A DNA stretch of 64,000 bases from Cellulophaga sp. HaHaR_3_176 (GTDB lineage: Bacteria > Bacteroidota > Bacteroidia > Flavobacteriales > Flavobacteriaceae), in assembly GCF_019021925.1 (NCBI RefSeq), contig NZ_CP058990.1:1170001-1234000 (forward strand), in the 5' to 3' direction. This document shows positions 1-64,000 of this stretch, in pieces. The notes beneath the pieces are model-generated. The model was not told where the DNA came from. It saw only the letters and a list, made by a program, of their open reading frames with translations, and did no database searches. Both the position numbers and the translations under genes were made by a program. The stretch's first letter is position 1; the number at the start of each line of letters is the position of its first letter.

Positions 1-1029
1 CATTGTAGTTCTCTTTTTAATTCAGAGGAACAACCAAAACCTAGTCATTTTGGTTTTGACCATTGGTTTGCAACACATAACAATGCTTCTCCTAGTCATA
101 AAAATCCTAAAAATTTTGTTCGTAATGGAGAAAAAGTAGGAGAAATAGAAGGCTTCAGTAGCCAGATTGTAGTAGATGAAGCTTTACAATGGCTCGATAA
201 AAAAGAAGATAAAAAACCTTTTTTCTTGCAAGTAACTTTCCATGAACCTCATGTTCCTGTAGAGTCTCCACAAGAATTAGTAAACAAATACCTTCCAGTA
301 GCTAAGAATGAAAATGAAGCTCAGTTTTTTGCTAATGTTGAAAATGTAGATTTGGCCGTTGGCCGAATGATGACCTATTTAGAGAAAAATCATTCGGAAA
401 ATACCATTGTAATTTTTACTTCAGATAATGGTCCGGAAACACTTATGCGTTATGAGAAGGCCTATAGATCTTATGGTTCTCCAGGAGAATTGAAAGGAAT
501 GAAACTTTGGACCAACGAAGCAGGGTTTAAAGTGCCTTGTGTTATAAAATGGTTGGGCAAACCAACGTTTACAGGAACATCTGATGCAGTGATTTCAGCG
601 CTTGATTTTATGCCTACATTCTGTGATTTGTCGGGTGCAGAACTGCCAGAAAATGCATTAGACGGGCAGTCCATGCAATCTTTTCTACAAACTGGAAATA
701 TCGAGAGAGAGAAACCATTGTTGTGGAGTTTTTACAATGCCGAGAATGATCATGTCATAGCCATGCGAGATGGAGATTGGAAAATAATGGCACAATTAAA
801 AAATAAGGGAAACTACCTGCCTAAAATTTTTAATATCTATGATGGTAATGAAGCTTTTCTAAAAGAAAGTAAACTAACAGATTTTATCTTGTATAATTTA
901 AAAGACGATGTTGGTGAAACTACAGATGTAGCATCAGAAAGTAGTAAGAAATATAAGGAAATGCGTAAAAAGCTAAAAAGAGAATATGAAGAATTACTAG
1001 CGGATAGCCATATTTGGATACGAAATTAA
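1..1029 (+). CDS. S1 sulfatase, C-terminal part (5' end outside window)
   Basis: The frame is open from base 1, so the start and the N-terminal catalytic motif (C/S-x-P-x-R) lie upstream of the window. The visible 342 residues include the sulfatase FGFDHWF segment, a PFFLQVTFHEPH segment, and TSDNGPE, the alkaline-phosphatase-fold motif that supplies metal ligands. A VPCVIKW segment and a C-terminal DWKIM motif follow, both common in S1 arylsulfatases. S1 enzymes hydrolyse sulfate esters with a formylglycine residue. The gene ends 49 bases before a GH95 gene on the same strand, so it probably removes sulfate from an algal glycan before or during its hydrolysis. The S1 subfamily and linkage specificity cannot be told from this fragment. 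Confidence 0.9.
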   Translation, partial: HCSSLFNSEEQPKPSHFGFDHWFATHNNASPSHKNPKNFVRNGEKVGEIEGFSSQIVVDEALQWLDKKEDKKPFFLQVTFHEPHVPVESPQELVNKYLPVAKNENEAQFFANVENVDLAVGRMMTYLEKNHSENTIVIFTSDNGPETLMRYEKAYRSYGSPGELKGMKLWTNEAGFKVPCVIKWLGKPTFTGTSDAVISALDFMPTFCDLSGAELPENALDGQSMQSFLQTGNIEREKPLLWSFYNAENDHVIAMRDGDWKIMAQLKNKGNYLPKIFNIYDGNEAFLKESKLTDFILYNLKDDVGETTDVASESSKKYKEMRKKLKREYEELLADSHIWIRN

Positions 1030-1078
1030 AACGAAGAAATTTTCGAAGTACCTAGAGGTGCGAAAAATAAATATACAG

Positions 1079-3580
1079 ATGAAATTAAAAATTACCTTAT
1101 TAATTTTTTTGGGAGTAGGTTTAGGAACATGTTATTCTCAAGAAAACAAGGACTTAAAGCTTTGGTATGATGCACCAGCATCAGATTGGAATGAAGCCTT
1201 GCCAATAGGTAATGGCCGTTTAGGAGCCATGGTTTTTGGTACTCCTGCACATGAAAATATTCAATTAAATGAAAATACGCTTTGGGCAGGTGGCCCACAT
1301 AGAAATGATAATCCGAAGGCAAAAGAAGTACTTTCTAAAATTAGAACACTTTTGTTCAATGGTGAATATTCAGAAGCGCATAAATTAGCTAATGAAAAAT
1401 TTATTTCTGAAACGTCAGCAGGAATGCCTTATGAGACTGTAGGTAATTTAAGATTAAATTTTCCAGGACATAATAATTTCACCAATTATAGCAGAGTTTT
1501 AGATCTAGAAAATGCAGTAAATACTATTACATATACCGTGGATGATGTTGAATTTAAACGGGAGGTATTTACTTCGTTTACAGATCAAGTTTTGATTATA
1601 AAACTATCGTCCAATAAAAAAGGTAAAATCAGTTTCTCAGCAACTATGGACCGCCCCGAACCTGCAAAGGTGAGTGTTTCTACTGAGAATAATAATGTTT
1701 TAGTCATGACAGGGTGGAGCAGTGATAATAAAAATAAACGCTTGCCTGCACAAAGTCCGGCGATTAAAGGTCAAGTTGAATTTGATGCTAGAGTTAAGGT
1801 TATTCCTGAAGGTGGAAAAGTGACTTCAACAAACAATCAATTGGTAGTTTCAAAAGCAAATAGCGTAACCTTATACCTTTCTATTGCTACAAATTTTGAG
1901 AACTACCAAGACCTTAGTGCTGATCCGCATAAAAAAGCAGAAGCATATATTATTGAAGCAGAAAAGAAAAAATATCAGCAGTTGGTACATGATCATACGG
2001 CTTTCTACAAAAACTATTTTAATCGGGTACGCTTAAATTTAGGAGAATCTGAAGCGGCAAAAAATACAACGGACATCAGGATTAAAAATTTTAGTACTGG
2101 TTTTGATCCTTCCTTGGCAGCGTTATATTTTCAATTTGGCAGGTATCTATTAATTTCTTCATCACAGCCAGGAGGGCAAGCCGCAAATTTACAAGGACTT
2201 TGGTGTAAAGATTTAATACCACCTTGGAAGAGTGCGTATACGGTAAATATTAACACTCAAATGAACTATTGGCCATCGGAGGTGACGAACCTTTCGGAAA
2301 TGCATGATCCTCTAATTGATCTGATAAAAGATCTTTCGGTTACGGGTCAAAAAACAGCGGCCGATATGTATGGAGCAGAGGGATGGGTAGCACATCATAA
2401 TACAGATATTTGGCGTATTACAGGTCCTGTAGATGGTGCTACTTGGGGCATGTGGCCAACGGGTGGCACTTGGTTAAGTCAGCATCTTTGGGAGAAATAC
2501 ATGTTCAATGGCGATGTAAACTATTTAAGTTCTGTGTATCCAGCGATGAAAGGCGCGGCAGAGTTTTGTTTGAGTTTTTTAATTGAAGAACCAGCAAATG
2601 GATGGTTGATTATTTCGCCAACAATTTCTCCAGAACATGGTCCCAAAGGGCGCGATAAATCAGTAAATATAGTAGCAGGTACCACCATGGATAATCAGCT
2701 GGTTTTTGATTTACTAACCAAAACTATAGCAGCTGCTAAATTATTAGATACCGATAAAGAACTCATACAAAGAATAGAACAGACACTTCCTAAATTACCC
2801 CCAATGCAGGTGGGACAATACAATCAATTACAAGAATGGATGCAGGATGTAGATGATCCGGAAGATAAACACCGTCATGTTTCTCATTTATATGGCTTAT
2901 ACCCATCAAATTTAATATCTCCATATAGGAATCCAGAATTGTTTGAAGCCGCAAAAAATACCTTAATTCAAAGAGGAGACCCTTCTACGGGTTGGTCTAT
3001 GAATTGGAAAATAAATTTATGGGCGCGATTGTTAGATGGTAATCATGCTTACAAATTAATGGGAGATCAAATTAAATTAGTAGGCAGACCAGATTCGCCA
3101 AAAGGTGGTGGTACGTACGCGAATATGTTAGATGCACACCCGCCATTTCAAATAGATGGCAATTTTGGCTTTACTTCTGGTTTAACGGAAATGTTAGTGC
3201 AAAGTCATGATGGTGCTATTCACTTACTTGCTGCACTACCGGATGTTTGGAGTGAGGGCAAGGTCAACGGGTTAAGGGCTCGTGGTGGTTTTGAGATTAT
3301 TGATTTACAGTGGAAAGACGGCGAAGTAATTAAGGCTATTATAAAATCGTCAGTTGGCGGAAACTGCCGAATTCGTTCTTATAATGAACTCAAATTTGAA
3401 GATGAGAAAGACTTAATAACTGCTCAGGAGATTAACCAAAATCCATTTTATCAAACCCCAAAAACTAAAAAAGCCTCAGTTTCTAAAACAGTAATATCAA
3501 AGAGCTTAGAACTTAAACCAACCTACGTGTATGATATTCCAACAACAGTTGGCCAAGAGATTGTATTGATTAAAAAATAA
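1079..3580 (+). CDS. GH95 family alpha-L-fucosidase/alpha-L-galactosidase
   Basis: Signature segments of GH95 run along the protein: LWYDAPASDWNEALPIGNGR near the N-terminus, QLNENTLWAGGPH, NINTQMNYWPSEVTNL, ISPTISPEHGP with the likely general acid Glu519, HRHVSHLYGLYP, and FQIDGNFGFTSG with Asp693. GH95 enzymes release terminal alpha-1,2-L-fucose, or L-galactose in some members, by inversion. The GTG at 1058 is in frame, but I prefer the ATG at 1079 because MKLKITLLIFLGVGLGTCYS is a clean Sec signal peptide. At 833 residues the length is normal. Its neighbours are sulfatases and a complete fucose catabolic set, which favours L-fucose as the product. The fucose-versus-galactose choice rests on context, not on a diagnostic residue. 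Confidence 0.93.
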   Translation: MKLKITLLIFLGVGLGTCYSQENKDLKLWYDAPASDWNEALPIGNGRLGAMVFGTPAHENIQLNENTLWAGGPHRNDNPKAKEVLSKIRTLLFNGEYSEAHKLANEKFISETSAGMPYETVGNLRLNFPGHNNFTNYSRVLDLENAVNTITYTVDDVEFKREVFTSFTDQVLIIKLSSNKKGKISFSATMDRPEPAKVSVSTENNNVLVMTGWSSDNKNKRLPAQSPAIKGQVEFDARVKVIPEGGKVTSTNNQLVVSKANSVTLYLSIATNFENYQDLSADPHKKAEAYIIEAEKKKYQQLVHDHTAFYKNYFNRVRLNLGESEAAKNTTDIRIKNFSTGFDPSLAALYFQFGRYLLISSSQPGGQAANLQGLWCKDLIPPWKSAYTVNINTQMNYWPSEVTNLSEMHDPLIDLIKDLSVTGQKTAADMYGAEGWVAHHNTDIWRITGPVDGATWGMWPTGGTWLSQHLWEKYMFNGDVNYLSSVYPAMKGAAEFCLSFLIEEPANGWLIISPTISPEHGPKGRDKSVNIVAGTTMDNQLVFDLLTKTIAAAKLLDTDKELIQRIEQTLPKLPPMQVGQYNQLQEWMQDVDDPEDKHRHVSHLYGLYPSNLISPYRNPELFEAAKNTLIQRGDPSTGWSMNWKINLWARLLDGNHAYKLMGDQIKLVGRPDSPKGGGTYANMLDAHPPFQIDGNFGFTSGLTEMLVQSHDGAIHLLAALPDVWSEGKVNGLRARGGFEIIDLQWKDGEVIKAIIKSSVGGNCRIRSYNELKFEDEKDLITAQEINQNPFYQTPKTKKASVSKTVISKSLELKPTYVYDIPTTVGQEIVLIKK

Positions 3581-3598
3581 CCAAACGGAACAAAACAT

Positions 3599-5020
3599 AT
3601 GTGGACAGAAAAGATAATTTCAGTAACTAAATTATATGCAGTAGGTTTCTTGTTTTTGCTATTTTCAAATAGCAATGCGCAAATAACCGTACATTCTTTA
3701 AGTGAATTAATACCCTATTTAGATGACGATAATGTACATATAAAGCTAGCACCAGGGGTGTATTCCATAACAGTAAAAGATGTTGAGAATGGACTATATC
3801 AGCAAGAAACAAAAGTAAAAAATGTTAGTAAGGTACTGTTGCTGTTTGAAGGCAATAAAAGTACGTATGATTTTACAGGAGTAACACTTAATGTTGATAC
3901 TAAGGTTTTAGCAGCCTTTGGTAATGTTCAAGTTTATGAAATACAAATCTTAGGAAATAGTAATGTATTAAAAAATCTAACATTAGTAGATGAAGGTTCT
4001 GTTCATGACAGCCCAACACGAAGAGCATGTAATATTGTAATGGATGGTGCGTATAATAGAATTGAAGGATTCAATGTAACTACAAAGGGCTCCTTTCCAT
4101 ACGGGTATGGGGATGCGTTTGGTAAAGGTGGTACAAGTATTATTCCGCATCAAAAGCATAGTGCATGTTTAATTCGCGGGGAATCTAATCATCTTAAAAA
4201 TTCTAATTTTATACATCGAAGTTACGGACATTGTATTTTTATGCAAGCCGCTAGTAATCCCTTAATTGAAGGGTGTTATGTAGAAGGCGAAATGCGTTCT
4301 ACAGATGATATTTTAGCAGAAAAAGGAACGGGATCTCCAGCAGATAAGGTCGATTTTATGACGGTTTGGGGCTACAAACTTCCAGCAGGTTATATGCTTA
4401 GTACAGGAGAAGCAGGTATTCGTGCCTACAATGCAGGAGAAACAAGTATTGACGGAAAGTTTTATACCAGAGGAACCTCAAATCCTACCGTATTAAACTG
4501 TACCGTTAAATACATGCGAACAGGTGTTACAATAGCGCATGCTACAGGTAAAAAACATGTAGAAGGTTGTACCGCTATTGCTTGCGAAAATGGTTTTTCT
4601 CTGGGCTCTGGTGATGTGATTAATTGTAGAGCAGATTGTACCTATGGCCCTGTGTACACTTCTACCTATGAAACTGATGAAAATTACAATGCAGATATTA
4701 CCATTATAGCATCAAGCTTACCGTATATGAACGGCTCGGGCAGTGTTGCTTATATTGGAGGTAGCGGTCATAATATTCTATTAAGAGGCTCAGACGAAGG
4801 AGCAAAATTAGGATTGAAAATTAAAGTAGGTGGTGATAAAAATAACATTCGACTATTGCATGGCAACCTACCAGATCAAAACAATTTTAAAGCTTCCAAT
4901 TTTGAAATTCAAAACCTTACCCATTATCCTTTATTATTATCAGAAAAAAGCACTGAGGTTAGCGGACAATCCTTAGGTGTTGTTACAGATTTAGGGAAGA
5001 AAAACAAGGTTAATAACTAA
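3599..5020 (+). CDS. Secreted right-handed beta-helix protein, unassigned
   Basis: A 473-residue protein with an N-terminal signal peptide (hydrophobic stretch ending around SNSNAQ, residue 28). The body shows the regular N-rich, V/I-rich turns of a right-handed parallel beta-helix, for example NVLKNLTLVDEG, YNRIEGFNV, NHLKNSNFIHRSYGHCIFMQ, NPTVLNCTVKYMRTGV and KHVEGCTAIACENGF. Such folds are used by many polysaccharide lyases and glycoside hydrolases. I do not recognise a named CAZy family. The gene begins 18 bases after GH95 and precedes a sulfatase, so a role in the same glycan breakdown is likely. Whether it is a catalyst or a binding protein is open. Confidence 0.85.
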   Translation: MWTEKIISVTKLYAVGFLFLLFSNSNAQITVHSLSELIPYLDDDNVHIKLAPGVYSITVKDVENGLYQQETKVKNVSKVLLLFEGNKSTYDFTGVTLNVDTKVLAAFGNVQVYEIQILGNSNVLKNLTLVDEGSVHDSPTRRACNIVMDGAYNRIEGFNVTTKGSFPYGYGDAFGKGGTSIIPHQKHSACLIRGESNHLKNSNFIHRSYGHCIFMQAASNPLIEGCYVEGEMRSTDDILAEKGTGSPADKVDFMTVWGYKLPAGYMLSTGEAGIRAYNAGETSIDGKFYTRGTSNPTVLNCTVKYMRTGVTIAHATGKKHVEGCTAIACENGFSLGSGDVINCRADCTYGPVYTSTYETDENYNADITIIASSLPYMNGSGSVAYIGGSGHNILLRGSDEGAKLGLKIKVGGDKNNIRLLHGNLPDQNNFKASNFEIQNLTHYPLLLSEKSTEVSGQSLGVVTDLGKKNKVNN

Positions 5021-5058
5021 ATAAATCCAACTCAACTTAATATTGAAAAAATAAAAAT

Positions 5059-6897
5059 ATGTGTGTATCACCTATAAAAAATATAGTACTCAGTAGTATT
5101 GCTCTTCTTTGTTTGGGGAGCTTCTTCTCATGTGAATCTAATAAAGAAATACCTCAAAAACCAAACGTAATCTTACTTGTCGTAGATGATCAAGGTTATG
5201 GTGATATTGGGCGTTTAGGAAATAAAATATTAAAGACGCCAAATATTGATGCACTTTATGATGAAAGTGCACGATTTACACAATACCACGTTTCGCCTAC
5301 TTGTGCGCCAACCAGAGCCGCACTAATGACAGGGCATCATTCGAATAGAGCAGGAGTTTGGCATACGGTAAACGGACGTTCTTTATTATTAGAACGCGAA
5401 ACAACCATTGCTCAAGTGTTTAAAGAGAATGGCTATGCTACCGGAATTTTTGGAAAATGGCATTTGGGAGATAACTACCCTTTTCGTCCTCAAGATAAAG
5501 GGTTTGAAGAAGTATTAGTACACGGTGGGGGCGGAGTAGAACAAACTATGGATTATTGGGATAATGATTATTTTGATGATACCTATACGCACAACGGTAA
5601 ATTAGAAAAATTCAAGGGTTTCTGTACCGATATATGGTTTGATAATGCCAAGAAATACATAGAAGAAAATAAGAAGAACAATAAACCTTTTTTCTGTTAT
5701 TTATCTACCAATGCCGCACACACCCCCTATTTTGTAGCAAACAAATATTCAGACCCTTATAAGGATAATGAAAATGTACCTAATGCTGCATTTTATGGAC
5801 TTATTGCTAATGTAGATGAAAACATAGGTAAGCTTGTAGCCTATTTAAAAGAAATTGATTTGATGGATAACACCATTTTAATATTTACGACTGATAACGG
5901 TACCTCTGCAGGTGCTAAAATTGAACAAGGAGGGGATAGATTAGATGGGTTTACCGATAAAGGATACAATGCAGGGATGCGTGGTATAAAGGCAAGTATG
6001 TATGAAGGAGGTCACCGAGTGCCACTTTTTATTCATTGGAAAGACGGAGGTATAACCACCGGTACAGATATTAATGAATTAACGGCGCATTATGATATAG
6101 CACCCACCTTAATAGATTTATGTGGTTTAAAAGTTAAAGAAGATCTGAAATTTGACGGAAAAAGTTTGAAGCCTTTAATAGCTGGAGAAAGTGAAGAATT
6201 TAAAGACCGTGTGGTGATTACCAATTCTCAACGGATTGAAGTTCCAGAACCTTGGAGAAGAACAGCTTTTATGAAAGGCGATTGGCGATTGATTAATGGA
6301 ACGGAACTTTATGATTTAAGTAGAGATCCAGAACAACGCACCAATGTTGCCGATCAATTTCCTGAAAAAGTAGCCGCATTTAAAGTAGAATATGATAGTT
6401 GGTGGAACGAGATAGCTCCTAGTTATAAAGATGAACCATACATTATTGTGGGCAATCCAACAGATAACCCAACTACCTTACATGGTCATGATTGGCATAC
6501 TACGGCGGTAGCCAGCCCTTGGCACCAACGCCATATTAGACAAGGGTATTTAGATAATGGCTATTGGTTGGTAAAAGTTGCTGAAAGTGGAACGTACAAT
6601 TTAAAGCTACGTCGCTGGCCCGTAGAAACTAATTTACCGCTTAATGGAATTGCGCCTGTACGACCAACATTAGCAGGAACTACGGTTAGAGAAAGTGTTA
6701 AAAGTAAAGCTTTAACCATCAAAAATGCTAGAATTAAAGTTCAGGATCAAGAACAGCGTACCCTGGTAGATCCTAATGCGGAATATGTAGAATTTACGGT
6801 AGATTTAAAAGTGGGTGAGTCGCAACTTCAAACTTGGTTTACTTTAGAAAATGAAGAGGAACTAGGCGCTTATTATGTTGAAATAGAAAAAATCTAA
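5059..6897 (+). CDS. S1 sulfatase (formylglycine-dependent), lipoprotein
   Basis: The catalytic motif is CAPTRAALMTG with Cys82, the residue that maturation converts to formylglycine. Upstream lies NVILLVVDDQGYGD, whose paired aspartates bind calcium; GIFGKWHLGD and TTDNGTSAG complete the S1 active-site set. The first 30 residues form a hydrophobic signal ending FFSC, a plausible though not canonical lipobox. After the catalytic domain (to about residue 460) there is a roughly 150-residue C-terminal beta-rich extension seen in some planctomycete and Bacteroidota sulfatases. The gene sits between the two unassigned beta-helix genes. It should desulfate an algal oligosaccharide; subfamily and position specificity are not readable here. 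Confidence 0.95.
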   Translation: MCVSPIKNIVLSSIALLCLGSFFSCESNKEIPQKPNVILLVVDDQGYGDIGRLGNKILKTPNIDALYDESARFTQYHVSPTCAPTRAALMTGHHSNRAGVWHTVNGRSLLLERETTIAQVFKENGYATGIFGKWHLGDNYPFRPQDKGFEEVLVHGGGGVEQTMDYWDNDYFDDTYTHNGKLEKFKGFCTDIWFDNAKKYIEENKKNNKPFFCYLSTNAAHTPYFVANKYSDPYKDNENVPNAAFYGLIANVDENIGKLVAYLKEIDLMDNTILIFTTDNGTSAGAKIEQGGDRLDGFTDKGYNAGMRGIKASMYEGGHRVPLFIHWKDGGITTGTDINELTAHYDIAPTLIDLCGLKVKEDLKFDGKSLKPLIAGESEEFKDRVVITNSQRIEVPEPWRRTAFMKGDWRLINGTELYDLSRDPEQRTNVADQFPEKVAAFKVEYDSWWNEIAPSYKDEPYIIVGNPTDNPTTLHGHDWHTTAVASPWHQRHIRQGYLDNGYWLVKVAESGTYNLKLRRWPVETNLPLNGIAPVRPTLAGTTVRESVKSKALTIKNARIKVQDQEQRTLVDPNAEYVEFTVDLKVGESQLQTWFTLENEEELGAYYVEIEKI

Positions 6898-6914
6898 ATA
6901 AAAAACCATTTTTA

Positions 6915-8054
6915 ATGATTAAAAAATCAACGTACTTGTTTCTTTCAACGCTATTTTTTATAAGCTCTTTTATTACTGCACAGCAATATTCATATACAAA
7001 GGTTATAGTAGAGCCTGAAGTATATTCTATTATGTCTGATAAATGGAATGATGATTTTAAGCATGTAGAATATCCTAAACAATGGTTGCATAATATAATT
7101 ACGATAAAACCAGGAGAATCTATACAGAATGGCATTGATAAAATTCATGAAAGTGGTGGTGGTGTAGTGTTTTTAAAAGAAGGAACACATGTTTTAGAGC
7201 ATACACTTACCCTAAAAGGGATGATAACTTTGGTAGGTGAAGGAAGAGATAAAACCATTATTCTACAAGGCCCAAATATGAATAGCACAGGTTTTAATAT
7301 AGAAGATGAGCCACAAGTAACAGATTTGGTTATTAAAGATTTGACATTAAAAGGTACAAGACAAGGCAAAGCTAATGGCATACTTATAAGAGGAAAAAAT
7401 GAAAGTAGACATACTCGAATAATGCTTCAAAATATAGATGTAACGGATTGGTCAGCACAAGGCGTTCACATGAAACGAACGAATAATATTATTATGGATA
7501 ATTGTAATTTTCAATACAATGGTTCAGGTGGTGGTTTGTATCATAATGTATACTTCCTATATAATAAATATATTTTTCAATCTGATTGTGATATGTCTTA
7601 TCCGGTTAAAGGCAAAGGAAATAAATACACCTCTTCTGAATATGTATTAGCACAAAGATGTACTATAAAAGATACCAAAACTAATGGTATTCAGGCAGAT
7701 CATGAAGAAGCAGGCTATATCTTTTTTCATAAGTACCATATATCAGGCTGTGCTAGGGTTGCTTTATGGTTTCCTTGTGAAGATTACTACAATAAATTTG
7801 AATATACCGAAAGCCCCAAATATGCGCCACAGCATGTAATTTTAAACCGTTGCGAAATAGTGAATAATAGATGGGGAGCTATGTGGCGTGCTGTTAATAA
7901 TTCATATATCATAAAGAGTGTTTTTGATAATAAGAATATTGATTTAGGCTTATTAAAATGTGATGTTACTTTAGAAAATAGCAGTTTTAAAAAAGGAAAT
8001 GAAGTGTATACAGATGTTAAACAGTGGCCTAAAGATGTAGAAATTTTGTGGTAA
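6915..8054 (+). CDS. Secreted right-handed beta-helix protein, unassigned
   Basis: 379 residues with a Sec signal (MIKKSTYLFLSTLFFISS, cleavage near ITAQQ). Beta-helix coils are visible from GVVFLKEGTHVLEHTLTLK onward: GMITLVGEGRDKTII, VTDLVIKDLTLKG, TRIMLQNIDVTDW, NIIMDNCNFQYNGSGGG, YVLAQRCTIKDTKTNGIQAD, HVILNRCEIVNNRWGAM. Clustered Asp, His and Glu residues (QADHEEAG, PCEDYYN) could form an active site. It starts 17 bases after the sulfatase stop, so co-transcription is likely. I cannot place it in a known lyase or hydrolase family and would not call it a pectate lyase from the fold alone. Confidence 0.84.
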   Translation: MIKKSTYLFLSTLFFISSFITAQQYSYTKVIVEPEVYSIMSDKWNDDFKHVEYPKQWLHNIITIKPGESIQNGIDKIHESGGGVVFLKEGTHVLEHTLTLKGMITLVGEGRDKTIILQGPNMNSTGFNIEDEPQVTDLVIKDLTLKGTRQGKANGILIRGKNESRHTRIMLQNIDVTDWSAQGVHMKRTNNIIMDNCNFQYNGSGGGLYHNVYFLYNKYIFQSDCDMSYPVKGKGNKYTSSEYVLAQRCTIKDTKTNGIQADHEEAGYIFFHKYHISGCARVALWFPCEDYYNKFEYTESPKYAPQHVILNRCEIVNNRWGAMWRAVNNSYIIKSVFDNKNIDLGLLKCDVTLENSSFKKGNEVYTDVKQWPKDVEILW

Positions 8055-8127
8055 CGGTGAAGTGGAAAAATAGGAAGTTTAAAAAAGGAATATAAAGGGT
8101 GATACTTTTGTAATTAGGTGAAATAGT

Positions 8128-10083
8128 ATGGTAAAAAAAATCAATATTATAATTATTTTATTATTTGTTTGTTCAATAGTTAAAGCAAACGAATATCACA
8201 TTTCTAAAAAAGGAGATGATTCTAATGAAGGTAGTAAAGAGTTACCCTTTAAAACCATTTCTAAAGCAGCTAAAATAGCACAACCTGGTGATGTTATTAT
8301 CGTGCATGAAGGTGTTTATAGAGAACGTATAAATCCTTTTTATGGAGGAACAAATGATAGAAATAGAATTGTTTACCAAGCAGGCGAAAATGAAAATGTT
8401 TGGATAAAAGGTTCTGAAGAAATTAATACATGGCAGAAACACAAAGGATCTGTTTGGAAAGTAGTAATCGACAATAGTTTTTTTGGAGATTTTAATCCCT
8501 ATAAAGAAATTTTATATGGCGATTGGATAACTAAAACGTATGGCAGAGACCACCACTTAGGAGAGGTTTATATAAATGGTAAAGCATTATATGAAATTGA
8601 TAGTTTAGCTAAAGTAAGTTTAGAAATACCTTTAGAAAGGGCAACAGATGTGGAGGGGTCTAAGTATAAATGGTACTGTGAAACAAATCAGAAAACAACA
8701 ACATTGTATGCTAATTTTAAAGGTAAAAACCCGAATAAAGAAGTAGTAGAAATTAATGTAAGACCAACTGTGTTTTTTCCAAAAAAAACAGGAATTAATT
8801 ATATTACTGTTCGTGGTTTTAAAATGGCGCATGCAGCAACTCAATGGGCACCGCCAACGGCAGAACAGCAAGGTTTAATTGGTCCTAATTGGAGTAAAGG
8901 GTGGATTATTGAAGATAATTTAATTACGGATTCTAAATGTTCTGGTATTGTAATAGGGAAAGAAAGAGGGTCTGGTCAAAACGCATGGCGTAGAGATAAG
9001 AAAAAACACGGTACACAACGTGAACGCGAAGTTGTTTTTAAAGCATTACAGATGGGGTGGTCGAAAGATATAGTAGGTTCTCATATCATCAGAAATAATA
9101 CAATTAAAGATTGTGAACAAGGCGGAATTATTGGTCATTTGGGTTGTGTTTTTAGTGAAATAAGTAATAATCATATTTATAATATAAATGTAAAGAAACA
9201 GTTTGATGGTTGGGAAATAGGAGGAATTAAACTTCATGCCGCTATAGATGTTGTAATTAAAAATAATTTTATTCATGATAATCACAGAGGTATATGGCTC
9301 GATTGGCAAGCACAAGGCGCGCGAGTATCTGGTAATCTTTTATTTAATAATAAAGATCAAGATTTATTTGTTGAGGTAAATCATGGCCCGATGATTATCG
9401 ATAATAATATTTTATTATCAGAGACAGCAATATTAAATGCATCACAAGGTACAGCGTTTGTAAATAATTTGATTGTAGGAAGCATACAAATGCGAGAAGC
9501 AAAAAATCGTTTTACACATTATCATTTTCCTCATTCAACACAAGTATTAGGTATGATGACAGTTATTTTGGGTGATGATCGTTATTACAATAATATTTTT
9601 GCAGTAAATAATGAGTCTATAGAAAAAAACCAATTTTATGGTTTAGATGCATATAACGATTTTCCTGCAGCAACATACAAATGGAAATCACCAGGAGGTC
9701 TTAATAGTTATAATAAACAAAAATTTCCTGTTTTTATAGATGCTAATCTATATTTAAATAAAGCGAATCCTTCAACAATTGAAACTAATTTTATAGAAAA
9801 TAGAGTTTTAAAACCAGAGATAAGTTTATCTAAAGAAGCTGATGGTTATTATTTAAATATTAAAACAGATACAAGTTTTGATAAAATAAAGTCACAATTT
9901 ATAAATACGAATTTGTTAGGTTTTTCATTTCAATCAGAAGCTCCTTTTGAAAATCCAGATGGTTCTCAGCTAACCATCAACCAAGATTATTTTGGTAATG
10001 AAAGAGAAGTAAAAAAACCTTTAGTAGGTCCGTTTCAAAGTTTAAAAATTGGAGAAAATAGAATTAAAGTTTGGAGTAATTGA
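8128..10083 (+). CDS. GH120 family beta-xylosidase-type enzyme
   Basis: From memory, the sequence follows the Thermoanaerobacterium beta-xylosidase XylC (GH120) over its whole length: GDVIIVHEGVYRERINP, SFFGDFNPYKEI, AHAATQWAPPTAEQ, GLIGPNWSKGWIIEDN, GSHIIRNNTI, GIKLHAAIDV. The catalytic pair known for GH120 is present: Asp392 in GIWLDWQAQG (nucleophile) and Glu416 in LFVEVNHGP (acid/base). The fold is a right-handed beta-helix with an inserted beta-sandwich. A signal peptide (MVKKINIIIILLFVCSIVKA) indicates export. The gene is 73 bases after the beta-helix gene and shares the locus with GH39 and GH3 genes, so cleavage of xylose side chains is the likely role. Confidence 0.9.
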   Translation: MVKKINIIIILLFVCSIVKANEYHISKKGDDSNEGSKELPFKTISKAAKIAQPGDVIIVHEGVYRERINPFYGGTNDRNRIVYQAGENENVWIKGSEEINTWQKHKGSVWKVVIDNSFFGDFNPYKEILYGDWITKTYGRDHHLGEVYINGKALYEIDSLAKVSLEIPLERATDVEGSKYKWYCETNQKTTTLYANFKGKNPNKEVVEINVRPTVFFPKKTGINYITVRGFKMAHAATQWAPPTAEQQGLIGPNWSKGWIIEDNLITDSKCSGIVIGKERGSGQNAWRRDKKKHGTQREREVVFKALQMGWSKDIVGSHIIRNNTIKDCEQGGIIGHLGCVFSEISNNHIYNINVKKQFDGWEIGGIKLHAAIDVVIKNNFIHDNHRGIWLDWQAQGARVSGNLLFNNKDQDLFVEVNHGPMIIDNNILLSETAILNASQGTAFVNNLIVGSIQMREAKNRFTHYHFPHSTQVLGMMTVILGDDRYYNNIFAVNNESIEKNQFYGLDAYNDFPAATYKWKSPGGLNSYNKQKFPVFIDANLYLNKANPSTIETNFIENRVLKPEISLSKEADGYYLNIKTDTSFDKIKSQFINTNLLGFSFQSEAPFENPDGSQLTINQDYFGNEREVKKPLVGPFQSLKIGENRIKVWSN

Positions 10084-10160
10084 GCCTTTTATTCGACTTC
10101 TAATATGACTTATTTTTAAAAATTTTAAAATTTAATGAAGACAATATAAAATTTACAAAT
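10084..10160. other. 5' part of intergenic region before the esterase gene
   Basis: AT-rich DNA following the GH120 stop codon. No gene is visible. It leads into the hairpin cluster at 10161-10280. Confidence 0.4.
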
Positions 10161-10280
10161 TTTACTGCTTTAGCAGTAAATAGAGGCATTCATATACTAT
10201 TAGTATTCAACTAACTTAAAAATGGTCTATCGTTTATACGATATGAACCATCATTTATAAGCATAAATAATGGTTTTTAT
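10161..10280 (+). promoter_or_regulatory. Stem-loop cluster with two mutually exclusive hairpins (attenuator candidate)
   Basis: Three hairpins precede the esterase gene. The first (10161-10180) is a perfect 8-bp stem TTTACTGC/GCAGTAAA with loop TTTA. The second (10222-10251) pairs AATGGT with ACCATT-type bases across a perfect inner stem TATCGT/ACGATA. The third (10246-10275) pairs AACCAT with ATGGTT, has 12 base pairs with one mismatch and an AAGC loop, and runs into TTTTTAT. Hairpins two and three both need the AACCAT at 10246-10251, so only one can form at a time. That is the layout of a terminator/anti-terminator switch, but this is inference from pairing only. Confidence 0.5.
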
Positions 10281-10288
10281 GAACTTGC

Positions 10289-11911
10289 ATGAGGTTTAAT
10301 ATTAATATATTGTGTATGTCTCATTTTTATAAATTTTCAGTACTATTATTTATTTTTTTTCTACCTCAAATCATACTTGCTGATGTAACATTGAACAGTT
10401 TGTTTTCTGATCATATGGTAATACAAAGGGACACTAAAGTACCTATTTGGGGTTGGGCAGATGCTAATGAAAAAGTTGAAGTTTCTACAAGTTGGGGCGA
10501 AAGTGAGTTTGTAATAACTGGAGCAGATGGAAAATGGCGCGTAGATATTAAAACACCTAAAGCAGGTGGTCCACATATAATTACGGTATCTGGAAAAAAC
10601 ACAATTGAAATAACAGATGTTTTGTCTGGTGATGTTTGGATTTGCACAGGGCAATCGAATATGGATTTTTCGATGTCTAAATTTGTACGTGATGCTAAAG
10701 ATCCAAAACACCAACCTTTGGTTGAATATATCAGAAAAGAAGTTGCAACAGTTAATGACGATTGGATTAGACATATAGAAGTACCACAAGCAGCATCTTT
10801 ATTTAAGAAAAAATTAAATTTTGAAGATACTTGGCGAAGTGCAAACCCTGAACAAATCGGTAAGATAACTGCAACAGGATACTTTTTTGCAAAAGAACTA
10901 CGTAGCCAAGTAAAAGTACCAATAGGCTTATTAGAGTGCTCATGGGGAGGAACAAAGATTCAACCATGGCTTTCAGAAGAAACCTATATGGCCGACCCTA
11001 ATATGAAAGCTTATTTTGAAGCTAGCCGAAAAGAATCGAAGGAAATCATTGAAATTATGGATTCCGAAGGTTATGTAGATACAGCTTATGAAGCAGAACT
11101 GGCTAAATGGAATACAGGTGGGAAAAAAGAAAGAAAACCAAAACCAACTATTGATCCGAGAGAAGATAGACAGTTACCTGCATCAGATTATAATGCGATG
11201 CTTTCTGCAATAATTCCTTTTGCTATAAAAGGTGGTATTTGGTACCAAGGAGAAAGTAATGCTGTTTTTATGCCAAATGAATATGAAGATTATTTAACGG
11301 CTATGATTAATAGTTGGAGAGCAGAATGGGGTCAGGGCGATTTTCCTTTTTACTGGGTACAATTAGCCGCATGTAATCGTGGTAATGATGAAGCTGATAA
11401 AGGTTGGGCAATAGTAAACGATGAATTACGTCGTACTTTAAAAGTGCCAAATACAGGTATGGCTGTTTTATATGATATTGGAGAACCTAAAGATATACAC
11501 CCACATAATAAAATGGACGCAGGGAAGCGATTGGCGTTATGGGCATTAAAAAATGATTACAATATAAATGTTCCGGCAGTAAGTGGACCATTATATAAAT
11601 CAATGAAAATTAAAGCTAAAAAAATTGAAATAGAATTTAGTGAGGTAGGCTCAGGGTTAATGGTTGGTCATAAAACACTTTTAGAAGATGCTATTTCGGT
11701 AAATGAACCTTTAAAATGGTTTGAAGTTAAAGGCTCAGATGGTATCTGGAAAAATGCAGAGGCTAAAATTTCATCAAAAAATACGATTACAGTTTGGAGT
11801 AAAGAGGTTTCAGAACCTGCTCAAGTTCGCTATGCATGGTCAGGTAACCCAGAGGGAGCAAATTTATATAATAAAGAAGGTTTACCGGCAGCTGTATTTT
11901 TAACGGAATAA
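10289..11911 (+). CDS. GQSNM-type carbohydrate acetylesterase (sialate O-acetylesterase/CE20-like)
   Basis: 540 residues with a signal peptide ending near QIILADVT. An N-terminal beta-domain begins VTLNSLFSDHMVIQRDTKVP, typical of the sialate O-acetylesterase-like family. The SGNH-type catalytic Ser is Ser123 in CTGQSNMDFS; GLLECSWGGTKIQPW and GGIWYQGESNA are the conserved blocks; the His of the triad is probably in DIHPHNKMDAG. Relatives deacetylate sugars, and some CE20 members act on xyloglucan or xylan. With GH120, GH39 and GH3 alongside, removal of acetyl groups from a xylose-containing glycan is plausible. A second in-frame ATG at 10316 would also leave an intact signal peptide. Confidence 0.88.
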   Translation: MRFNINILCMSHFYKFSVLLFIFFLPQIILADVTLNSLFSDHMVIQRDTKVPIWGWADANEKVEVSTSWGESEFVITGADGKWRVDIKTPKAGGPHIITVSGKNTIEITDVLSGDVWICTGQSNMDFSMSKFVRDAKDPKHQPLVEYIRKEVATVNDDWIRHIEVPQAASLFKKKLNFEDTWRSANPEQIGKITATGYFFAKELRSQVKVPIGLLECSWGGTKIQPWLSEETYMADPNMKAYFEASRKESKEIIEIMDSEGYVDTAYEAELAKWNTGGKKERKPKPTIDPREDRQLPASDYNAMLSAIIPFAIKGGIWYQGESNAVFMPNEYEDYLTAMINSWRAEWGQGDFPFYWVQLAACNRGNDEADKGWAIVNDELRRTLKVPNTGMAVLYDIGEPKDIHPHNKMDAGKRLALWALKNDYNINVPAVSGPLYKSMKIKAKKIEIEFSEVGSGLMVGHKTLLEDAISVNEPLKWFEVKGSDGIWKNAEAKISSKNTITVWSKEVSEPAQVRYAWSGNPEGANLYNKEGLPAAVFLTE

Positions 11912-11964
11912 AATTACCAAAGGAAAAAACATTTAGCATTTTGATTAAAAGAAGGTAAACTTTA

Positions 11965-12078
11965 ATGTTATTAAATAATCCTGAGAACAAAAAGCAGATT
12001 GTAAAACTGAAAATTGGAGAACATGATTTGGTTAGAGAAGAAATTGCTTTGCAATGGAATGATAGAACTTTTAAATGA
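11965..12078 (+). CDS. Tiny ORF or gene remnant (37 aa)
   Basis: An ATG-started frame of 37 codons lies in the 279-base gap between the esterase and GH39 genes. It begins MLLNNPENKKQ, continues LKIGEHDLV and ends in WNDRTFK. It is hydrophilic with no signal peptide. It reads like protein-coding sequence, but I match it to no family; it may be the remnant of a larger gene or a chance frame. Confidence 0.25.
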   Translation: MLLNNPENKKQIVKLKIGEHDLVREEIALQWNDRTFK

Positions 12079-12190
12079 TGAATTTAAAATTCACTTAAAA
12101 AAAAGGAATGAATTATAACATACGAGTGGAGTATAAAGTTCCTGATTACAAATACTAAACTAACCAACGAAAAACGATAACAAAGAGAAG

Positions 12191-13825
12191 ATGAGAAGAT
12201 TAAAACAAGTACTATTTATGTTTGTTTTGGGGTGTGTATTTACATTAAATGCACAACAAAAAATAACGGTAGATGTAAATGATAATGGAGAGCATTTTGA
12301 ACATTATTGGAGTAAAATGGTGGGAGCAGGCCGAGCTAACGAAGGTTTAAGAGCTGGTTGGTTAGAACAGTTAGGGCAAGTTCAAGAAAATTGCGGATTT
12401 GAGTATGTACGTTTTCATGGTTTATTTCATGATGATATGTTTCCTGTTTTTGAAGAAAAAGGAAAAATTGTTTATAATTGGCAGTATATAGATGATTTGT
12501 TTGATAGAATGTTAGATTTAAAAGTAAAGCCATTTGTAGAGCTAGCTTTTTTTCCTAAAATTATTGCAGCTGAAAATAGTAAAACTCAATTTTGGTGGAA
12601 AGCCAACATAACACCTGACGAAGCAAAATATGATTTATGGCACGATTTAGTACAAGCTTTTACGCAACATTGTGTAGATAGATATGGAATAGAAGAAGTA
12701 AAAACATGGTATTTTGAAGTTTGGAATGAACCTAACCTGAGTAGAGGCTTTTGGAATGGCACCAAATCTCAATATTTTGAGCTATATAAACAATCGGCCT
12801 TAGCTGTGAAATCAGTAAATAATGAATTAAAAGTAGGAGGACCATCAACTAGTAATTTTGTTCCTGATACACGTTTTGAAGGTGAAACAACTAATGAAAA
12901 TGTATCAGACGCTATTTTTAAAACTAAAGATATTAATGCTTTACAGTGGCATGGTGTATGGATTGAAGATTTTCTTACGTATTGTAAAAAAGAAAAACTT
13001 CCGGTAGATTTTGTGAGCACACATCCATACCCAACTGATTATGCTTTTAATCCAGAAACAGGAAAAGGAAGAGGACTTACTCGTTTTGTAGGTTCGTTAA
13101 AATTAGATTTAGAATGGTTAAATAAAACGATAGCTAAAAGTGCATACCCTGATGCTGAAATTCATTTAACAGAATGGAATACGAGTCCAAGTAGTCGTGA
13201 TGAAACTCATGACCGTTTGCCTGCAGCGGCATATATTGTAAAATCTAATTTAGATTGTATTGGCTTAACAAATTCTTTAGCATTTTGGACATTTACTGAT
13301 ATTTTTGAAGAAAAAGGAGGTGCATCAAGTATATTTCATGGTGGTTTTGGAATGATAAATTTTCAAGGTCTTGTAAAACCATCGTATCATGCTTACAGAA
13401 TGCTTCACAAACTTGGTGATCAAAAGTTATATAAAGATGATTATTTATTTGTCAGTAAAGATTCTGCAAATGGGAGCATAACCGCTTTAGCATATAATTA
13501 TCCTGTAGAGTATGAAAATGCTGTACCGTCAGGTAAAAACAAACGTGAGGAAGGAACTTCTAAAAAATTAGATTTTATATTAACAGGCCTAAAAGCTAAT
13601 ACAAGATTTGAAATAGAAATTTTAGATAAAGATCATGGTAATATTCATAACCTTTGGGAATCAATGGGAAAACCAGAACCACCAACTCGCGAAGAAATTA
13701 AAGTTATGAAAACCTATGCAAATACGATGAAAACAGAGATTTTGATGGCAGATGAAAATGGTAAATTAGCCATAAATCATGTTATTACTCCTTGGAGTCT
13801 TGTACTAATCAAACAATTAAATTAA
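12191..13825 (+). CDS. GH39 family glycoside hydrolase (beta-xylosidase-type)
   Basis: 544 residues with a Sec signal (MRRLKQVLFMFVLGCVFTLNA). Characteristic GH39 blocks are RFHGLFHDDM, FEVWNEPNLSRGFW with acid/base Glu180, and IHLTEWNTSPSSRD with nucleophile Glu328; DFVSTHPYPTDY and SLAFWTFTDIFEE also match. GH39 enzymes are retaining beta-xylosidases or alpha-L-iduronidases with an (alpha/beta)8 barrel and a C-terminal beta-sandwich. Here the xylosidase reading fits the neighbouring GH120, GH3 and esterase genes. The stop codon overlaps the next ATG (TAATG), so the two genes are translationally coupled. Confidence 0.92.
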   Translation: MRRLKQVLFMFVLGCVFTLNAQQKITVDVNDNGEHFEHYWSKMVGAGRANEGLRAGWLEQLGQVQENCGFEYVRFHGLFHDDMFPVFEEKGKIVYNWQYIDDLFDRMLDLKVKPFVELAFFPKIIAAENSKTQFWWKANITPDEAKYDLWHDLVQAFTQHCVDRYGIEEVKTWYFEVWNEPNLSRGFWNGTKSQYFELYKQSALAVKSVNNELKVGGPSTSNFVPDTRFEGETTNENVSDAIFKTKDINALQWHGVWIEDFLTYCKKEKLPVDFVSTHPYPTDYAFNPETGKGRGLTRFVGSLKLDLEWLNKTIAKSAYPDAEIHLTEWNTSPSSRDETHDRLPAAAYIVKSNLDCIGLTNSLAFWTFTDIFEEKGGASSIFHGGFGMINFQGLVKPSYHAYRMLHKLGDQKLYKDDYLFVSKDSANGSITALAYNYPVEYENAVPSGKNKREEGTSKKLDFILTGLKANTRFEIEILDKDHGNIHNLWESMGKPEPPTREEIKVMKTYANTMKTEILMADENGKLAINHVITPWSLVLIKQLN

Positions 13826-14586
13826 TGCGTATTTTAAATTTCAAAAAAATCACATCTAAAATAAGTATACTTACTTTTGGCTCATTTTTAGTATTGTTAT
13901 TATGTAACTGTACAGCAAATAAAAATGTAATTATAATTAATGGAGAGTCAGTAACTACCAATTTAATTTACGAAGCTAATTTTGATGGAGACTTAGCAAA
14001 TTGGCAAGTAGAACAAATGCCAAAAGGGACTGTTGAAATTAATAAGAGCAAGTTAGAAATTGATGATGTCGCGGGTTGCACTGTTTGGCTTAAAGAAAAA
14101 TTTGAAGGTTCTATATTAATAGAATACGATGTGTTTATAATTGAAGACGGAGGCCTAAATGATAGGGTATCGGACTTAAATTGTTTTTGGATGGCTACAG
14201 ATCCAGAAAATTCAAACAACCTGTTTGAAAACTCAAAAAACCGAGGAGGTAAATTCTCAAATTACGATACTTTACAATTATATTATATGGGTGTTGGTGG
14301 TAATGATAATGGTACTACTCGCTTTAGAAAGTATGTTGGCGATGGAGAACGCCCATTACTTGATGAACATGATTTAAAGGATGCTAAATTTATGTTAGAA
14401 GCGAATAAGAAATATCATATTAAAATTATAGCACACGCAGGTATTATCCAATATTATAGAGATAATGAGTTGTTTGTAGATTTTGAAGATAAAAACCCAT
14501 ATACATCTGGGTATTTTGGATTTAGAACCGTGAAAAACCACATGACTGTAGATAATTTTAAAGTACACCAATTAGTTTCTGAATAA
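13825..14586 (+). CDS. DUF1961/DUF6250-like lipoprotein
   Basis: The start is the ATG overlapping the GH39 stop, giving MRILNFKKITSKISILTFGS, a hydrophobic signal and a Cys pair (LLLCNC) that suits lipidation. The body is a concanavalin/jelly-roll-like domain with LIYEANFDGDLANWQVEQ, CTVWLKEKFEGSILIEYDV, a Trp/Asp-rich loop (DLNCFWMATDPENS) and FGFRTVKNHMTVDNFKV. This resembles the DUF1961/DUF6250 family found in Bacteroidota polysaccharide loci. Its biochemical role is not assigned; carbohydrate binding or lyase activity are both possible. It is coupled to GH39 and is followed 17 bases later by GH3. Confidence 0.8.
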   Translation: MRILNFKKITSKISILTFGSFLVLLLCNCTANKNVIIINGESVTTNLIYEANFDGDLANWQVEQMPKGTVEINKSKLEIDDVAGCTVWLKEKFEGSILIEYDVFIIEDGGLNDRVSDLNCFWMATDPENSNNLFENSKNRGGKFSNYDTLQLYYMGVGGNDNGTTRFRKYVGDGERPLLDEHDLKDAKFMLEANKKYHIKIIAHAGIIQYYRDNELFVDFEDKNPYTSGYFGFRTVKNHMTVDNFKVHQLVSE

Positions 14587-14603
14587 ATACAAAAAGCTCA
14601 TTA

Positions 14604-17021
14604 ATGAAGTATTATAAAGTAGCATTATTATGTGTTGTTACGTTTCTGTTTACAGGAATGAAAACTGATAAAAAAGATATATACCATAAAGGTTGGATAG
14701 ATTTTAATAAAAACGGAATTAAAGACGTTTTTGAAGATTCTAAAGCACCTTTAAATGCCAGAGTCGATAATTTAATCTCATTAATGAATGTAAATGAGAA
14801 AACGTGTCAGTTAGTTACATTATATGGTTTTTCGCGTGTTTTAGAAGATGAAATGCCAAACGAAAAATGGAAAAATAGAGTTTGGAAAGATGGTATTGCT
14901 AATATCGACGAACATTTAAATACAATTTGGAATCAAGAAAAAACACATACCAAATACGCTTTTCCATATAAAACACATGCCGAAGCTATTAATAAGGTTC
15001 AAAAGTGGTTTATAGAAGAAACAAGAATGGGTATTCCCGTTGATTTTACAAATGAGGGAGTACATGGTTTGTGCCATGAAAAAGCGACTCCGCTTCCTGC
15101 ACCTATTGGTATCGGTAGCACATGGAATAAAGATTTAGTTTATAAGGCAGGTACTATTGTAGGTAGAGAAGCAAAAGCTTTGGGATATACTAATGTTTAT
15201 GCACCTATATTAGATGTTGCTCGTGACCAACGTTGGGGTCGTGTATTAGAATGCTATGGAGAAGAACCTTTTCATATTTCTGAAATGGGTAAGCAAATGG
15301 TATTGGGTATTCAATCAGAAGGTGTAGCATCTACTTTAAAACATTTTGCGGTTTATAGTATACCTAAAGGTGCTAGAGATGGTGATGCCAGAACCGACCC
15401 GCATGTAGCTCCAAGAGAAATGTTCCAATTACACTTATATCCTTTTAAGAAAGTGATTAAAGAAGCTGCACCCATGGGAATAATGAGTAGTTATAATGAT
15501 TACGATGGAGTACCAGTTACAGCTAGTCCTTATTTTTTAACAGAATTATTGCGTGAACAATATGGTTTTGATGGGTATGTAGTTTCAGATAGTGAAGCAG
15601 TGGAGTATGTATCAGAAAAGCACCATGTAGCAGAAGATTATAAAGAAGCAGTGCGTCAAGTTATTGAAGCAGGTTTAAATGTAAGAACAACGTTTAGAAC
15701 ACCAGAATCGTTTGTTGAACCGTTAAGAGAATTAATTGATGAAGGTAAAATTTCAATGCAAACGATCGACTCAAGAGTAGCCGATGTTTTAAGAGTCAAA
15801 TTTAGATTAGGTCTTTTTGATAGTCCTTATGTAGAAAACCTAAAAGAAACAAATTCATTAGTACATACAGCTGCCGATGAAGAGTTTTCGAAGCAAATAA
15901 ACAGAGAGTCTTTAGTCTTATTAAAAAACGAAAATAATTTACTGCCTTTAAATATAGATAAGATCGATAATATATTGGTAACCGGACCATTAGCTAACGA
16001 GGTGAATTTTACTTACAGTCGTTATGGGCCAGCTTTTAACCCTTCGGTCTCAGTATATGAAGGTGTTAAAAATTATGCAGGCGATAAGGCACAAGTTAAT
16101 TTTGTAAAGGGTTGCGATATTATCGATCCTAATTGGCCAGAAAGTGAAATTATTCCAACACCACTATCAGCAAAAGAACAGGCAGATATTGATGAAGCTG
16201 TTGAAAAAGCAAAGCAATCAGATATTATTATAGCTGTTGTTGGTGAAGATGATGAACGTGTTGGAGAAACAAAATCAAGAACGAGTTTAGGTTTGCCTGG
16301 TCGACAGTTTGAATTGGTACAAGCACTTTATGCTACTGGTAAGCCTGTAGTTTTGGTTTTAATTAATGGTCAGCCACTAACCATTAATTGGGAGAATAAA
16401 TTTTTACCAGCCATATTAGAAGCTTGGTTCCCTAGTACTGCAGCAGGTGAAGTTATTGCTGAAACATTGTTTGGTGACTATAATCCTGGAGGCAAATTAT
16501 CAGTAACTTTTCCTAAATCAGTAGGTCAAATACCCTTAAATTTTCCATACAAACCAGGTTCACAGGCAGGCCAACCAGGCGCAGGACCAAATGGTTATGG
16601 TACAACTAGAGTTCTAGGGCCATTATATCCTTTTGGGTATGGATTAAGCTATACTACTTTTGAATATAGTGATTTGATAATTTCAAGAAAATCGTTAAAA
16701 GCTCAAGCTAGTATTAATGTTTCATTTAAAATAAAAAATACAGGAAAGCGCGAAGGTGATGAAGTGGTTCAAATGTATGTAAAAGATAAAGTTAGTAGTG
16801 TAACAACTTACGAGTCTATATTACGGGGTTTTGATCGTATTCACTTAAAAGCAAATGAAACAAAAACGGTTAGTTTTACTTTAGAACCTGAAGATTTAGA
16901 AATTTTAGATAAGGATATGAATTGGACTGTAGAGCCAGGCGATTTTGAGGTTTTAATAGGCGCATCATCAGAAGATATTAAGTTAAAAGAAACTTTTAAA
17001 ATAGAGTCAGTTAACAATTAG
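14604..17021 (+). CDS. GH3 family beta-glycosidase (beta-xylosidase/glucosidase)
   Basis: 805 residues in three parts: the TIM-barrel domain (EGVHGLCHEKATPLPAPIGI, DVARDQRWGRVLECYGEEP, STLKHFAVYS), nucleophile Asp329 in FDGYVVSDSEAVEY, an alpha/beta-sandwich domain (LVLLKNENNLLPLN, VGEDDERVGETKSRTSLGLP) and a C-terminal fibronectin-III-like domain (EGDEVVQMYVKD). A signal peptide is present (MKYYKVALLCVVTFLFTG). The N-terminus contains a short Asp/Asn-rich stretch (WIDFNKNGIKDVFED) resembling a calcium loop. GH3 enzymes retain configuration and trim beta-linked glucose or xylose. With GH39 and GH120 present, three beta-xylosidase-capable families occur in one locus. Confidence 0.95.
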   Translation: MKYYKVALLCVVTFLFTGMKTDKKDIYHKGWIDFNKNGIKDVFEDSKAPLNARVDNLISLMNVNEKTCQLVTLYGFSRVLEDEMPNEKWKNRVWKDGIANIDEHLNTIWNQEKTHTKYAFPYKTHAEAINKVQKWFIEETRMGIPVDFTNEGVHGLCHEKATPLPAPIGIGSTWNKDLVYKAGTIVGREAKALGYTNVYAPILDVARDQRWGRVLECYGEEPFHISEMGKQMVLGIQSEGVASTLKHFAVYSIPKGARDGDARTDPHVAPREMFQLHLYPFKKVIKEAAPMGIMSSYNDYDGVPVTASPYFLTELLREQYGFDGYVVSDSEAVEYVSEKHHVAEDYKEAVRQVIEAGLNVRTTFRTPESFVEPLRELIDEGKISMQTIDSRVADVLRVKFRLGLFDSPYVENLKETNSLVHTAADEEFSKQINRESLVLLKNENNLLPLNIDKIDNILVTGPLANEVNFTYSRYGPAFNPSVSVYEGVKNYAGDKAQVNFVKGCDIIDPNWPESEIIPTPLSAKEQADIDEAVEKAKQSDIIIAVVGEDDERVGETKSRTSLGLPGRQFELVQALYATGKPVVLVLINGQPLTINWENKFLPAILEAWFPSTAAGEVIAETLFGDYNPGGKLSVTFPKSVGQIPLNFPYKPGSQAGQPGAGPNGYGTTRVLGPLYPFGYGLSYTTFEYSDLIISRKSLKAQASINVSFKIKNTGKREGDEVVQMYVKDKVSSVTTYESILRGFDRIHLKANETKTVSFTLEPEDLEILDKDMNWTVEPGDFEVLIGASSEDIKLKETFKIESVNN

Positions 17022-17159
17022 TACCTTTTTTTATGAAATATAGCTAGTGGCTCATTGTTACTATTCATCTAAAAAAAATTTCAATTTGAACATATTATAA
17101 TATTGTATTTATATAATTATTTATATTAGTAAAAACTACAAATTATTTTGCCAGTATTT

Positions 17160-18821
17160 ATGGAAAAAAAACAAAACGTACTTAAAATACATAAGAAAGA
17201 TAATGTTATTGTCGCTTTAACAGATTTAAAAAAAGGCGAAGAAATTACGTTTGAGAATCATGTTTATCAGCTTCAGAATAACATATCAGCGAAACATAAA
17301 TTTGTTACTGAAAACCTAGCAAAAAATGATGCTGTTTATATGTATGGTGTATTGGTTGGGAAAGCAAAAAAAGCAATTATAAAGGGAGATTTAATTAGTA
17401 CAACAAACCTTATACATGATACCGAAAAGTATGGTGTAAATGAGTCAAAAAGTAAGGAAATTTGGAAAGCTCCAGATGTGTCTAAATTTGCAAACAAAAC
17501 ATTTAATGGCTACCATAGGGCAGATGGTAAAGTAGGAACCGAAAATAATTGGTTAATTATTCCTTTAGTATTTTGCCAGAATAGAAACGTGGAGGTTTTA
17601 CAACAAGCATTAGTTGAAAAATTAGGTTACGGAAAAAAGCAACATTTAGGGTTGGATGTAGATGCTTTAATTAACGATTATAAATCAGGGGTTTCAGCAG
17701 ATGATATTTTAAATAAAAATATTTTAAAAGACGCTGAAGAAACCAATAAAAACTTGTTATTCCCGAATGTAGATGGTGTTAAGTTTTTAACCCACGATGG
17801 TGGTTGTGGTGGCGCAACATCTGATTCTATTACACTTTGCAACCTTTTAGCAGGGTATATAAATAATCCAAATGTAGCAGGAGCTACTGTTTTAAGTTTA
17901 GGATGCCAACATGCACAAGCAAGTATATTACAAAAAGCATTAAATCAAATGTCTTCAGAACATCAAAAACCAGTTTTTGTTTTAGAACAACAGCAAAGTG
18001 TATCTGAAAAAGAATTATTAGCAGAAGCTGTAAAGAAAACCTTTGTAGGTTTAATGGAAGCAAATAAAATAGAACGTAAACCAGCTAGCCTTTCAAAATT
18101 AATAATTGGTTTAGAATGTGGCGGATCGGATGGATTTTCGGGTATTTCTGCAAACCCGACTTTAGGGTATGTATCTGATTTAATTGTAGGCTTAGGTGGT
18201 GCAACAGTTCTATCAGAATTTCCAGAACTCAATGGCGTAGAACAAGAGCTAATAAACCGTTGTACACATACCGAAAAAGCAGAGAAGTTTTCACATATAA
18301 TGTCTACTTACAACTCAAAAGCAGAAGCTTTAGGAGCCGCTTTTTCAATGAATCCTTCGCCAGGAAATATAAAAGATGGTTTAATTACAGATGCTATAAA
18401 ATCAGCCGGAGCAGCTAAAAAAGGAGGAACATCACCAGTAGAAGATGTTTTAGATTATACAGAACAAGTTGTTAATTCAGGTTTAAACTTATTATGTACA
18501 CCAGGTAACGACGTAGAATCTACAACAGGTTTGGCAGGTTCTGGTTGTACTATAATTCTGTTTACAACAGGTTTAGGTACACCAACAGGTAACCCAATTA
18601 CGCCAGTTGTAAAAGTATCGACCAATTCGACACTTTTTAATAAAATGAATGATATTATAGATTTTAATGCAGGGTCAATAATTGAGGGTGAAAAAACGAT
18701 AGAGCAATCAGGAGAAGAGCTTTTAGATTTTGTGATTGAAGTAGCAAGTGGTAAACAAACCAAAGCAAGGCAATTAAGACAAGACGATTTTATTCCTTGG
18801 AAAAGAGGAATGTCTTTATAA
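17160..18821 (+). CDS. UxaA-family sugar acid dehydratase (probable L-fuconate dehydratase)
   Basis: The N-terminal ~90 residues are a SAF domain (IVALTDLKKGEEITF...GDLIST) joined to the UxaA C-terminal domain: FNGYHRADGKVGTENNW, THDGGCGGATSDS, SLGCQHAQAS, GLECGGSDGFSGISANP, LCTPGNDVESTTGLAGSGCT. The ATG at 17160 follows an in-frame TTG at 17148; ATG is preferred. Members are altronate, galactarate or other sugar acid dehydratases that use iron. In this context, with fucose dehydrogenase-like and KDF-processing genes, dehydration of L-fuconate to 2-keto-3-deoxy-L-fuconate fits best; in Campylobacter fucose loci UxaA-type genes take this place. Altronate dehydratase remains an alternative, but no uronate genes are nearby. 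Confidence 0.88.
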   Translation: MEKKQNVLKIHKKDNVIVALTDLKKGEEITFENHVYQLQNNISAKHKFVTENLAKNDAVYMYGVLVGKAKKAIIKGDLISTTNLIHDTEKYGVNESKSKEIWKAPDVSKFANKTFNGYHRADGKVGTENNWLIIPLVFCQNRNVEVLQQALVEKLGYGKKQHLGLDVDALINDYKSGVSADDILNKNILKDAEETNKNLLFPNVDGVKFLTHDGGCGGATSDSITLCNLLAGYINNPNVAGATVLSLGCQHAQASILQKALNQMSSEHQKPVFVLEQQQSVSEKELLAEAVKKTFVGLMEANKIERKPASLSKLIIGLECGGSDGFSGISANPTLGYVSDLIVGLGGATVLSEFPELNGVEQELINRCTHTEKAEKFSHIMSTYNSKAEALGAAFSMNPSPGNIKDGLITDAIKSAGAAKKGGTSPVEDVLDYTEQVVNSGLNLLCTPGNDVESTTGLAGSGCTIILFTTGLGTPTGNPITPVVKVSTNSTLFNKMNDIIDFNAGSIIEGEKTIEQSGEELLDFVIEVASGKQTKARQLRQDDFIPWKRGMSL

Positions 18822-18853
18822 AAAAAATATCAATTTAAATTAAGCATAAGAAA

Positions 18854-19636
18854 ATGACAAAATTCAGTCTAAAAAATAAAATAGCGGTTGTAACAGGTGG
18901 TGGTAGCGGTATAGGAAAATCTATATGCTTAACTTTTGCTAAGCAAGGTGCAGCAGTACATATTTTAGATTTTAACTTAGAAGCAGCACAAGAAACGGTA
19001 CAAGAAATTAAAGCTTTAGGAGAGAAGGCAGTAGCTTATAAATGCGATGTTGCAAACCAAGCAAATGTAGAAGATATTGTAAAAAAAGTTGCAGAAAATG
19101 GCACTATAGATATTTTAATTAATAACGCAGGTATAGCACATGTTGGTAATATTGAGGCTGTAGAAGAGGCTGATTTAGATCGACTTTATAATGTAAACAT
19201 AAAAGGAGTTTACAATTGTATTAAAGCAAGTTTACCTTTTTTAAAGAAAAGCGGAAAAGGAGTTATTTTAAATATAGCATCAATAGCGTCAACAGTAGGT
19301 ATCAATGATCGTTTTGCATATTCTATGACAAAAGGTGCTGTTTTAACAATTACATATTCTATTGCAAAAGATTTTATAAAAGATGGTATTCGTTGTAATT
19401 GTATAGCTCCAGGCCGCGTACATACGCCTTTTGTAGATGGATTTATAAAGAATAATTACCCAGGTAAAGAAGACGAAATGTTCGAAAAACTTTCGAAAAC
19501 ACAACCAATAGGCCGTATGGGTAAACCACAAGAAATGGCTGACTTAGCACTCTTTTTATGTTCAGACGAGGCTGGTTTTATAACAGGGTCTAATTATGCT
19601 ATTGATGGTGGTTTTGTAACATTAAATGGAAACTAA
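18854..19636 (+). CDS. SDR: probable 2-keto-3-deoxy-L-fuconate dehydrogenase
   Basis: A classical 260-residue short-chain dehydrogenase. It has the cofactor motif TGGGSGIG, an acidic Asp after beta-2 (HILDF) that points to NAD, NNAGIAH, the catalytic Ser in NIASIAS and the Tyr-Lys pair in YSMTKGA. CNCIAPGRVHTPF and the GRMGKPQEMADLALFLCSDE tail recall the DHRS6-like enzymes. It sits between the dehydratase and the FAH hydrolase, where oxidation of 2-keto-3-deoxy-L-fuconate to the 2,4-diketo acid is needed. The order of reactions matches the gene order, but the substrate is inferred from context. Confidence 0.85.
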   Translation: MTKFSLKNKIAVVTGGGSGIGKSICLTFAKQGAAVHILDFNLEAAQETVQEIKALGEKAVAYKCDVANQANVEDIVKKVAENGTIDILINNAGIAHVGNIEAVEEADLDRLYNVNIKGVYNCIKASLPFLKKSGKGVILNIASIASTVGINDRFAYSMTKGAVLTITYSIAKDFIKDGIRCNCIAPGRVHTPFVDGFIKNNYPGKEDEMFEKLSKTQPIGRMGKPQEMADLALFLCSDEAGFITGSNYAIDGGFVTLNGN

Positions 19637-19665
19637 AAAACTATAAATTTAAATAAAATATACAG

Positions 19666-20523
19666 ATGAAATTAATACGATTTGGCGCTGAAGGAAATGA
19701 AAAACCAGGATTACAATTAAATGACGGAACTCGAATAGATGTATCTGCATTTGGATCAGATTATACAGAGGAATTTTTTGGAAATGACGGTATTGAAAAA
19801 TTAAAAAAATGGGTGATTAATCATAAAGAAAATTGTCCTAAAGTGCCAAACGATACGCGTTTAGGAGTGCCTTTAATCAGACCTTCTAAAATTGTTTGTG
19901 TAGGTTTAAACTATGCACAACATGCAGCAGAAGCGGGTATGGATATTCCAAAAGAACCGGTATTATTCTTTAAATCAACAACAGCTTTAGTTGGTCCTAA
20001 TGATGATGTTATCATTCCGAAGAACAGTGAAAAAACGGACTGGGAAGTAGAATTAGCGATTGTTATTGGTAAAAAAGCATCTTATGTTGAAGAGGCTGAT
20101 GCTTTTGATCATATTGCAGGTTATGTTTTGCATAACGATGTAAGTGAGCGTGCTTTTCAAATTGAAAAATCAGGGCAGTGGTGTAAAGGTAAAGGCTGTG
20201 ATACTTTTGCTCCTGTAGGACCTTTTATAGCTACAACTGATGAAATTAAAGACCCTAATAATTTAAGCCTTTGGTTAAAATTAAACGGTAAAAAAATGCA
20301 AGACAGCAGCACATCTGATTTTATTTTTAATGTACAATATGTGGTAAGCCATATTAGTCAATTTATGACTTTATTACCAGGCGATATTATATCAACAGGT
20401 ACCCCTTTTGGAGTAGGCTTAGGTTTAACACCACCAATGTATTTAAAAGAAGGTGATGTGATGGAATTAGGTATAGAAGGTTTAGGAACATCTAAGCAAG
20501 TTTGTAAAAATTACAAGGCTTAA
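19666..20523 (+). CDS. FAH-family hydrolase (probable 2,4-diketo-3-deoxy-L-fuconate hydrolase)
   Basis: 285 residues of the fumarylacetoacetate hydrolase fold, with an N-terminal small domain and a core beginning KIVCVGLNYAQHAAE. Metal-binding and catalytic segments are DWEVELAIVIGKKA (Glu ligands), YVLHNDVSERAFQ and GKGCDTFAPVGPFI, plus the C-terminal STGTPFGVG. Family members with this sequence type cleave acylpyruvates; in the oxidative fucose route the enzyme yields pyruvate and L-lactate. The FMN L-lactate dehydrogenase three genes downstream fits that product exactly. Catabolism of another diketo acid is possible. Confidence 0.88.
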   Translation: MKLIRFGAEGNEKPGLQLNDGTRIDVSAFGSDYTEEFFGNDGIEKLKKWVINHKENCPKVPNDTRLGVPLIRPSKIVCVGLNYAQHAAEAGMDIPKEPVLFFKSTTALVGPNDDVIIPKNSEKTDWEVELAIVIGKKASYVEEADAFDHIAGYVLHNDVSERAFQIEKSGQWCKGKGCDTFAPVGPFIATTDEIKDPNNLSLWLKLNGKKMQDSSTSDFIFNVQYVVSHISQFMTLLPGDIISTGTPFGVGLGLTPPMYLKEGDVMELGIEGLGTSKQVCKNYKA

Positions 20524-20571
20524 TATTCTAGCTATTCATTTTATAAAATTAAAAATTTAACACCTTTTTAC

Positions 20572-21354
20572 ATGGATTTGAAATTAAAAGACAAAGTTAT
20601 TATAGTAACAGGCGGCTCAAAAGGTATTGGGTTAGGTATTGTAGAGTCTTTACTTAGAGAAAATGCGATACCAGTTATCGTTACCCGTAATAAAGAAAGT
20701 GTTTTAGAGGTTTTAGAAAATTTTAAAACTAAAGGTCACGATGTGTTTTATACACTTGCGGAGCTTACAGATGCTGAAAAATGTAAAAGTGCTATAGACG
20801 CTACAATTGCTAAATATGGCCGTATTGATGGTCTTGTAAATAATGCGGGTGTTAATGATGGTGTGGGTTTAGAAAGTGGCGATTATGATGGGTTTATGAC
20901 GTCTATAAAAAGAAATTTAGCGCATTATTATTTAATGGCCCATTATGCCTTGCCTGAATTAAAAAAGAGTAAAGGTGCGATTGTAAATATAGGTTCTAAA
21001 ACGGCTGATACGGGTCAAGGTGGTACATCTGGTTATGCTGCTTCAAATGGTGGGCGTAATGCATTAACAAGGGAGTGGGCAGTAGAACTTTTGCCATATA
21101 GTATACGTGTAAATGCTTTAATAGTTGCAGAATGTTACACGCCTTTATATGAAAAATGGATAAGCACTTTTTCTGATAAAGAAGAAAAATTAGCAAGCAT
21201 AACAAAAAACATTCCTTTTGAGAATAGAATGACGACTGCTGAAGAAATTGGCGATACCGTTGCTTTTTTACTTTCGAGTGTCTCAAGTCACACCACAGGG
21301 CAATTGTTATATGTAGATGGTGGCTATACGCATTTAGACCGTTCAATAGAATAA
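20572..21354 (+). CDS. SDR: probable L-fucose dehydrogenase, with Asn at the catalytic Lys position
   Basis: 260 residues with the Rossmann motif TGGSKGIG, NNAGVND, a Ser in NIGSKTAD and the Tyr in GYAASNGGRNAL. The position four residues after Tyr155, normally Lys, is Asn159 (codon AAT at 21046-21048). Otherwise the protein is a full-length SDR with an intact C-terminal GQLLYVDGGYTHLD. The AECYTPLYEKW segment and the position next to a RhaM-type mutarotase match Campylobacter-like FucX genes, which oxidise L-fucose to the lactone. It is likely active, since the frame is intact and the rest of the active site is conserved, but the missing Lys should be noted. Confidence 0.8.
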   Translation: MDLKLKDKVIIVTGGSKGIGLGIVESLLRENAIPVIVTRNKESVLEVLENFKTKGHDVFYTLAELTDAEKCKSAIDATIAKYGRIDGLVNNAGVNDGVGLESGDYDGFMTSIKRNLAHYYLMAHYALPELKKSKGAIVNIGSKTADTGQGGTSGYAASNGGRNALTREWAVELLPYSIRVNALIVAECYTPLYEKWISTFSDKEEKLASITKNIPFENRMTTAEEIGDTVAFLLSSVSSHTTGQLLYVDGGYTHLDRSIE

Positions 21355-21374
21355 TCACCCAAAAATAGTAACAA

Positions 21375-21704
21375 ATGAAACGCTATTGCTTGGCACTTGA
21401 TCTTAAAGATGATCAAAAATTAATAGATGAGTATGTTGCTTATCATAAAAAGGTATGGCCAGATATTTTAGAAAGTATCAAAGCATCAGGTATTCATACT
21501 GCTGAAATTTATCTGGTTCAGAATCGGTTATTTATGATGCTTGAAACACAAGAAAATTTCTCTTTTGAAAAAAAAAATGAAATGGACTTAAGTAATAATA
21601 CCGTTCAAGAATGGGAAAATTTAATGTGGACCTATCAACAAGCATTACCAGGTTCTAAACCAGGTGAAAAGTGGAAATTGATGGATTGCATTTTTAAATT
21701 ATAA
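21375..21704 (+). CDS. L-rhamnose mutarotase family protein, probable L-fucose mutarotase
   Basis: 109 residues, the normal length of the RhaM fold (dimeric alpha+beta barrel). Conserved features are YCLALDLKDD at the start, YHKKVWPDILESIKASGI with the active-site His, AEIYLVQNRLFMMLE, and a Trp-rich tail (EWENLMWTYQQ, EKWKLMDCIF). The family interconverts the anomers of deoxy sugars. Beside a fucose-type SDR it probably supplies the anomer used by the dehydrogenase. It starts 20 bases after the SDR stop and lies in the same operon; no rhamnose isomerase or kinase genes are nearby. Confidence 0.87.
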   Translation: MKRYCLALDLKDDQKLIDEYVAYHKKVWPDILESIKASGIHTAEIYLVQNRLFMMLETQENFSFEKKNEMDLSNNTVQEWENLMWTYQQALPGSKPGEKWKLMDCIFKL

Positions 21705-21733
21705 TATAAAATCAGAGAAACGACTATAGCACA

Positions 21734-22894
21734 ATGGCACATACTTTTAATACAAAATACCCATCTATAGATGATCTTAGAACAAAAGCAAAAAAACGAA
21801 TGCCTCGTTTTGCTTTTGAATATTTAGATGGTGGCTGTAACGAAGATGTTAATCTACATAGAAATACATCAGAATTACGAGAGGTACAATTAAAGCCAAA
21901 TTATTTACGATCGTTTAATGGATCAAGCTTAAAAACATCATTGTTTGGTGTAGAGTACGATGCACCTTTTGGTATAGCACCAGTTGGTTTACAGGGGCTT
22001 ATGTGGCCAAATTCGCCTGAAATATTAGCCAAAGCAGCTTTTGAGCATAATGTGCCTTTTATACTAAGTACTGTAACAACAAGTAGTATTGAACGTGTTA
22101 GTGAGTTAACAGAAGGCAAAGCGTGGTTTCAATTGTATCATCCAGCTAAAACTGATTTACGAGATGATATTATAAAAAGAGCTGAAGCAGCACATTGCCC
22201 TGTATTAGTTATTTTATGCGATGTGCCTACTTTTGGTTTTCGTCCTAGAGATATTCGAAACGGGTTAGCAATGCCTCCAAAAATGAGCATTCAGAATATT
22301 TTACAAGTTTTAGGCAAACCAACTTGGGCATTAAATACTTTAAAATATGGGCAACCAAATTTTGAAACCTTAAAACCATATATGCCAAAAGGTTTAGATT
22401 TAAAACAACTAGGTAAATTTATGGACCAAACTTTTTCAGGTCGTTTAAATGCCGAAAGAATAAAACCGATTCGCGATATGTGGAAAGGTAAAATAGTTTT
22501 AAAAGGTGTAGCCTCTCATGAAGATGCAGAAGAAGCGATTCGTTTAGGTTTAGATGGTATTATTGTGTCGAACCATGGTGGTAGGCAGTTAGATGCAGGA
22601 GAATCTACCATTAGACCTTTAGAAACTATAGCAGAAAAATACGGTGATAAAATTACGGTAATGATGGATAGTGGTATTCGTTCGGGGCCAGATGTGGCTA
22701 GAACCTTAGCTAGTGGCGCAGACTTCACTTTTTTAGGGCGTAGTTTTATGTATGGTGTCGGAGCACTTGGTAAGCAAGGCGGAGATCATACCATATCATT
22801 ACTTAAAGCAGAATTGCAACAGGTTATGGAGCAGCTTTGTTGTGAGAATACAAGTGATCTGAGTAAAAATTTAATCAAACAAAAATTCAAATAA
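21734..22894 (+). CDS. lldD: FMN-dependent L-lactate dehydrogenase (alpha-hydroxy acid dehydrogenase)
   Basis: 386 residues with the family hallmarks: RMPRFAFEYLDGGCNED, the FMN-binding APVGLQGLMWPN, STVTTSSIE, WFQLYHP, LKGVASHEDAE, the catalytic His in IVSNHGGRQLD, MMDSGIRSGPDV and FLGRSFMYGV. These enzymes oxidise L-lactate to pyruvate at the membrane or with a quinone. L-lactate is a product of the oxidative fucose pathway encoded just upstream, so the gene closes the route by converting both halves of fucose to pyruvate. Members acting on other hydroxy acids exist, so lldD is used in the broad sense. Confidence 0.85.
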   Translation: MAHTFNTKYPSIDDLRTKAKKRMPRFAFEYLDGGCNEDVNLHRNTSELREVQLKPNYLRSFNGSSLKTSLFGVEYDAPFGIAPVGLQGLMWPNSPEILAKAAFEHNVPFILSTVTTSSIERVSELTEGKAWFQLYHPAKTDLRDDIIKRAEAAHCPVLVILCDVPTFGFRPRDIRNGLAMPPKMSIQNILQVLGKPTWALNTLKYGQPNFETLKPYMPKGLDLKQLGKFMDQTFSGRLNAERIKPIRDMWKGKIVLKGVASHEDAEEAIRLGLDGIIVSNHGGRQLDAGESTIRPLETIAEKYGDKITVMMDSGIRSGPDVARTLASGADFTFLGRSFMYGVGALGKQGGDHTISLLKAELQQVMEQLCCENTSDLSKNLIKQKFK

Positions 22895-22895
22895 A

Positions 22896-24080
22896 ATGAG
22901 AAGCAGTATATTTTATGTAAGTGCTTTAATCGGTATAACTTTTTTAAGTTGTGGGGAGCAGAAAAAAGAGCATACCATTATAACGATAAAAAATAATTTA
23001 GAAATTCCGCGTGCTTTTGAAACGGTAGAGGTTTCTAAAAAAGAGATAGTATTAGGCGAAAATCAAAAATTCGAAAATATTATAGTACGCGATATGGCAA
23101 CGCAAGAGCGTTTAATCACGCAATTTGTAGATGAAAATAGCGATGGTGTTGCTGATGTAGTGTTATTTCAACCAGAAGTGGAACCAATATCAGAAAAAAA
23201 GTATGAAATAGTAGTTTTAGATTCTGTTGCAGCGCAAGATGTTACAGCCTATTGTTACTCACGTTTTGTGCCAGAACGTACTGATGATTATGCTTGGGAG
23301 AATAACAAAGTAGCATTTAGAACCTATGGGCCAGTAGCACAAAAAATGGTTGAAGATTCTGTTTCTGGTGGTACATTATCATCAGGTATTGATGCTTGGT
23401 TAAAAAAAGTAGAATATCCGATAATTAATAAATGGTATGCTAAAAATGATATCAACCCTGGGGAATATCATATAGATTCAGGCGAAGGATTAGATAATTT
23501 TCATGTAGGCTCAAGTAGAGGAGTAGGTGGTGTTGCGGTTAAAAAAGACACGACATATTATATTTCTAAAAACTTTACCGAATGGGAAACCATTACTACA
23601 GGTCCTATCAGAACAAGTTTTGTTTTAAATTATGCTGATTGGGATGCTGATGGACAAAAAATTACAGAAGAGAAACATATATCGTTAGATTACGGTAATA
23701 ACTTATCTAAATTTGAAATACACACGACAGGCACAACCGTATTATCAGTGGGTTTAACGCTTCATAAAAAAGAAGGTGTTGGTACTGAAAAAGTAGATCA
23801 AGGCTGGGTGTCATATTGGGAGCCGCATGAAGGTTCAGAGTTAGGGACTGGAATCGTAGCCGCAAATGGTACTATGATTGCATCAGAGAATTATGATACT
23901 AACATGACCGATAGAAGTAATTTATACGCACAGTTAAAAGTTGAAAATGGTAAAGTGGTTTATTATTCAGGTTTCGCTTGGAAAGAATCAAAGCAATACC
24001 CAACAAAAGCATCTTGGGAAGCTTATTTAGAAGAGTTCGCGCTTAAAATAAATAACCCATTAGAAGTGAGTTTAAAGTAA
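22896..24080 (+). CDS. DUF4861 family lipoprotein
   Basis: 394 residues beginning one base after the lactate dehydrogenase stop. The signal MRSSIFYVSALIGITFLSC ends in a lipobox-like FLSC, so the protein is probably an outer-membrane or periplasmic lipoprotein. The body matches the DUF4861 type: TIKNNLEIPRAFETVEV, FENIIVRDMATQERLITQFV with an EF-hand-like DENSDGVADVV, and GLDNFHVGSSRGVGGVAV; a beta-rich C-terminus with YYSGFAWKES follows. Members recur in Bacteroidota loci for uronic acid or sulfated glycans, but I cannot name a reaction. It is the last gene before a terminator. Confidence 0.85.
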   Translation: MRSSIFYVSALIGITFLSCGEQKKEHTIITIKNNLEIPRAFETVEVSKKEIVLGENQKFENIIVRDMATQERLITQFVDENSDGVADVVLFQPEVEPISEKKYEIVVLDSVAAQDVTAYCYSRFVPERTDDYAWENNKVAFRTYGPVAQKMVEDSVSGGTLSSGIDAWLKKVEYPIINKWYAKNDINPGEYHIDSGEGLDNFHVGSSRGVGGVAVKKDTTYYISKNFTEWETITTGPIRTSFVLNYADWDADGQKITEEKHISLDYGNNLSKFEIHTTGTTVLSVGLTLHKKEGVGTEKVDQGWVSYWEPHEGSELGTGIVAANGTMIASENYDTNMTDRSNLYAQLKVENGKVVYYSGFAWKESKQYPTKASWEAYLEEFALKINNPLEVSLK

Positions 24081-24107
24081 AAACTAAATTAAAATAGATT
24101 ATTATAC

Positions 24108-24139
24108 GCCTCGTAGCATTTTGTTACGGGGCTTTTTTA
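24108..24139 (+). terminator. Rho-independent terminator of the glycan/fucose operon
   Basis: GCCTCGTA pairs with TACGGGGC (one G-T pair) around a loop containing CATTTTG, followed at once by TTTTTT. It lies 28 bases after the DUF4861 stop and is the only strong terminator seen since position 1. Confidence 0.85.
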
Positions 24140-24511
24140 CAAATTTTAGCTCTAATTACTTATATGCCCTATTGATGTAGAAAACCGTAATAGTTCTCCA
24201 TTACTTTTTACGAAATTTGAATATATTAAAAGGAAAAGTTTTTATAGTAAATAAATATATCTAGAATTTTTTCAAATTAATGAAGGATTTCGGAAGCTAG
24301 CTTCTAAATAAAAGATTTGTGAAACCTTGAGGAAATACAAAACCTTCCTTAACTAATATTATACAAAATAATAAATTTTGAAGGCTTATGTGTAAACTAA
24401 CAAATACTATAAAATTTTGTATTTGTATTGATGAATAAATACTGAAGAATTAAATTATTATTGAATATTACAAAGGTTTTAGATATAAACCTCGATGATT
24501 AATAATAAAAA
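24140..24511. other. Intergenic region, no gene seen
   Basis: About 370 AT-rich bases between the end of the fucose operon and the converging thioredoxin genes. Stops interrupt all frames, and I see no RNA gene or repeat. Confidence 0.5.
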
Positions 24512-24546
24512 CAAACCCCAAAAACAAGAATGCTTCGGGGGGTTGT
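24512..24546 (-). terminator. Terminator for the thioredoxin-like pair
   Basis: On the minus strand AACCCC pairs with GGGGTT around a 19-base loop and is followed by TTGTTTTTATT. It lies 38 bases past the stop of the minus-strand redoxin gene. Confidence 0.55.
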
Positions 24547-24583
24547 AACCTACTATAAAAAACTAAATAGTTATATATTTTTG

Positions 24584-25285
24584 TTATTTACTAAACTTTA
24601 CTGGACACCCAATTGATTTCGTAAAATTAGGATTTGGCTTTTCTCCATTTTCTAAGGCTTGAATAGCATTTTCAACATATTTTACTTTTACATCTTTAGC
24701 ATTTTTAGCGTTATCATCAATAGTACCAATATACTGCACGGTTAATTCTGCATCTAATAAAAACACATGAGGTGTTCTTAAAGCTCCATATTGTGGTACT
24801 ATTTTTTGATCTGTATCAGCTAGATACACAAAAGGGAAGTCTTTTTCATTGGCTCTTTTTTGCATAGCTTCATAACTTTCTCGTTCGTTAGTAGCACTAA
24901 CATTTGGGTTAATAGCTACCACAGAATATCCTTTAGGTGCATATTCTTGATGTAATGAAATTAAACGATCTTCATACATTTTAGCAAACGGACATTCGTT
25001 ACAGGTAAAAACAACAATATACCCTTTTGCATCTTCAATATCAGACAATGAAAATTGAAGGCCATCAACATTTTTAAGCTCAAAATCAGTGGCTTTGTCA
25101 CCAATTTTGTATCCTGTCATTTCGCTCAAACTTTCCGATTGTTCAGGGTTGTGTCCTCCACTAGGAGGGCCTTTGTGTTCACCATTAGCAGGACGACCTT
25201 TTCTGTCTTGTGCATTTACATTACTAATAGTCATAAAGCTGCATACTAAAAGTGCAGCTATTAAAAATAAGTTACTTTTTTTCAT
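24584..25285 (-). CDS. Secreted thioredoxin-fold (AhpC/TSA-Redoxin) protein
   Basis: 233 residues with a signal peptide (MKKSNLFLIAALLVCSFMT). After a Gly/Pro-rich linker the domain begins IGDKATDFELKNVDG and holds the active-site segment VFTCNECPFAKMYEDR, a CxxC motif of the form CNEC. LRTPHVFLLDAELTVQYIG supplies the conserved cis-Pro and the following strand. This is the type annotated as redoxin or thioredoxin family in Bacteroidota. It probably acts in periplasmic disulfide or peroxide handling. One base separates it from the upstream TlpA-like gene, so the two form an operon. Confidence 0.88.
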   Translation of the reverse strand: MKKSNLFLIAALLVCSFMTISNVNAQDRKGRPANGEHKGPPSGGHNPEQSESLSEMTGYKIGDKATDFELKNVDGLQFSLSDIEDAKGYIVVFTCNECPFAKMYEDRLISLHQEYAPKGYSVVAINPNVSATNERESYEAMQKRANEKDFPFVYLADTDQKIVPQYGALRTPHVFLLDAELTVQYIGTIDDNAKNAKDVKVKYVENAIQALENGEKPNPNFTKSIGCPVKFSK

Positions 25286-25286
25286 G

Positions 25287-25814
25287 TTATTTGTTTTTTA
25301 TCGTTTTATTAATTTCATTTTCTAGGTCTTGAATATCATTAAAAGGGCGTTCATGATAGGAACGGTTTTCATTATTGAATATAATTGTAAATGGTATAGC
25401 TCCAGACCATTTAGGGTTAACTTTATCTATCCAAGAATTGGCATCTGGGTCGTCTAATAAAACAACGTTTGATGTAATTCCTTTTTTCTTTAAAAAGGGT
25501 TTTAGTTTGGTATCTACATCTTCAGGAAAATCTAAACTAACTAAAAGCACTTCAACATTCGGATTGTTTTTTTCATACTCTTGAAATACAGGTAACTCTT
25601 TAATACAAGGCGCACACCACATTGCCCAAAAGTTGACGATATAAATTTTATCAGATTTTGTGTGTAATAAAGGTTCTAAGGAACTAAAATTTAGGATTGG
25701 AATCGTCTTGTTAATTTCTGAAGTTTTCTTTTTTGGAGCAGTTTCGTTAGAATTTGATTGTGCATTAGAAAAAGAAATAAATATTAAAAAGAGAGCCAAA
25801 ATACGTAATTTCAT
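25287..25814 (-). CDS. TlpA-like thioredoxin (periplasmic)
   Basis: 175 residues with an N-terminal signal (MKLRILALFLIFISFSNAQ), then a thioredoxin domain with VNFWAMWCAPCIKELP as the WCxxC active site. VLLVSLDFPEDVDTKLKPFL and a cis-Pro in SGAIPFTIIFNNE follow. It resembles TlpA/ResA proteins that reduce disulfides in the periplasm. It is the first gene of the two-gene minus-strand operon with the redoxin. Confidence 0.9.
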   Translation of the reverse strand: MKLRILALFLIFISFSNAQSNSNETAPKKKTSEINKTIPILNFSSLEPLLHTKSDKIYIVNFWAMWCAPCIKELPVFQEYEKNNPNVEVLLVSLDFPEDVDTKLKPFLKKKGITSNVVLLDDPDANSWIDKVNPKWSGAIPFTIIFNNENRSYHERPFNDIQDLENEINKTIKNK

Positions 25815-26257
25815 AATTGCTTTTTTGTAAAGTGTAAAGGTGCATTTATTTGCTATTTTAAAGAAAACAAATAGATGTTTGGAGACATTATCTATATAAA
25901 TAAGCGTATTTTATCGACGAGATTTTTTTATTTTTTAAACTCATTATTTTTTAATGTTCTAATAATTTAAAAAGTGGCTCTAAAAAGGGTGTAAGTTGCC
26001 TCTTGCTTTTGGGGAAAACCTAAAACATAAAAAAGATGAATAAAATATTTAGAAGAAATTTATTTTTCATGTAGTTGTTGTTACCAAACTCAGATGGGTT
26101 ACAGATGGCTGATAATGCCAAACATTTACTGCACTCTAAATGTGGAGTAATTTAACTTACCTTTACTTCTAATTACCGTAATTTCAACCTTACTTTTAGT
26201 AAGTTGAAGTGCTTGAACTACGAAGGATTAATCTACCAAGATCCGTTTTGCAATTAT
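25815..26257. other. Divergent intergenic region
   Basis: About 440 bases between two diverging operons. No frame of useful length was found. A short perfect inverted repeat, CTTACT/AGTAAG with a TTT centre, lies at 26189-26203 and could be a regulator site or a weak hairpin. No function is assigned. Confidence 0.4.
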
Positions 26258-26265
26258 TATCTTTG
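26258..26265 (+). promoter_or_regulatory. Candidate Bacteroidota -7 promoter element
   Basis: TATCTTTG fits the TAnnTTTG consensus and lies 20 bases before the RsbQ-like start codon. No TTG was found at the usual ~19-base spacing, so only the -7 part is supported. Confidence 0.4.
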
Positions 26266-26285
26266 ATAACTTTTAAATTTCATCC

Positions 26286-27080
26286 ATGGATATAGTCAAA
26301 AGAAACAACGTTAAAGTCCTCGGGAACGGCTCTAAGGTTATCATGTTTGCACATGGTTTTGGCTGTGATCAAAATATGTGGCATTTTATAACCCCTTCTT
26401 TTACGGACAACTATAAAATAATTCTATTTGATTATGTAGGCTCTGGACATTCAGATTTAAGTGCGTATAACATTCAAAAATATGATTCTTTATATGGTTA
26501 TGCGCAGGATGTAATAGATATTTGTCATGAATTAAACCTTCATAATGTTGTGTTTGTTGGGCATTCTGTTAGTTCAATCATTGGTACATTAGCCTCTTTG
26601 CAATCTCCAGATATCTTTGAACGATTAATCTTTGTGTCACCATCGCCACGGTATATTAATGATATGAATTATAACGGTGGTTTTTCAAAAGAAGATTTAG
26701 AGGGGCTGCTAGAAGTCATGTCTAATAATTATACAGGTTGGGCTAACCTGTTGGCACCTATGGTAATGCAAAATTCAGAAAGACCTAGTTTAACCAAAGA
26801 ACTTGAAAATAGTTTTTGTACTTCAGATCCATTCATTACAAGGCAGTTCGCTAAGGTTACTTTTTTCTCAGACAATCGTGAGGATTTAAAAAAAATAAAG
26901 ATACCTACGTTAATTCTTCAATGTACGGATGATGCTATTGCTCCTAGCAATGTGGGTGCATATATACATCAACAAATTACAGGGAGTACATTAGTAAAAA
27001 TGAATGCTAAAGGTCATTGTCCACATATGAGTCATCCGGAAGAAACAATTGCTTGCATTAAAAATTTTTTAGAACAGTAA
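26286..27080 (+). CDS. RsbQ-like alpha/beta hydrolase
   Basis: 264 residues with the alpha/beta-hydrolase fold. The oxyanion segment is MFAHGFGCDQNMW, the nucleophile Ser94 lies in FVGHSVSSIIG, the acid in ILQCTDDAIAP and the His in KGHCPHMSHP. HGFGCDQNMW is a hallmark of RsbQ and related strigolactone-receptor-like (KAI2/D14-type) hydrolases. In Bacillus, RsbQ works with the PAS phosphatase RsbP to feed energy stress into SigB. Here the next gene, 18 bases on, is a PAS histidine kinase, so the hydrolase may supply or sense a small ligand for that kinase. Confidence 0.9.
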   Translation: MDIVKRNNVKVLGNGSKVIMFAHGFGCDQNMWHFITPSFTDNYKIILFDYVGSGHSDLSAYNIQKYDSLYGYAQDVIDICHELNLHNVVFVGHSVSSIIGTLASLQSPDIFERLIFVSPSPRYINDMNYNGGFSKEDLEGLLEVMSNNYTGWANLLAPMVMQNSERPSLTKELENSFCTSDPFITRQFAKVTFFSDNREDLKKIKIPTLILQCTDDAIAPSNVGAYIHQQITGSTLVKMNAKGHCPHMSHPEETIACIKNFLEQ

Positions 27081-27098
27081 CTACTAAAAGCTTAATGT

Positions 27099-28280
27099 AT
27101 GAGTATTAATTTGGAAAATCAAGAAGAGTTTTATCATACTTCCCCTGGATTTAATTTCACGTTATCAGAATCTGGTGATGTGCTGTTTATCAATCAAAAA
27201 TTCAGAGAATGTCTAGACTATGATCTAGCGGAGCCTTTGAAAATTAACGATATACTTACCCCAGGAAGTGTCATTTTTTTTCAAGTTCATCTTCAGCCAA
27301 TGTTAGATTTGCAACATAAGGCAGATGAAGTTTTCTTGTCCTTTAAAACTAAAACAGGGAATACGGTACCGGTACTTTTAAATGCTATTCGGCTATTAGA
27401 AGGAGAAACCTCTAAGATTCATTTTACAGGTATTAATATTTCCCAACGCAACAACTATGAAAAAGAAATACTTCATGCTCGAGATATTGCAGAAAAAGCA
27501 CTTTTAGAAAATTCAGAGCATATTCGTTTAAAAAAAGAACTAGAGTACAGTCAGCATCTAATAGAAGAACAGCTGCAGAAAATTGCTAACTATTCAGAGC
27601 AGCATAAACAAATAGATAAAGTACTTTCTCATGACCTTCAAGAACCCATTAGAAAAATAAGTGTTTTTGCAAGCCTTATAGAAAATATAGATCCTGAAAT
27701 AGACAAAAATATTTCAAAAATTCTCACATCATCAGAACGTATACGTAAACTTTTGAACCGTATGCAGCGCTTGCACGCTATTGAAAATGCAAGTTTAAAC
27801 CTTAGCAATGTTAATCTAAAAGACATTATTGAAAAAGTAAAAAAGAAGCTTGAAATTAATGATAACTTACTGCAAATTAAACATATAGATTCTCTTATAT
27901 TTCCTGCAGATCATAATCAATTGGTTAATTTGTTTTCAGAACTGTTAGATAACTCCTTAAAGTATAAAAGAAAAGAAACCCCTTTAGTTATAAAGGTTAC
28001 TACGGATCATTTTATGCAAAATACATTTATTGAGACAGAGGATAAATTTCAATATGGAAAATATGTACGTGTTATATACTCTGATAATGGTTCTGGTTTT
28101 GAAAATACATATGCGGAAACTGTTTTTGAGTTGTTTTCAAAATTACATTTGGATAAGGGCTTAGGGTTTGGCCTTACACTTGTAAAAAGGATTATGAGCT
28201 TACACAGAGGCACAGTTACACTAAAATCTATAGAAAATGAAGGAACAACATTAACAATGCTTTTTCCTTTAGAAGCATAA
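27099..28280 (+). CDS. PAS domain sensor histidine kinase
   Basis: 393 residues with no membrane segment. A PAS domain occupies about residues 15-115 (FNFTLSESGDVLFINQKFR...ITGINIS-like end). A coiled coil rich in Glu and Leu precedes a phosphoacceptor segment at His178 in SHDLQEPIRKI, and the ATPase domain carries NLFSELLDNSLKYKR, VIYSDNGSGFEN and LGFGLTLVKRI. The product should be a soluble kinase. The partner response regulator is not adjacent; the single-domain regulator at 38708-39154 is a possible one. The upstream RsbQ-like gene is almost certainly co-transcribed. Confidence 0.92.
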   Translation: MSINLENQEEFYHTSPGFNFTLSESGDVLFINQKFRECLDYDLAEPLKINDILTPGSVIFFQVHLQPMLDLQHKADEVFLSFKTKTGNTVPVLLNAIRLLEGETSKIHFTGINISQRNNYEKEILHARDIAEKALLENSEHIRLKKELEYSQHLIEEQLQKIANYSEQHKQIDKVLSHDLQEPIRKISVFASLIENIDPEIDKNISKILTSSERIRKLLNRMQRLHAIENASLNLSNVNLKDIIEKVKKKLEINDNLLQIKHIDSLIFPADHNQLVNLFSELLDNSLKYKRKETPLVIKVTTDHFMQNTFIETEDKFQYGKYVRVIYSDNGSGFENTYAETVFELFSKLHLDKGLGFGLTLVKRIMSLHRGTVTLKSIENEGTTLTMLFPLEA

Positions 28281-28839
28281 TAGCATAAACTTAATATTGC
28301 CCAAATTAGATATAACCATACACATTCTTCCCTATAAAATTGATTTTATAAATTAGCTCTTTTTTATTTTTTAAGTCAAATAATTACATGGATTGAAGTA
28401 AAAAATAAAAGGATTGCTAAGTATCTTTGCTTGTTGCGTTTTGTTACGCTTTTAAAAGGGTACATGACAAGATTTAGGTTGCTGTTTTTTAGTTGTTTAA
28501 GCGTAGCTTTTATAAGCGAATTCTAAAAATTTTTAGATGGTTATTGATTTTAATAAAGTGAATTTCGAGGCAAAATTATAAAAGTGTTTTTGTTTTTTTT
28601 TAGAAAAATATTCGATTTTATTTTTAGATTTGAATAGGTCATTCATGAATGAAACGTTTATAGGTACCTATGGGTTTTTGGTTCCTTTTAAAATTATTCT
28701 ATTGGCCCTTTTTCCATATTGAAGAAGTGTCCTAAAGTGACTTATTTATAGAAAGCATGTTTAAATTAATGAGAACACCATACAACACATTATAAATATA
28801 ATTTTTAAAATACCCTAACAGTTTTGTAGACCTTTACGT
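28281..28839. other. Long intergenic region with an isolated -7 element
   Basis: 559 bases without a convincing gene. TATCTTTG at 28422-28429 fits the Bacteroidota -7 consensus but lies over 400 bases before the next start codon. Either the kinase mRNA has a long leader or a small RNA starts here. No terminator or riboswitch-like fold was recognised. Confidence 0.4.
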
Positions 28840-31335
28840 ATGAATGACAAAATACACCACGAAAAAATAGCTTTCTTAGATGAAGGAGGTCAAATGGGAA
28901 AAATCATGCGTGATTATCCTTGGAGTAATACTGTTTTAGGGGCTGCTCATACCTGGCCTCAAAGTTTAAAAAGCACTTTGTCATTGCTCTTAAATTCGCA
29001 ATTTCCCATGCTATTATATTGGGGACCAAACTTTTATTGTTTTTATAATGATGCCTTTAAAATTAGTTTGGGTAGTAAAGGAAAACATCCTCGAATCATG
29101 GGTATGAATGGACAGGAGGCTTGGAGTGAAATGTGGAATACTTTGGGACCTTTATTAGAAGGTGTTCTAGCTGATGGGAAGCCAACTTGGCGTGAAAATA
29201 TGTTTTTACCTATCGATAGAAACGGAACATTAGAAGATGCTTATTGGACCTTTGGGTATAGTGCTATTAAAAATGAAGCTAATATAATCTCAGGAGTGCT
29301 AACCATATGTACGGAAACTACTGATAATGTTCAAGCTCTTAAGAAGTTAGAAAAAAGCGAAGATGATCTTAAATTTGCTATCGATGCTACAGATTTAGGG
29401 ACATGGGATTATAATCCTCTAACCGATAAATTGAAAACTAATGAACGTATAAAGGCTTGGTTTGGCTTAGATACTAAAGAAGAAATTGAGCTTTACCAAG
29501 CTACAAATGCTACCCTAGAAGAAGACCGTCAAAGAGTTAATGATACTATTCTCGAAGTTTTTGACTTTAATTCAGGAGGTAAATATGATATAAGTTATTC
29601 TATTAGGAACAAACAAAATGGACAAGAAAGGTATGTTAGAGCGCTAGGGAGAGCATGGTTTAATGAAGACAAAGTGGCGTACCGCTTTAATGGTACTTTA
29701 CAAGATATTACAGATCAACAAAAAAGGTTAGAGCAATTAAGAATTAATGAAAGTCGTTTTAGGCGTCTCGTAAAAGAAATTCCTGTAGGGATCTGTATTT
29801 TAAGTGTAGATAATTACATCATAAACGTTGTGAATGACATGGCTTTACTAATTTGGCAAAAAAGCTTAGCCGAATCCCATAACAAGCCTTTGTTTAGTGT
29901 GTTAACTGAGATTAAGGAAGGTATAATTCCGATTTTTGAAGAACTTATAGCAACAAAAAAACCTCAGTATGGTAACGAATATCCGTTTATTCTGGAGCGT
30001 AATGGCGCGAAAGAAACTGGATATTTCAATTTTATTTTTGAACCTATACTAAATAAAGGAGAAGTTACGGAAATTATGTTGGTAGCTTTTGAAGTTACCG
30101 TTGCGGTTAAGGCTAGATTTGAGTTAGAAGAATCTGAACGTCAATTTAAAAACTTTGTCATGCAATCTCCTATTCCCATGGGAATTTTAAGAGGTAAGGA
30201 AATGAATATTGAAATGGCGAATGAAAGTTTATTAAACGTCATTTGGAGAAAAAAACGACATGAAGTTGAAGGGATAAGCATGTTAGAGGTATTCCCTAAC
30301 CTTATCACTTCTAAATATCCTGAAATAATTCTTGGCGTTATGAAGACGGGACTTCCGGCATCAGAAAAAGAATCTTTTGTCTTTTTTAAAGATGAGAAAG
30401 GTTCTTGGGAGTTTTATGTAGATTATGATTACATTCCTCTTAGAGATTTAGATGGTGTTGTGACCGGAATTATGTTCACCTGTACTGATGTTACGGATCG
30501 TGTAGAAGCACGTAAAAAGTCGGATCTTTTTTCTAAAAACCTGGAGAAACAAGTTATTCTAAGAACAAACCAATTGAAAAAAGCCAATGATAAACTGCAA
30601 CTTACTATTCGAAGTTTAGAAAATAGAAATAAAGAATTAGAAGCTTTTGCCTACGTTTCCAGTCACGATTTACAAGAACCATTACGAAAAATCCAAATGT
30701 TTGCAGATAGGGTAGCGAGTAGGGAATTGGATAATTTATCAGATAGAGGCATACAAGATTTTAACAAGATAATTAGTTCGGCAGAGCGGATGCGGACCTT
30801 AATTGAAGATTTATTAGCCTTTTCGCGTACCTCTAATAATGAAGCTAAATTTGAAAAAGTAAATTTAAAGTTGGTATTAATGGAAGTGATTGATACTCTT
30901 TCTGATAAAATTAAAGCAACAAAAACAAGATTAGAGTATGATGCTTTAGCAACGGCTTACGTGATTCCTTTTCAAATTCGACAAATTTTTCAAAACCTAT
31001 TAGAGAATGCTATGAAATTTGCCAAGGATGATACTACACCAATTATTAAAATTAAAACTTTAGTGGTTTCAGGAGAGCACCTTGAACATCTTAATCTTTT
31101 ACCAGAAAGCACCTACTCTGAAATTACATTTACAGATAATGGAATAGGATTTGCTCCACAATATGGCGAACAAATTTTTGAACTTTTTCAACGCTTGCAC
31201 GGAAAATTAGAATATAAAGGCACTGGTATTGGTTTGGCTATAGTAAAAAAGATTGCAGAAAATCATCATGGTGCTATAATTGCCATAGGAAAAGAGGGGG
31301 TAGGTGCCGAATTTAAGCTTTATCTACCCTTATGA
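28840..31335 (+). CDS. Multi-PAS sensor histidine kinase
   Basis: 831 residues, soluble. A PAS/GAF-like N-terminal domain opens LDEGGQMGKIMRDYPWSNTV and continues PQSLKSTLSLLLNSQFPMLL. Three further PAS-type modules follow at roughly 160-290, 305-430 and 440-565 (ending in PAC-like GTLQDITDQQ and MFTCTDVTDRVEA). A coiled coil (LRTNQLKKANDKLQ) leads to the HisKA-type site His609 in SSHDLQEPLRKIQMF. The ATPase motifs are QNLLENAMKFAKDD, FTDNGIGFAPQ and KGTGIGLAIVKKI. Such kinases commonly sense light, redox or energy cues; no ligand-binding residue can be named. There is no adjacent regulator gene. Confidence 0.93.
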   Translation: MNDKIHHEKIAFLDEGGQMGKIMRDYPWSNTVLGAAHTWPQSLKSTLSLLLNSQFPMLLYWGPNFYCFYNDAFKISLGSKGKHPRIMGMNGQEAWSEMWNTLGPLLEGVLADGKPTWRENMFLPIDRNGTLEDAYWTFGYSAIKNEANIISGVLTICTETTDNVQALKKLEKSEDDLKFAIDATDLGTWDYNPLTDKLKTNERIKAWFGLDTKEEIELYQATNATLEEDRQRVNDTILEVFDFNSGGKYDISYSIRNKQNGQERYVRALGRAWFNEDKVAYRFNGTLQDITDQQKRLEQLRINESRFRRLVKEIPVGICILSVDNYIINVVNDMALLIWQKSLAESHNKPLFSVLTEIKEGIIPIFEELIATKKPQYGNEYPFILERNGAKETGYFNFIFEPILNKGEVTEIMLVAFEVTVAVKARFELEESERQFKNFVMQSPIPMGILRGKEMNIEMANESLLNVIWRKKRHEVEGISMLEVFPNLITSKYPEIILGVMKTGLPASEKESFVFFKDEKGSWEFYVDYDYIPLRDLDGVVTGIMFTCTDVTDRVEARKKSDLFSKNLEKQVILRTNQLKKANDKLQLTIRSLENRNKELEAFAYVSSHDLQEPLRKIQMFADRVASRELDNLSDRGIQDFNKIISSAERMRTLIEDLLAFSRTSNNEAKFEKVNLKLVLMEVIDTLSDKIKATKTRLEYDALATAYVIPFQIRQIFQNLLENAMKFAKDDTTPIIKIKTLVVSGEHLEHLNLLPESTYSEITFTDNGIGFAPQYGEQIFELFQRLHGKLEYKGTGIGLAIVKKIAENHHGAIIAIGKEGVGAEFKLYLPL

Positions 31336-31480
31336 TTCCAAAGTAGTCGGCAATGAGGACAGCATCAAAAATGGTCGTTTCGCTATTTGAAATTTAAGTT
31401 TAAAAGGAAGATAATTGTAAATCTTTGAGTGTAATGTTTTAAGTTTCAATCTATTTAGATTATTCTAATGAGAATAGGTT

Positions 31481-32050
31481 TTACTTTTCAACGTCTTCCA
31501 TTAGCCAAGGGTCTATCTCATCATCGTTGTTTTTATGAAGTACCACGATATCTCCGGTAGTTTCAAAAATTACAGCTTTAATTTCGGAAAGTTTAACCAC
31601 ATTTGCTTCTCGTAATTTTGATCGTAAGTCTCCCTCAGTAACACGTACTTTCTTAAGATTATCTTTAAGAATTGTGCTGCCTTCCATAATTAATGTAGGC
31701 TGATTGTCTATTGCTTTTCTAAAGGGTGCATACCTACGCAAATATGCAGCAGCCAATTGAAGCCCATAAACCATTATCAAACCTAGTGCGCCCTCCGTTA
31801 AGCTCACCGAATTGGTTAATACAGTTGTGGCTAACATAGAACCTACAGATACCGTCATCGCAAAATCAAAACTAGACATTTTAGAAAAACTTCTTTTTCC
31901 GAATAATCTAGTGTATACAATGATAGCCAAGTAAATACCTATAGCAGAACAAACAATGAGCAATAACGATTGCATATCAATTTTTAATAGCTTATCGAGT
32001 AAAGGTGCATTAGAAATTTTTAAAGAAGTATAATGAAGCATAGTGTGCAT
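31481..32050 (-). CDS. DUF421 family membrane protein (YetF/YcaP-like)
   Basis: 189 residues. Three membrane segments lie in the N-terminal half (LLLIVCSAIGIYLAIIVYTR, then FDFAMTVSVGSMLATTVL, then ALGLIMVYGLQLAAAYL). A cytosolic alpha/beta domain follows with PTLIMEGSTILKDNLKK, VTEGDLRSKLREANV and VKAVIFETTGDI-like sequence. This matches DUF421 in order and size. The role of the family is poorly known; some members respond to stress. The gene stands alone between + strand genes. Confidence 0.9.
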   Translation of the reverse strand: MHTMLHYTSLKISNAPLLDKLLKIDMQSLLLIVCSAIGIYLAIIVYTRLFGKRSFSKMSSFDFAMTVSVGSMLATTVLTNSVSLTEGALGLIMVYGLQLAAAYLRRYAPFRKAIDNQPTLIMEGSTILKDNLKKVRVTEGDLRSKLREANVVKLSEIKAVIFETTGDIVVLHKNNDDEIDPWLMEDVEK

Positions 32051-32374
32051 TTGTTATTAATAGTTAAACTTAATTTTTTCTTAAAGATTTAGCTATAAAA
32101 TTATTATATACAGCTTATTCTCATTAACTGTAATTCACAAATTGAGTGTTTTATTACTATTGCAGACAATGGCTTATAATTCTTAAACACTGAACATTGC
32201 GCTAGTTCTAACTACAAGGCGATATTTTTGAAGTAACAGGGTTCATTATTTAATTGAATGGGTTCATCATTCTTTTTAATTTCAACTAAATTTATTTTTA
32301 ATCTAAGGCAATGAGTTGCTTAACAAAAGCAGAATGTCTAGGGTGTTTATTATGAACAATCAAAAAGATGAAAC
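32051..32374. other. Divergent intergenic region, no gene seen
   Basis: 324 AT-rich bases between DUF421 and the next + strand gene. They must hold promoters for both directions, but no convincing element was identified. Confidence 0.4.
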
Positions 32375-32773
32375 ATGAATCAAGATGTAAACAACACTTT
32401 GAATGAGATTACAGAAATCCATTTATCATTAAAAGAAGTATATCAAAAACTTTCAGAAGATAGTAGCGGAGAACAACAGCAAAATTACAACAGTAAAGAG
32501 GAACATTTTGAGTCCTTATCAAAAGAAATGATTAAACTTATTTACAATTTAGGAGGTAAATATATTGAATGTAAAAACCCTACAGAGCAGGAGTTACAAG
32601 ATTTAATTGCAATGATATCAAATAAAAATGATACGATAGCTTTTGAAAAAGTAGAAGAGAAGGTTGCTGAATTTAAAAAAATAGCTAGAGAAAAATATGA
32701 GACCGTGCTTCAAGAACATGAATTCTCACAGGATGAAGAGGAGTTGCTTAAAACTCATATAAATAAATTATAA
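32375..32773 (+). CDS. Hypothetical helical protein
   Basis: 132 residues, very Glu/Lys-rich, predicted almost wholly alpha-helical, with no signal peptide or membrane segment. Runs such as LNEITEIHLSLKEVYQKL and VEEKVAEFKKIAREKYETVL suggest long amphipathic helices. It may be a small four-helix-bundle stress protein like the DUF2383 protein at 51065-51514, but I see no firm motif. It starts 324 bases after DUF421 and lies 20 bases before the SemiSWEET gene. Confidence 0.7.
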   Translation: MNQDVNNTLNEITEIHLSLKEVYQKLSEDSSGEQQQNYNSKEEHFESLSKEMIKLIYNLGGKYIECKNPTEQELQDLIAMISNKNDTIAFEKVEEKVAEFKKIAREKYETVLQEHEFSQDEEELLKTHINKL

Positions 32774-32793
32774 AATTTATTTACAATTACGAT

Positions 32794-33060
32794 ATGGAAC
32801 TTGAGGGAGTTATAGGCACATTGGCAGGAATATGTACTACTAGTGCCGCTCTGCCTCAAATTGTAAAGGCATGGAGAACAAAACAAGTAAACGATGTTTC
32901 TCCTTATATGTTTTTTGTTCTTATCATGGGAGTTTTACTGTGGACACTTTATGGAATTTTTCTTAAAGATTTAGCTATAATAATCACTAACGGTATATCA
33001 ACATGTTTAAATGGAATTATGCTGGTTCTAATTTTTAAGTATAGGAGTACATCAACTTAA
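32794..33060 (+). CDS. SemiSWEET sugar transporter
   Basis: 88 residues with three membrane helices and the PQ-loop signature: GTLAGICTTSAALPQIVKAW in helix 1, TKQVNDVSPYMFFVLIMGVL in helix 2, and an Asn in TNGISTCLNGIML in helix 3. SemiSWEETs form dimers that transport sugars along their gradient. It is preceded by a small helical protein gene and followed by a terminator. The substrate cannot be told from sequence. Confidence 0.93.
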   Translation: MELEGVIGTLAGICTTSAALPQIVKAWRTKQVNDVSPYMFFVLIMGVLLWTLYGIFLKDLAIIITNGISTCLNGIMLVLIFKYRSTST

Positions 33061-33079
33061 AATAATGTCAGATTAAAAA

Positions 33080-33117
33080 AGGGTAGTTGTTTATAAACGA
33101 ACTACTCTTTTTTTTTG
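33080..33117 (+). terminator. Rho-independent terminator after SemiSWEET
   Basis: GTAGTT pairs with AACTAC; inside it GTTT pairs with AAAC. A run of nine T follows. It ends the + strand unit 32375-33060. Confidence 0.8.
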
Positions 33118-33147
33118 TGTTATATGTCTATTAATTAAGGTGTTTAT

Positions 33148-34890
33148 TTATTTTCCTGTGAATGAATTGATAACATCTTCTACAACAATTCGGCTTGTTA
33201 ATTCACAAGATTGCAATCCAAAAGAATACGGTCTTAAACCTGACATGTGTGTAAATGATAAATCATATGCATTAGGGACTAATTTTCCTGCAACATCAAT
33301 AAGTTGAAAATTGGCAGAAACATCAATACCTTTTAATTTTAAATACCATTTTTTTTTATTTTTAATAAGGTTAAATTGACTCTCATTTTCAATTAGATTA
33401 TACATTTTTTTAATATTTTCAACCTTACTTCTGGCAGCTCTTATTTTACCAGACTGTACTAAAGATTGAAAAGGAAAATTCTTTAATGAGATTGATTTTT
33501 GGCCAGAGCATACAATAAATTTTTTATAAGCTATTTTTTCGTTTTCAACCTCAATACATGTTTCTTTTGCGTCGTCAGAGTTTAGTGTCAAAATTTTAAC
33601 AGCCCCTTTTTTCAGGCTTAATTTTCCTTTTTCATGTAATGCAAGCATGATCTTAGCAGACTCTAAAGGCATAGCTGCAATAACGTTTAATAAAAAGGGC
33701 ATTACTTCTTTATTAAAAATATAATGATCTTCAGCAGACAGAAGTTCGGCATGAAAATTTAAAGTGTACATTAAATCATCAATCACTTCTTTCCAATAAA
33801 TTGGTTGTTCTTTAGTTATGGCTTTTTGAGCTTCTTTGAGCTCGTCCTGCATTCCTTTAAAAGGATCTGGATATTCATGTTTTTCGGTCATAACAGCCAC
33901 AAAATCTAGAAATCCAAAATTATCGTTTTGTAATTGGTTTACAACATCAATCAAATCATCATTATATAAAGCTTTGCGTAAGGCAGGCTTACACACCAAA
34001 TTAAAATAAGTATCTAAACCTAGAAATCCATTTTCATCTAATAAATCTTGTAATACATTTTTAGTAACGTGCCTATAAACTTCACGCATAGGCTCCTTTT
34101 GTTCGTATTGTAAATGTGGCAACCAACCATTAAAATCATGCATTACAATAGTAAAGCTTTCAGTATGTGCATCAGGAATGTATTCAATTTTACCCCCTTG
34201 TTTTTTAAAATCCCCATGCCTTCTAGATAGTGAAGAGACCACATCAAAAGCACTTAACGAAGCGCCTAAAATACCTACTGTGTAATTATCGTAAGTTCCT
34301 TTTTCAGGGAGCACTTTTGTGATTGGCCAAGGTGATGCAAAATACCCTATTTGTGTATTATCTTCATAAATCCATTCATGACCTGAAGCAATAATTACGT
34401 TATTACATGTAATACTGTCCTTATCCTTTATAACTAGCTCAAATTCCTGTATCGTTTCTGAAGCTATGATATCAATAACTTCTGCGTTGCATAATTCTAC
34501 AACTTTAATATTGGCATTTTCTAAAAGGCTTTTGTAGTATTCATATTCATTTTTAAAATACTGCCCTAAGACAAGTCTAGGATAGACGATGGTTTCAGAG
34601 ATTTTGTCCGTATCTATTTCTAATCCTTTTAGCGCTTCTTCAGGTTGCTCTTTCAACCAAGAGGCCAAAGACTGGCTCAAAAGAGGAATCTCTTCAGAGG
34701 AGATATTAGACATATTACACAACTCTGTATATTTCTCGGAATATGGCATACCTATGCCTGCGTGAGCTTGTTTCTCGGTGATATATATAGTAGTTATTAC
34801 CGTAGAAATTAAAGATCGATTATCTGCTATATTTTTTAAAACGTAGAGCGCTGTTGGGCCACTACCTATAATCCCTATGCTTCGTTTCAT
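33148..34890 (-). CDS. FAD/NAD(P)-binding protein (NAD_binding_9 type)
   Basis: 580 residues beginning MKRSIGIIGSGPTALYVL, a dinucleotide-binding GxGxxA-type motif. AGIGMPYSEKYTELCNMSNI is typical of this family. The internal VGILGASLSAFDVVSSLSRR forms a second Rossmann motif, and FAVCSGQ-like and NVIIASGHEW segments match FAD enzymes. The family (PF13454-type) covers flavoproteins of unclear function. A second, more distant member lies at 49034-50764. It has its own transcription unit on the minus strand. Confidence 0.82.
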   Translation of the reverse strand: MKRSIGIIGSGPTALYVLKNIADNRSLISTVITTIYITEKQAHAGIGMPYSEKYTELCNMSNISSEEIPLLSQSLASWLKEQPEEALKGLEIDTDKISETIVYPRLVLGQYFKNEYEYYKSLLENANIKVVELCNAEVIDIIASETIQEFELVIKDKDSITCNNVIIASGHEWIYEDNTQIGYFASPWPITKVLPEKGTYDNYTVGILGASLSAFDVVSSLSRRHGDFKKQGGKIEYIPDAHTESFTIVMHDFNGWLPHLQYEQKEPMREVYRHVTKNVLQDLLDENGFLGLDTYFNLVCKPALRKALYNDDLIDVVNQLQNDNFGFLDFVAVMTEKHEYPDPFKGMQDELKEAQKAITKEQPIYWKEVIDDLMYTLNFHAELLSAEDHYIFNKEVMPFLLNVIAAMPLESAKIMLALHEKGKLSLKKGAVKILTLNSDDAKETCIEVENEKIAYKKFIVCSGQKSISLKNFPFQSLVQSGKIRAARSKVENIKKMYNLIENESQFNLIKNKKKWYLKLKGIDVSANFQLIDVAGKLVPNAYDLSFTHMSGLRPYSFGLQSCELTSRIVVEDVINSFTGK

Positions 34891-34967
34891 AGTGTTGTTT
34901 TAAGTTGTAAGAATCGATTATAAAATTAGTTTTTGGTATATTATTATTGACTCAAATAATAAAAGGA

Positions 34968-35011
34968 AAAGCCATAAAACTACCTGGTATACCGGATTGT
35001 TTTAGGGCTTT
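34968..35011 (-). terminator. Terminator of the GH13 gene
   Basis: On the minus strand AAAGCCcTAAAAC pairs with GTTTTAtGGCTTT (one mismatch) around an 18-base loop, followed by TCCTTTT. It lies 20 bases past the GH13 stop. Confidence 0.65.
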
Positions 35012-35030
35012 ATATCCTTATAATTATTTA

Positions 35031-36845
35031 TTATAAGGTATATATTTGGCAACAATACCCAGGAATTGTCAATTTTCCGGTCCAATCTTGTCCATCTGTT
35101 TCTTCCTCAGAATGATTAATACCTTTAATTTCTAAATCAGAAAAATCAGAATCATAACCATTCCAAGAGCTATTAAAACGTAGTTTCCAATCAACATTAC
35201 CTTCCAATCCTATTCCATAGTCTTGGTAATCTACAGTACTAAAATTTAAGAGTACAAGAACAGGTTCTTTATGTTCTCTATCTTTTCTAATGTACGCCAG
35301 TATTTTGGTGTCATTATTAAAATGTACTATTTGAATTTCTTGATCTCTTAGGCCTGCGGTTTTATCTTGTTTTCCTGTTCTTAAGAGAATTAAGTCTCGA
35401 ACTAATTTTTGAATACCTTGATGTTTTTCAAACTTCTCCCAATCTAAACCTTCGGTATCTTGAAAATATTCATCTTCTATAAATTCTTGGCCTTGAAACA
35501 GCATGGGTATTCCTGGAGCAGTTAAAGTTAGTGCTAAACCTAGAATAGCTCGTTTTTTTGCAAAGGTGCTCTCTGCATCACCAGGCTGTATTTCTTCCGG
35601 AACTCTTGCTTTACCATTAGCCACCTCATCATGAGATTCTGTATATACAATTCTAGTAAAAACATCTGTACTGTATTTAAATTCTAAAGCATCTACAATT
35701 TTTTGCAAATCTCTAGAAGTATCATAAGGATCTTCTAGCACTTCTCTTACGGGGTGTACAAAATTCATATCCCATTGGCTACCATAGCCTAGGCCATTAT
35801 GTTCAATGGCATCCGTAACTTTATTCTCTCCTTTTAAGTCTTCTGCAATGGTGAGTATGTGAGGATATTTCTCTTGTAATTCCGCGTTTATATCACGCAT
35901 TAAAATGTTGCCTTCCTCAATTTCGGTATCATAACCTAGTCCGCCGCCCTCATAGCGTATATAGGAGGTAGCGTCCATTCGTAAACCATCACATTTATAT
36001 TTTTCTATCCACATTAGCGCATTGTCTCGAAGGTATTGCCGTACTTCTGGTCTGCCATAATCGGGTCTAGTATCTCCCCATGGTGTAGCGCTTCTATGGT
36101 CATTATAAAAATAGATACCGCCTTTATCATTTTCTCCCCAACCGTCAAATTGCCATAAGTCTACATCGGAAGGTCCTAAATGATTATATACCACATCTAT
36201 AATTACCGCAATTCCTTTCTCATGCGCAGCTTTTACCAATCTAGCAAAAGCATCAGGTCCTCCGTAATCTTGTTCTATAGCAAACGGATGAGCAGGATTG
36301 TAGCCCCATGAAATACCTCCTGCAAATTCGGCAACTGGGAGTAACTCAATACAGTTTATACCTAATTTTTGTAAATAAGGAAGTTTTTCTATCACACTAT
36401 CAAAATTAGCCACTTCATTAGGATCTTTTCTATTGAATGTACCTACATGCAATTCATAAATAACTAATTCATTCCAATGGGCCATCTTAAAATTATCATC
36501 ACCCCAATCAAAATTCAATGTTCTTACAATAGAGTTTCCTATGCTACTAGTAACTTCAAAAGCGTACGGATCATTACGTTCATATTCTTTACAATTAGTA
36601 TGGATAATGTATTTATACTCGTCACCTTCTTTGACCGAATCAAAGGCCGCTGCCCAATACCCATTTTCTTCTAAAGCGAGCGGCATGCTAGTACGCTTCC
36701 AATCATTAAAAGAACCCATTACAAAAACTTTTTCAGCATTTGGAGCCCAGACTCTAAATGTTGTTTCACCATCTTTTAAAACAGCTCCCATTCCTTGAGA
36801 TTTGTTGATGGTCATATCCATCTCTTTATATTTTATTTCAGCCAT
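35031..36845 (-). CDS. GH13 alpha-amylase family protein with CBM48 (branching-enzyme-like)
   Basis: 604 residues. An N-terminal CBM48-type domain (TTFRVWAPNAEKVFVMGSFN, ENGYWAAAF) precedes the catalytic barrel: ELHVGTFN, VIIDVVYNHLGPSD, nucleophile Asp in GLRMDATSYI, acid Glu in TIAEDLKG and Asp in TESHDEV. A C-terminal beta domain ends the protein, and there is no signal peptide, so it is cytosolic. The layout is that of glycogen-branching enzymes or maltooligosyltrehalose trehalohydrolase; no trehalose synthase gene is alongside. It forms a single-gene unit. Confidence 0.9.
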   Translation of the reverse strand: MAEIKYKEMDMTINKSQGMGAVLKDGETTFRVWAPNAEKVFVMGSFNDWKRTSMPLALEENGYWAAAFDSVKEGDEYKYIIHTNCKEYERNDPYAFEVTSSIGNSIVRTLNFDWGDDNFKMAHWNELVIYELHVGTFNRKDPNEVANFDSVIEKLPYLQKLGINCIELLPVAEFAGGISWGYNPAHPFAIEQDYGGPDAFARLVKAAHEKGIAVIIDVVYNHLGPSDVDLWQFDGWGENDKGGIYFYNDHRSATPWGDTRPDYGRPEVRQYLRDNALMWIEKYKCDGLRMDATSYIRYEGGGLGYDTEIEEGNILMRDINAELQEKYPHILTIAEDLKGENKVTDAIEHNGLGYGSQWDMNFVHPVREVLEDPYDTSRDLQKIVDALEFKYSTDVFTRIVYTESHDEVANGKARVPEEIQPGDAESTFAKKRAILGLALTLTAPGIPMLFQGQEFIEDEYFQDTEGLDWEKFEKHQGIQKLVRDLILLRTGKQDKTAGLRDQEIQIVHFNNDTKILAYIRKDREHKEPVLVLLNFSTVDYQDYGIGLEGNVDWKLRFNSSWNGYDSDFSDLEIKGINHSEEETDGQDWTGKLTIPGYCCQIYTL

Positions 36846-37052
36846 TTTTTTATTTTTAAGTACTTGTTTTCTAACTTCTAAAGTAGTCTTAGTACCTTAG
36901 TATCAGTATCTCTAATAGATTTTTTGTTAACCCTAATTGCTTTTTTTAAAGAAACCTTAATTGTATTGCGATTGTGTTAAATCTTAAATGGAATAGAGTA
37001 CGGTAGCATTAAAAAGGAGTGTAATTTTCAGTCCTTAAATACAAAAGAACTA

Positions 37053-37598
37053 ATGGGTATCAGTAAGTATACGAAAAGAGCAATTATAGGCGGGGTAATT
37101 TCTTTAGTGGCCATCATGACAGGAACTTTTTTATTAGGAGAGTTGAGTGGTTATGAAGCAAAAGTGTTAATTAAACATTCCTTATCAGGATTAAATATGC
37201 TTTGCAATACCATTGTATTAGCTTCTGCTACTATTTTGGCCCTACTGTTAACGCTCTTGAGTTTGAGTTCAGCATCGAATACAAAACTGAAAAGAGATCA
37301 TTATTTGCACGTGCTACAGATTGCTAAAATAGACACTGCGGTTTTTATTATCGCTTTGATTTCGTTCTTAATCTTTAACCTTCCTATTACAGAATCTGAT
37401 AATGTTCCGGACAATTGGTTTAATGCAATTTATTATGGGAGTTTGATTGTTTCTAGTATCTTAAGTTCAGCATTAATTGTTGTTGTGCTGATGCTCTATA
37501 ATACCGTGGTAAATATTATAAGAATTGTAGGGCTAGGGGAGAAAGATCATCCGTTAACTATAAAAAATGATGCGACGGATAGCGAGGATGATTTATAA
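37053..37598 (+). CDS. Hypothetical four-helix membrane protein
   Basis: 181 residues with four membrane segments (AIIGGVISLVAIMTGTFLL, NTIVLASATILALLLTLLSL, VFIIALISFLIFNL, SLIVSSILSSALIVVVLML) and an acidic cytosolic tail (NDATDSEDDL). It has no named motif. It reads divergently from the GH13 gene and is followed by a strong bidirectional terminator. Confidence 0.75.
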   Translation: MGISKYTKRAIIGGVISLVAIMTGTFLLGELSGYEAKVLIKHSLSGLNMLCNTIVLASATILALLLTLLSLSSASNTKLKRDHYLHVLQIAKIDTAVFIIALISFLIFNLPITESDNVPDNWFNAIYYGSLIVSSILSSALIVVVLMLYNTVVNIIRIVGLGEKDHPLTIKNDATDSEDDL

Positions 37599-37603
37599 AA
37601 AAA

Positions 37604-37642
37604 AAGAGAAAATTTCAAATTTGAGTATTGAAATTTTCTCTT
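37604..37642. terminator. Bidirectional terminator
   Basis: A perfect 15-bp stem, AAGAGAAAATTTCAA/TTGAAATTTTCTCTT, has a 9-base loop. It is flanked by an A-run to its left and a T-run to its right, so it can end transcription from both the membrane-protein gene and the converging GSP39-like gene. Confidence 0.9.
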
Positions 37643-37672
37643 TTTTCTTAAGTCGTTTTTTTAAAGTAGCAA

Positions 37673-38524
37673 TTATCCACCCACAACAATTCCACCGTTA
37701 ATATGTAAAATTTGTCCTGTCATATAACTAGAATCTTCTGCAGCCAAATACACATAAGCAGGAGCAACCTCAGAAGGTTGTCCGCATCTACCTAATGGAG
37801 TGTTTTTTCCAAAATCTCCAATATCTGTCATCGTAGCAGGAATTAAAGGTGTCCAAATTGGCCCTGGAGCCACACCGTTTACAAGAATACCTTTTGGAGC
37901 AAGTTGTGCAGATAAAGATCTTGTAAAAGAGGTAATAGCTCCTTTGGTAGAAGCGTAATCAATAAGTTCATTATGTCCTTTGTAACCTGTTATAGACGTT
38001 GTGTTGATTATTCTAGCTCCTTTTCCCATATATTGATATGCTTGTTGCGTCAGATAAATCATAGATAGAATGTTGGTTCTAAAGGTTTTCTCTAAATGCT
38101 CAATAGAAATATCAGAAAATTCTTCTTCTACATATTGTGTAGCAGCATTATTAACTAAAATATCAATTTTTCCATAGGTTTTTATCACAGTCTCTATAAG
38201 ATTTTGGCAGTATGTAAAATCTTTAAGGTCTCCACTAATCTTGATGCAATTTTGACCTTCTTTCTGTATTATAGCGGCTGTTTCTTCAGCATCTTTACGT
38301 TCGTTTAAGTACGCTATCGCAATATCTGCACCTTCTTTGGCATAATGTACCGCTATGGCGCGTCCTATTCCGCTATCGCCACCCGTTATTAAAGCTACTT
38401 TTCCTTTCAGTTTTCCACTTCCTTTATAAGTAGATTTTATAATTTCAGGCTTTTCGTTCATGGCTGATTCCAATCCTGGTCTTCCTATTTCTTGTGCATC
38501 CTTTTGTTTTAAATCTTTACCCAT
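37673..38524 (-). CDS. GSP39-like SDR oxidoreductase
   Basis: 283 residues. An N-terminal extension of about 40 residues (QEIGRPGLESAMNEKPEIIK) is typical of general stress protein 39 and YghA-type SDRs. The core has ALITGGDSGIGRA, NNAATQYV, Ser in NTTSITGYKG and the pair in DYASTKGA. LGRCGQPSEVAPAYVYLAAE precedes the C-terminal GQILHINGG. Such enzymes are induced in stress in many bacteria, which suits the catalase, YqaE and kinase genes nearby. The substrate is unknown. Confidence 0.92.
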   Translation of the reverse strand: MGKDLKQKDAQEIGRPGLESAMNEKPEIIKSTYKGSGKLKGKVALITGGDSGIGRAIAVHYAKEGADIAIAYLNERKDAEETAAIIQKEGQNCIKISGDLKDFTYCQNLIETVIKTYGKIDILVNNAATQYVEEEFSDISIEHLEKTFRTNILSMIYLTQQAYQYMGKGARIINTTSITGYKGHNELIDYASTKGAITSFTRSLSAQLAPKGILVNGVAPGPIWTPLIPATMTDIGDFGKNTPLGRCGQPSEVAPAYVYLAAEDSSYMTGQILHINGGIVVGG

Positions 38525-38707
38525 TTGTCCTAGTTTTAAGTGTTGAATTGTTATGTTGAGTCTTATCCGTATATGTCTGGATAGTTCTTACAAATAAAAA
38601 CTTGTTTATAGAAAATGATTGATGCTAATGCATGAAAAGTTACCCTAATCTCATCTAGAGTAATAAATTATAGGAATAGTTTTTAATTAAATATAGGCGT
38701 GATCCGC

Positions 38708-39154
38708 TTATGTTTTAAGAATAAAGTGCTCTTTCTGAAAATTACATAGAAAATCTGACCAGTTCATACTTAAAATTTTCTGCATACAGTTCTTTAAATC
38801 TTGAAACCTGTTGGGTTTAATTACATAAAGATTGGCACCTTTTTCATAACAGCATTGGATGTCCAAACCACTAGAAGAGGTAGAATACATAGCCACAATA
38901 ACATTTTTCAGCGTTTTATGGCTTCTAATAAGTTCTAAACATTCCGTACCATTCATGACCGGCATATTTAAATCTAAAAATATAATATCGGGGATGATGT
39001 CACTATTGGCGTCAAAGAAGCTTAGTGGTTCTCTACCATTAACAAATTCTCTTAACTCAAAATTTACGTCTAAACTTTCTAGTCCTTCTATAAAGAAAGA
39101 TCTATCATCTTCATCGTCATCAACTAACCATATTATCATTTTTTTGTCTGTCAT
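38708..39154 (-). CDS. Single-domain response regulator (REC only)
   Basis: 148 residues made of one receiver domain: acidic pocket in WLVDDDEDDRSFF, phosphoacceptor Asp61 in IIFLDLNMPVMNG, a Ser/Thr segment in MYSTSSSG, and Lys in YVIKPNRF. There is no output domain, so it probably relays phosphate or binds a partner protein, as in Rcp1-type regulators. The PAS kinases at 27099 and 28840 are orphan kinases and could be its partners. Confidence 0.93.
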   Translation of the reverse strand: MTDKKMIIWLVDDDEDDRSFFIEGLESLDVNFELREFVNGREPLSFFDANSDIIPDIIFLDLNMPVMNGTECLELIRSHKTLKNVIVAMYSTSSSGLDIQCCYEKGANLYVIKPNRFQDLKNCMQKILSMNWSDFLCNFQKEHFILKT

Positions 39155-39415
39155 AGATGCAATGAGATTAATTTAATGTGATTGATAAAATTAAATTATT
39201 TTTCGATTGAGTACCTCAAAAAAATAAAGATTCTCGATCCTTAACTTTAATTTAATAAATAAAAATAATATTAGCACTATTGTACACATGAAAATTGATT
39301 TTATTTAGAGGGGATTATGTGGATTGTTAAGCATATTAGCAAAGATTTCATCGTATTGGGTTAATATATCCGATATAGCTATGGTAGCTTTGTAGAAACA
39401 AAAAAATAATAAATT

Positions 39416-39568
39416 ATGTCATTGATAACAATACTATTAAATATATTTTTACCACCGTTAGCTGTTTTCTTAAAGCACGGTTTGGGAACTACTTTTCTAA
39501 TAAGCGTTGTGTTAACCATCATTGGTTGGTTGCCAGGTGTTATACATGCATTTATAGTGAATAAATAA
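39416..39568 (+). CDS. yqaE: YqaE/PMP3 family membrane peptide
   Basis: A 50-residue peptide, two membrane helices joined by a short loop. MSLITILLNIFLPPLAVFLK holds the PP motif of the family and LTIIGWLPGVIHAFIV the GWxPG motif. The ATG at 39416 gives the intact family length. In yeast and plants PMP3 proteins affect membrane potential under salt stress; bacterial members have a similar stress link. A paralogue lies at 52392-52550. Confidence 0.9.
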   Translation: MSLITILLNIFLPPLAVFLKHGLGTTFLISVVLTIIGWLPGVIHAFIVNK

Positions 39569-39591
39569 AATTTTGAGTTGTTTGGTTGATG

Positions 39592-39622
39592 AACGCCACT
39601 GTGTAAACAGTGGCGTTTTTTA
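39592..39622 (+). terminator. Rho-independent terminator after YqaE-like gene
   Basis: AACGCCACTGT pairs perfectly with ACAGTGGCGTT around GTAA and is followed by TTTT. It starts 24 bases past the stop codon. Confidence 0.9.
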
Positions 39623-39753
39623 TTTTTAAGCATCATAGAATCTTTCAATTGCGTTAATCATTTTTTTTTTTAAGGTAGTTCAAATTCTCACATCTATTTA
39701 GTTTTATCTGTGGTTGAGACCACTATTTGTAACACTTAAAAAAACCTAGCACT

Positions 39754-41883
39754 ATGAATGATAAAAATACGCCTACGGAAAAAGACAAACAATTAGAAAA
39801 TTATAAGGTAGATTATACCGACAAACCTTTAACTACACGGCAAGGTTTAAAAGTTAATGATACCAATAACTCTTTAAAAGCGGGGCCTAGAGGCGCCACT
39901 TTGCTTGAAGATTTTTTGTTGAGAGAGAAAATTCACAATTTTGATCATGAACGTATTCCTGAACGTATTGTACATGCAAGAGGTAGTGCTGCCCACGGTT
40001 ATTTTGAATTATATGAAAGTATTGAAGAATTTTCTAAGGCAGGTATCTTTACCGATACAAAGCGTAAAACACCTGTATTTACACGTTTTTCAACCGTAGC
40101 AGGTTCTAAAGGTTCTACGGATTTAGCACGCGATGTGAGAGGTTTTGCGGTAAAATTTTATACTGAAGAAGGGACTTGGGATTTGGTAGGGAATAACATG
40201 CCTATTTTCTTTATTCAAGACGCCATGAAGTTTCCTGATTTGATTCACTCTGTAAAACCAGAACCTAATAATGAAATACCACAAGCAGCATCTGCTCATG
40301 ACACTTTTTATGATTTTGTATCCTTAACCACAGAAACCCTACACAACCATATTTGGGTGATGAGTGACCGCGGAATTCCACGTAGCTTGCGAATGATGGA
40401 GGGCTTTGGAATACATACCTTTAGGCTGATTAATAAGGAAGGAAAAGCACATTTCGTAAAATTTCATTGGAAGCCAAAATTAGGAGTTCATTCGGTTACT
40501 TGGGATGAAGCCGTAAAAATAAGTGGTGCAGATTCAGATTTTCACAGAAGAGATTTATGGGAAGCTATAGATTCTGGGCAGTTCCCAGAATGGGAACTAG
40601 GACTTCAAATAATTCCTGAAGAAGATGAGCATAAGTTCGATTTTGATTTATTAGATCCTACCAAGCTTATTCCTGAAGAAATGGTACCTGTAAAGATTAT
40701 CGGGCGTATGGTCTTAAATAGAAATCCGGATAACTTTTTTGCAGAAACAGAACAGGTGGCATTTTTACCAGGGAATGTAGTTCCTGGAATAGACTTTACC
40801 AATGATCCTTTATTGCAGGGACGTCTCTTTTCTTATCGTGATACGCAACTATCGCGTTTAGGGAGTCACAATTTTCATCAATTGCCTATTAACAAATCGG
40901 TAGCACCTGTGCACAACAATCAAAGAGATGGACATATGCAAATGGAAATTCCGAAAGGAAATACCGCATATTTTCCAAATTCTTTAGGTGGCGGATGTCC
41001 CTATTTATCCTCGGTAGAAGAAGGCGGATTTGAATCCTACCAAGAACGCATAGATGCGCATAAAATACGCGCCAGAAGTGAAAGCTTCAGTGATCATTTT
41101 TCGCAACCAGCATTGTTTTACCGAAGCTTGGCTTCTTGGGAGAAAAATCATGTGATTGACGCCTATTCTTTTGAGTTAGGGAAATGTACGCATGATCATA
41201 TTAAGTCACGGATGTTATGGATCATAGCTCAGATTGATGAAGCGCTAGCCAGTGAGGTGGCCGATAACCTAGGGATGAAAGTGCCAGATGATATTGAAAG
41301 GCCTATCAACCAAGCTATTGGAGCCAATGCTAATGTAGAGGATCATCAACCTAAAAAGAAAAAAATGTATTTAGAAGAATCTCCTGAATTAAGCCAGGCA
41401 CAGACAAAATTTGATACGATAGCCACACGCCAAATTGCATTTTTGGTTGCTGATGGTTTTCATATGAAAGATTTTGAAGCCATGAAGAAAGCATTAGAAG
41501 CAGAGCATGCTGTCGTAAAGCTTGTTGCGCCACACGGTGGAACGGTATTGTGTGATGAAAAAATGGAGCACAAAGTAGATGCTGCGATAATGACTACGGA
41601 AAGCGTGTTGTTTGATGCCATTTATATTCCAGGCGGTAAAAAGTCTATAGACGCTCTTTTAGCCAAATCAAAATTCACCAAGTTTATCAATGAGGCTTTT
41701 AAACATTGTAAAGCTATCGCGGTGGCTCATGAAGGTGAAACGCTATTGGACGCTACTGCTGTTGTAGATTTTAAGAATGATGCCGCAGTATTTATCAATA
41801 AAGACACTAAAGATTTTATAGCAGCCATTGCAAAGCACCGTAATTGGGAGCGAATGGATGTCGCTGCAGAAATTGCAGTATAA
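39754..41883 (+). CDS. katE: Large-subunit (HPII-type) catalase
   Basis: 709 residues, the length of clade II catalases. The heme-side residues are in [15 protein letters not shown] (distal His) and [29 protein letters not shown] gives the Asn region, and [14 protein letters not shown] carries the heme-ligand Tyr. From about residue 560 a flavodoxin-like DJ-1/GATase domain follows ([32 protein letters not shown]). It breaks hydrogen peroxide into water and oxygen. It sits in a stress neighbourhood and ends in a strong terminator. Confidence 0.96.
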
Positions 41884-41893
41884 ATTATTATAT

Positions 41894-41933
41894 AAGCCTA
41901 GAGAAATTTTTTCAAAGTCTCTAGGCTTTTTTT
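41894..41933 (+). terminator. Rho-independent terminator of katE
   Basis: AAGCCTAGAGA pairs perfectly with TCTCTAGGCTT around a 13-base loop, followed by TTTTT. Confidence 0.92.
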
Positions 41934-42140
41934 ATGCTTAAAAATTACTTTCTTCCGCCATTTTTACCACCTCAACTGTTAAAATTAAATTAGCAAAACG
42001 ACACTGTTCACCTGTTTAAATAATAAATATAATGACAGTTTTTGTATAATTAAAAAACCATTTTGCTATAGCACTTCGAGTTACATATTTTATTTAAAAT
42101 TCTATCTTCAGAAAACATAAACTTCTTGCAATTTTTATCG

Positions 42141-42350
42141 TTAAATTTTATAATGCTTACGGAGAATGCTTTTTTCGTCACAATTACTCTCAGTAACCTC
42201 TAAATCACCATTTTCATATAACCTAGAAGAGGTATCAAAACAAGCACTTCCTTTAATATTTTTATTATATGCTTTAATTGCTTTTTTAGTGTCCTTAAAA
42301 ACAAAATAGGCCATAAGGTGTTTTTGTCTATTATTTATAGCAATTACCAT
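42141..42350 (-). CDS. Small hypothetical protein, possibly the tail of the upstream gene
   Basis: 69 residues from ATG (MVIAINNRQKHLMAYFVFKD...). There is no signal or known motif. It is in the same frame as the gene at 42441-42905: only one stop codon (TAA, 42443-42441) separates the end of that gene from about 30 open codons, including TTPTNHKHNTYYL and VYDNSR, that lead into this ATG. It may be an independent gene, or both parts may be one gene broken by a nonsense mutation. Confidence 0.4.
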   Translation of the reverse strand: MVIAINNRQKHLMAYFVFKDTKKAIKAYNKNIKGSACFDTSSRLYENGDLEVTESNCDEKSILRKHYKI

Positions 42351-42440
42351 TCGAGAATTATCATATACATCCTTTGTAAGATAATAGGTATTATGTTTGT
42401 GATTTGTTGGAGTGGTATAATCTAATTTATAACTTTCAAA

Positions 42441-42905
42441 TTATTCTTGTGTTAGCTTTTCGGATTGTGCTATTTCATGTATCAGAAAATCCTCATTTAT
42501 AATTTTTACGCGGCAGGGTACAAATTCATTTTCATAATAATCTAATAATTTAGCTATACGTTCGTGCTCTAGTTTTAATTTTTCATGATCAAAATAATTC
42601 CTAACAATCAATTTAGTTGCATTAGAAAAATAATCTTTATGATCATTCGTGGTTAATACATTTAATTCAACAAGTTCAGTTTGAATTTTCATTTTTAAGA
42701 AATTTTTATTTGCTTCTTCTTTTTTTAACTCTTCCGAATAGTCTTCAATTTTCTGTAGAAAATTTGCAGATTTTTTTTGTAGTTCAATAATATGTTCAGC
42801 TTTTCGAATCTTATTTTCATAGTGATTTGTTGTTACGATAAAACTTATAATTAAGCCCAGTATTAAACTAATGATAACTAAATATATTGATTTGATTTTT
42901 TTCAT
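42441..42905 (-). CDS. Hypothetical membrane-anchored coiled-coil protein
   Basis: 154 residues. One N-terminal membrane helix (YLVIISLILGLIISFIVTT) is followed by a long Glu/Lys-rich coiled coil and a short C-terminal segment with LDYYENEFVPCRVKI. No family is recognised. The frame continues after the stop codon at 42441 without other stops for 30 codons, so the protein may once have been longer. Confidence 0.6.
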   Translation of the reverse strand: MKKIKSIYLVIISLILGLIISFIVTTNHYENKIRKAEHIIELQKKSANFLQKIEDYSEELKKEEANKNFLKMKIQTELVELNVLTTNDHKDYFSNATKLIVRNYFDHEKLKLEHERIAKLLDYYENEFVPCRVKIINEDFLIHEIAQSEKLTQE

Positions 42906-43213
42906 ATTGAGATATGTTTCGTGTTTATTTTGAAATTGGAGATTAAAAACCTTCTTATCAACAGAAAGTTATAATATTTGAAACTAAGTTTTCAAAAAAT
43001 CATCATGTTCTACTAAAGTAAATTTAAAGAGAATCTATAATATTTATAATTATTTTGATTGTTAGCGATACTAAAAAAAAACATAAAAAGTTATAAGATA
43101 AGAAAGTTGATAAAACTAAAAGCATATGTTAATTCATATTAAGATAAAGTGGTTTCAATTTTTTAATAAATACACTAACACAACCTAACAAAGCTTTAAA
43201 ATAATATACATAA
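42906..43213. other. Divergent intergenic region
   Basis: 308 very AT-rich bases between diverging genes. It must carry the promoter of the beta-helix gene. No clear TAnnTTTG element or operator was seen. Confidence 0.4.
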
Positions 43214-45559
43214 ATGAAAAAAATATTTTTTATAATTTTCATATGTTTTTTTTCATTGAATGGATTTTCAAACACAAGTAATAACGAAAACGGAACTAAT
43301 GTATTTGAAGAATATACACTTACCATTATAACGAGTAACGGATCTGTTTTGAAGTTATTAGATAATGAAGAAACCAATCTAATATCATTTGAAGAAGGCG
43401 AAACAGTTAGACTAGTTACACGACCAGCTGTTGGATATAAGTTTTCACATTGGGAAGGAGATGTATCAGGAAATAGACTAATTGCAGATGTTGTAATGAC
43501 AGGGAATAAATCAGTAATTGCTGTTTTTGAAGAATGGGTGCCCGCTACAGGAATACCTATGCCTGAATTCGGAATTTTTGAAACATACCGTATGTATGAT
43601 AATGTTGCAAACCGCAACACTGAATTAATATATAGTCAAAATGCTGAAGGAGGATATTACACACATTATATTGATAATACGGCTCCTAACGCAACAGATT
43701 CTAGTAATAAATATGGTACGGAAGCTAAACCAAGAGTGTCCATGCCTAGTGCCTCAGATATACCAGAAGGCTCTGTGGTAGAATATCACGGTATTACATA
43801 TACAAGAGGGCATACCGTACTTAAGTTAACGGGTACAGAACAGATGCCAATATTTATTCGAGGAGCATCTGTTGATAACCATGTAGAGATAGCATCTAGT
43901 GCTTTTTATTTGAATAGCGAGTATGTTATTATGGAGAATTTGAAATTGAGCGTAACAGTTCGTTCTTATGATGATAAAAAAGCCCACCATGTAGCTATTA
44001 GAAACTTTGAAGCAAAATCGTTATCGGCGGTTTCTTATGATGATGGTACATCTGCTGATAATGTGGTTTTTTATGGCAATTATATTAATCGAGATCAATT
44101 TGACCCAGCAGATGGAGATTTTGAAGAAGCAGATGGTATGGGCGTAAGTATTAATGGTCGTTCAGATAGTGTTTGGATTATTGATAATATTATAACTAGA
44201 GCAGGAGGTGATGCTGTAGGAAATGGACATGCTGCAAATTATACCGCAAAAAACTATTTTGTGGGAAGAAATATAATGTACACGTGTGGAGAAAATGCTG
44301 TAGATATAAAAGAGGTAGATAAAGTTATTGTTTCAGAAAATGTAATGTTTAATTATAAAGGCTGGTCATCAGGTAGTGATGGGGCAGCAGTAGTAATGCA
44401 TTATGGTCCGAATGTTTCGCCTAAAAATGTATGGGTTGTAAATAATGAGATATTTGATTGTAGCTCTACAGGTATTCAAGTTGGTGGCGATCAGGTTTAT
44501 GATGTGTATTTAATTGGAAATTTAATACATGATATTCATAACGAATCTAATACTGCCAAAGGGTATATCTCATGGTCAAGCCAAAAAGTATACATGATCA
44601 ATAATACATTTTATAATGTAGATAATGGTATAAATTCTAGTATTAGTAATCCAAATGCAGCACTATTTGCTACTAATAATATTATTTCAAATGTAAGCGA
44701 AGGTGGGTATCACATGTCTATAGGCGGATCTACTCATATGTCTAACTCTATTTTTGAGAATAACCTTTATTACCAGCCTGATGGAGTTGCCACGTTAAAT
44801 TGGGGGTCAAACTCATATACTGTACCTGAATTTATAGCAAATACAGGTAAAGGAGCAGGGAGTATTGAAGGAAACCCTTTATTTGTAAATCCAGAAGCGA
44901 TTGACTTTTCACTACAATCAAATTCACCTGCTATAGATGCAGGAATAGAACATTCTACGTATCAATTATATGAAAACCTTTATGGAATGAGTATAAAAAA
45001 TGATGCAAATGGAGTAGCAAAACCTAATGGTGATGCTTGGGATATTGGAGCTTATGAATTTAATTTTTTCGATGCCCCTATCGATACTAATAACCCAACA
45101 ATAAATAGAGAAGAATTAAGAGATCTTATAGCTTCATCAAAAGGAAATATTGAGGCAGCAACTCTAGGTAATGCAGAGGGTGAATATACACAAGTTCTTG
45201 TAGATGATGCTAATGCAGCAGTTGCTGATGCCGAAACATCATTAGCGAATGCTACAACTCAAAATGAAATAGACCAAGCAACAATTGACCTTGCTGCGGC
45301 TATGGAATTGTTTGTGCCTAATAGTTCAAATATGGAATTATACCTCTATCCAAATCCTGTGATTGATACATTGGTACTAGAAAATATTTCAGATGTAATC
45401 TACATTTCAATATTTAATGCAACAGGAAGTTTAATTAAAACTGTTTCAAATACAAACAATACAATGAATTTAGATTTATCTAATTTAAGTACAGGTGTTT
45501 ACTACCTTAATTTATATACATCAAACGAAGTAATATCGAAAACAATTCTTAAAAAATAA
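43214..45559 (+). CDS. Secreted beta-helix protein with T9SS sorting domain
   Basis: 781 residues. A Sec signal (MKKIFFIIFICFFSLNGF) is followed by a Bacteroidota/Listeria-type repeat (LTIITSNGSVLKL...GYKFSHWEGDVSGN). A right-handed beta-helix spans roughly 140-560 (FIRGASVDNHVEI, SVWIIDNIITRAGGDAVG, NVWVVNNEIFDCSSTGIQVG, KVYMINNTFYNVDNGI). A FIVAR-like helical segment (ADAETSLANATTQNEID) follows, and a type A sorting domain (LYLYPNPVIDTLVL...YYLNLYTSNE) ends the protein. It should be exported by T9SS and anchored at the surface. Polysaccharide lyase or hydrolase activity is likely but unassigned. Confidence 0.88.
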   Translation: MKKIFFIIFICFFSLNGFSNTSNNENGTNVFEEYTLTIITSNGSVLKLLDNEETNLISFEEGETVRLVTRPAVGYKFSHWEGDVSGNRLIADVVMTGNKSVIAVFEEWVPATGIPMPEFGIFETYRMYDNVANRNTELIYSQNAEGGYYTHYIDNTAPNATDSSNKYGTEAKPRVSMPSASDIPEGSVVEYHGITYTRGHTVLKLTGTEQMPIFIRGASVDNHVEIASSAFYLNSEYVIMENLKLSVTVRSYDDKKAHHVAIRNFEAKSLSAVSYDDGTSADNVVFYGNYINRDQFDPADGDFEEADGMGVSINGRSDSVWIIDNIITRAGGDAVGNGHAANYTAKNYFVGRNIMYTCGENAVDIKEVDKVIVSENVMFNYKGWSSGSDGAAVVMHYGPNVSPKNVWVVNNEIFDCSSTGIQVGGDQVYDVYLIGNLIHDIHNESNTAKGYISWSSQKVYMINNTFYNVDNGINSSISNPNAALFATNNIISNVSEGGYHMSIGGSTHMSNSIFENNLYYQPDGVATLNWGSNSYTVPEFIANTGKGAGSIEGNPLFVNPEAIDFSLQSNSPAIDAGIEHSTYQLYENLYGMSIKNDANGVAKPNGDAWDIGAYEFNFFDAPIDTNNPTINREELRDLIASSKGNIEAATLGNAEGEYTQVLVDDANAAVADAETSLANATTQNEIDQATIDLAAAMELFVPNSSNMELYLYPNPVIDTLVLENISDVIYISIFNATGSLIKTVSNTNNTMNLDLSNLSTGVYYLNLYTSNEVISKTILKK

Positions 45560-45647
45560 CTTTTAATTGGATAGCATAATTAACGTTAGTTATTAAATTT
45601 ATTTTGTTTAAAAATTGTAAATATAATACAGATTAAATGGTAAAAAT

Positions 45648-45977
45648 ATAAGGTGTTTACGCCTTTGATCAAACCAAATTGTTTTTGTACAATAGAAAAC
45701 AAACAGTAAAATTAAACGGAAGCTTTCGAAAATCTCATTTAATAAAAATAAACTCCAAGAGGTAGATTTTACTGACTGTGACTTAAATTTATCTGTTTTT
45801 GATAATTGTGATCTTCAAAATGCAATATTTAAAAATACAAATTTGCAAAATCCAGATTTAAGAAGTTCTTACAACTTTTCAATTGATCTAGAAAATAACC
45901 AAATCAAAGGTGCTAAATTTACTTTAGAAACAATTGTAGGGCTTTTGATAAAATATAATATAGACTCTAACTTTTAA
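45648..45977 (+). pseudogene. Decayed pentapeptide-repeat protein gene
   Basis: The 3' part reads in one frame from 45696 to the TAA at 45975-45977 with LQEVDFTDCDLNLSVFDNCD and LQNAIFKNTNLQNPDLRSSY, then GLLIKYNID near the end. This follows the QnrB/McbG-like pentapeptide family in which every fifth residue is Leu or Phe. Just upstream, a shifted frame continues the pattern as VKLNGSFRKSHLIK, so a frameshift has occurred, and the usual N-terminal half is missing. It lies in a 595-base gap between two beta-helix genes. Confidence 0.75.
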
Positions 45978-46154
45978 ATTTTATGCTATAAATAAGAATA
46001 AAACTAATATAGCCAACAATGTACTAAAAGATAACTTTTACAAATTTTTAAACTTGTGAGTGATGAGCAGATTGATTTTAGATTGAAAAGTTAGTGCTAA
46101 ACTAAAGTTCGTTAAATAGCATAAGTAAATTAACAAGCTCACTTAATTTGTAAT

Positions 46155-47909
46155 TTAGTTTTTAATAAACTTAAAAGTAAGTTCCTTATTTTCAAGGGTA
46201 TTAATTTTCATAAAATATATACCATTTGCCATAGAGGAAACATCAATAGCTGTACCAGAAGTTGTTAAAACTAATTCGCCATTTTGAGCGAAGAACTGGA
46301 TGCTTAAAATAGTCTCTATTTCAATATTTTCTAAATAAACAGATGTTGCACTTGGGTTAGGATATAAAATTATATTTGCTGACTCTTCGTTGTCTTCTTC
46401 ATTTGGAATTGGTTCTGGCTCGGGATCTGGAGTTGGTTCAGGGTCAGGAGTTGGATTGGGGTCTGGGTTAGGTTCAGGGTCTGGGTTAGGTTCTGGGTCT
46501 GGATTATTGCTTTCAGTTCCGTACTCAAATGCACCGATATCAAAAGAAGCGACAACATTTCTTTCAGTATTTCCACTATGTTTAACATACTGGTTAGTCA
46601 CATCATGTGATGGGGTGTGAGCGGTAGGAATTATTGTTCCGTTATCTATTAAAGCAGAGTTATCTTGCAAAGTAAAATCTTGATCTTCAATAGCGTTAAA
46701 TAAAGGATCAGTTCCTGTAAGATTATTTCCCTGATCATTTAATGTGCCTGATGGAGAACTACTATGTGATTTTACCCAATTTTCAACAATCCAATTATGA
46801 TGTAAATTTATAGTGCCAGTATCATCTAACATTGACAATCTTGCGTCAACATTAGTAGTGTAAATAACATTATTAAAAGCTTGCATTGTCTCGTTATTAG
46901 TAGAGAGGCGAACTAAAGTAGTTTTAGAATTTCTTGTAGAAATAACAGTATTGTTATAAAAATACAAATTTCCTTTTCTGTACCTATTTGTAGAACCGCT
47001 GTCACCACCATAGTGTACAATCTGAGAATTTCCGGCGCCATCTGGTTCTATTAAAATATTACCATAAACGTATGTTTTGTTATATGAAGTATCACCATAA
47101 AGTTCAGCATAATCAGAATCTACAAGATCTAACTGTCTATTGCCACTTTCAATCCAATTATACCTTACGACTAAACCTGCTGATCTATCTTTCAAATTAT
47201 TACCTAAAGCCCCATCACGTAAAGCACCAAACCGGTTATACTCGTAGGTAATTCCAAAAGCTTCTGTATATGTATTATGTTCGTATAAACTACCCGATAT
47301 TCCGTTGTCGTAAATATAATTATTAGCTATAAGTATGTCTTTTGTGTCACCATTAAAAGCTCCTATAAATATTCCATTTCCACAATCATGAATGTCACAA
47401 CCTCTAATAATAACATGTGCTGCCTTTTCAATATGTATAGCAGCTGCAGAACTTGTATAAGTTCCTTGATCGCCATTATGATCAGTAAAATTGTAATTAG
47501 GGTGTGCTGATCTAATCTCTAAATTTTCAATAGTAATATAACTTGGTAACCCATCAGAAGGTACACTAGAACCACCAATTTTAATTAAGCTTCTCTCTTT
47601 ATTCCAATAATTTAAATAAGTAGGAGTAATTGCACCATTTCCACTTATAATAGGTTTTTGACCATTAGCGTTACTCACACCAATAACTTTAATTCTATTT
47701 TGTTCTGTTCCCTGAGCATTAATAACCCATTTTTCATAATATGGTGTGCTTTTCCAATGTATATATACGATATCACCAGCTTCAAGATTATCCCAAGGTA
47801 CTTCAGAAATACTTGATAAGGGTTGGTCTGGGCCAACATTGTACTCAGTGGCTTTGGTAATTTTAATAGATAAGAATACTAATAAAATAGTTATGAAGTA
47901 GGTTTTCAT
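46155..47909 (-). CDS. Secreted beta-helix protein with Pro-Asp linker and T9SS sorting domain
   Basis: The start at 47909 gives MKTYFITILLVFLSIKITKA, a Sec signal; a frame extension to 47975 lacks one. A right-handed beta-helix follows (YITIENLEIRSAHPNYNF, HVIIRGCDIHDCGNGIFIG, ILIANNYIYDNGISG, GLVVRYNWIESGNRQLDL). Then comes a linker of P-D-P-E/N repeats (about 30 residues) and a sorting domain (ILYPNPSATSVYLENIEIET, GIYFMKINTLENKEL). Secretion by T9SS is expected. The catalytic type is unknown; it may act on the same class of glycan as the protein at 43214. Confidence 0.87.
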   Translation of the reverse strand: MKTYFITILLVFLSIKITKATEYNVGPDQPLSSISEVPWDNLEAGDIVYIHWKSTPYYEKWVINAQGTEQNRIKVIGVSNANGQKPIISGNGAITPTYLNYWNKERSLIKIGGSSVPSDGLPSYITIENLEIRSAHPNYNFTDHNGDQGTYTSSAAAIHIEKAAHVIIRGCDIHDCGNGIFIGAFNGDTKDILIANNYIYDNGISGSLYEHNTYTEAFGITYEYNRFGALRDGALGNNLKDRSAGLVVRYNWIESGNRQLDLVDSDYAELYGDTSYNKTYVYGNILIEPDGAGNSQIVHYGGDSGSTNRYRKGNLYFYNNTVISTRNSKTTLVRLSTNNETMQAFNNVIYTTNVDARLSMLDDTGTINLHHNWIVENWVKSHSSSPSGTLNDQGNNLTGTDPLFNAIEDQDFTLQDNSALIDNGTIIPTAHTPSHDVTNQYVKHSGNTERNVVASFDIGAFEYGTESNNPDPEPNPDPEPNPDPNPTPDPEPTPDPEPEPIPNEEDNEESANIILYPNPSATSVYLENIEIETILSIQFFAQNGELVLTTSGTAIDVSSMANGIYFMKINTLENKELTFKFIKN

Positions 47910-48195
47910 AGAGTTTTGGTTGGTTGTAATTATTTCAGTGTATTCTGTATTGGTATGTATATGCTTATATAACAACCGAATTGATTAAATTATTGTACTA
48001 TAAATTTATTTAGAAATTTAACTTTGATGTGTTTAGGTAATCTTTTCAAGTTTTATAAAATAAAGTCTATTAATTAAAAGAAAACTTGACTCCAAAAAAA
48101 CGAATAAACACTATTATTAACTCATTTGCATTCATTTTTATTCGTTATTTTTTTCAATAAATAAATTTAGCTACTTTGGTATTTTATCGAAGCAT

Positions 48196-49002
48196 ATGAA
48201 GGTTAATAAACTATTTGTACATCCAATAAAATCAGCTAGAGGTATCTCATTACCATCTGCTGAAATCTTAATTACAGGTTTTAAATATGATCGTTGTATT
48301 GCTGTCATCAATACATCAAATAAAATAATTACAGGCCGTGAATACCCTAATTTACTTAAAATAAATTGTAGAATAGGTAAAGGAAATCTAATAATTAATA
48401 GTGATAAAGAAGATGAATTTATTTTTCCGTTACCTCATGAAAATAAGATAAGTACTATAAAATTATTTAACAAAGAAGTTGTTGGAACGTTATTTGCTGA
48501 ATCGGCTAATAATTGGATTTCGACCTTTTTAAAAGATGATTTTAGGTTAGTATATATAGAAGATGATTATAATTATCTTCAAGAAAAAAACGGAGGGAGA
48601 CCAGAAGAAAAAAAAGGATATGCAGATGCTACGCCAGTACACCTTATTAGCCTAACTACATTAGAATATTTGAATTCTAAATTGACCAAAAAAGTAGGTG
48701 TTCGAAATTTTAGGCCAAATATTGTTATTGATGGGGTGGAGCCATTTGAAGAAGATTCATGGTCTGTTATAGCTATAAATGGATGTTATTTTCGAGTACA
48801 AGAAACAACGACTAGATGCATATTCACGACTATAGACCCAAAAACTGCTGAAAAAGATAAAAATATACAACCTTTAAAAGAGTTAGCAGATTTACGATCA
48901 AAAATGGGATTAAAACCTACTTTCGGAATAAGTCTTGTTCCTTTAGAAGAAGGTGTTATTTCAGAAGGAAATTCAGTAACGGTAATCGAAAATAAGAAAT
49001 AG
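48196..49002 (+). CDS. MOSC domain protein
   Basis: 268 residues. The N-terminal MOSC-associated beta-barrel (MKVNKLFVHPIKSARGISLP) leads to a C-terminal MOSC domain with RNFRPNIVIDGVEPFEEDSW, GCYFRVQETTTRCIFTTIDP and the conserved Cys in TRCIFT. Such proteins bind sulfur or a molybdenum cofactor; YcbX-type members help in N-hydroxylated base reduction. It lies 31 bases before the FAD/NAD(P)-binding gene, so the pair may act in one redox pathway. Confidence 0.9.
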   Translation: MKVNKLFVHPIKSARGISLPSAEILITGFKYDRCIAVINTSNKIITGREYPNLLKINCRIGKGNLIINSDKEDEFIFPLPHENKISTIKLFNKEVVGTLFAESANNWISTFLKDDFRLVYIEDDYNYLQEKNGGRPEEKKGYADATPVHLISLTTLEYLNSKLTKKVGVRNFRPNIVIDGVEPFEEDSWSVIAINGCYFRVQETTTRCIFTTIDPKTAEKDKNIQPLKELADLRSKMGLKPTFGISLVPLEEGVISEGNSVTVIENKK

Positions 49003-49033
49003 TAGTTTTAAACGATTAAACGCAAATTTAAAA

Positions 49034-50764
49034 ATGAATAAACTACCAGAACTAGCGATTGTAGGTTGTGGACCTCGTGGATTATCTGCTCTTGAATCTT
49101 TATATTCAGAAGCAGCAAATAAAAAAGTATTACCCGAGACTTTGGTTTTTGAATCTAACAAATATCCAGGAGCAGGACAAGTATATAATTTAGACCAACC
49201 AGATAGTAATTGGTTAAATGTTTCAGAAAGAGGAATAGGCATTCCGCCAAGAAATAAAATTGTATTTAAAAATTTTAGCATTCCGGAATTCCCAGATTTC
49301 CAAAATTGGTCTGGTTATTCAAATAAGGAAAACAAAGATACTTCTGTAGATAAATTTCCATTTCGTTCTAAATTGGGTGAATATTTAAACCAACGATACC
49401 ATAGCATTGCTGATGTTTTGATTGAAAATAAAATTATGACTTTTATAGCAGGCGAAGTTGATTGCCTTACAATAGAAAACGACTGTATAGGCATTGATGT
49501 TGTAGGTGGTAAAAACTACCATGTAAAACAAGCTGTTCTTTGCATTGGACACCAACCAATAGCGCTTGATGAACAATTGACTACATGGAAAAATAGAGTT
49601 CTTCAGTTAGATTTTATAAATCTCTTTACACAACCTTACCCAACTAATCGAATTTTAGAATCATTTGAAGCTCAAAATGAGATTTCTATTGGTATTCGTG
49701 GTTTTGGTTTAGCAATGATTGATGTAGCTCGTGCTTTGAGTGAAGGTTTAGGAGGTAAATTTAAAATTATAAATAAAGAAACTAGAGAAATGGAATATAT
49801 ACCTAGCGGAAAAGAGCCTAATTCATTAGTACCCTTTTCTCTCGATGGTATGCCAATGGTTCCGAAACCAGTAAATAAAAAAATAGATACATTATATGTA
49901 CCTACTGAAAATCAGTTGAATACTTATGAAACGTCTATAACCGAAAGTTTGCAGTCAAAAATTAAACCTGATTCTGTTCACTTTCTTATTGATGCTATAG
50001 CACCTATAGCGGCTCATAAGTTTATGGCACTTGGTTCAAAAGCAGTACAATCTAACTTGAAGAAAGATGAATTAATTGCAATTATAACCTCATGGTTATT
50101 AGATGATGAGTTTTCAAACCCTCTTATTATCTCAAAGCAGCAGCCTGCAAAAACGATATTAGAGCAATTTATAAAAATGGCAACAGGCAAAGGTTTGGTT
50201 AGTCTAGATTTTTGTATTGGACATGTATGGCGACACTGCCAGCCTAGTATATACCGTCTTTTATCATTTTCAGAATTATCAGACGATTTAATATCAGATA
50301 TCGTGTTGCTTGATGAACGTTTAAAAAGATACACTTTTGGACCACCAGTAGAAAGCTTGCAACAGATTATTGCATTGATAAATGCAAATAAAATTGATCT
50401 TGATTTTGTAAATAACCCAGAGATTGAATTGACCGATACGGGTTGGGAGTTTACTTCAGATAATAAAACAAAAAAAGTGGTTACAATGGTCAACTCAGTT
50501 TTAGACTCACCACAGATATTAAAAGTAATGAGTCCGCTAGCAAAAGGTTTGATCAATAGCGAAGTTGTAGAACCTATTCATGATAAATTGGGAATACGAA
50601 CTAAAAGGAATGCGATTGTAGAAAGCAACAAATTAGATGCAACTTTTCCATTGGCTTTAATGGGACGATTAGCCAAAGGTACGTTAATAGGTGTAGATGC
50701 TATAGCAGAATGTTTTGGTGAGCGATCTAATTTCTGGGCAGAAGGTGTTATTAAAAGAGTATAG
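49034..50764 (+). CDS. FAD/NAD(P)-binding protein (NAD_binding_9 type)
   Basis: 576 residues starting MNKLPELAIVGCGPRGLSAL, with the GxGxxG-like nucleotide motif. The family marks are NKYPGAGQVYNLDQPDSNWL and NVSERGIGIPPRNK. A second site (IGIRGFGLAMIDVARALSEG) and SVHFLIDAIAPIAAHKF follow. It is the second protein of this type in the window but clearly diverged from the one at 33148. The substrate is unknown. It is probably coupled to the MOSC gene, both ending at the terminator at 50809. Confidence 0.83.
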   Translation: MNKLPELAIVGCGPRGLSALESLYSEAANKKVLPETLVFESNKYPGAGQVYNLDQPDSNWLNVSERGIGIPPRNKIVFKNFSIPEFPDFQNWSGYSNKENKDTSVDKFPFRSKLGEYLNQRYHSIADVLIENKIMTFIAGEVDCLTIENDCIGIDVVGGKNYHVKQAVLCIGHQPIALDEQLTTWKNRVLQLDFINLFTQPYPTNRILESFEAQNEISIGIRGFGLAMIDVARALSEGLGGKFKIINKETREMEYIPSGKEPNSLVPFSLDGMPMVPKPVNKKIDTLYVPTENQLNTYETSITESLQSKIKPDSVHFLIDAIAPIAAHKFMALGSKAVQSNLKKDELIAIITSWLLDDEFSNPLIISKQQPAKTILEQFIKMATGKGLVSLDFCIGHVWRHCQPSIYRLLSFSELSDDLISDIVLLDERLKRYTFGPPVESLQQIIALINANKIDLDFVNNPEIELTDTGWEFTSDNKTKKVVTMVNSVLDSPQILKVMSPLAKGLINSEVVEPIHDKLGIRTKRNAIVESNKLDATFPLALMGRLAKGTLIGVDAIAECFGERSNFWAEGVIKRV

Positions 50765-50808
50765 TAATTAAAGATGTAAAAAATTCGTCACTTACTTTAA
50801 AAATAAAA

Positions 50809-50836
50809 AAAACTCCGGTAATTCACCGGAGTTTTT
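50809..50836 (+). terminator. Rho-independent terminator
   Basis: AACTCCGGT pairs perfectly with ACCGGAGTT around AATTC, followed by TTT. Confidence 0.9.
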
Positions 50837-50884
50837 ATAGTATGTGATAAAAGAAATCATAAAGATTATATTATCAATTATGTG

Positions 50885-51052
50885 CTATTTATTAATCAAT
50901 TTAAGTCGATTGTCTGCTGTGACTATTGACTTTTTCTTTGATTTATAATATTTATAACCCATATAAGTTAGCTGTAAACCAACCAATACAATTTTCATTT
51001 TTTTACTTCGGAATAATGTTGATGCCACGCCTAACGCTGATGTCATTTTCAT
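50885..51052 (-). CDS. Small Lys-rich hypothetical protein (55 aa)
   Basis: A 55-residue frame: MKMTSALGVASTLFRSKKMK, a hydrophobic centre VLVGLQLTYMGYKYY, then a Lys-rich tail ending in LKLINK. It ends just upstream of the terminator region and starts 12 bases past the stop of the DUF2383 gene, so it may share that transcript. It may be a membrane-associated stress peptide; no family is assigned. Confidence 0.55.
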   Translation of the reverse strand: MKMTSALGVASTLFRSKKMKIVLVGLQLTYMGYKYYKSKKKSIVTADNRLKLINK

Positions 51053-51064
51053 AAATAATAATTT

Positions 51065-51514
51065 TTACGCAACGTCTTCCATCGATTTTATTTGTTTTAA
51101 ATCATCCATAAGCCAATCTCTCTGTTGACGAATTATAGAAGCAGCCTCCACTGGTAAATGAACATCTGCTAAAACCTCATTATACTCTTCAATAGCGGCC
51201 TTATCGCCTCTAATAGCTTCTTCTAATACAGCTTCATCATCATTACTCGAAAATGCAGTTTTTACATCCATCCAAGTTCTGTGTATAGCTCCCGTAACAC
51301 TTCCTTCAATACCTTCTCTTAAATCAAGAGCTGGAGCAGCTGATTTTAAGTTAACGAGAAAATTTCTTCTTTCTAGAATTTTACTATTAAAATAACTTTG
51401 AAGTCCGACGCTTTTAGCATTTTCTGCTGCTTTTTCATATCCTTTAATCGCATCCTCATTTTTTTGGATGATCGAATTCATTTTTGATTCTATTTCTTTT
51501 ATATTATCATTCAT
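51065..51514 (-). CDS. DUF2383/PA2169-type four-helix-bundle protein
   Basis: 149 residues, helical, no signal. Features of the ferritin-like DUF2383 group are present: IQKNEDAIKGYEKAAENA, then LKSAAPALDLREGIEGSVTG and IHRTWMDVKTAFSSNDDEAV. EEAIRGDKAAIEEYNEVLAD and IRQQRDWLMDDLKQI close the bundle. Family members are linked to stress; no metal-binding site is certain here. It probably forms a unit with the 55-residue gene downstream. Confidence 0.9.
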   Translation of the reverse strand: MNDNIKEIESKMNSIIQKNEDAIKGYEKAAENAKSVGLQSYFNSKILERRNFLVNLKSAAPALDLREGIEGSVTGAIHRTWMDVKTAFSSNDDEAVLEEAIRGDKAAIEEYNEVLADVHLPVEAASIIRQQRDWLMDDLKQIKSMEDVA

Positions 51515-51757
51515 AATTTTTATTTTTTACGGTAACATTTATGCCTACCGATTGACATTTATAAAGATAAATTCAATGTTAAAACTGAAATATCTCTTTT
51601 ACTTTTTTATTGACTTAAACAAAATAAACCTTTGTAAGTCAATAGATTGTGGTATTTATTTTTGAAAATTTAATAAAGCAAATAACTAAGTAAAACAAGT
51701 AATTTGCCTATTGTGTATACTATATACTTTACTGTTTTATTTACTATTGATTGTATT

Positions 51758-51898
51758 TTAAGATAGTTTCGTAAATAACGTTTTCGGTTCTTTTGTTAAA
51801 AGTGCGCGTACAAGTTTTTCATGTAAGTGCATTTCTTGTGAAGTTATCAGTACTCTTTCTTTTATATTGCTTGTAGTGTTATATTGTTCATTCATCAT
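51758..51898 (-). CDS. Very small hypothetical protein (46 aa)
   Basis: Starts MMNEQYNTTSNIKERVLITS and ends EPKTLFTKLS. A longer frame up to 52003 exists, but its N-terminal part looks random and lacks a good start. There is no recognised motif; the middle (SQEMHLHEKLVRALL) may be a short amphipathic helix. Confidence 0.35.
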   Translation of the reverse strand: MMNEQYNTTSNIKERVLITSQEMHLHEKLVRALLTKEPKTLFTKLS

Positions 51899-52391
51899 AA
51901 TTATCGTTTTTAATTGATAACAAAGATCAATTTTACACTTAAAATTTATGTTATATAATTTTTCGATTTTATTGCATAATTTATGTGTCTTTATAAAACA
52001 CAACCTTAAAATAGATTTTTTTTGTAATTATATTAATTCTGATTTGAGTGCATACATGTAGAAAATAGATATGTATAGTATATACCGTTAAAGTGCCTGT
52101 TTTTAAAATATGTAAACTGATAACGCTTTTAAATTATTTTAAAAATAGCATAAATACTAAGCATTATCTTTTGGTTTTACACTCGTAAAGCAGATTGTGA
52201 ATTTGAACCGTAAAACGTTATTTCTGATAATCAATAGAACAAAAAGTAACAACAATAAAAATTATTTATCCTCTATAAAAAAATCACAGGTTTTAAATGA
52301 GCTAAAAAAATGGCTATATGGAACCACAGACTATTTATTTAATAAACTACTTTCGGTCATTAAATAAAGACCAAGTATTAAAATTTATAGT
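51899..52391. other. Intergenic region, no gene seen
   Basis: About 490 AT-rich bases before the second YqaE-like gene. Stops occur in all frames and no RNA gene or repeat was recognised. Confidence 0.4.
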
Positions 52392-52550
52392 ATGTCAATT
52401 GTAACAATCTTATTAAATATTTTTTTACCACCATTAGCCGTATTTTTGAAACATGGTTTGGGAATGACTTTTCTTATAAGCCTTATACTTACAGCCATTG
52501 GTTGGTTACCAGGGGTTATTCATGCTTTTATAGTAAATAGAGAAGGCTAA
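52392..52550 (+). CDS. yqaE: YqaE/PMP3 family membrane peptide (second copy)
   Basis: 52 residues: MSIVTILLNIFLPPLAVFLK, LTAIGWLPGVIHAFIV and a short NREG tail. It is very close to the copy at 39416-39568, differing at a few positions, so the two are paralogues. It has the family PP and GWLPG motifs. It stands alone with AT-rich flanks. Confidence 0.9.
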   Translation: MSIVTILLNIFLPPLAVFLKHGLGMTFLISLILTAIGWLPGVIHAFIVNREG

Positions 52551-52737
52551 TATCAATTCTTTTTCTTCAGATGTTTTACTACATCTTTAATATTAGTGAC
52601 TAAGAATATAAAATTTAAAGTCTTTAAACTATAGCTGGGTAAAGTGTAATCAATTTAGATCAACCTTTTAAGATATTTTAAAAATTAACATAGCAGTATA
52701 ACAATTTTAAAATTGGTTATACTTTGATAATAAATAG

Positions 52738-53358
52738 ATGATGAACTTTTTTACTTGTTTGCTTTTAGGATTTGTTATTGCATCTTCTGGCAGTATTGTA
52801 CCTAGTTTTTTAAATTTAACAGTAGTTAAGTTTAGTTTAAAGAGCGGTAGAAAATCTGCCTTCTATCTGATAGGAGGCTTTGCAACAGTACTCTTTTTTC
52901 AAGCAAATATTGGTGCGTATCTATCAAGTGTTTTGATGAAAAATTCAGAATACATCACCACAATTCAAAAAATAGGTATAGGAGTTTTAATTCTTTTATC
53001 TATTAATTTTTTTAGATTACATTTCATGTCAAAAGGGCATAAACAGAAAGAAGAAATTAATAAATCTAAAGCTTATCTACACGGTTTAGGTATGTCTTTA
53101 TTAAATACGTTTGCAATTCCATTTTACTTTACATCCATTTCTTTGTTGATAGGATTAGATTATTTTGAATACTCTTTTTTAAATAGCTTATATTTTTCAA
53201 TTGGTTCTACTGCGGGTTCATTTTCGCTATATGCATTGTTTGCAACAGTCGCTAGCAAAATAGAACACAGGCTTGCATTTATAGCTACTAAAATGGATTT
53301 TATTTTAGGTTGCTTAACAGGTGTAGTTGGTATTGGTAATTTTATTTATTTACTTTAA
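52738..53358 (+). CDS. LysE family-like membrane protein
   Basis: 206 residues with five or six membrane segments (CLLLGFVIASSGSIVPSFLN, SAFYLIGGFATVLFFQANIG, IGIGVLILLSINFFRL, and others near the end). The N-terminal helix with a conserved-like Gly/Pro pattern and the Lys/Glu-rich cytosolic loop (KGHKQKEEINKSK) suit a LysE/RhtB-type exporter. The substrate is unknown. Confidence 0.75.
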   Translation: MMNFFTCLLLGFVIASSGSIVPSFLNLTVVKFSLKSGRKSAFYLIGGFATVLFFQANIGAYLSSVLMKNSEYITTIQKIGIGVLILLSINFFRLHFMSKGHKQKEEINKSKAYLHGLGMSLLNTFAIPFYFTSISLLIGLDYFEYSFLNSLYFSIGSTAGSFSLYALFATVASKIEHRLAFIATKMDFILGCLTGVVGIGNFIYLL

Positions 53359-53404
53359 TAGAGAGAAAAATAATATTTAATTTGTACCGTAAACAGCTAG
53401 AACT

Positions 53405-53602
53405 ATGGAACGTGTAGACAGAAAAATAATACAACTATTATCAAAAGGATATAGAACTCCAGAGATCTCAAACCATTTTATAGAAAAAGGGATAACACCT
53501 AGTTCTGTATCTTCTATAGAAAAAAGAATCAAAGCAATAAAGAAAGTTTACGGAGCCAAAACCCTATTTCATTTGGCGGTGCTCCTTAATAAGAGTAAAT
53601 AG
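53405..53602 (+). CDS. Small LuxR-type helix-turn-helix protein
   Basis: 65 residues that amount to a single DNA-binding domain: DRKIIQLLSKGYRTPEISNH, then GITPSSVSSIEKRIKAIKKV and YGAKTLFHLAVLLN, as in the C-terminal domain of NarL/FixJ-type regulators. No receiver domain is present. It may be a free-standing transcription factor, or the remnant of a response regulator. The AT-rich region after it leads into the defence island. Confidence 0.75.
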   Translation: MERVDRKIIQLLSKGYRTPEISNHFIEKGITPSSVSSIEKRIKAIKKVYGAKTLFHLAVLLNKSK

Positions 53603-53677
53603 GGCTTAAGTTTTAAGTAGGAATTTACTAGGCTTTTACACTCAATTTCTTTCTTATTTTATAAATTATTTCCCATA

Positions 53678-53693
53678 CTGCGGGAAACCGCAG
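53678..53693. repeat. GC-rich hairpin with GNRA tetraloop
   Basis: CTGCGG, loop GAAA, then CCGCAG forms a perfect 6-bp stem, unusually GC-rich for this window. No T-run follows, so it is not a typical terminator. It lies in the leader about 100 bases before the hsdM fragment. Confidence 0.6.
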
Positions 53694-53796
53694 AACTACG
53701 TTGTGATAGTTTATGATATTTGTTATTATTTACTTGTAGGGATTTTATGCTAAATAGATATCTTTAGAGCATATTACAAGAAAACAAACTAAACCA

Positions 53797-53979
53797 ATGA
53801 ACAAATCATCACACAATAAATTAGTATCCCTTATTTGTTCTATCGCAGACGACTGTTTGCGAGATGTTTACGTACGCGGAAAATATCGTGACGTTATATT
53901 ACCAATGTTTGTATTACGCAGATTAGACGCGCTTTTAGAACAAACTGTTCGTGACGCCTGCCGCTATGACTCATTTTGA
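53797..53979 (+). pseudogene. Truncated hsdM fragment (type I methyltransferase N-terminus)
   Basis: The first ~47 residues match the HsdM N-terminal domain: LVSLICSIADDCLRDVYVRG, then KYRDVILPMFVLRRLDALLE. After ALLEQ the sequence turns into unrelated residues (RDACRYDSF) and stops. A full HsdM needs about 500 more residues, so this is a stump. A Fic gene with operators now occupies the following DNA. It differs from the complete HsdM at 60156, so it belonged to another system. Confidence 0.75.
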
Positions 53980-54030
53980 AAATCAGTCGATTTTTAATGC
54001 TTGTTTATGAATAAAAAATCAACTGATTTT
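53979..54030. repeat. 17-bp inverted repeat after the hsdM fragment
   Basis: AAAATCAGTCGATTTTT (53979-53995) is repeated inverted at 54014-54030 with one mismatch and an 18-base spacer. It could be a terminator-like hairpin or the mark of a past insertion. Confidence 0.55.
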
Positions 54031-54037
54031 TAAAACG

Positions 54038-54136
54038 GTAAATACAAGAGTAAAATTTACTCTTGTATTTACTACAAAGGTAAATTTTCATTATATTTAC
54101 CCTCGTTAATAAAACGTGAGTAAATATTACCCTTGT
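54038..54136. promoter_or_regulatory. Cluster of three palindromic operator-like sites
   Basis: Site 1 (54044-54066) is a perfect palindrome with half ACAAGAGTAAA; its arms extend to 17 bp at 54038-54072. Site 2 (54074-54106) has ACAAAGGTAAAT and ATTTACCCTCGT with a longer spacer. Site 3 (54114-54136) has ACGTGAGTAAA and TTACCCTTGT. The shared half-site is close to ACAAGRGTAAA. Site 3 ends 5 bases before the Fic ATG, so binding there would block translation or transcription of fic. Confidence 0.75.
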
Positions 54137-54141
54137 TAAAT

Positions 54142-55227
54142 ATGCCAAATTTCGATAGAAACATACCCTACAATAGCTTACCGCTATTGCCTCCGAAAAA
54201 AACACTAGAGACAACTACAGTTTTACGTAAAACTATTGATGCCAGTAGAGCGTTAGCACAGCTTAATGGTATGTTAACTAATTTACCGAATCCAACGTTA
54301 TTTTTAGATACAATCCATCTACAAGAAGCAAAAGCAAGTTCCGAAATTGAAAACATTATTACAACGAATGATGATTTATACAAGTCTTTAGTTGCTGATA
54401 AAAAGTTTGATAACCCAGCTACAAAAGAAGTGCTAAGTTATAAAGAGGCTCTTTACAATGGGTTACATGATATAGAAAAACGCCCTTTTATAAGTACAAA
54501 TTTGTGTATTGAAATTGTACAAAGCATTAAAAAAAACACCGCAGGTATTAGAACAACTCCTGGCACTGCTCTAAAAAATGCCAAGGGAGAAACTATTTAC
54601 ACGCCACCAACAGGAGAAACGGTTATAAGGGAGAAATTAGCCAATTTAGAAACCTTTATTAATGAAAATGATACTATAGACCCATTAATAAAAATGGCGT
54701 TAATGCATTATCAATTTGAAGCCATACACCCTTTTAGTGATGGTAATGGTAGAACAGGACGCATTTTATTATTACTCTATTTAAAATTAGAAAAACTTTT
54801 AGACACTCCAGCTATTTATTTAAGCGAGTATATTATAAAAAACAAAGCGGATTATTATAATAAACTACGTGAAGTTACCGAAAATAATGATTGGGAATCG
54901 TGGATATTGTATATGCTAGAAATGGTAGAATATACAGCTAACAAAGGTTTAAAGCGTTTAAAAGATGTCACCGAGTTAATGGAACAAATGACTGCTGAAA
55001 TTAAAGAAAAATTGCCTAAAGCATATTCTAAAGAATTGGTTGAAATATTATTCAGACTACCATACACCAAACGACAATTTTTAATTGATGAAAAACTAGG
55101 AACCCCAAAAACGGTCGGGAATTATTTGATAGCATTAGAAGATGCTGGGTTTCTAATTTCTGAAAAGGTGGGTAAGGAAAAATTGTATCTCAATCATAGA
55201 TTAATGGCTGTTTTAGAAGCGCTATAA
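54142..55227 (+). CDS. Fic family protein (AMPylase-type) with C-terminal winged helix
   Basis: The start is the ATG at 54142; a TTG at 54133 is in frame but poorer. Residues 1-100 hold the Fic N-terminal domain with the inhibitory motif SSEIEN (Ser66-Asn71; Glu70 would block ATP). The core motif is HPFSDGNGRTGR with His196. A C-terminal winged-helix domain follows (RLPYTKRQFLIDEKLGTPKT, YLIALEDAGFLISEKVGKEK). Fic proteins transfer AMP or other nucleotides to target proteins. The palindromic sites directly upstream suggest the winged helix represses its own gene. Confidence 0.93.
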   Translation: MPNFDRNIPYNSLPLLPPKKTLETTTVLRKTIDASRALAQLNGMLTNLPNPTLFLDTIHLQEAKASSEIENIITTNDDLYKSLVADKKFDNPATKEVLSYKEALYNGLHDIEKRPFISTNLCIEIVQSIKKNTAGIRTTPGTALKNAKGETIYTPPTGETVIREKLANLETFINENDTIDPLIKMALMHYQFEAIHPFSDGNGRTGRILLLLYLKLEKLLDTPAIYLSEYIIKNKADYYNKLREVTENNDWESWILYMLEMVEYTANKGLKRLKDVTELMEQMTAEIKEKLPKAYSKELVEILFRLPYTKRQFLIDEKLGTPKTVGNYLIALEDAGFLISEKVGKEKLYLNHRLMAVLEAL

Positions 55228-55392
55228 ACTTTACTCTGGTTTGTCGCGTATAAGTTCATTCTACCTAAATTTGCTACGTTTACATATAATTTGAGACAAT
55301 ATATTTACGACCACAGATAAAAAATAACATGAACCAGATTAAGACAGTTCTAAAAAAAAAGAATTATTAGTTGTTTAATAAATCTAAAAAAA

Positions 55393-56391
55393 ATGGCAAA
55401 TAGTACACATGCACATTTGAGATATAATATTCTAGACTATTGCTTCCGCAATAGATCTTATAGTTTTGAGGAATTATTAAGAACTGTAAATGAAGGAATT
55501 GAAGAATTATATCCTGGAGAAAACATTTCAGAAAGAACATTACGTGAGGACATTAAAGTTTTCAGGGATAATAAAGACGGATTTGGTGCACCACTAAAAG
55601 AAGGGATGAGAATTTATAAGTACTCAGACACTAATTTCTCTATTGCACAACGACCATTACAGAAATATGAACAATATTTAATTGAAGCCGCGCAGCAATT
55701 ATTATCGCGTTTTGAAAATCATCCAAAGTATAACAAATTGGCAGAAGCCTTAATTAAGTTTCAAGATGAAGAGGAACAGGAAAATGATGCTAAAAAAATC
55801 TTATTTTATGATCATAACGAAGAATACAAAGGTATTAAACACCTTAAGCCATTATATCTTGCAATTAAGAAAAAGCAAGCTTTACAGATAGTTTATAAAG
55901 GCTTTAAAGACAAGGAATCAACAGTTTTTGAATTTCATCCACATATTTTAAAACAATATAACAGAAGGTGGTTTGTCTTTGGATATAATAAAACAGCTCC
56001 AAGGTGGCAACACAGTATTCCATTAGATGAAAGACTTATAAGCTTTGAAACGCTTGAAGATACCGATTATTTAAAATCAGATATAGACTGGGACACATTC
56101 TTCAGAACAATGGTTGGTGTAACTAGAATGAACGAAAATGTACAGAAAGTAGTTGTGCGTTTCCATAATGGGAGGGGAAATTATTTTAAAACAAAACCAT
56201 TTCAACCAGATTACGAAGAGTTTTTTGAAGAAGATAAACAGGATCAGGTCTGGTTTGAGACAATAATAAATAAAGAATTAGTCCAGCAATTGTTGTCTTA
56301 TGGTCAGGATATAGAGGTGCTTGAGCCAGAGCAATTAAAAAAGCAAATGAGAGAAAATTCAAAAACAATGCAACAGTTTTATAAAGATTAA
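55393..56391 (+). CDS. WYL domain transcriptional regulator
   Basis: 332 residues. An N-terminal HTH (YNILDYCFRNRSYSFEELLR, SERTLREDIKVFRDN) is followed by a WYL domain at about 140-230 with HLKPLYLAIKKKQALQIVYK, then a C-terminal domain (VVVRFHNGRGNYFKTKPFQP). In defence loci WYL proteins often repress or activate anti-phage genes in response to a ligand such as nucleic acid. It is the first gene of the array reading into the methyltransferase-kinase fusion, 60 bases before its ATG. Confidence 0.92.
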   Translation: MANSTHAHLRYNILDYCFRNRSYSFEELLRTVNEGIEELYPGENISERTLREDIKVFRDNKDGFGAPLKEGMRIYKYSDTNFSIAQRPLQKYEQYLIEAAQQLLSRFENHPKYNKLAEALIKFQDEEEQENDAKKILFYDHNEEYKGIKHLKPLYLAIKKKQALQIVYKGFKDKESTVFEFHPHILKQYNRRWFVFGYNKTAPRWQHSIPLDERLISFETLEDTDYLKSDIDWDTFFRTMVGVTRMNENVQKVVVRFHNGRGNYFKTKPFQPDYEEFFEEDKQDQVWFETIINKELVQQLLSYGQDIEVLEPEQLKKQMRENSKTMQQFYKD

Positions 56392-56412
56392 CTATGCGGA
56401 CACTCTGCATAG
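56392..56412. promoter_or_regulatory. Palindrome between the WYL gene and the fusion gene
   Basis: CTATGC and GCATAG flank a core in which GA also pairs with TC, giving a 21-base imperfect palindrome right after the WYL stop. It may be a WYL binding site, or a hairpin that tunes read-through into the downstream operon. Confidence 0.45.
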
Positions 56413-56451
56413 TTCAGTGGTTAATTTGTACTATTGAATTTAAAGAAGCTT

Positions 56452-58947
56452 ATGAGAGAAGATAAAATAAGAGATAAAGAAATTTTTGAGCGAATAACTA
56501 ATCAAGTATGGCAATGTGCTAATATACTTCGCAATTCATTGGATGCTAGTAGTTTTCATGTTATTTTGTTTCTGCTTTCTACTTATAAAGATGAGATTTT
56601 ACAACATCCTAAATATGACAACCATTTTGATTGGTACCATCAATTTTTAGACAACATTAACAAAGATTCATTCTACAGTAAAATATATCAAGAATATGTT
56701 TCAATATTACAGAAAATTAATCCACGCCAATTAGAAGAAGTATTCTATTGTATCCAGCAAATAGATGAGTTTTATTTAAAACTCAACTTTGAAGAGATTT
56801 TTGAATTTGTACTTAAAAAAACAATTGATTTTCAAGGAAAACGATCTGGTGCATCAGTTCAACCTGTAGAAATTAGTAGGTTAGTAATTGAATTAGCTAA
56901 TCTAGATAATAACGCTAAAGTTTATAATCCTTTTGCTGGTTTGGCCTCTTTTGGTATTTATCTTAACGAAAATCAAGAATATTATGGTCAAGAAATAAAT
57001 GCATCCACTTGGGCTATTGGTCAATTGAGGCTAAAGGCCCATAATAAACCTTTTACATATGGGTACGAACGAGATAATTCTATAGAGAAATGGAATGAAT
57101 TTCAAAAGTTCGACCTTATAGTTGCTACTCCTCCATTTAAAATGCGAATACAAAGTCATTTTAGATCCTATTTAACGGGTGAAAATTATAAGGACGTTGA
57201 AAGTTTTCTAATCGATAAAGGAATTCATTCCTTAAGTAATAACGGGAAACTTATTACTGTATTTTCACTATCCTTTCTTTTTAGTGGTGGTCGTTTAGCA
57301 AAACTAAAAAGATGGTTAATAGATAATGATTTAATTGATACAATTATAACATTACCATCTGGCTTGCTTTTAAATACGAGTATTCCTGTCTGTATATTAA
57401 TATTTAAAACTATTTCTTCACGACCAGGATATATTAAATTTATAGATGCTTCCAGTTTTTTTACTAAAGATGGGCTAAGAAGTAAAAAACTTGAGGATAA
57501 AGCTATCATAGATCTTGTTAATCTGGATGAGGAAAACGAATATCTAAGATATGTAACGACTGATGAAATATATAAAAATGATTTTGATCTATCAGTTGGA
57601 AGATATTTTTTAAGAAATATTCAAGGGACAAAACTTTCCGCTTTTTCTTCTATTATTAGTGGTTTAAGAGCGCCTATCAATGAACATATGAAACAAGTCC
57701 AAATTCGAAATCTAAAGGATGACGTTTTTGACAGCGTATTGACTAGTGATGAATTAGAAAACACACCTATAAAGAGAGGAACTTTTCGAATAATCAATGA
57801 ATCTTGTTTGTTAATCGCAACAAGATGGAACACCTTAAAGCCTACGTTTTTTAATTATACCGGAGACCCAATAGTCATATCTCAAGCTGTAGTCGCATTA
57901 AGACTAGATGAAAGCATTGTTAATCCAACATTTCTAATAAATGAGTTTTCTTCAGATTATATACAAGAACAATTAGATAGTTATAGAGTTGGTACTGTGC
58001 AGCCAATGCTAAGAAAAAAAGATTTAGAAAATATCATATTCCAACTGCCTTCTATGCAAGAACAAAAGGCTAAAGTTAGCGGTATCATTGAGCTCTCAAA
58101 AAGATTGAGAAAAATAGAGTCAGAAAAAGAAAATATACTCAGTGGTATTCATAAAGAGGAAACTGAAAGCTCTACATCTTTAAGTCATATTTTAGGAAAA
58201 CCTTTACTTAGCATAGGTTCGTCAATAGAAATAATTCAAAATGCACTGTCTAATTTAGACCCAGATTGGAAGAGTTATTTAATTAGTCAAAAAAGACAAT
58301 TCACATTAGTTGATGCTTTCGATTCCATATCTAAAAATGTAAAATATATACAAGAACTTGCTGATAAAAACACGTCATTGGTAAGTGTCTCAAATTTTGA
58401 ACTAAATGAACTTCATTTTCTTAAATTTTTATCAGAATTTGTAAAAGACGAGAAGAAAAGCTTAAACAATAATATTAGTCTTAAACTAGATATACATGAG
58501 GATATTAAAGAATTAATGGCTAATCAAGTTTTAATCAAAGGAAATCCTCAAAAATTAAGAATTGTATTGGTCAATCTATTGGATAATGCTAAAAATCACG
58601 CATTTACAAATAAAGAGATGTCTAATAAAATTAATATTGAGATTTTACCATTCACAAGTAATGAAGAGGAAGCTTCTTATTTTAATTATGATATTGATGG
58701 TAAAAAATCTTATGTTGAAGTTAAAGTTTCAAATACAGGAGTCTCTTTCCTTAAAGACTTTGCTTTAAAAGATTATTCTAGAAAGAATTTTGCAGCTGGT
58801 ATTACACGTAATAGAGGTTTAGGAGGTTATGAAGTCAATGAAATATTAAAAGCACATAACGAAGGTAAAAATGCTTTAAACATTGTTTCTAACAAAGAAG
58901 ACTCGGAATATAGTACTACAGTTTCATTTATAATACCTATACTGTAA
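56452..58947 (+). CDS. Fusion: type I methyltransferase-like, specificity-like and histidine kinase domains
   Basis: 831 residues from the ATG at 56452; a TTG at 56434 is in frame. Residues ~130-370: N6-methyltransferase fold with motif I YNPFAGLASFGIYL (Asn159), YGQEINASTWAIGQLRL, and motif IV VATPPFKM, where Thr226 replaces the catalytic Asn. Residues ~385-555: HsdS-like half-unit (LSAFSSIISGLRAPINEH, MLRKKDLENIIFQLP, EQKAKVSGIIELSKRL). Residues ~570-831: kinase core with His579 in SHILGKPLLSI, N-box Asn712 in NLLDNAKNHA, NTG at 761 and RGLGGYEVNEIL. It should bind DNA and signal to the next gene's product. The stop overlaps the regulator's ATG. Methylation activity is doubtful. Confidence 0.88.
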   Translation: MREDKIRDKEIFERITNQVWQCANILRNSLDASSFHVILFLLSTYKDEILQHPKYDNHFDWYHQFLDNINKDSFYSKIYQEYVSILQKINPRQLEEVFYCIQQIDEFYLKLNFEEIFEFVLKKTIDFQGKRSGASVQPVEISRLVIELANLDNNAKVYNPFAGLASFGIYLNENQEYYGQEINASTWAIGQLRLKAHNKPFTYGYERDNSIEKWNEFQKFDLIVATPPFKMRIQSHFRSYLTGENYKDVESFLIDKGIHSLSNNGKLITVFSLSFLFSGGRLAKLKRWLIDNDLIDTIITLPSGLLLNTSIPVCILIFKTISSRPGYIKFIDASSFFTKDGLRSKKLEDKAIIDLVNLDEENEYLRYVTTDEIYKNDFDLSVGRYFLRNIQGTKLSAFSSIISGLRAPINEHMKQVQIRNLKDDVFDSVLTSDELENTPIKRGTFRIINESCLLIATRWNTLKPTFFNYTGDPIVISQAVVALRLDESIVNPTFLINEFSSDYIQEQLDSYRVGTVQPMLRKKDLENIIFQLPSMQEQKAKVSGIIELSKRLRKIESEKENILSGIHKEETESSTSLSHILGKPLLSIGSSIEIIQNALSNLDPDWKSYLISQKRQFTLVDAFDSISKNVKYIQELADKNTSLVSVSNFELNELHFLKFLSEFVKDEKKSLNNNISLKLDIHEDIKELMANQVLIKGNPQKLRIVLVNLLDNAKNHAFTNKEMSNKINIEILPFTSNEEEASYFNYDIDGKKSYVEVKVSNTGVSFLKDFALKDYSRKNFAAGITRNRGLGGYEVNEILKAHNEGKNALNIVSNKEDSEYSTTVSFIIPIL

Positions 58948-60128
58948 TGAGTAAGACATATAACATACTTTGGATTGACGATGAGCACAATGATGAAGCG
59001 CTTCTTCCATTTATTTTACAAGCAGAACAGCAAGATATAATATTAGAAGGGTATGGTTCATTTAAAGAAGGTTTTACTGCATTAGAGGCTAACATTAACC
59101 ACTACGATGTTATTTTATTAGACGCCTTATTTTTTGAAGATGAAAATTCAGAAACTCCAAATCCTGCAGGTTTAGGCTCAGCGATTAAAAAGATAAATGA
59201 ACTGATTCCTAAAAAAGCATTTCCTTATTTTGTGCTTTCTGGTCAAACCCATTTTACAGATGCAACCAATCCTATACTTGAAGCGTTTCAGCTTAGATGT
59301 TACAATAAAAAAAATGCAGATGACGTAAAAGAGCTATTAATAAACATAAAAGCAGAAGCAGACACGCAACTAGAACTTCAAATAAAACATGAAAATCAGA
59401 CGTTATTCGAAATTTTAAAGCAATACCCAAATTCTACTAGAAATACATTTATTTCAATTTTTAAAGGTCTTAAAGGCTTTCATAACAATTTTGGTGATCA
59501 ATCATATTTTACTGATTTAAGAATTATATTGGAAACCATGTTTAGAATGGCAAATGCTTGCGGTTTTTTACATGATAAATGTGTCCAAGTTGGAGGTAGT
59601 AATGTTAATTTAACCGAATCTTGCATGTTCCTTTCCGGTTGTGATACAAATCATTTAAAAGTAAGTTGCTCCGTAACACACTTTCCTAAGATTATTGCGA
59701 ATAATGTAAAAAACATAATTCATACCACAGGTGCAGCTTCTCATACTACTACTGTAGATGTTACTCAAAACATACACATACAAGCATATCGAAATAGTAT
59801 AAATACACCTTATTTATTATACTCATTAGCATTGCAATTAATGGACGTTTTGATTTGGTTCGATGGATACAGTAAAACAAACAGTAATATAGCAACAAAT
59901 AAATCGTACTGGCAAGATATAGAAGTAGATCAATTCGGAAATAAATTTAAAACTGATGTCATTACAAATGTTGCTGATAATGGTTGGGGAACTGTATTAA
60001 TTAATAATGGGACAAAAAGAATTGGTATTCATGGAGACCATATCACAAGGTTGAATCTTTCAGTCGGAGACTCGATAAAATTCACAATTAGTGAATCAGC
60101 ACAAGCAAAAAACATAACAAAATTATAA
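58947..60128 (+). CDS. Response regulator with a novel-looking output region
   Basis: 393 residues starting on the last base of the fusion gene. The receiver domain (1-130) is canonical: ILWIDDEHND with Asp11/Asp12, phosphoacceptor Asp59 in VILLDALFFED, Ser in FVLSGQTH and Lys in YNKKN. A helical middle region (~150-330) contains TDLRIILETMFRMANACGFL, which recalls DUF4145/HEPN-type helices, though I see no firm motif. The C-terminal ~60 residues (GWGTVLI..GIHGDHIT..LSVGDSIKFTI) look like a cold-shock-type OB fold. The product may bind nucleic acid or act as an effector. It lies 27 bases before hsdM. Confidence 0.85.
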   Translation: MSKTYNILWIDDEHNDEALLPFILQAEQQDIILEGYGSFKEGFTALEANINHYDVILLDALFFEDENSETPNPAGLGSAIKKINELIPKKAFPYFVLSGQTHFTDATNPILEAFQLRCYNKKNADDVKELLINIKAEADTQLELQIKHENQTLFEILKQYPNSTRNTFISIFKGLKGFHNNFGDQSYFTDLRIILETMFRMANACGFLHDKCVQVGGSNVNLTESCMFLSGCDTNHLKVSCSVTHFPKIIANNVKNIIHTTGAASHTTTVDVTQNIHIQAYRNSINTPYLLYSLALQLMDVLIWFDGYSKTNSNIATNKSYWQDIEVDQFGNKFKTDVITNVADNGWGTVLINNGTKRIGIHGDHITRLNLSVGDSIKFTISESAQAKNITKL

Positions 60129-60155
60129 TACACATACAGACACACATAACAACAC

Positions 60156-61676
60156 ATGATCACAGGACAAATAAAACAACAAATAGACCAAATCTGGAAT
60201 ACCTTCTGGACTGGTGGAATATCCAACACCATCACAATCGTTGAACAGTTAACATACCTAATCTTCATAAAAGATTTAGATGAAACTGAAACTCGAAACG
60301 AACGTATGGCAAAACGTCTAAATAAAGAATTCAGTCCTATTTTCGGTCCAGAACAGCAAAACTTTAGATGGAAGAATTTAAAAGAAATGGACGTACAAGC
60401 GCGTCACAACATTTTTAATAATTCTGTGGATGGTATTTTCCCTTTCATACGCAGTTTAGGTAGTGAAAAAAGTTTGTTTTCCACTTATATGAAAGATGCG
60501 TCTTTCGGAATTAACAAAGCGGCAACACTAGATTTAGTCATTGAAAAACTAGAACGTGTAGACATGTCCAAACAAGACATAAAAGGAGATATTTACGAGT
60601 ACCTTTTATCTAAACTAGAAGGTGGTGGTACATCTGGCCAGTTTAGAACACCAAGACACATTATTAAGTTAATGACAGAAATGATGCAACCTACGCTAGA
60701 AGACACCATTTGTGATCCTTCAGTAGGTACAGCAGGTTTTCTAGTAGCAGCCAAAGAATATATAGACAAGCATTATAGTGTTACAGAAATAGACAAACAT
60801 AAAAGCCACATAAACAAACACATGTTTAACGGTACCGAGTTTGATGCTACAATGCTACGCATTGCCTCAATGAATCTATTTTTACACGGTGTAGAAGAAC
60901 CTAATATTGTAGACGTAGATGCCGTAAGTAAAGATAATACAATAAGTGATGCTTATACATTAGTATTGGCAAACCCACCATTTAAAGGGACTATAGATAA
61001 AGAAAGTATTGCACCGGGTTTACGTAATGTAACCGATACCACAAAAACAGAATTACTCTTTTTAGCTTTAATGCTACGTCAATTGAAGAAAGGTGGTAGA
61101 GCAGCAGTAATTGTACCAGATGGGGTTCTGTTTGGAGCAGGAAAAGCATTTAAAAGCATACGTTCAGAAATTGTAAAAAACCACAAACTAGAAGCAGTTA
61201 TCTCTTTACCTAGTGGTGTGTTTAAACCGTATTCTGGAGTAAGCACAGCCATTATTGTATTTACAAAAACCGATAATGGTGGTACAGACAATGTTTGGTT
61301 TTACGATATGCTAGCCGATGGTAAAAGTTTAGATGATAAACGTAATTTACTGGTAGAACCAGAAGTTTTTGAAGCCTTTTCGTTTGATGGCGTGATTACA
61401 GATGATGCAAAAGAATTGCATGAAAAATTTAACCTTCCAGATATTTTAGCGCGTTACCCAAAAAGAAATAAAGATACTAGAGCTAGAACAGAACAATCTT
61501 TTTTGGTGCCATTTAAAGAAATTAAGGAAAACGATTGGGATTTGTCTATTAACCGTTATAAGGAAATTGTGTATGAAGAAGTAGAATATGATGCGCCTAA
61601 AGTAATAATAGACAGGATAAACGAATTAGAGGACTCTAGAAAAGACTTGATGTCTAATTTAAAACAGGCATTTTAA
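60156..61676 (+). CDS. hsdM: Type I restriction-modification methyltransferase subunit
   Basis: 506 residues, full length. An N-terminal HsdM domain (VEQLTYLIFIKDLDETETRN) is followed by the methyltransferase domain with YLLSKLEGGGTSGQFRTPRH, SAM motif I in ICDPSVGTAGFLVA, and catalytic motif IV LANPPFKG (Asn273 in NPPF). The motifs are intact, in contrast to the fusion protein upstream. With HsdS it should methylate adenine at a bipartite site. It overlaps hsdS by one base (TAATG), so their output is coupled. The restriction subunit HsdR is not within the window. Confidence 0.96.
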   Translation: MITGQIKQQIDQIWNTFWTGGISNTITIVEQLTYLIFIKDLDETETRNERMAKRLNKEFSPIFGPEQQNFRWKNLKEMDVQARHNIFNNSVDGIFPFIRSLGSEKSLFSTYMKDASFGINKAATLDLVIEKLERVDMSKQDIKGDIYEYLLSKLEGGGTSGQFRTPRHIIKLMTEMMQPTLEDTICDPSVGTAGFLVAAKEYIDKHYSVTEIDKHKSHINKHMFNGTEFDATMLRIASMNLFLHGVEEPNIVDVDAVSKDNTISDAYTLVLANPPFKGTIDKESIAPGLRNVTDTTKTELLFLALMLRQLKKGGRAAVIVPDGVLFGAGKAFKSIRSEIVKNHKLEAVISLPSGVFKPYSGVSTAIIVFTKTDNGGTDNVWFYDMLADGKSLDDKRNLLVEPEVFEAFSFDGVITDDAKELHEKFNLPDILARYPKRNKDTRARTEQSFLVPFKEIKENDWDLSINRYKEIVYEEVEYDAPKVIIDRINELEDSRKDLMSNLKQAF

Positions 61677-62911
61677 TGAAAGTAGATTTTAATCATATTC
61701 CTAAAGGTTGGAAAAAAGTAAAAATTGCTAAAAAACTATTCTTTCAAGAAGGACCAGGTGTTAGAAAATGGCAGTTTACAGATAAAGGAATTAAGCTTTT
61801 AAATGTAGGTAATATAAACAATGGTAAAGTAGATTTGTCAGCAACAGATAAGCATTTGTCTACTGAAGAAGCAACAGGTAAATATGCACACTTTTTGATT
61901 GATGAAGGCGATTTGTTAATTGCGTGTTCTGGTATTGTTGTTGATAATTTTCATAATAAAATTGCTTTTGCTAAAAAAGAGCATTTACCATTATGTTTAA
62001 ATACAAGTACAATGCGTTTCAAAGCATTGAAGGATGATGTAGATTTAAACTATTTTAAATATTATTTACAAACAGTTCATTTTACGTCTCAGCTTCAAAA
62101 ATTGATTACAGGTTCTGCTCAATTAAATTTTGGCCCAAGCCATATTAAAAAAATAGATTTTTTATTACCACCACTAAAAACCCAAAAACACATCGCCCAA
62201 ATTCTAGACGATGCAGCAGCCTTACGTGATAAAACCAAACAACTACTCAAAGAATACGATTTGCTAGCACAAGCTATCTTTTTGGAGATGTTTGGGGATC
62301 CGGTTATAAATGAGAAAGGATGGGAAGAAAATCCGATTGGAGCTTATATAAACATTAAGCACGGCTATGCTTTCAAGAGTGAATTTTTTGTACCAAAAAG
62401 TAGTTATACTCTGCTTACTCCTGGAAATTTTAACGAAGCTGGAGGTTATAAAAGTCAAGGTCAAAAACAAAAGTATTATGATGGAGATATTCCTAATGAT
62501 TATATATTAAAGAATGGAGATATACTTATAGCTATGACAGAACAAGCTACAGGATTACTAGGTAGTGTAATTTCAGTTCCAGAGGAAGGGATATTTCTTC
62601 ATAATCAAAGACTTGGATTAATTGAGTATAAGAAAAATTTGAATTCTACTTTTATTTATACGGTTTTTAATCAAAAAAATATTAGAGCTAGAATACAAAT
62701 GGAATCTACAGGAACAAAAGTTAAACATACGTCCCCAAAAAAATTGATGGATATTACAATTGGATTTCCACCAATCAAGCTCCAAAACCAATTCGCAGAA
62801 AAGATTACCTTAATCGACCAACAAAAAAAGTTAGCAAAACAAGAGCTCCAAGAAAGTGAAGATTTGTTCAATTGCTTATTACAAAAAGCGTTTAAAGGGG
62901 AGTTGGTATAG
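61676..62911 (+). CDS. hsdS: Type I restriction-modification specificity subunit
   Basis: 411 residues with two target recognition domains, each followed by a conserved helix. The first half ends in IDFLLPPLKTQKHIAQILDD and then DAAALRDKTKQLLKEYDLLA. The second ends in ITIGFPPIKLQNQFAEKITL, then LIDQQKKLAKQELQESEDLF. Each TRD reads one half of the DNA target. The coding sequence starts within the hsdM stop. Length is normal. Confidence 0.95.
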   Translation: MKVDFNHIPKGWKKVKIAKKLFFQEGPGVRKWQFTDKGIKLLNVGNINNGKVDLSATDKHLSTEEATGKYAHFLIDEGDLLIACSGIVVDNFHNKIAFAKKEHLPLCLNTSTMRFKALKDDVDLNYFKYYLQTVHFTSQLQKLITGSAQLNFGPSHIKKIDFLLPPLKTQKHIAQILDDAAALRDKTKQLLKEYDLLAQAIFLEMFGDPVINEKGWEENPIGAYINIKHGYAFKSEFFVPKSSYTLLTPGNFNEAGGYKSQGQKQKYYDGDIPNDYILKNGDILIAMTEQATGLLGSVISVPEEGIFLHNQRLGLIEYKKNLNSTFIYTVFNQKNIRARIQMESTGTKVKHTSPKKLMDITIGFPPIKLQNQFAEKITLIDQQKKLAKQELQESEDLFNCLLQKAFKGELV

Positions 62912-62923
62912 AAATTAAAAAAC

Positions 62924-64000
62924 ATGAATAGACACTTAAATTTTTTCCGCACTTTCAGTCAAAACCTTTCATTAGAAAACATTGAAGATAACTTAAGTAG
63001 GGCTTTTGTTATTTGTTTAAAGAATGATTCATTATTGCTCTATGAATTTTTAAGAAGTGTTTTTCATGAAAACGACCAAGAACATATTTTTCAAAATTTA
63101 TATTCAGACATTACTGAAAAAGATAGTTGGGATATTGATATTCAGGTAGATACTACAAATATTCAAGGAGAGTTTTCTAAGGTTTTTGCCATCGCTATGA
63201 GTGGTTTGCCTGTAAATTTAGCTAATTTTTTTAGTCATTCCCCTAATGACAATAAGAAACATATTACAGATATTTTTATATCTATAAATGATATTGCTTT
63301 TTGTATTGAAGTAAAACGAGATAATACAGATTGTAGTTTGCAACTATATCAACAAGTAGCTGCGCTATTAGAAGAGTCAATTACTCCACAAAATACATTT
63401 CCTTTAGATTATAATTGGAAACGAGTAATGGCGCTCGTTACACGGATTAGTGGTTTTCAAAAAATGATGAATAGTACATCGATATTATTGGAAGATTTTA
63501 TAACATTAGTGCAAAGTCATAATCCTAATTGGATTCCTATAGCTCCTTTAGCAAGCTTATCAAATAATATAGTATCAACGCATAAAATAGATCAACGACT
63601 TAAAGCCGCATTAAAATCAATAGATTCTGAGGAGCACCCTATCCTTGAGTATCATGATCGTATAGGTTTACAACTAAATTTTGGTTGGGCTCGTGAAATT
63701 CTGATTTATATATCAGAAAAGGAAGATGGTAGTTTAAATTTAAATTTTGGCATATGGCCAGGAAACACAAAAGGCCAAGGAACACAAGTGTTAAATTTAT
63801 TAAATAAGCATAAAAACTGGAGTCTTCCACATCATTTAAACATCAACTCTAGATCATTTGATGTAGATTCTGGCTATCAATTAAAATTCTGTCACTTCAA
63901 TAAATACATCTGCAGCATTAATTTAAGCCAAGAAGAAATTAAAGAAGGTAAGGAGCTAATTTCTGGAGATGTTCACTGGAATCATACGGGTAAGTATATC
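62924..64000 (+). CDS. PD-(D/E)XK-like protein, 3' end outside window
   Basis: The frame opens with ATG at 62924, 12 bases after hsdS, and is still open at base 64000 (359 residues). A candidate nuclease core reads TDIFISINDIAFCIEVKRD: Asp116, 12 residues, then Glu129-Val-Lys131, the D-(x)n-ExK spacing of PD-(D/E)XK enzymes. The rest is alpha/beta with KVFAIAMSGLPVNLANFFSH and NLNFGIWPGNTKGQGTQVL. No signal or membrane segment is seen. It may be the effector nuclease of the system or a partner of HsdR. The family is not named. Confidence 0.7.
   Translation, partial: MNRHLNFFRTFSQNLSLENIEDNLSRAFVICLKNDSLLLYEFLRSVFHENDQEHIFQNLYSDITEKDSWDIDIQVDTTNIQGEFSKVFAIAMSGLPVNLANFFSHSPNDNKKHITDIFISINDIAFCIEVKRDNTDCSLQLYQQVAALLEESITPQNTFPLDYNWKRVMALVTRISGFQKMMNSTSILLEDFITLVQSHNPNWIPIAPLASLSNNIVSTHKIDQRLKAALKSIDSEEHPILEYHDRIGLQLNFGWAREILIYISEKEDGSLNLNFGIWPGNTKGQGTQVLNLLNKHKNWSLPHHLNINSRSFDVDSGYQLKFCHFNKYICSINLSQEEIKEGKELISGDVHWNHTGKYI

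What the first reader, a model, noticed from the sequence alone, without database searches (positions are those of the whole stretch)
56452..60128. Methyltransferase-specificity-histidine kinase fusion overlapping a response regulator inside a type I RM operon
One 831-residue protein joins an HsdM-like domain, an HsdS-like half-unit and a histidine kinase core. Its stop codon overlaps the ATG of a two-component response regulator, and intact hsdM and hsdS follow 27 bases later. A WYL regulator leads the array. Two-component signalling welded to a DNA modification module suggests the cell measures DNA sequence or methylation state (for example phage DNA) and relays it to the regulator. I do not recall a described defence system of this kind.
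Basis: partly seen in the sequence, partly recalled or inferred. Interest (0 to 1): 0.95.

Follow-up and report, generated by a model that had tools for sequence, protein, structure and literature searches.

The report
Methyltransferase-shaped sensor kinase guarding restriction
This genome carries a protein that joins a DNA-methyltransferase module and half a DNA-recognition unit to a histidine-kinase core, followed by a receiver-domain partner and a restriction system, an arrangement whose first two genes recur in 75 of 80 related loci examined; it is predicted to sense phage attack through a methyltransferase that, in this copy, lacks the usual catalytic residue, and would then switch on its partner as a second line of defence.

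Summary
Window 56452-58947 encodes one 831-residue protein (N6-methyltransferase fold, one HsdS half-unit, histidine-kinase core), overlapping by one base a 393-residue receiver-domain protein; intact hsdM and hsdS follow, and hsdR plus a CBASS operon lie just outside. In 80 of 80 related loci a kinase ORF lies just upstream of the regulator, in 75 with all three domains. The phosphorelay is strictly conserved (His579 197/197; regulator Asp59 199/201) while the methyltransferase catalytic Asn is not (88/197; TPPF here), so the methyltransferase looks like a sensor. Its recognition half-unit evolves with its own methyltransferase and does not track the variable HsdS next door, so it probably does not read that system's target. 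The regulator shows no DNA-binding domain: REC, a private output domain with near-invariant R192/H266, and usually a cold-shock-like end. A conserved palindrome, probably the WYL regulator's operator, has near-perfect copies at two places in the genome: before this operon and before the CBASS operon. I commit to a methyltransferase-decoy tripwire that would trigger a non-transcriptional effector; ligand and output activity are untested. Nearest known kinds: Detocs and HisKin-conflict/TOTE systems. Interest 0.82.

The parts
55393..56391 (+). WYL-WCX transcription regulator (BrxR/CapW-like)
   Evidence: Pfam WCX 43.7 bits (cut-off 23.9), WYL 29.5 (21.8); WYL gene within 200 bp upstream of the fusion in 55 of 80 loci
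56390..56414 (.). 25-bp palindrome AACTATGC-N9-GCATAGTT (core ACTATGCG-N7-TGCATAGT), predicted operator, probably of the WYL regulator, overlapping the WYL stop codon
   Evidence: spacer-7 motif <=1 mismatch within 150 bp upstream of the fusion in 66 of 76 loci vs 3.2 in shuffles; genome-wide <=1 mismatch only here and before CBASS
56452..58947 (+). 831-aa methyltransferase / half-specificity / histidine kinase fusion
56788..57609 (+). N6_Mtase domain, residues 113-386 (motif I NPFAGLASF at 159; motif IV TPPF at 226, codons 57127-57138)
57718..58131 (+). HsdS-like half-unit: one target-recognition domain plus coiled-coil-type helix (residues 423-560; helix 535-563)
   Evidence: Pfam Methylase_S 34.6 bits; profile matches solved S subunits 5ybb_D, 3okg_A (E about 3e-13); helix from model
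58180..58944 (+). histidine kinase core, residues 577-831: H-box His579 (58186-58188), N-box N712 (58585-58587), G boxes N761-x-G763 and G789-x-G791
   Evidence: His 197/197, N712 196/197, G763 196/197, G789/G791 196/197
58947..60128 (+). 393-aa response regulator-type protein
58947..59351 (+). REC domain (D12, phospho-acceptor D59 at 59121-59123, S98, K121)
59364..59912 (+). uncharacterised helical output domain (MID), near-invariant R192, E196, H266 (59742-59744)
   Evidence: R192 201/201, E196 196/201, H266 199/201; no Pfam family and no credible PDB relative found
59913..60125 (+). C-terminal OB/cold-shock-like domain; 14 of 80 regulators are too short (<330 aa) to hold it
   Evidence: relatives match S1CSD-TOTE-2 (3 of 32), OB_RNB (1), CSD (1); lengths
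60156..61676 (+). intact hsdM (DPSVGTAGF, NPPF)
61676..62911 (+). intact hsdS, two Methylase_S stretches

Best explanation
The 831-residue protein joins a type I methyltransferase-like module, one HsdS half-unit and a histidine-kinase core, and it is predicted to act as a cytosolic decoy that would be engaged when a phage attacks type I methyltransferases (most likely with a DNA-mimicking anti-restriction protein), then likely autophosphorylate on His579 and pass the phosphate to Asp59 of the partner. SHOWN (sequence and comparison): the architecture, the one-base gene overlap, the conserved pairing, invariant phosphorelay residues, repeated loss of the catalytic Asn with the SAM-pocket residues kept, no coupling detected to the neighbouring HsdS. 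INFERRED: two copies dimerise through the kinase helices, which follow the HsdS-type helix after a short linker of low model confidence, so that two half-units form an M2S-like groove; occupancy of that groove changes the helix register and the kinase output; phosphorylation frees the partner's R192/H266 domain, helped by an RNA- or ssDNA-binding OB end, to act directly (growth arrest or RNA damage) and not through a promoter. The WYL protein would keep the operon and the adjacent CBASS operon off through one shared palindrome. My odds by step: phosphorelay from fusion to partner 0.85; methyltransferase module used as sensor and not as modifier 0.7; ligand is an anti-restriction mimic and not DNA or SAM 0.4; partner is a direct effector 0.6.
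Against: No ligand, phosphotransfer or defence assay. 14/80 loci hold >=5 kb downstream without a detectable hsdM, where a guard of RM would have nothing to guard in cis. The window kinase domain is below the Pfam HATPase_c cut-off and its H-box lacks the acidic residue that usually follows the His (sequence; the rule is recalled). The model is of low confidence exactly at 562-579 and 782-790. The output domain lacks the canonical HEPN Rx4-6H motif (T at 261 in 180/201), so RNase activity is not implied. 88/197 fusions keep the motif IV Asn and may still methylate. A weak REC-hsdM correlation exists (rho 0.14, p 0.02). Similarity to Ocr-bound structures only reflects that Ocr binds methyltransferases. 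The palindrome is kept in 10 of 12 loci without a WYL gene in the held sequence and lies near the WYL gene in only about 4 of 27 WYL loci without the fusion, so the WYL protein as its binder is not secure.
Confidence: 0.35

Rival explanations
1. DNA reader: the fusion dimer binds a fixed bipartite DNA motif (or a modified-base form found on phage DNA) without methylating it and the kinase reports binding. In one form the motif is the palindrome TGCA-N7-TGCA before its own gene.
For: HsdS-like half-unit retained and conserved; fold and the PP residues of motif IV largely retained (P227 189/197, P228 190/197); the palindrome has the bipartite shape and 7-base spacer of type I half-unit sites (shape recalled) and is kept in 10 of 12 loci without a held WYL gene.
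Against: A fixed unmodified motif would also be in the host genome, and most copies lack the catalytic Asn to methylate it; the half-unit does not track the neighbouring RM specificity; the palindrome also occurs next to WYL genes of loci without the fusion (L119, L122).
Confidence: 0.3
2. RM governor: the phosphorelay does not kill but tunes the neighbouring restriction enzyme (restriction alleviation or activation), for example by the regulator's MID domain docking on the DUF4145 domain at the N-terminus of HsdR.
For: RM next door in 58/80 loci; MID resembles the HsdR DUF4145 domain weakly (hhalign E 5e-4, probability 31%; unrelated controls 0.11-0.53; HsdR DUF4145).
Against: Sensor and hsdM distances uncorrelated (rho 0.05); 14/80 loci show no hsdM.
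Confidence: 0.2
3. SAM gauge: the retained SAM pocket senses phage SAM-degrading enzymes or SAM depletion and the kinase reports it.
For: SAM-pocket residues kept (N159 179/197, G163 191/197, E181 190/197) although the catalytic Asn is not.
Against: Does not explain the conserved HsdS half-unit; cofactor binding itself untested.
Confidence: 0.1
4. Working methyltransferase with a regulatory tail: the fusion is an active orphan modification enzyme whose kinase end only regulates it.
For: NPPF/NPPY in part of the family (NPPF 43 and NPPY 38 of 197).
Against: TPPF in the window; Asn changes state at least 15 times while the kinase His never varies.
Confidence: 0.05

Closest known systems
Type I RM methyltransferase M2S (EcoR124I, EcoKI, PacII)
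   Same: M fold, S half-unit with its helix
   Different: M and half S in one chain, fused to a kinase core; catalytic Asn often lost; recognition domain not diversifying
Detocs defensive two-component system (Rousset et al. 2023; recalled, the paper is not held)
   Same: Histidine kinase plus receiver-domain effector as an anti-phage system (recalled)
   Different: Sensor here is methyltransferase-derived and the output domain is a private one; no PADLOC family matched the regulator
HisKin-conflict / TOTE conflict systems (Pfam PF22561, PF22563, PF22707; origin in Burroughs and Aravind 2020 recalled, paper not held)
   Same: Kinase-type domain, REC proteins and S1/CSD domains in conflict loci; the REC domains are related (hhalign E 1.3e-4); in L122/L124 (RT fused to HisKin-conflict) and L119/L125 (RT, then HisKin-conflict) a similar palindrome lies between the RT and a divergent WYL gene; 3 of 32 regulators match S1CSD-TOTE-2
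   Different: Sensor there is a reverse transcriptase; our kinase and MID show no detectable homology to theirs (hhalign E 0.15 and 0.57)
BrxR / CapW WYL regulators (PMC9122601, PMC9122588; passages read)
   Same: WYL-WCX protein at the head of defence operons, palindromic promoter site of 19-27 bp
   Different: Here one palindrome type is found before a two-component/RM operon and a CBASS operon; binding untested

Membership tests
Type I HsdM methyltransferase | N6-adenine methyltransferase fold | tested here: met
Type I HsdM methyltransferase | catalytic (N/D)PP(Y/F) motif IV | tested here: not met
   TPPF in the window; Asn in 88 of 197 relatives
Type I HsdM methyltransferase | stand-alone M chain working with a separate S subunit | tested here: not met
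   half S and kinase core in the same 831-aa chain. The TIGR00497 cut-off (242.75) does not help: the fusion scores 86.4 and the intact neighbour hsdM only 68.0
Type I HsdS specificity subunit | two recognition domains with two conserved helical regions | tested here: not met
   one Methylase_S stretch, residues 423-560
Two-component histidine kinase | phospho-acceptor His and ATP-binding N, G1, G2 boxes | tested here: met
   His579 197/197; N712 196/197; G763, G789, G791 196/197 each; G1 Asp position is Asn in 195/197
Two-component histidine kinase | HATPase_c domain above the curated cut-off | tested here: inconclusive
   17.0 bits vs 26.4 in the window; 21 of 30 scanned fusions match at E<=0.05
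Two-component histidine kinase | autophosphorylation and phosphotransfer | not testable with these tools
   needs a bench assay
Response regulator | REC fold with acidic pocket, phospho-Asp, Ser/Thr and Lys | tested here: met
Response regulator (transcription type) | DNA-binding output domain | tested here: inconclusive
   only a DUF1081 match at E 0.1 in the window regulator; no HTH family among the 9 families listed for 32 regulators
HEPN ribonuclease | Rx4-6H motif | tested here: not met
   position 261 is Thr in 180/201, H266 199/201
HEPN (DUF4145-like) fold | profile similarity to DUF4145 | tested here: inconclusive
   hhalign E 5e-4, probability 31%, to 20 HsdR N-termini; unrelated controls 0.11-0.53
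HisKin-conflict / TOTE system | PF22561 kinase domain | tested here: not met
   not among the 13 families of 30 scanned fusions at E<=0.05; hhalign E 0.15
Detocs | DtcA/DtcB/DtcC homology | tested here: inconclusive
   PADLOC 2.0.0: 0 families for the regulator, only M/S models in the 25 of 53 rows shown for the fusion; whether that library holds Detocs was not checked
BrxR/CapW WYL regulator | WYL plus WCX domains at the head of a defence operon | tested here: met
BrxR/CapW WYL regulator | binds and represses a palindromic promoter site | not testable with these tools
   site predicted only

The most novel reading that the evidence does not exclude
A new kind of bacterial immune sensor: a pseudo-methyltransferase decoy that imitates the type I modification enzyme phages must disarm, wired by a histidine-to-aspartate phosphorelay to a previously undescribed effector domain, and placed with CBASS under one operator, so that disabling restriction trips a second, abortive line of defence.
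Probability: 0.3. Interest if true: 0.93.

Novelty: new variant of a known kind. Interest (0 to 1): 0.82.

Why it matters
It would tie restriction-modification and two-component signalling into one immune circuit, and would give a concrete case of an enzyme fold turned into a guard. The invariant His/Asp pair and the lost catalytic Asn make the idea directly testable with single point mutants. The private output domain (226 regulator relatives; the 120 listed bear no functional name beyond 'hypothetical', 'conserved protein of unknown function' or a response-regulator label) is a candidate new effector. The shared palindrome predicts that restriction, this relay and CBASS are released together.

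Tried and rejected
Set aside as the main reading because WYL genes of loci without the fusion can carry it between divergent genes (L119 exact, L122 one mismatch), because a WYL gene 12 kb from a fusion in L121 has its own one-mismatch copy, and because it recurs before hsdM, CBASS, WYL and other genes (29 exact hits in 795 other upstream regions versus 0-3 for the nine other spacers). Against the WYL reading: of 27 WYL loci without the fusion (30 loci less L089, L090, L101) only about 4 (L091, L095, L099, L105) have a copy within 150 bp of the WYL gene; most of those WYL proteins are only about 30-37% identical. My odds: WYL 0.6, fusion 0.25. Spacers 4 and 9 were also above shuffles before the fusion (19 and 20 of 76 against about 2).

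Palindrome as a terminator or generic hairpin: perfect arms of 7 or more in only 10 of 48 intergenic regions (shuffles 7%); the bipartite motif explains them better.

Output domain as canonical HEPN RNase: Rx4-6H absent; no homology to the C-terminal part of the TOTE-type REC protein (E 0.57). PDB profile search of MID gave a designed coiled-coil protein at 2e-4 and nothing else below 0.2, judged a coiled-coil match.

Mobile carriage: no relative in IMG/VR or in phage records; three Myroides plasmids carry a 24%-identical regulator.

Same-genome paralogues at E<=0.001: none.

Fold search of the kinase and MID parts: the VIA rows cover model residues 8-557 of the fusion and 2-145 of the regulator only, so absence of matches elsewhere means nothing.

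A whole-genome depletion test of the motif was not possible.
Full report

SURROUNDINGS. After hsdM and hsdS come, at or beyond the window end, a 444-aa gene without a convincing family, a GIY-YIG-like gene (22.4 bits, cut-off 22.6), hsdR with an N-terminal DUF4145 domain, and a CBASS operon: SMODS nucleotidyltransferase, bacHORMA_1, TRIP13-type AAA and a SMODS-associated NUDIX effector. A SoFic-type Fic gene lies upstream of the WYL gene.

DISTRIBUTION. A scan of one genome per species found 82 relatives of the regulator, 80 kept. By record title 77 of 80 are Bacteroidota; the others are MAGs titled Fibrobacter (L051), Algicola (L070) and Clostridia (L076), whose binning I did not check. All 80 have a kinase ORF just upstream; 75 carry methyltransferase, half-unit and kinase by my profiles (L029 among them is split by a frame break); the other five begin at a contig end (L036, L071), are broken (L050) or lack the half-unit hit (L057, L061). 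WYL lies within 200 bp upstream in 55 of 80. Another hsdM-like gene is held in 58 of 80, an hsdR-like one too in 26 of those; 14 of 80 have at least 5 kb downstream without an hsdM, 8 of 80 have too little sequence to tell. Where no hsdM was seen, GmrSD-type restriction (L022, L082), an AIPR protein (L068, short flank) or a large helicase (L056) stood downstream in some. In random draws 6 of 296 genomes of the order had the regulator, and 18 of 395 of the phylum matched the profile, 7 of which are weak REC-only matches; both counts include the own genome. So the system is sparse and patchy, as defence genes are. No relative in viral contigs or phage records.

WHAT SELECTION KEEPS. Over 197 fusions (window, 119 of the 120 listed relatives, 77 of 80 locus proteins; three short or broken ones left out) His579 is invariant, N712 196, G763 196, G789 and G791 196. 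Over 201 regulators (window, 120 listed, 80 loci) D59 is 199, D12 198, K121 193. By contrast the first residue of motif IV is Asn in 88, Thr 55, Ser 21, His 11, others less. On a FastTree tree of 77 sequences, built without those columns, at least 15 changes between Asn/Asp (31) and lost (46) are needed. The pocket residues for SAM (N159 179, G163 191, E181 190 of 197) and the two prolines after the Asn (189, 190) are kept. This is what a methyltransferase-shaped sensor that need not methylate would look like; Ser or Thr at that place also occurs in N4-cytosine enzymes (recalled), so loss of activity is a prediction.

WHAT IT DOES NOT READ. In 27 loci (window plus 26 of 77, those with strong hsdM and hsdS scores) the fusion half-unit diverges as fast as its methyltransferase (median 36% and 36%), whereas HsdS recognition domains are at 19% against HsdM at 57%. 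Fusion and hsdM distances are uncorrelated (rho 0.05, p 0.23); REC and hsdM weakly correlated (0.14, p 0.02); HK and REC strongly (0.79, p 0.0005); REC and MID not clearly (0.13, p 0.10). The hsdM sample has a narrow identity range (51-83%), which limits this test. The fusion half-unit is hardly more like its own locus's HsdS than others (mean rank 0.42, chance 0.5; a blunt test, as weak or missing alignments count as ties). So kinase and receiver look like a matched pair that moves independently of the RM genes, and the sensor probably does not read the RM system's own sites.

PALINDROME. Between WYL and fusion lies a 25-bp palindrome. Within 150 bp upstream of the fusion, TGCA-N7-TGCA with at most one mismatch is in 66 of 76 loci (3.2 expected from shuffles), exact in 46 of 76. 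In the own genome the extended form with at most one mismatch occurs at two places: before the fusion and, 21 bases after hsdR, 43 bases before the CBASS nucleotidyltransferase. The control there, the pattern read backwards, was given only at two mismatches, where it has as many matches (4 and 4) as the pattern (3 and 4). Flavobacterium omnivorum (L013) shows an exact copy before a 76%-identical nucleotidyltransferase. The WYL protein is the likely binder, in line with BrxR and CapW, which bind palindromes of 19-27 bp and repress (PMC9122601, PMC9122588; passages read), and because some WYL genes without the fusion carry it; but 10 of 12 loci without a held WYL gene keep it and most WYL loci without the fusion lack it, so the fusion as binder stays open (see Tried and rejected).

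OUTPUT DOMAIN. A profile search with the middle domain returned proteins without Pfam annotation, many of about 300 residues, as expected for REC plus middle domain without the C-terminal part (96 proteins). R192, E196 and H266 are near-invariant. A weak profile match to the DUF4145 domain of HsdR (E 5e-4, probability 31%; unrelated controls 0.11 or worse) and the RxxLE...ASH pattern suggest a HEPN-like fold without the RNase motif. In the HEPN survey DUF4145 is listed with the motif mostly conserved (80%) and in operons with R-M (PMC3710099, passages read).

MECHANISM. The decoy reading fits best: dispensable catalysis, retained fold and SAM pocket, independence from RM specificity, frequent RM neighbours, and CBASS beside it here. 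Anti-restriction mimics such as Ocr bind M2S complexes (structures 7eew, 7bst, 2y7c among the matches), and PARIS, Gabija and Zorya II are said to respond to Ocr (PMC12255303, passage read). A DNA reader, an RM governor and a SAM gauge remain open.

LITERATURE. Ten searches (in only 20 of 429 and 20 of 82 papers were listed) returned no paper that, from its listing or the passages read, describes a methyltransferase-specificity-kinase fusion. The library lacks most subscription papers; Burroughs and Aravind 2020 (J Bacteriol; recalled to predict histidine-kinase-based immune systems) and the Detocs paper are not held, so prior mention cannot be excluded. Hence 'new variant of a known kind'.

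Noticed in passing
G000 1238606-1238628 (L002:10606-10628), beyond the window end: The same palindrome as before the fusion stands between hsdR and a CBASS operon (SMODS, HORMA, TRIP13, 2TM-NUDIX effector); predicts joint control of both systems.
   Followed up: yes
L119/L125 and L122/L124: WYL divergent from a reverse transcriptase (fused to HisKin-conflict in L124, followed by it in L125), then a small protein, an iREC-REC protein ending with RNTKAAH/RNTKVSH, a helicase (TBP-TOTE in L124) and, in L124, an S1CSD-TOTE protein; a palindrome of the same type lies between the divergent genes.
   Followed up: partly
L066:5554-9945, L067:5573-9964, L073:5540-9958: Fusion variants of 1463-1472 aa with about 780 extra N-terminal residues; a database relative of 1230 aa (P0066) appears to hold two methyltransferase-like domains.
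   Followed up: no
L029, L050: Broken copies of the fusion (frame split over several ORFs) next to an open regulator frame.
   Followed up: no
L002:4924-6258 (window coordinates 62924-64258, crossing the window end): 444-aa gene between hsdS and the GIY-YIG-like gene, no convincing Pfam or PADLOC family, with relatives near the RM genes in L013, L024, L083 and L086.
   Followed up: no
L024:11241-12527 and ORFs of like size and place in L062, L075, L083: A 426-428 aa ORF (DUF2130 in L024; the others not scanned) between regulator and hsdM, with an exact palindrome before it.
   Followed up: no
window 54133-55227: SoFic-type Fic/AMPylation gene just upstream of the WYL regulator (PADLOC SoFic 384.6 bits).
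   Followed up: no
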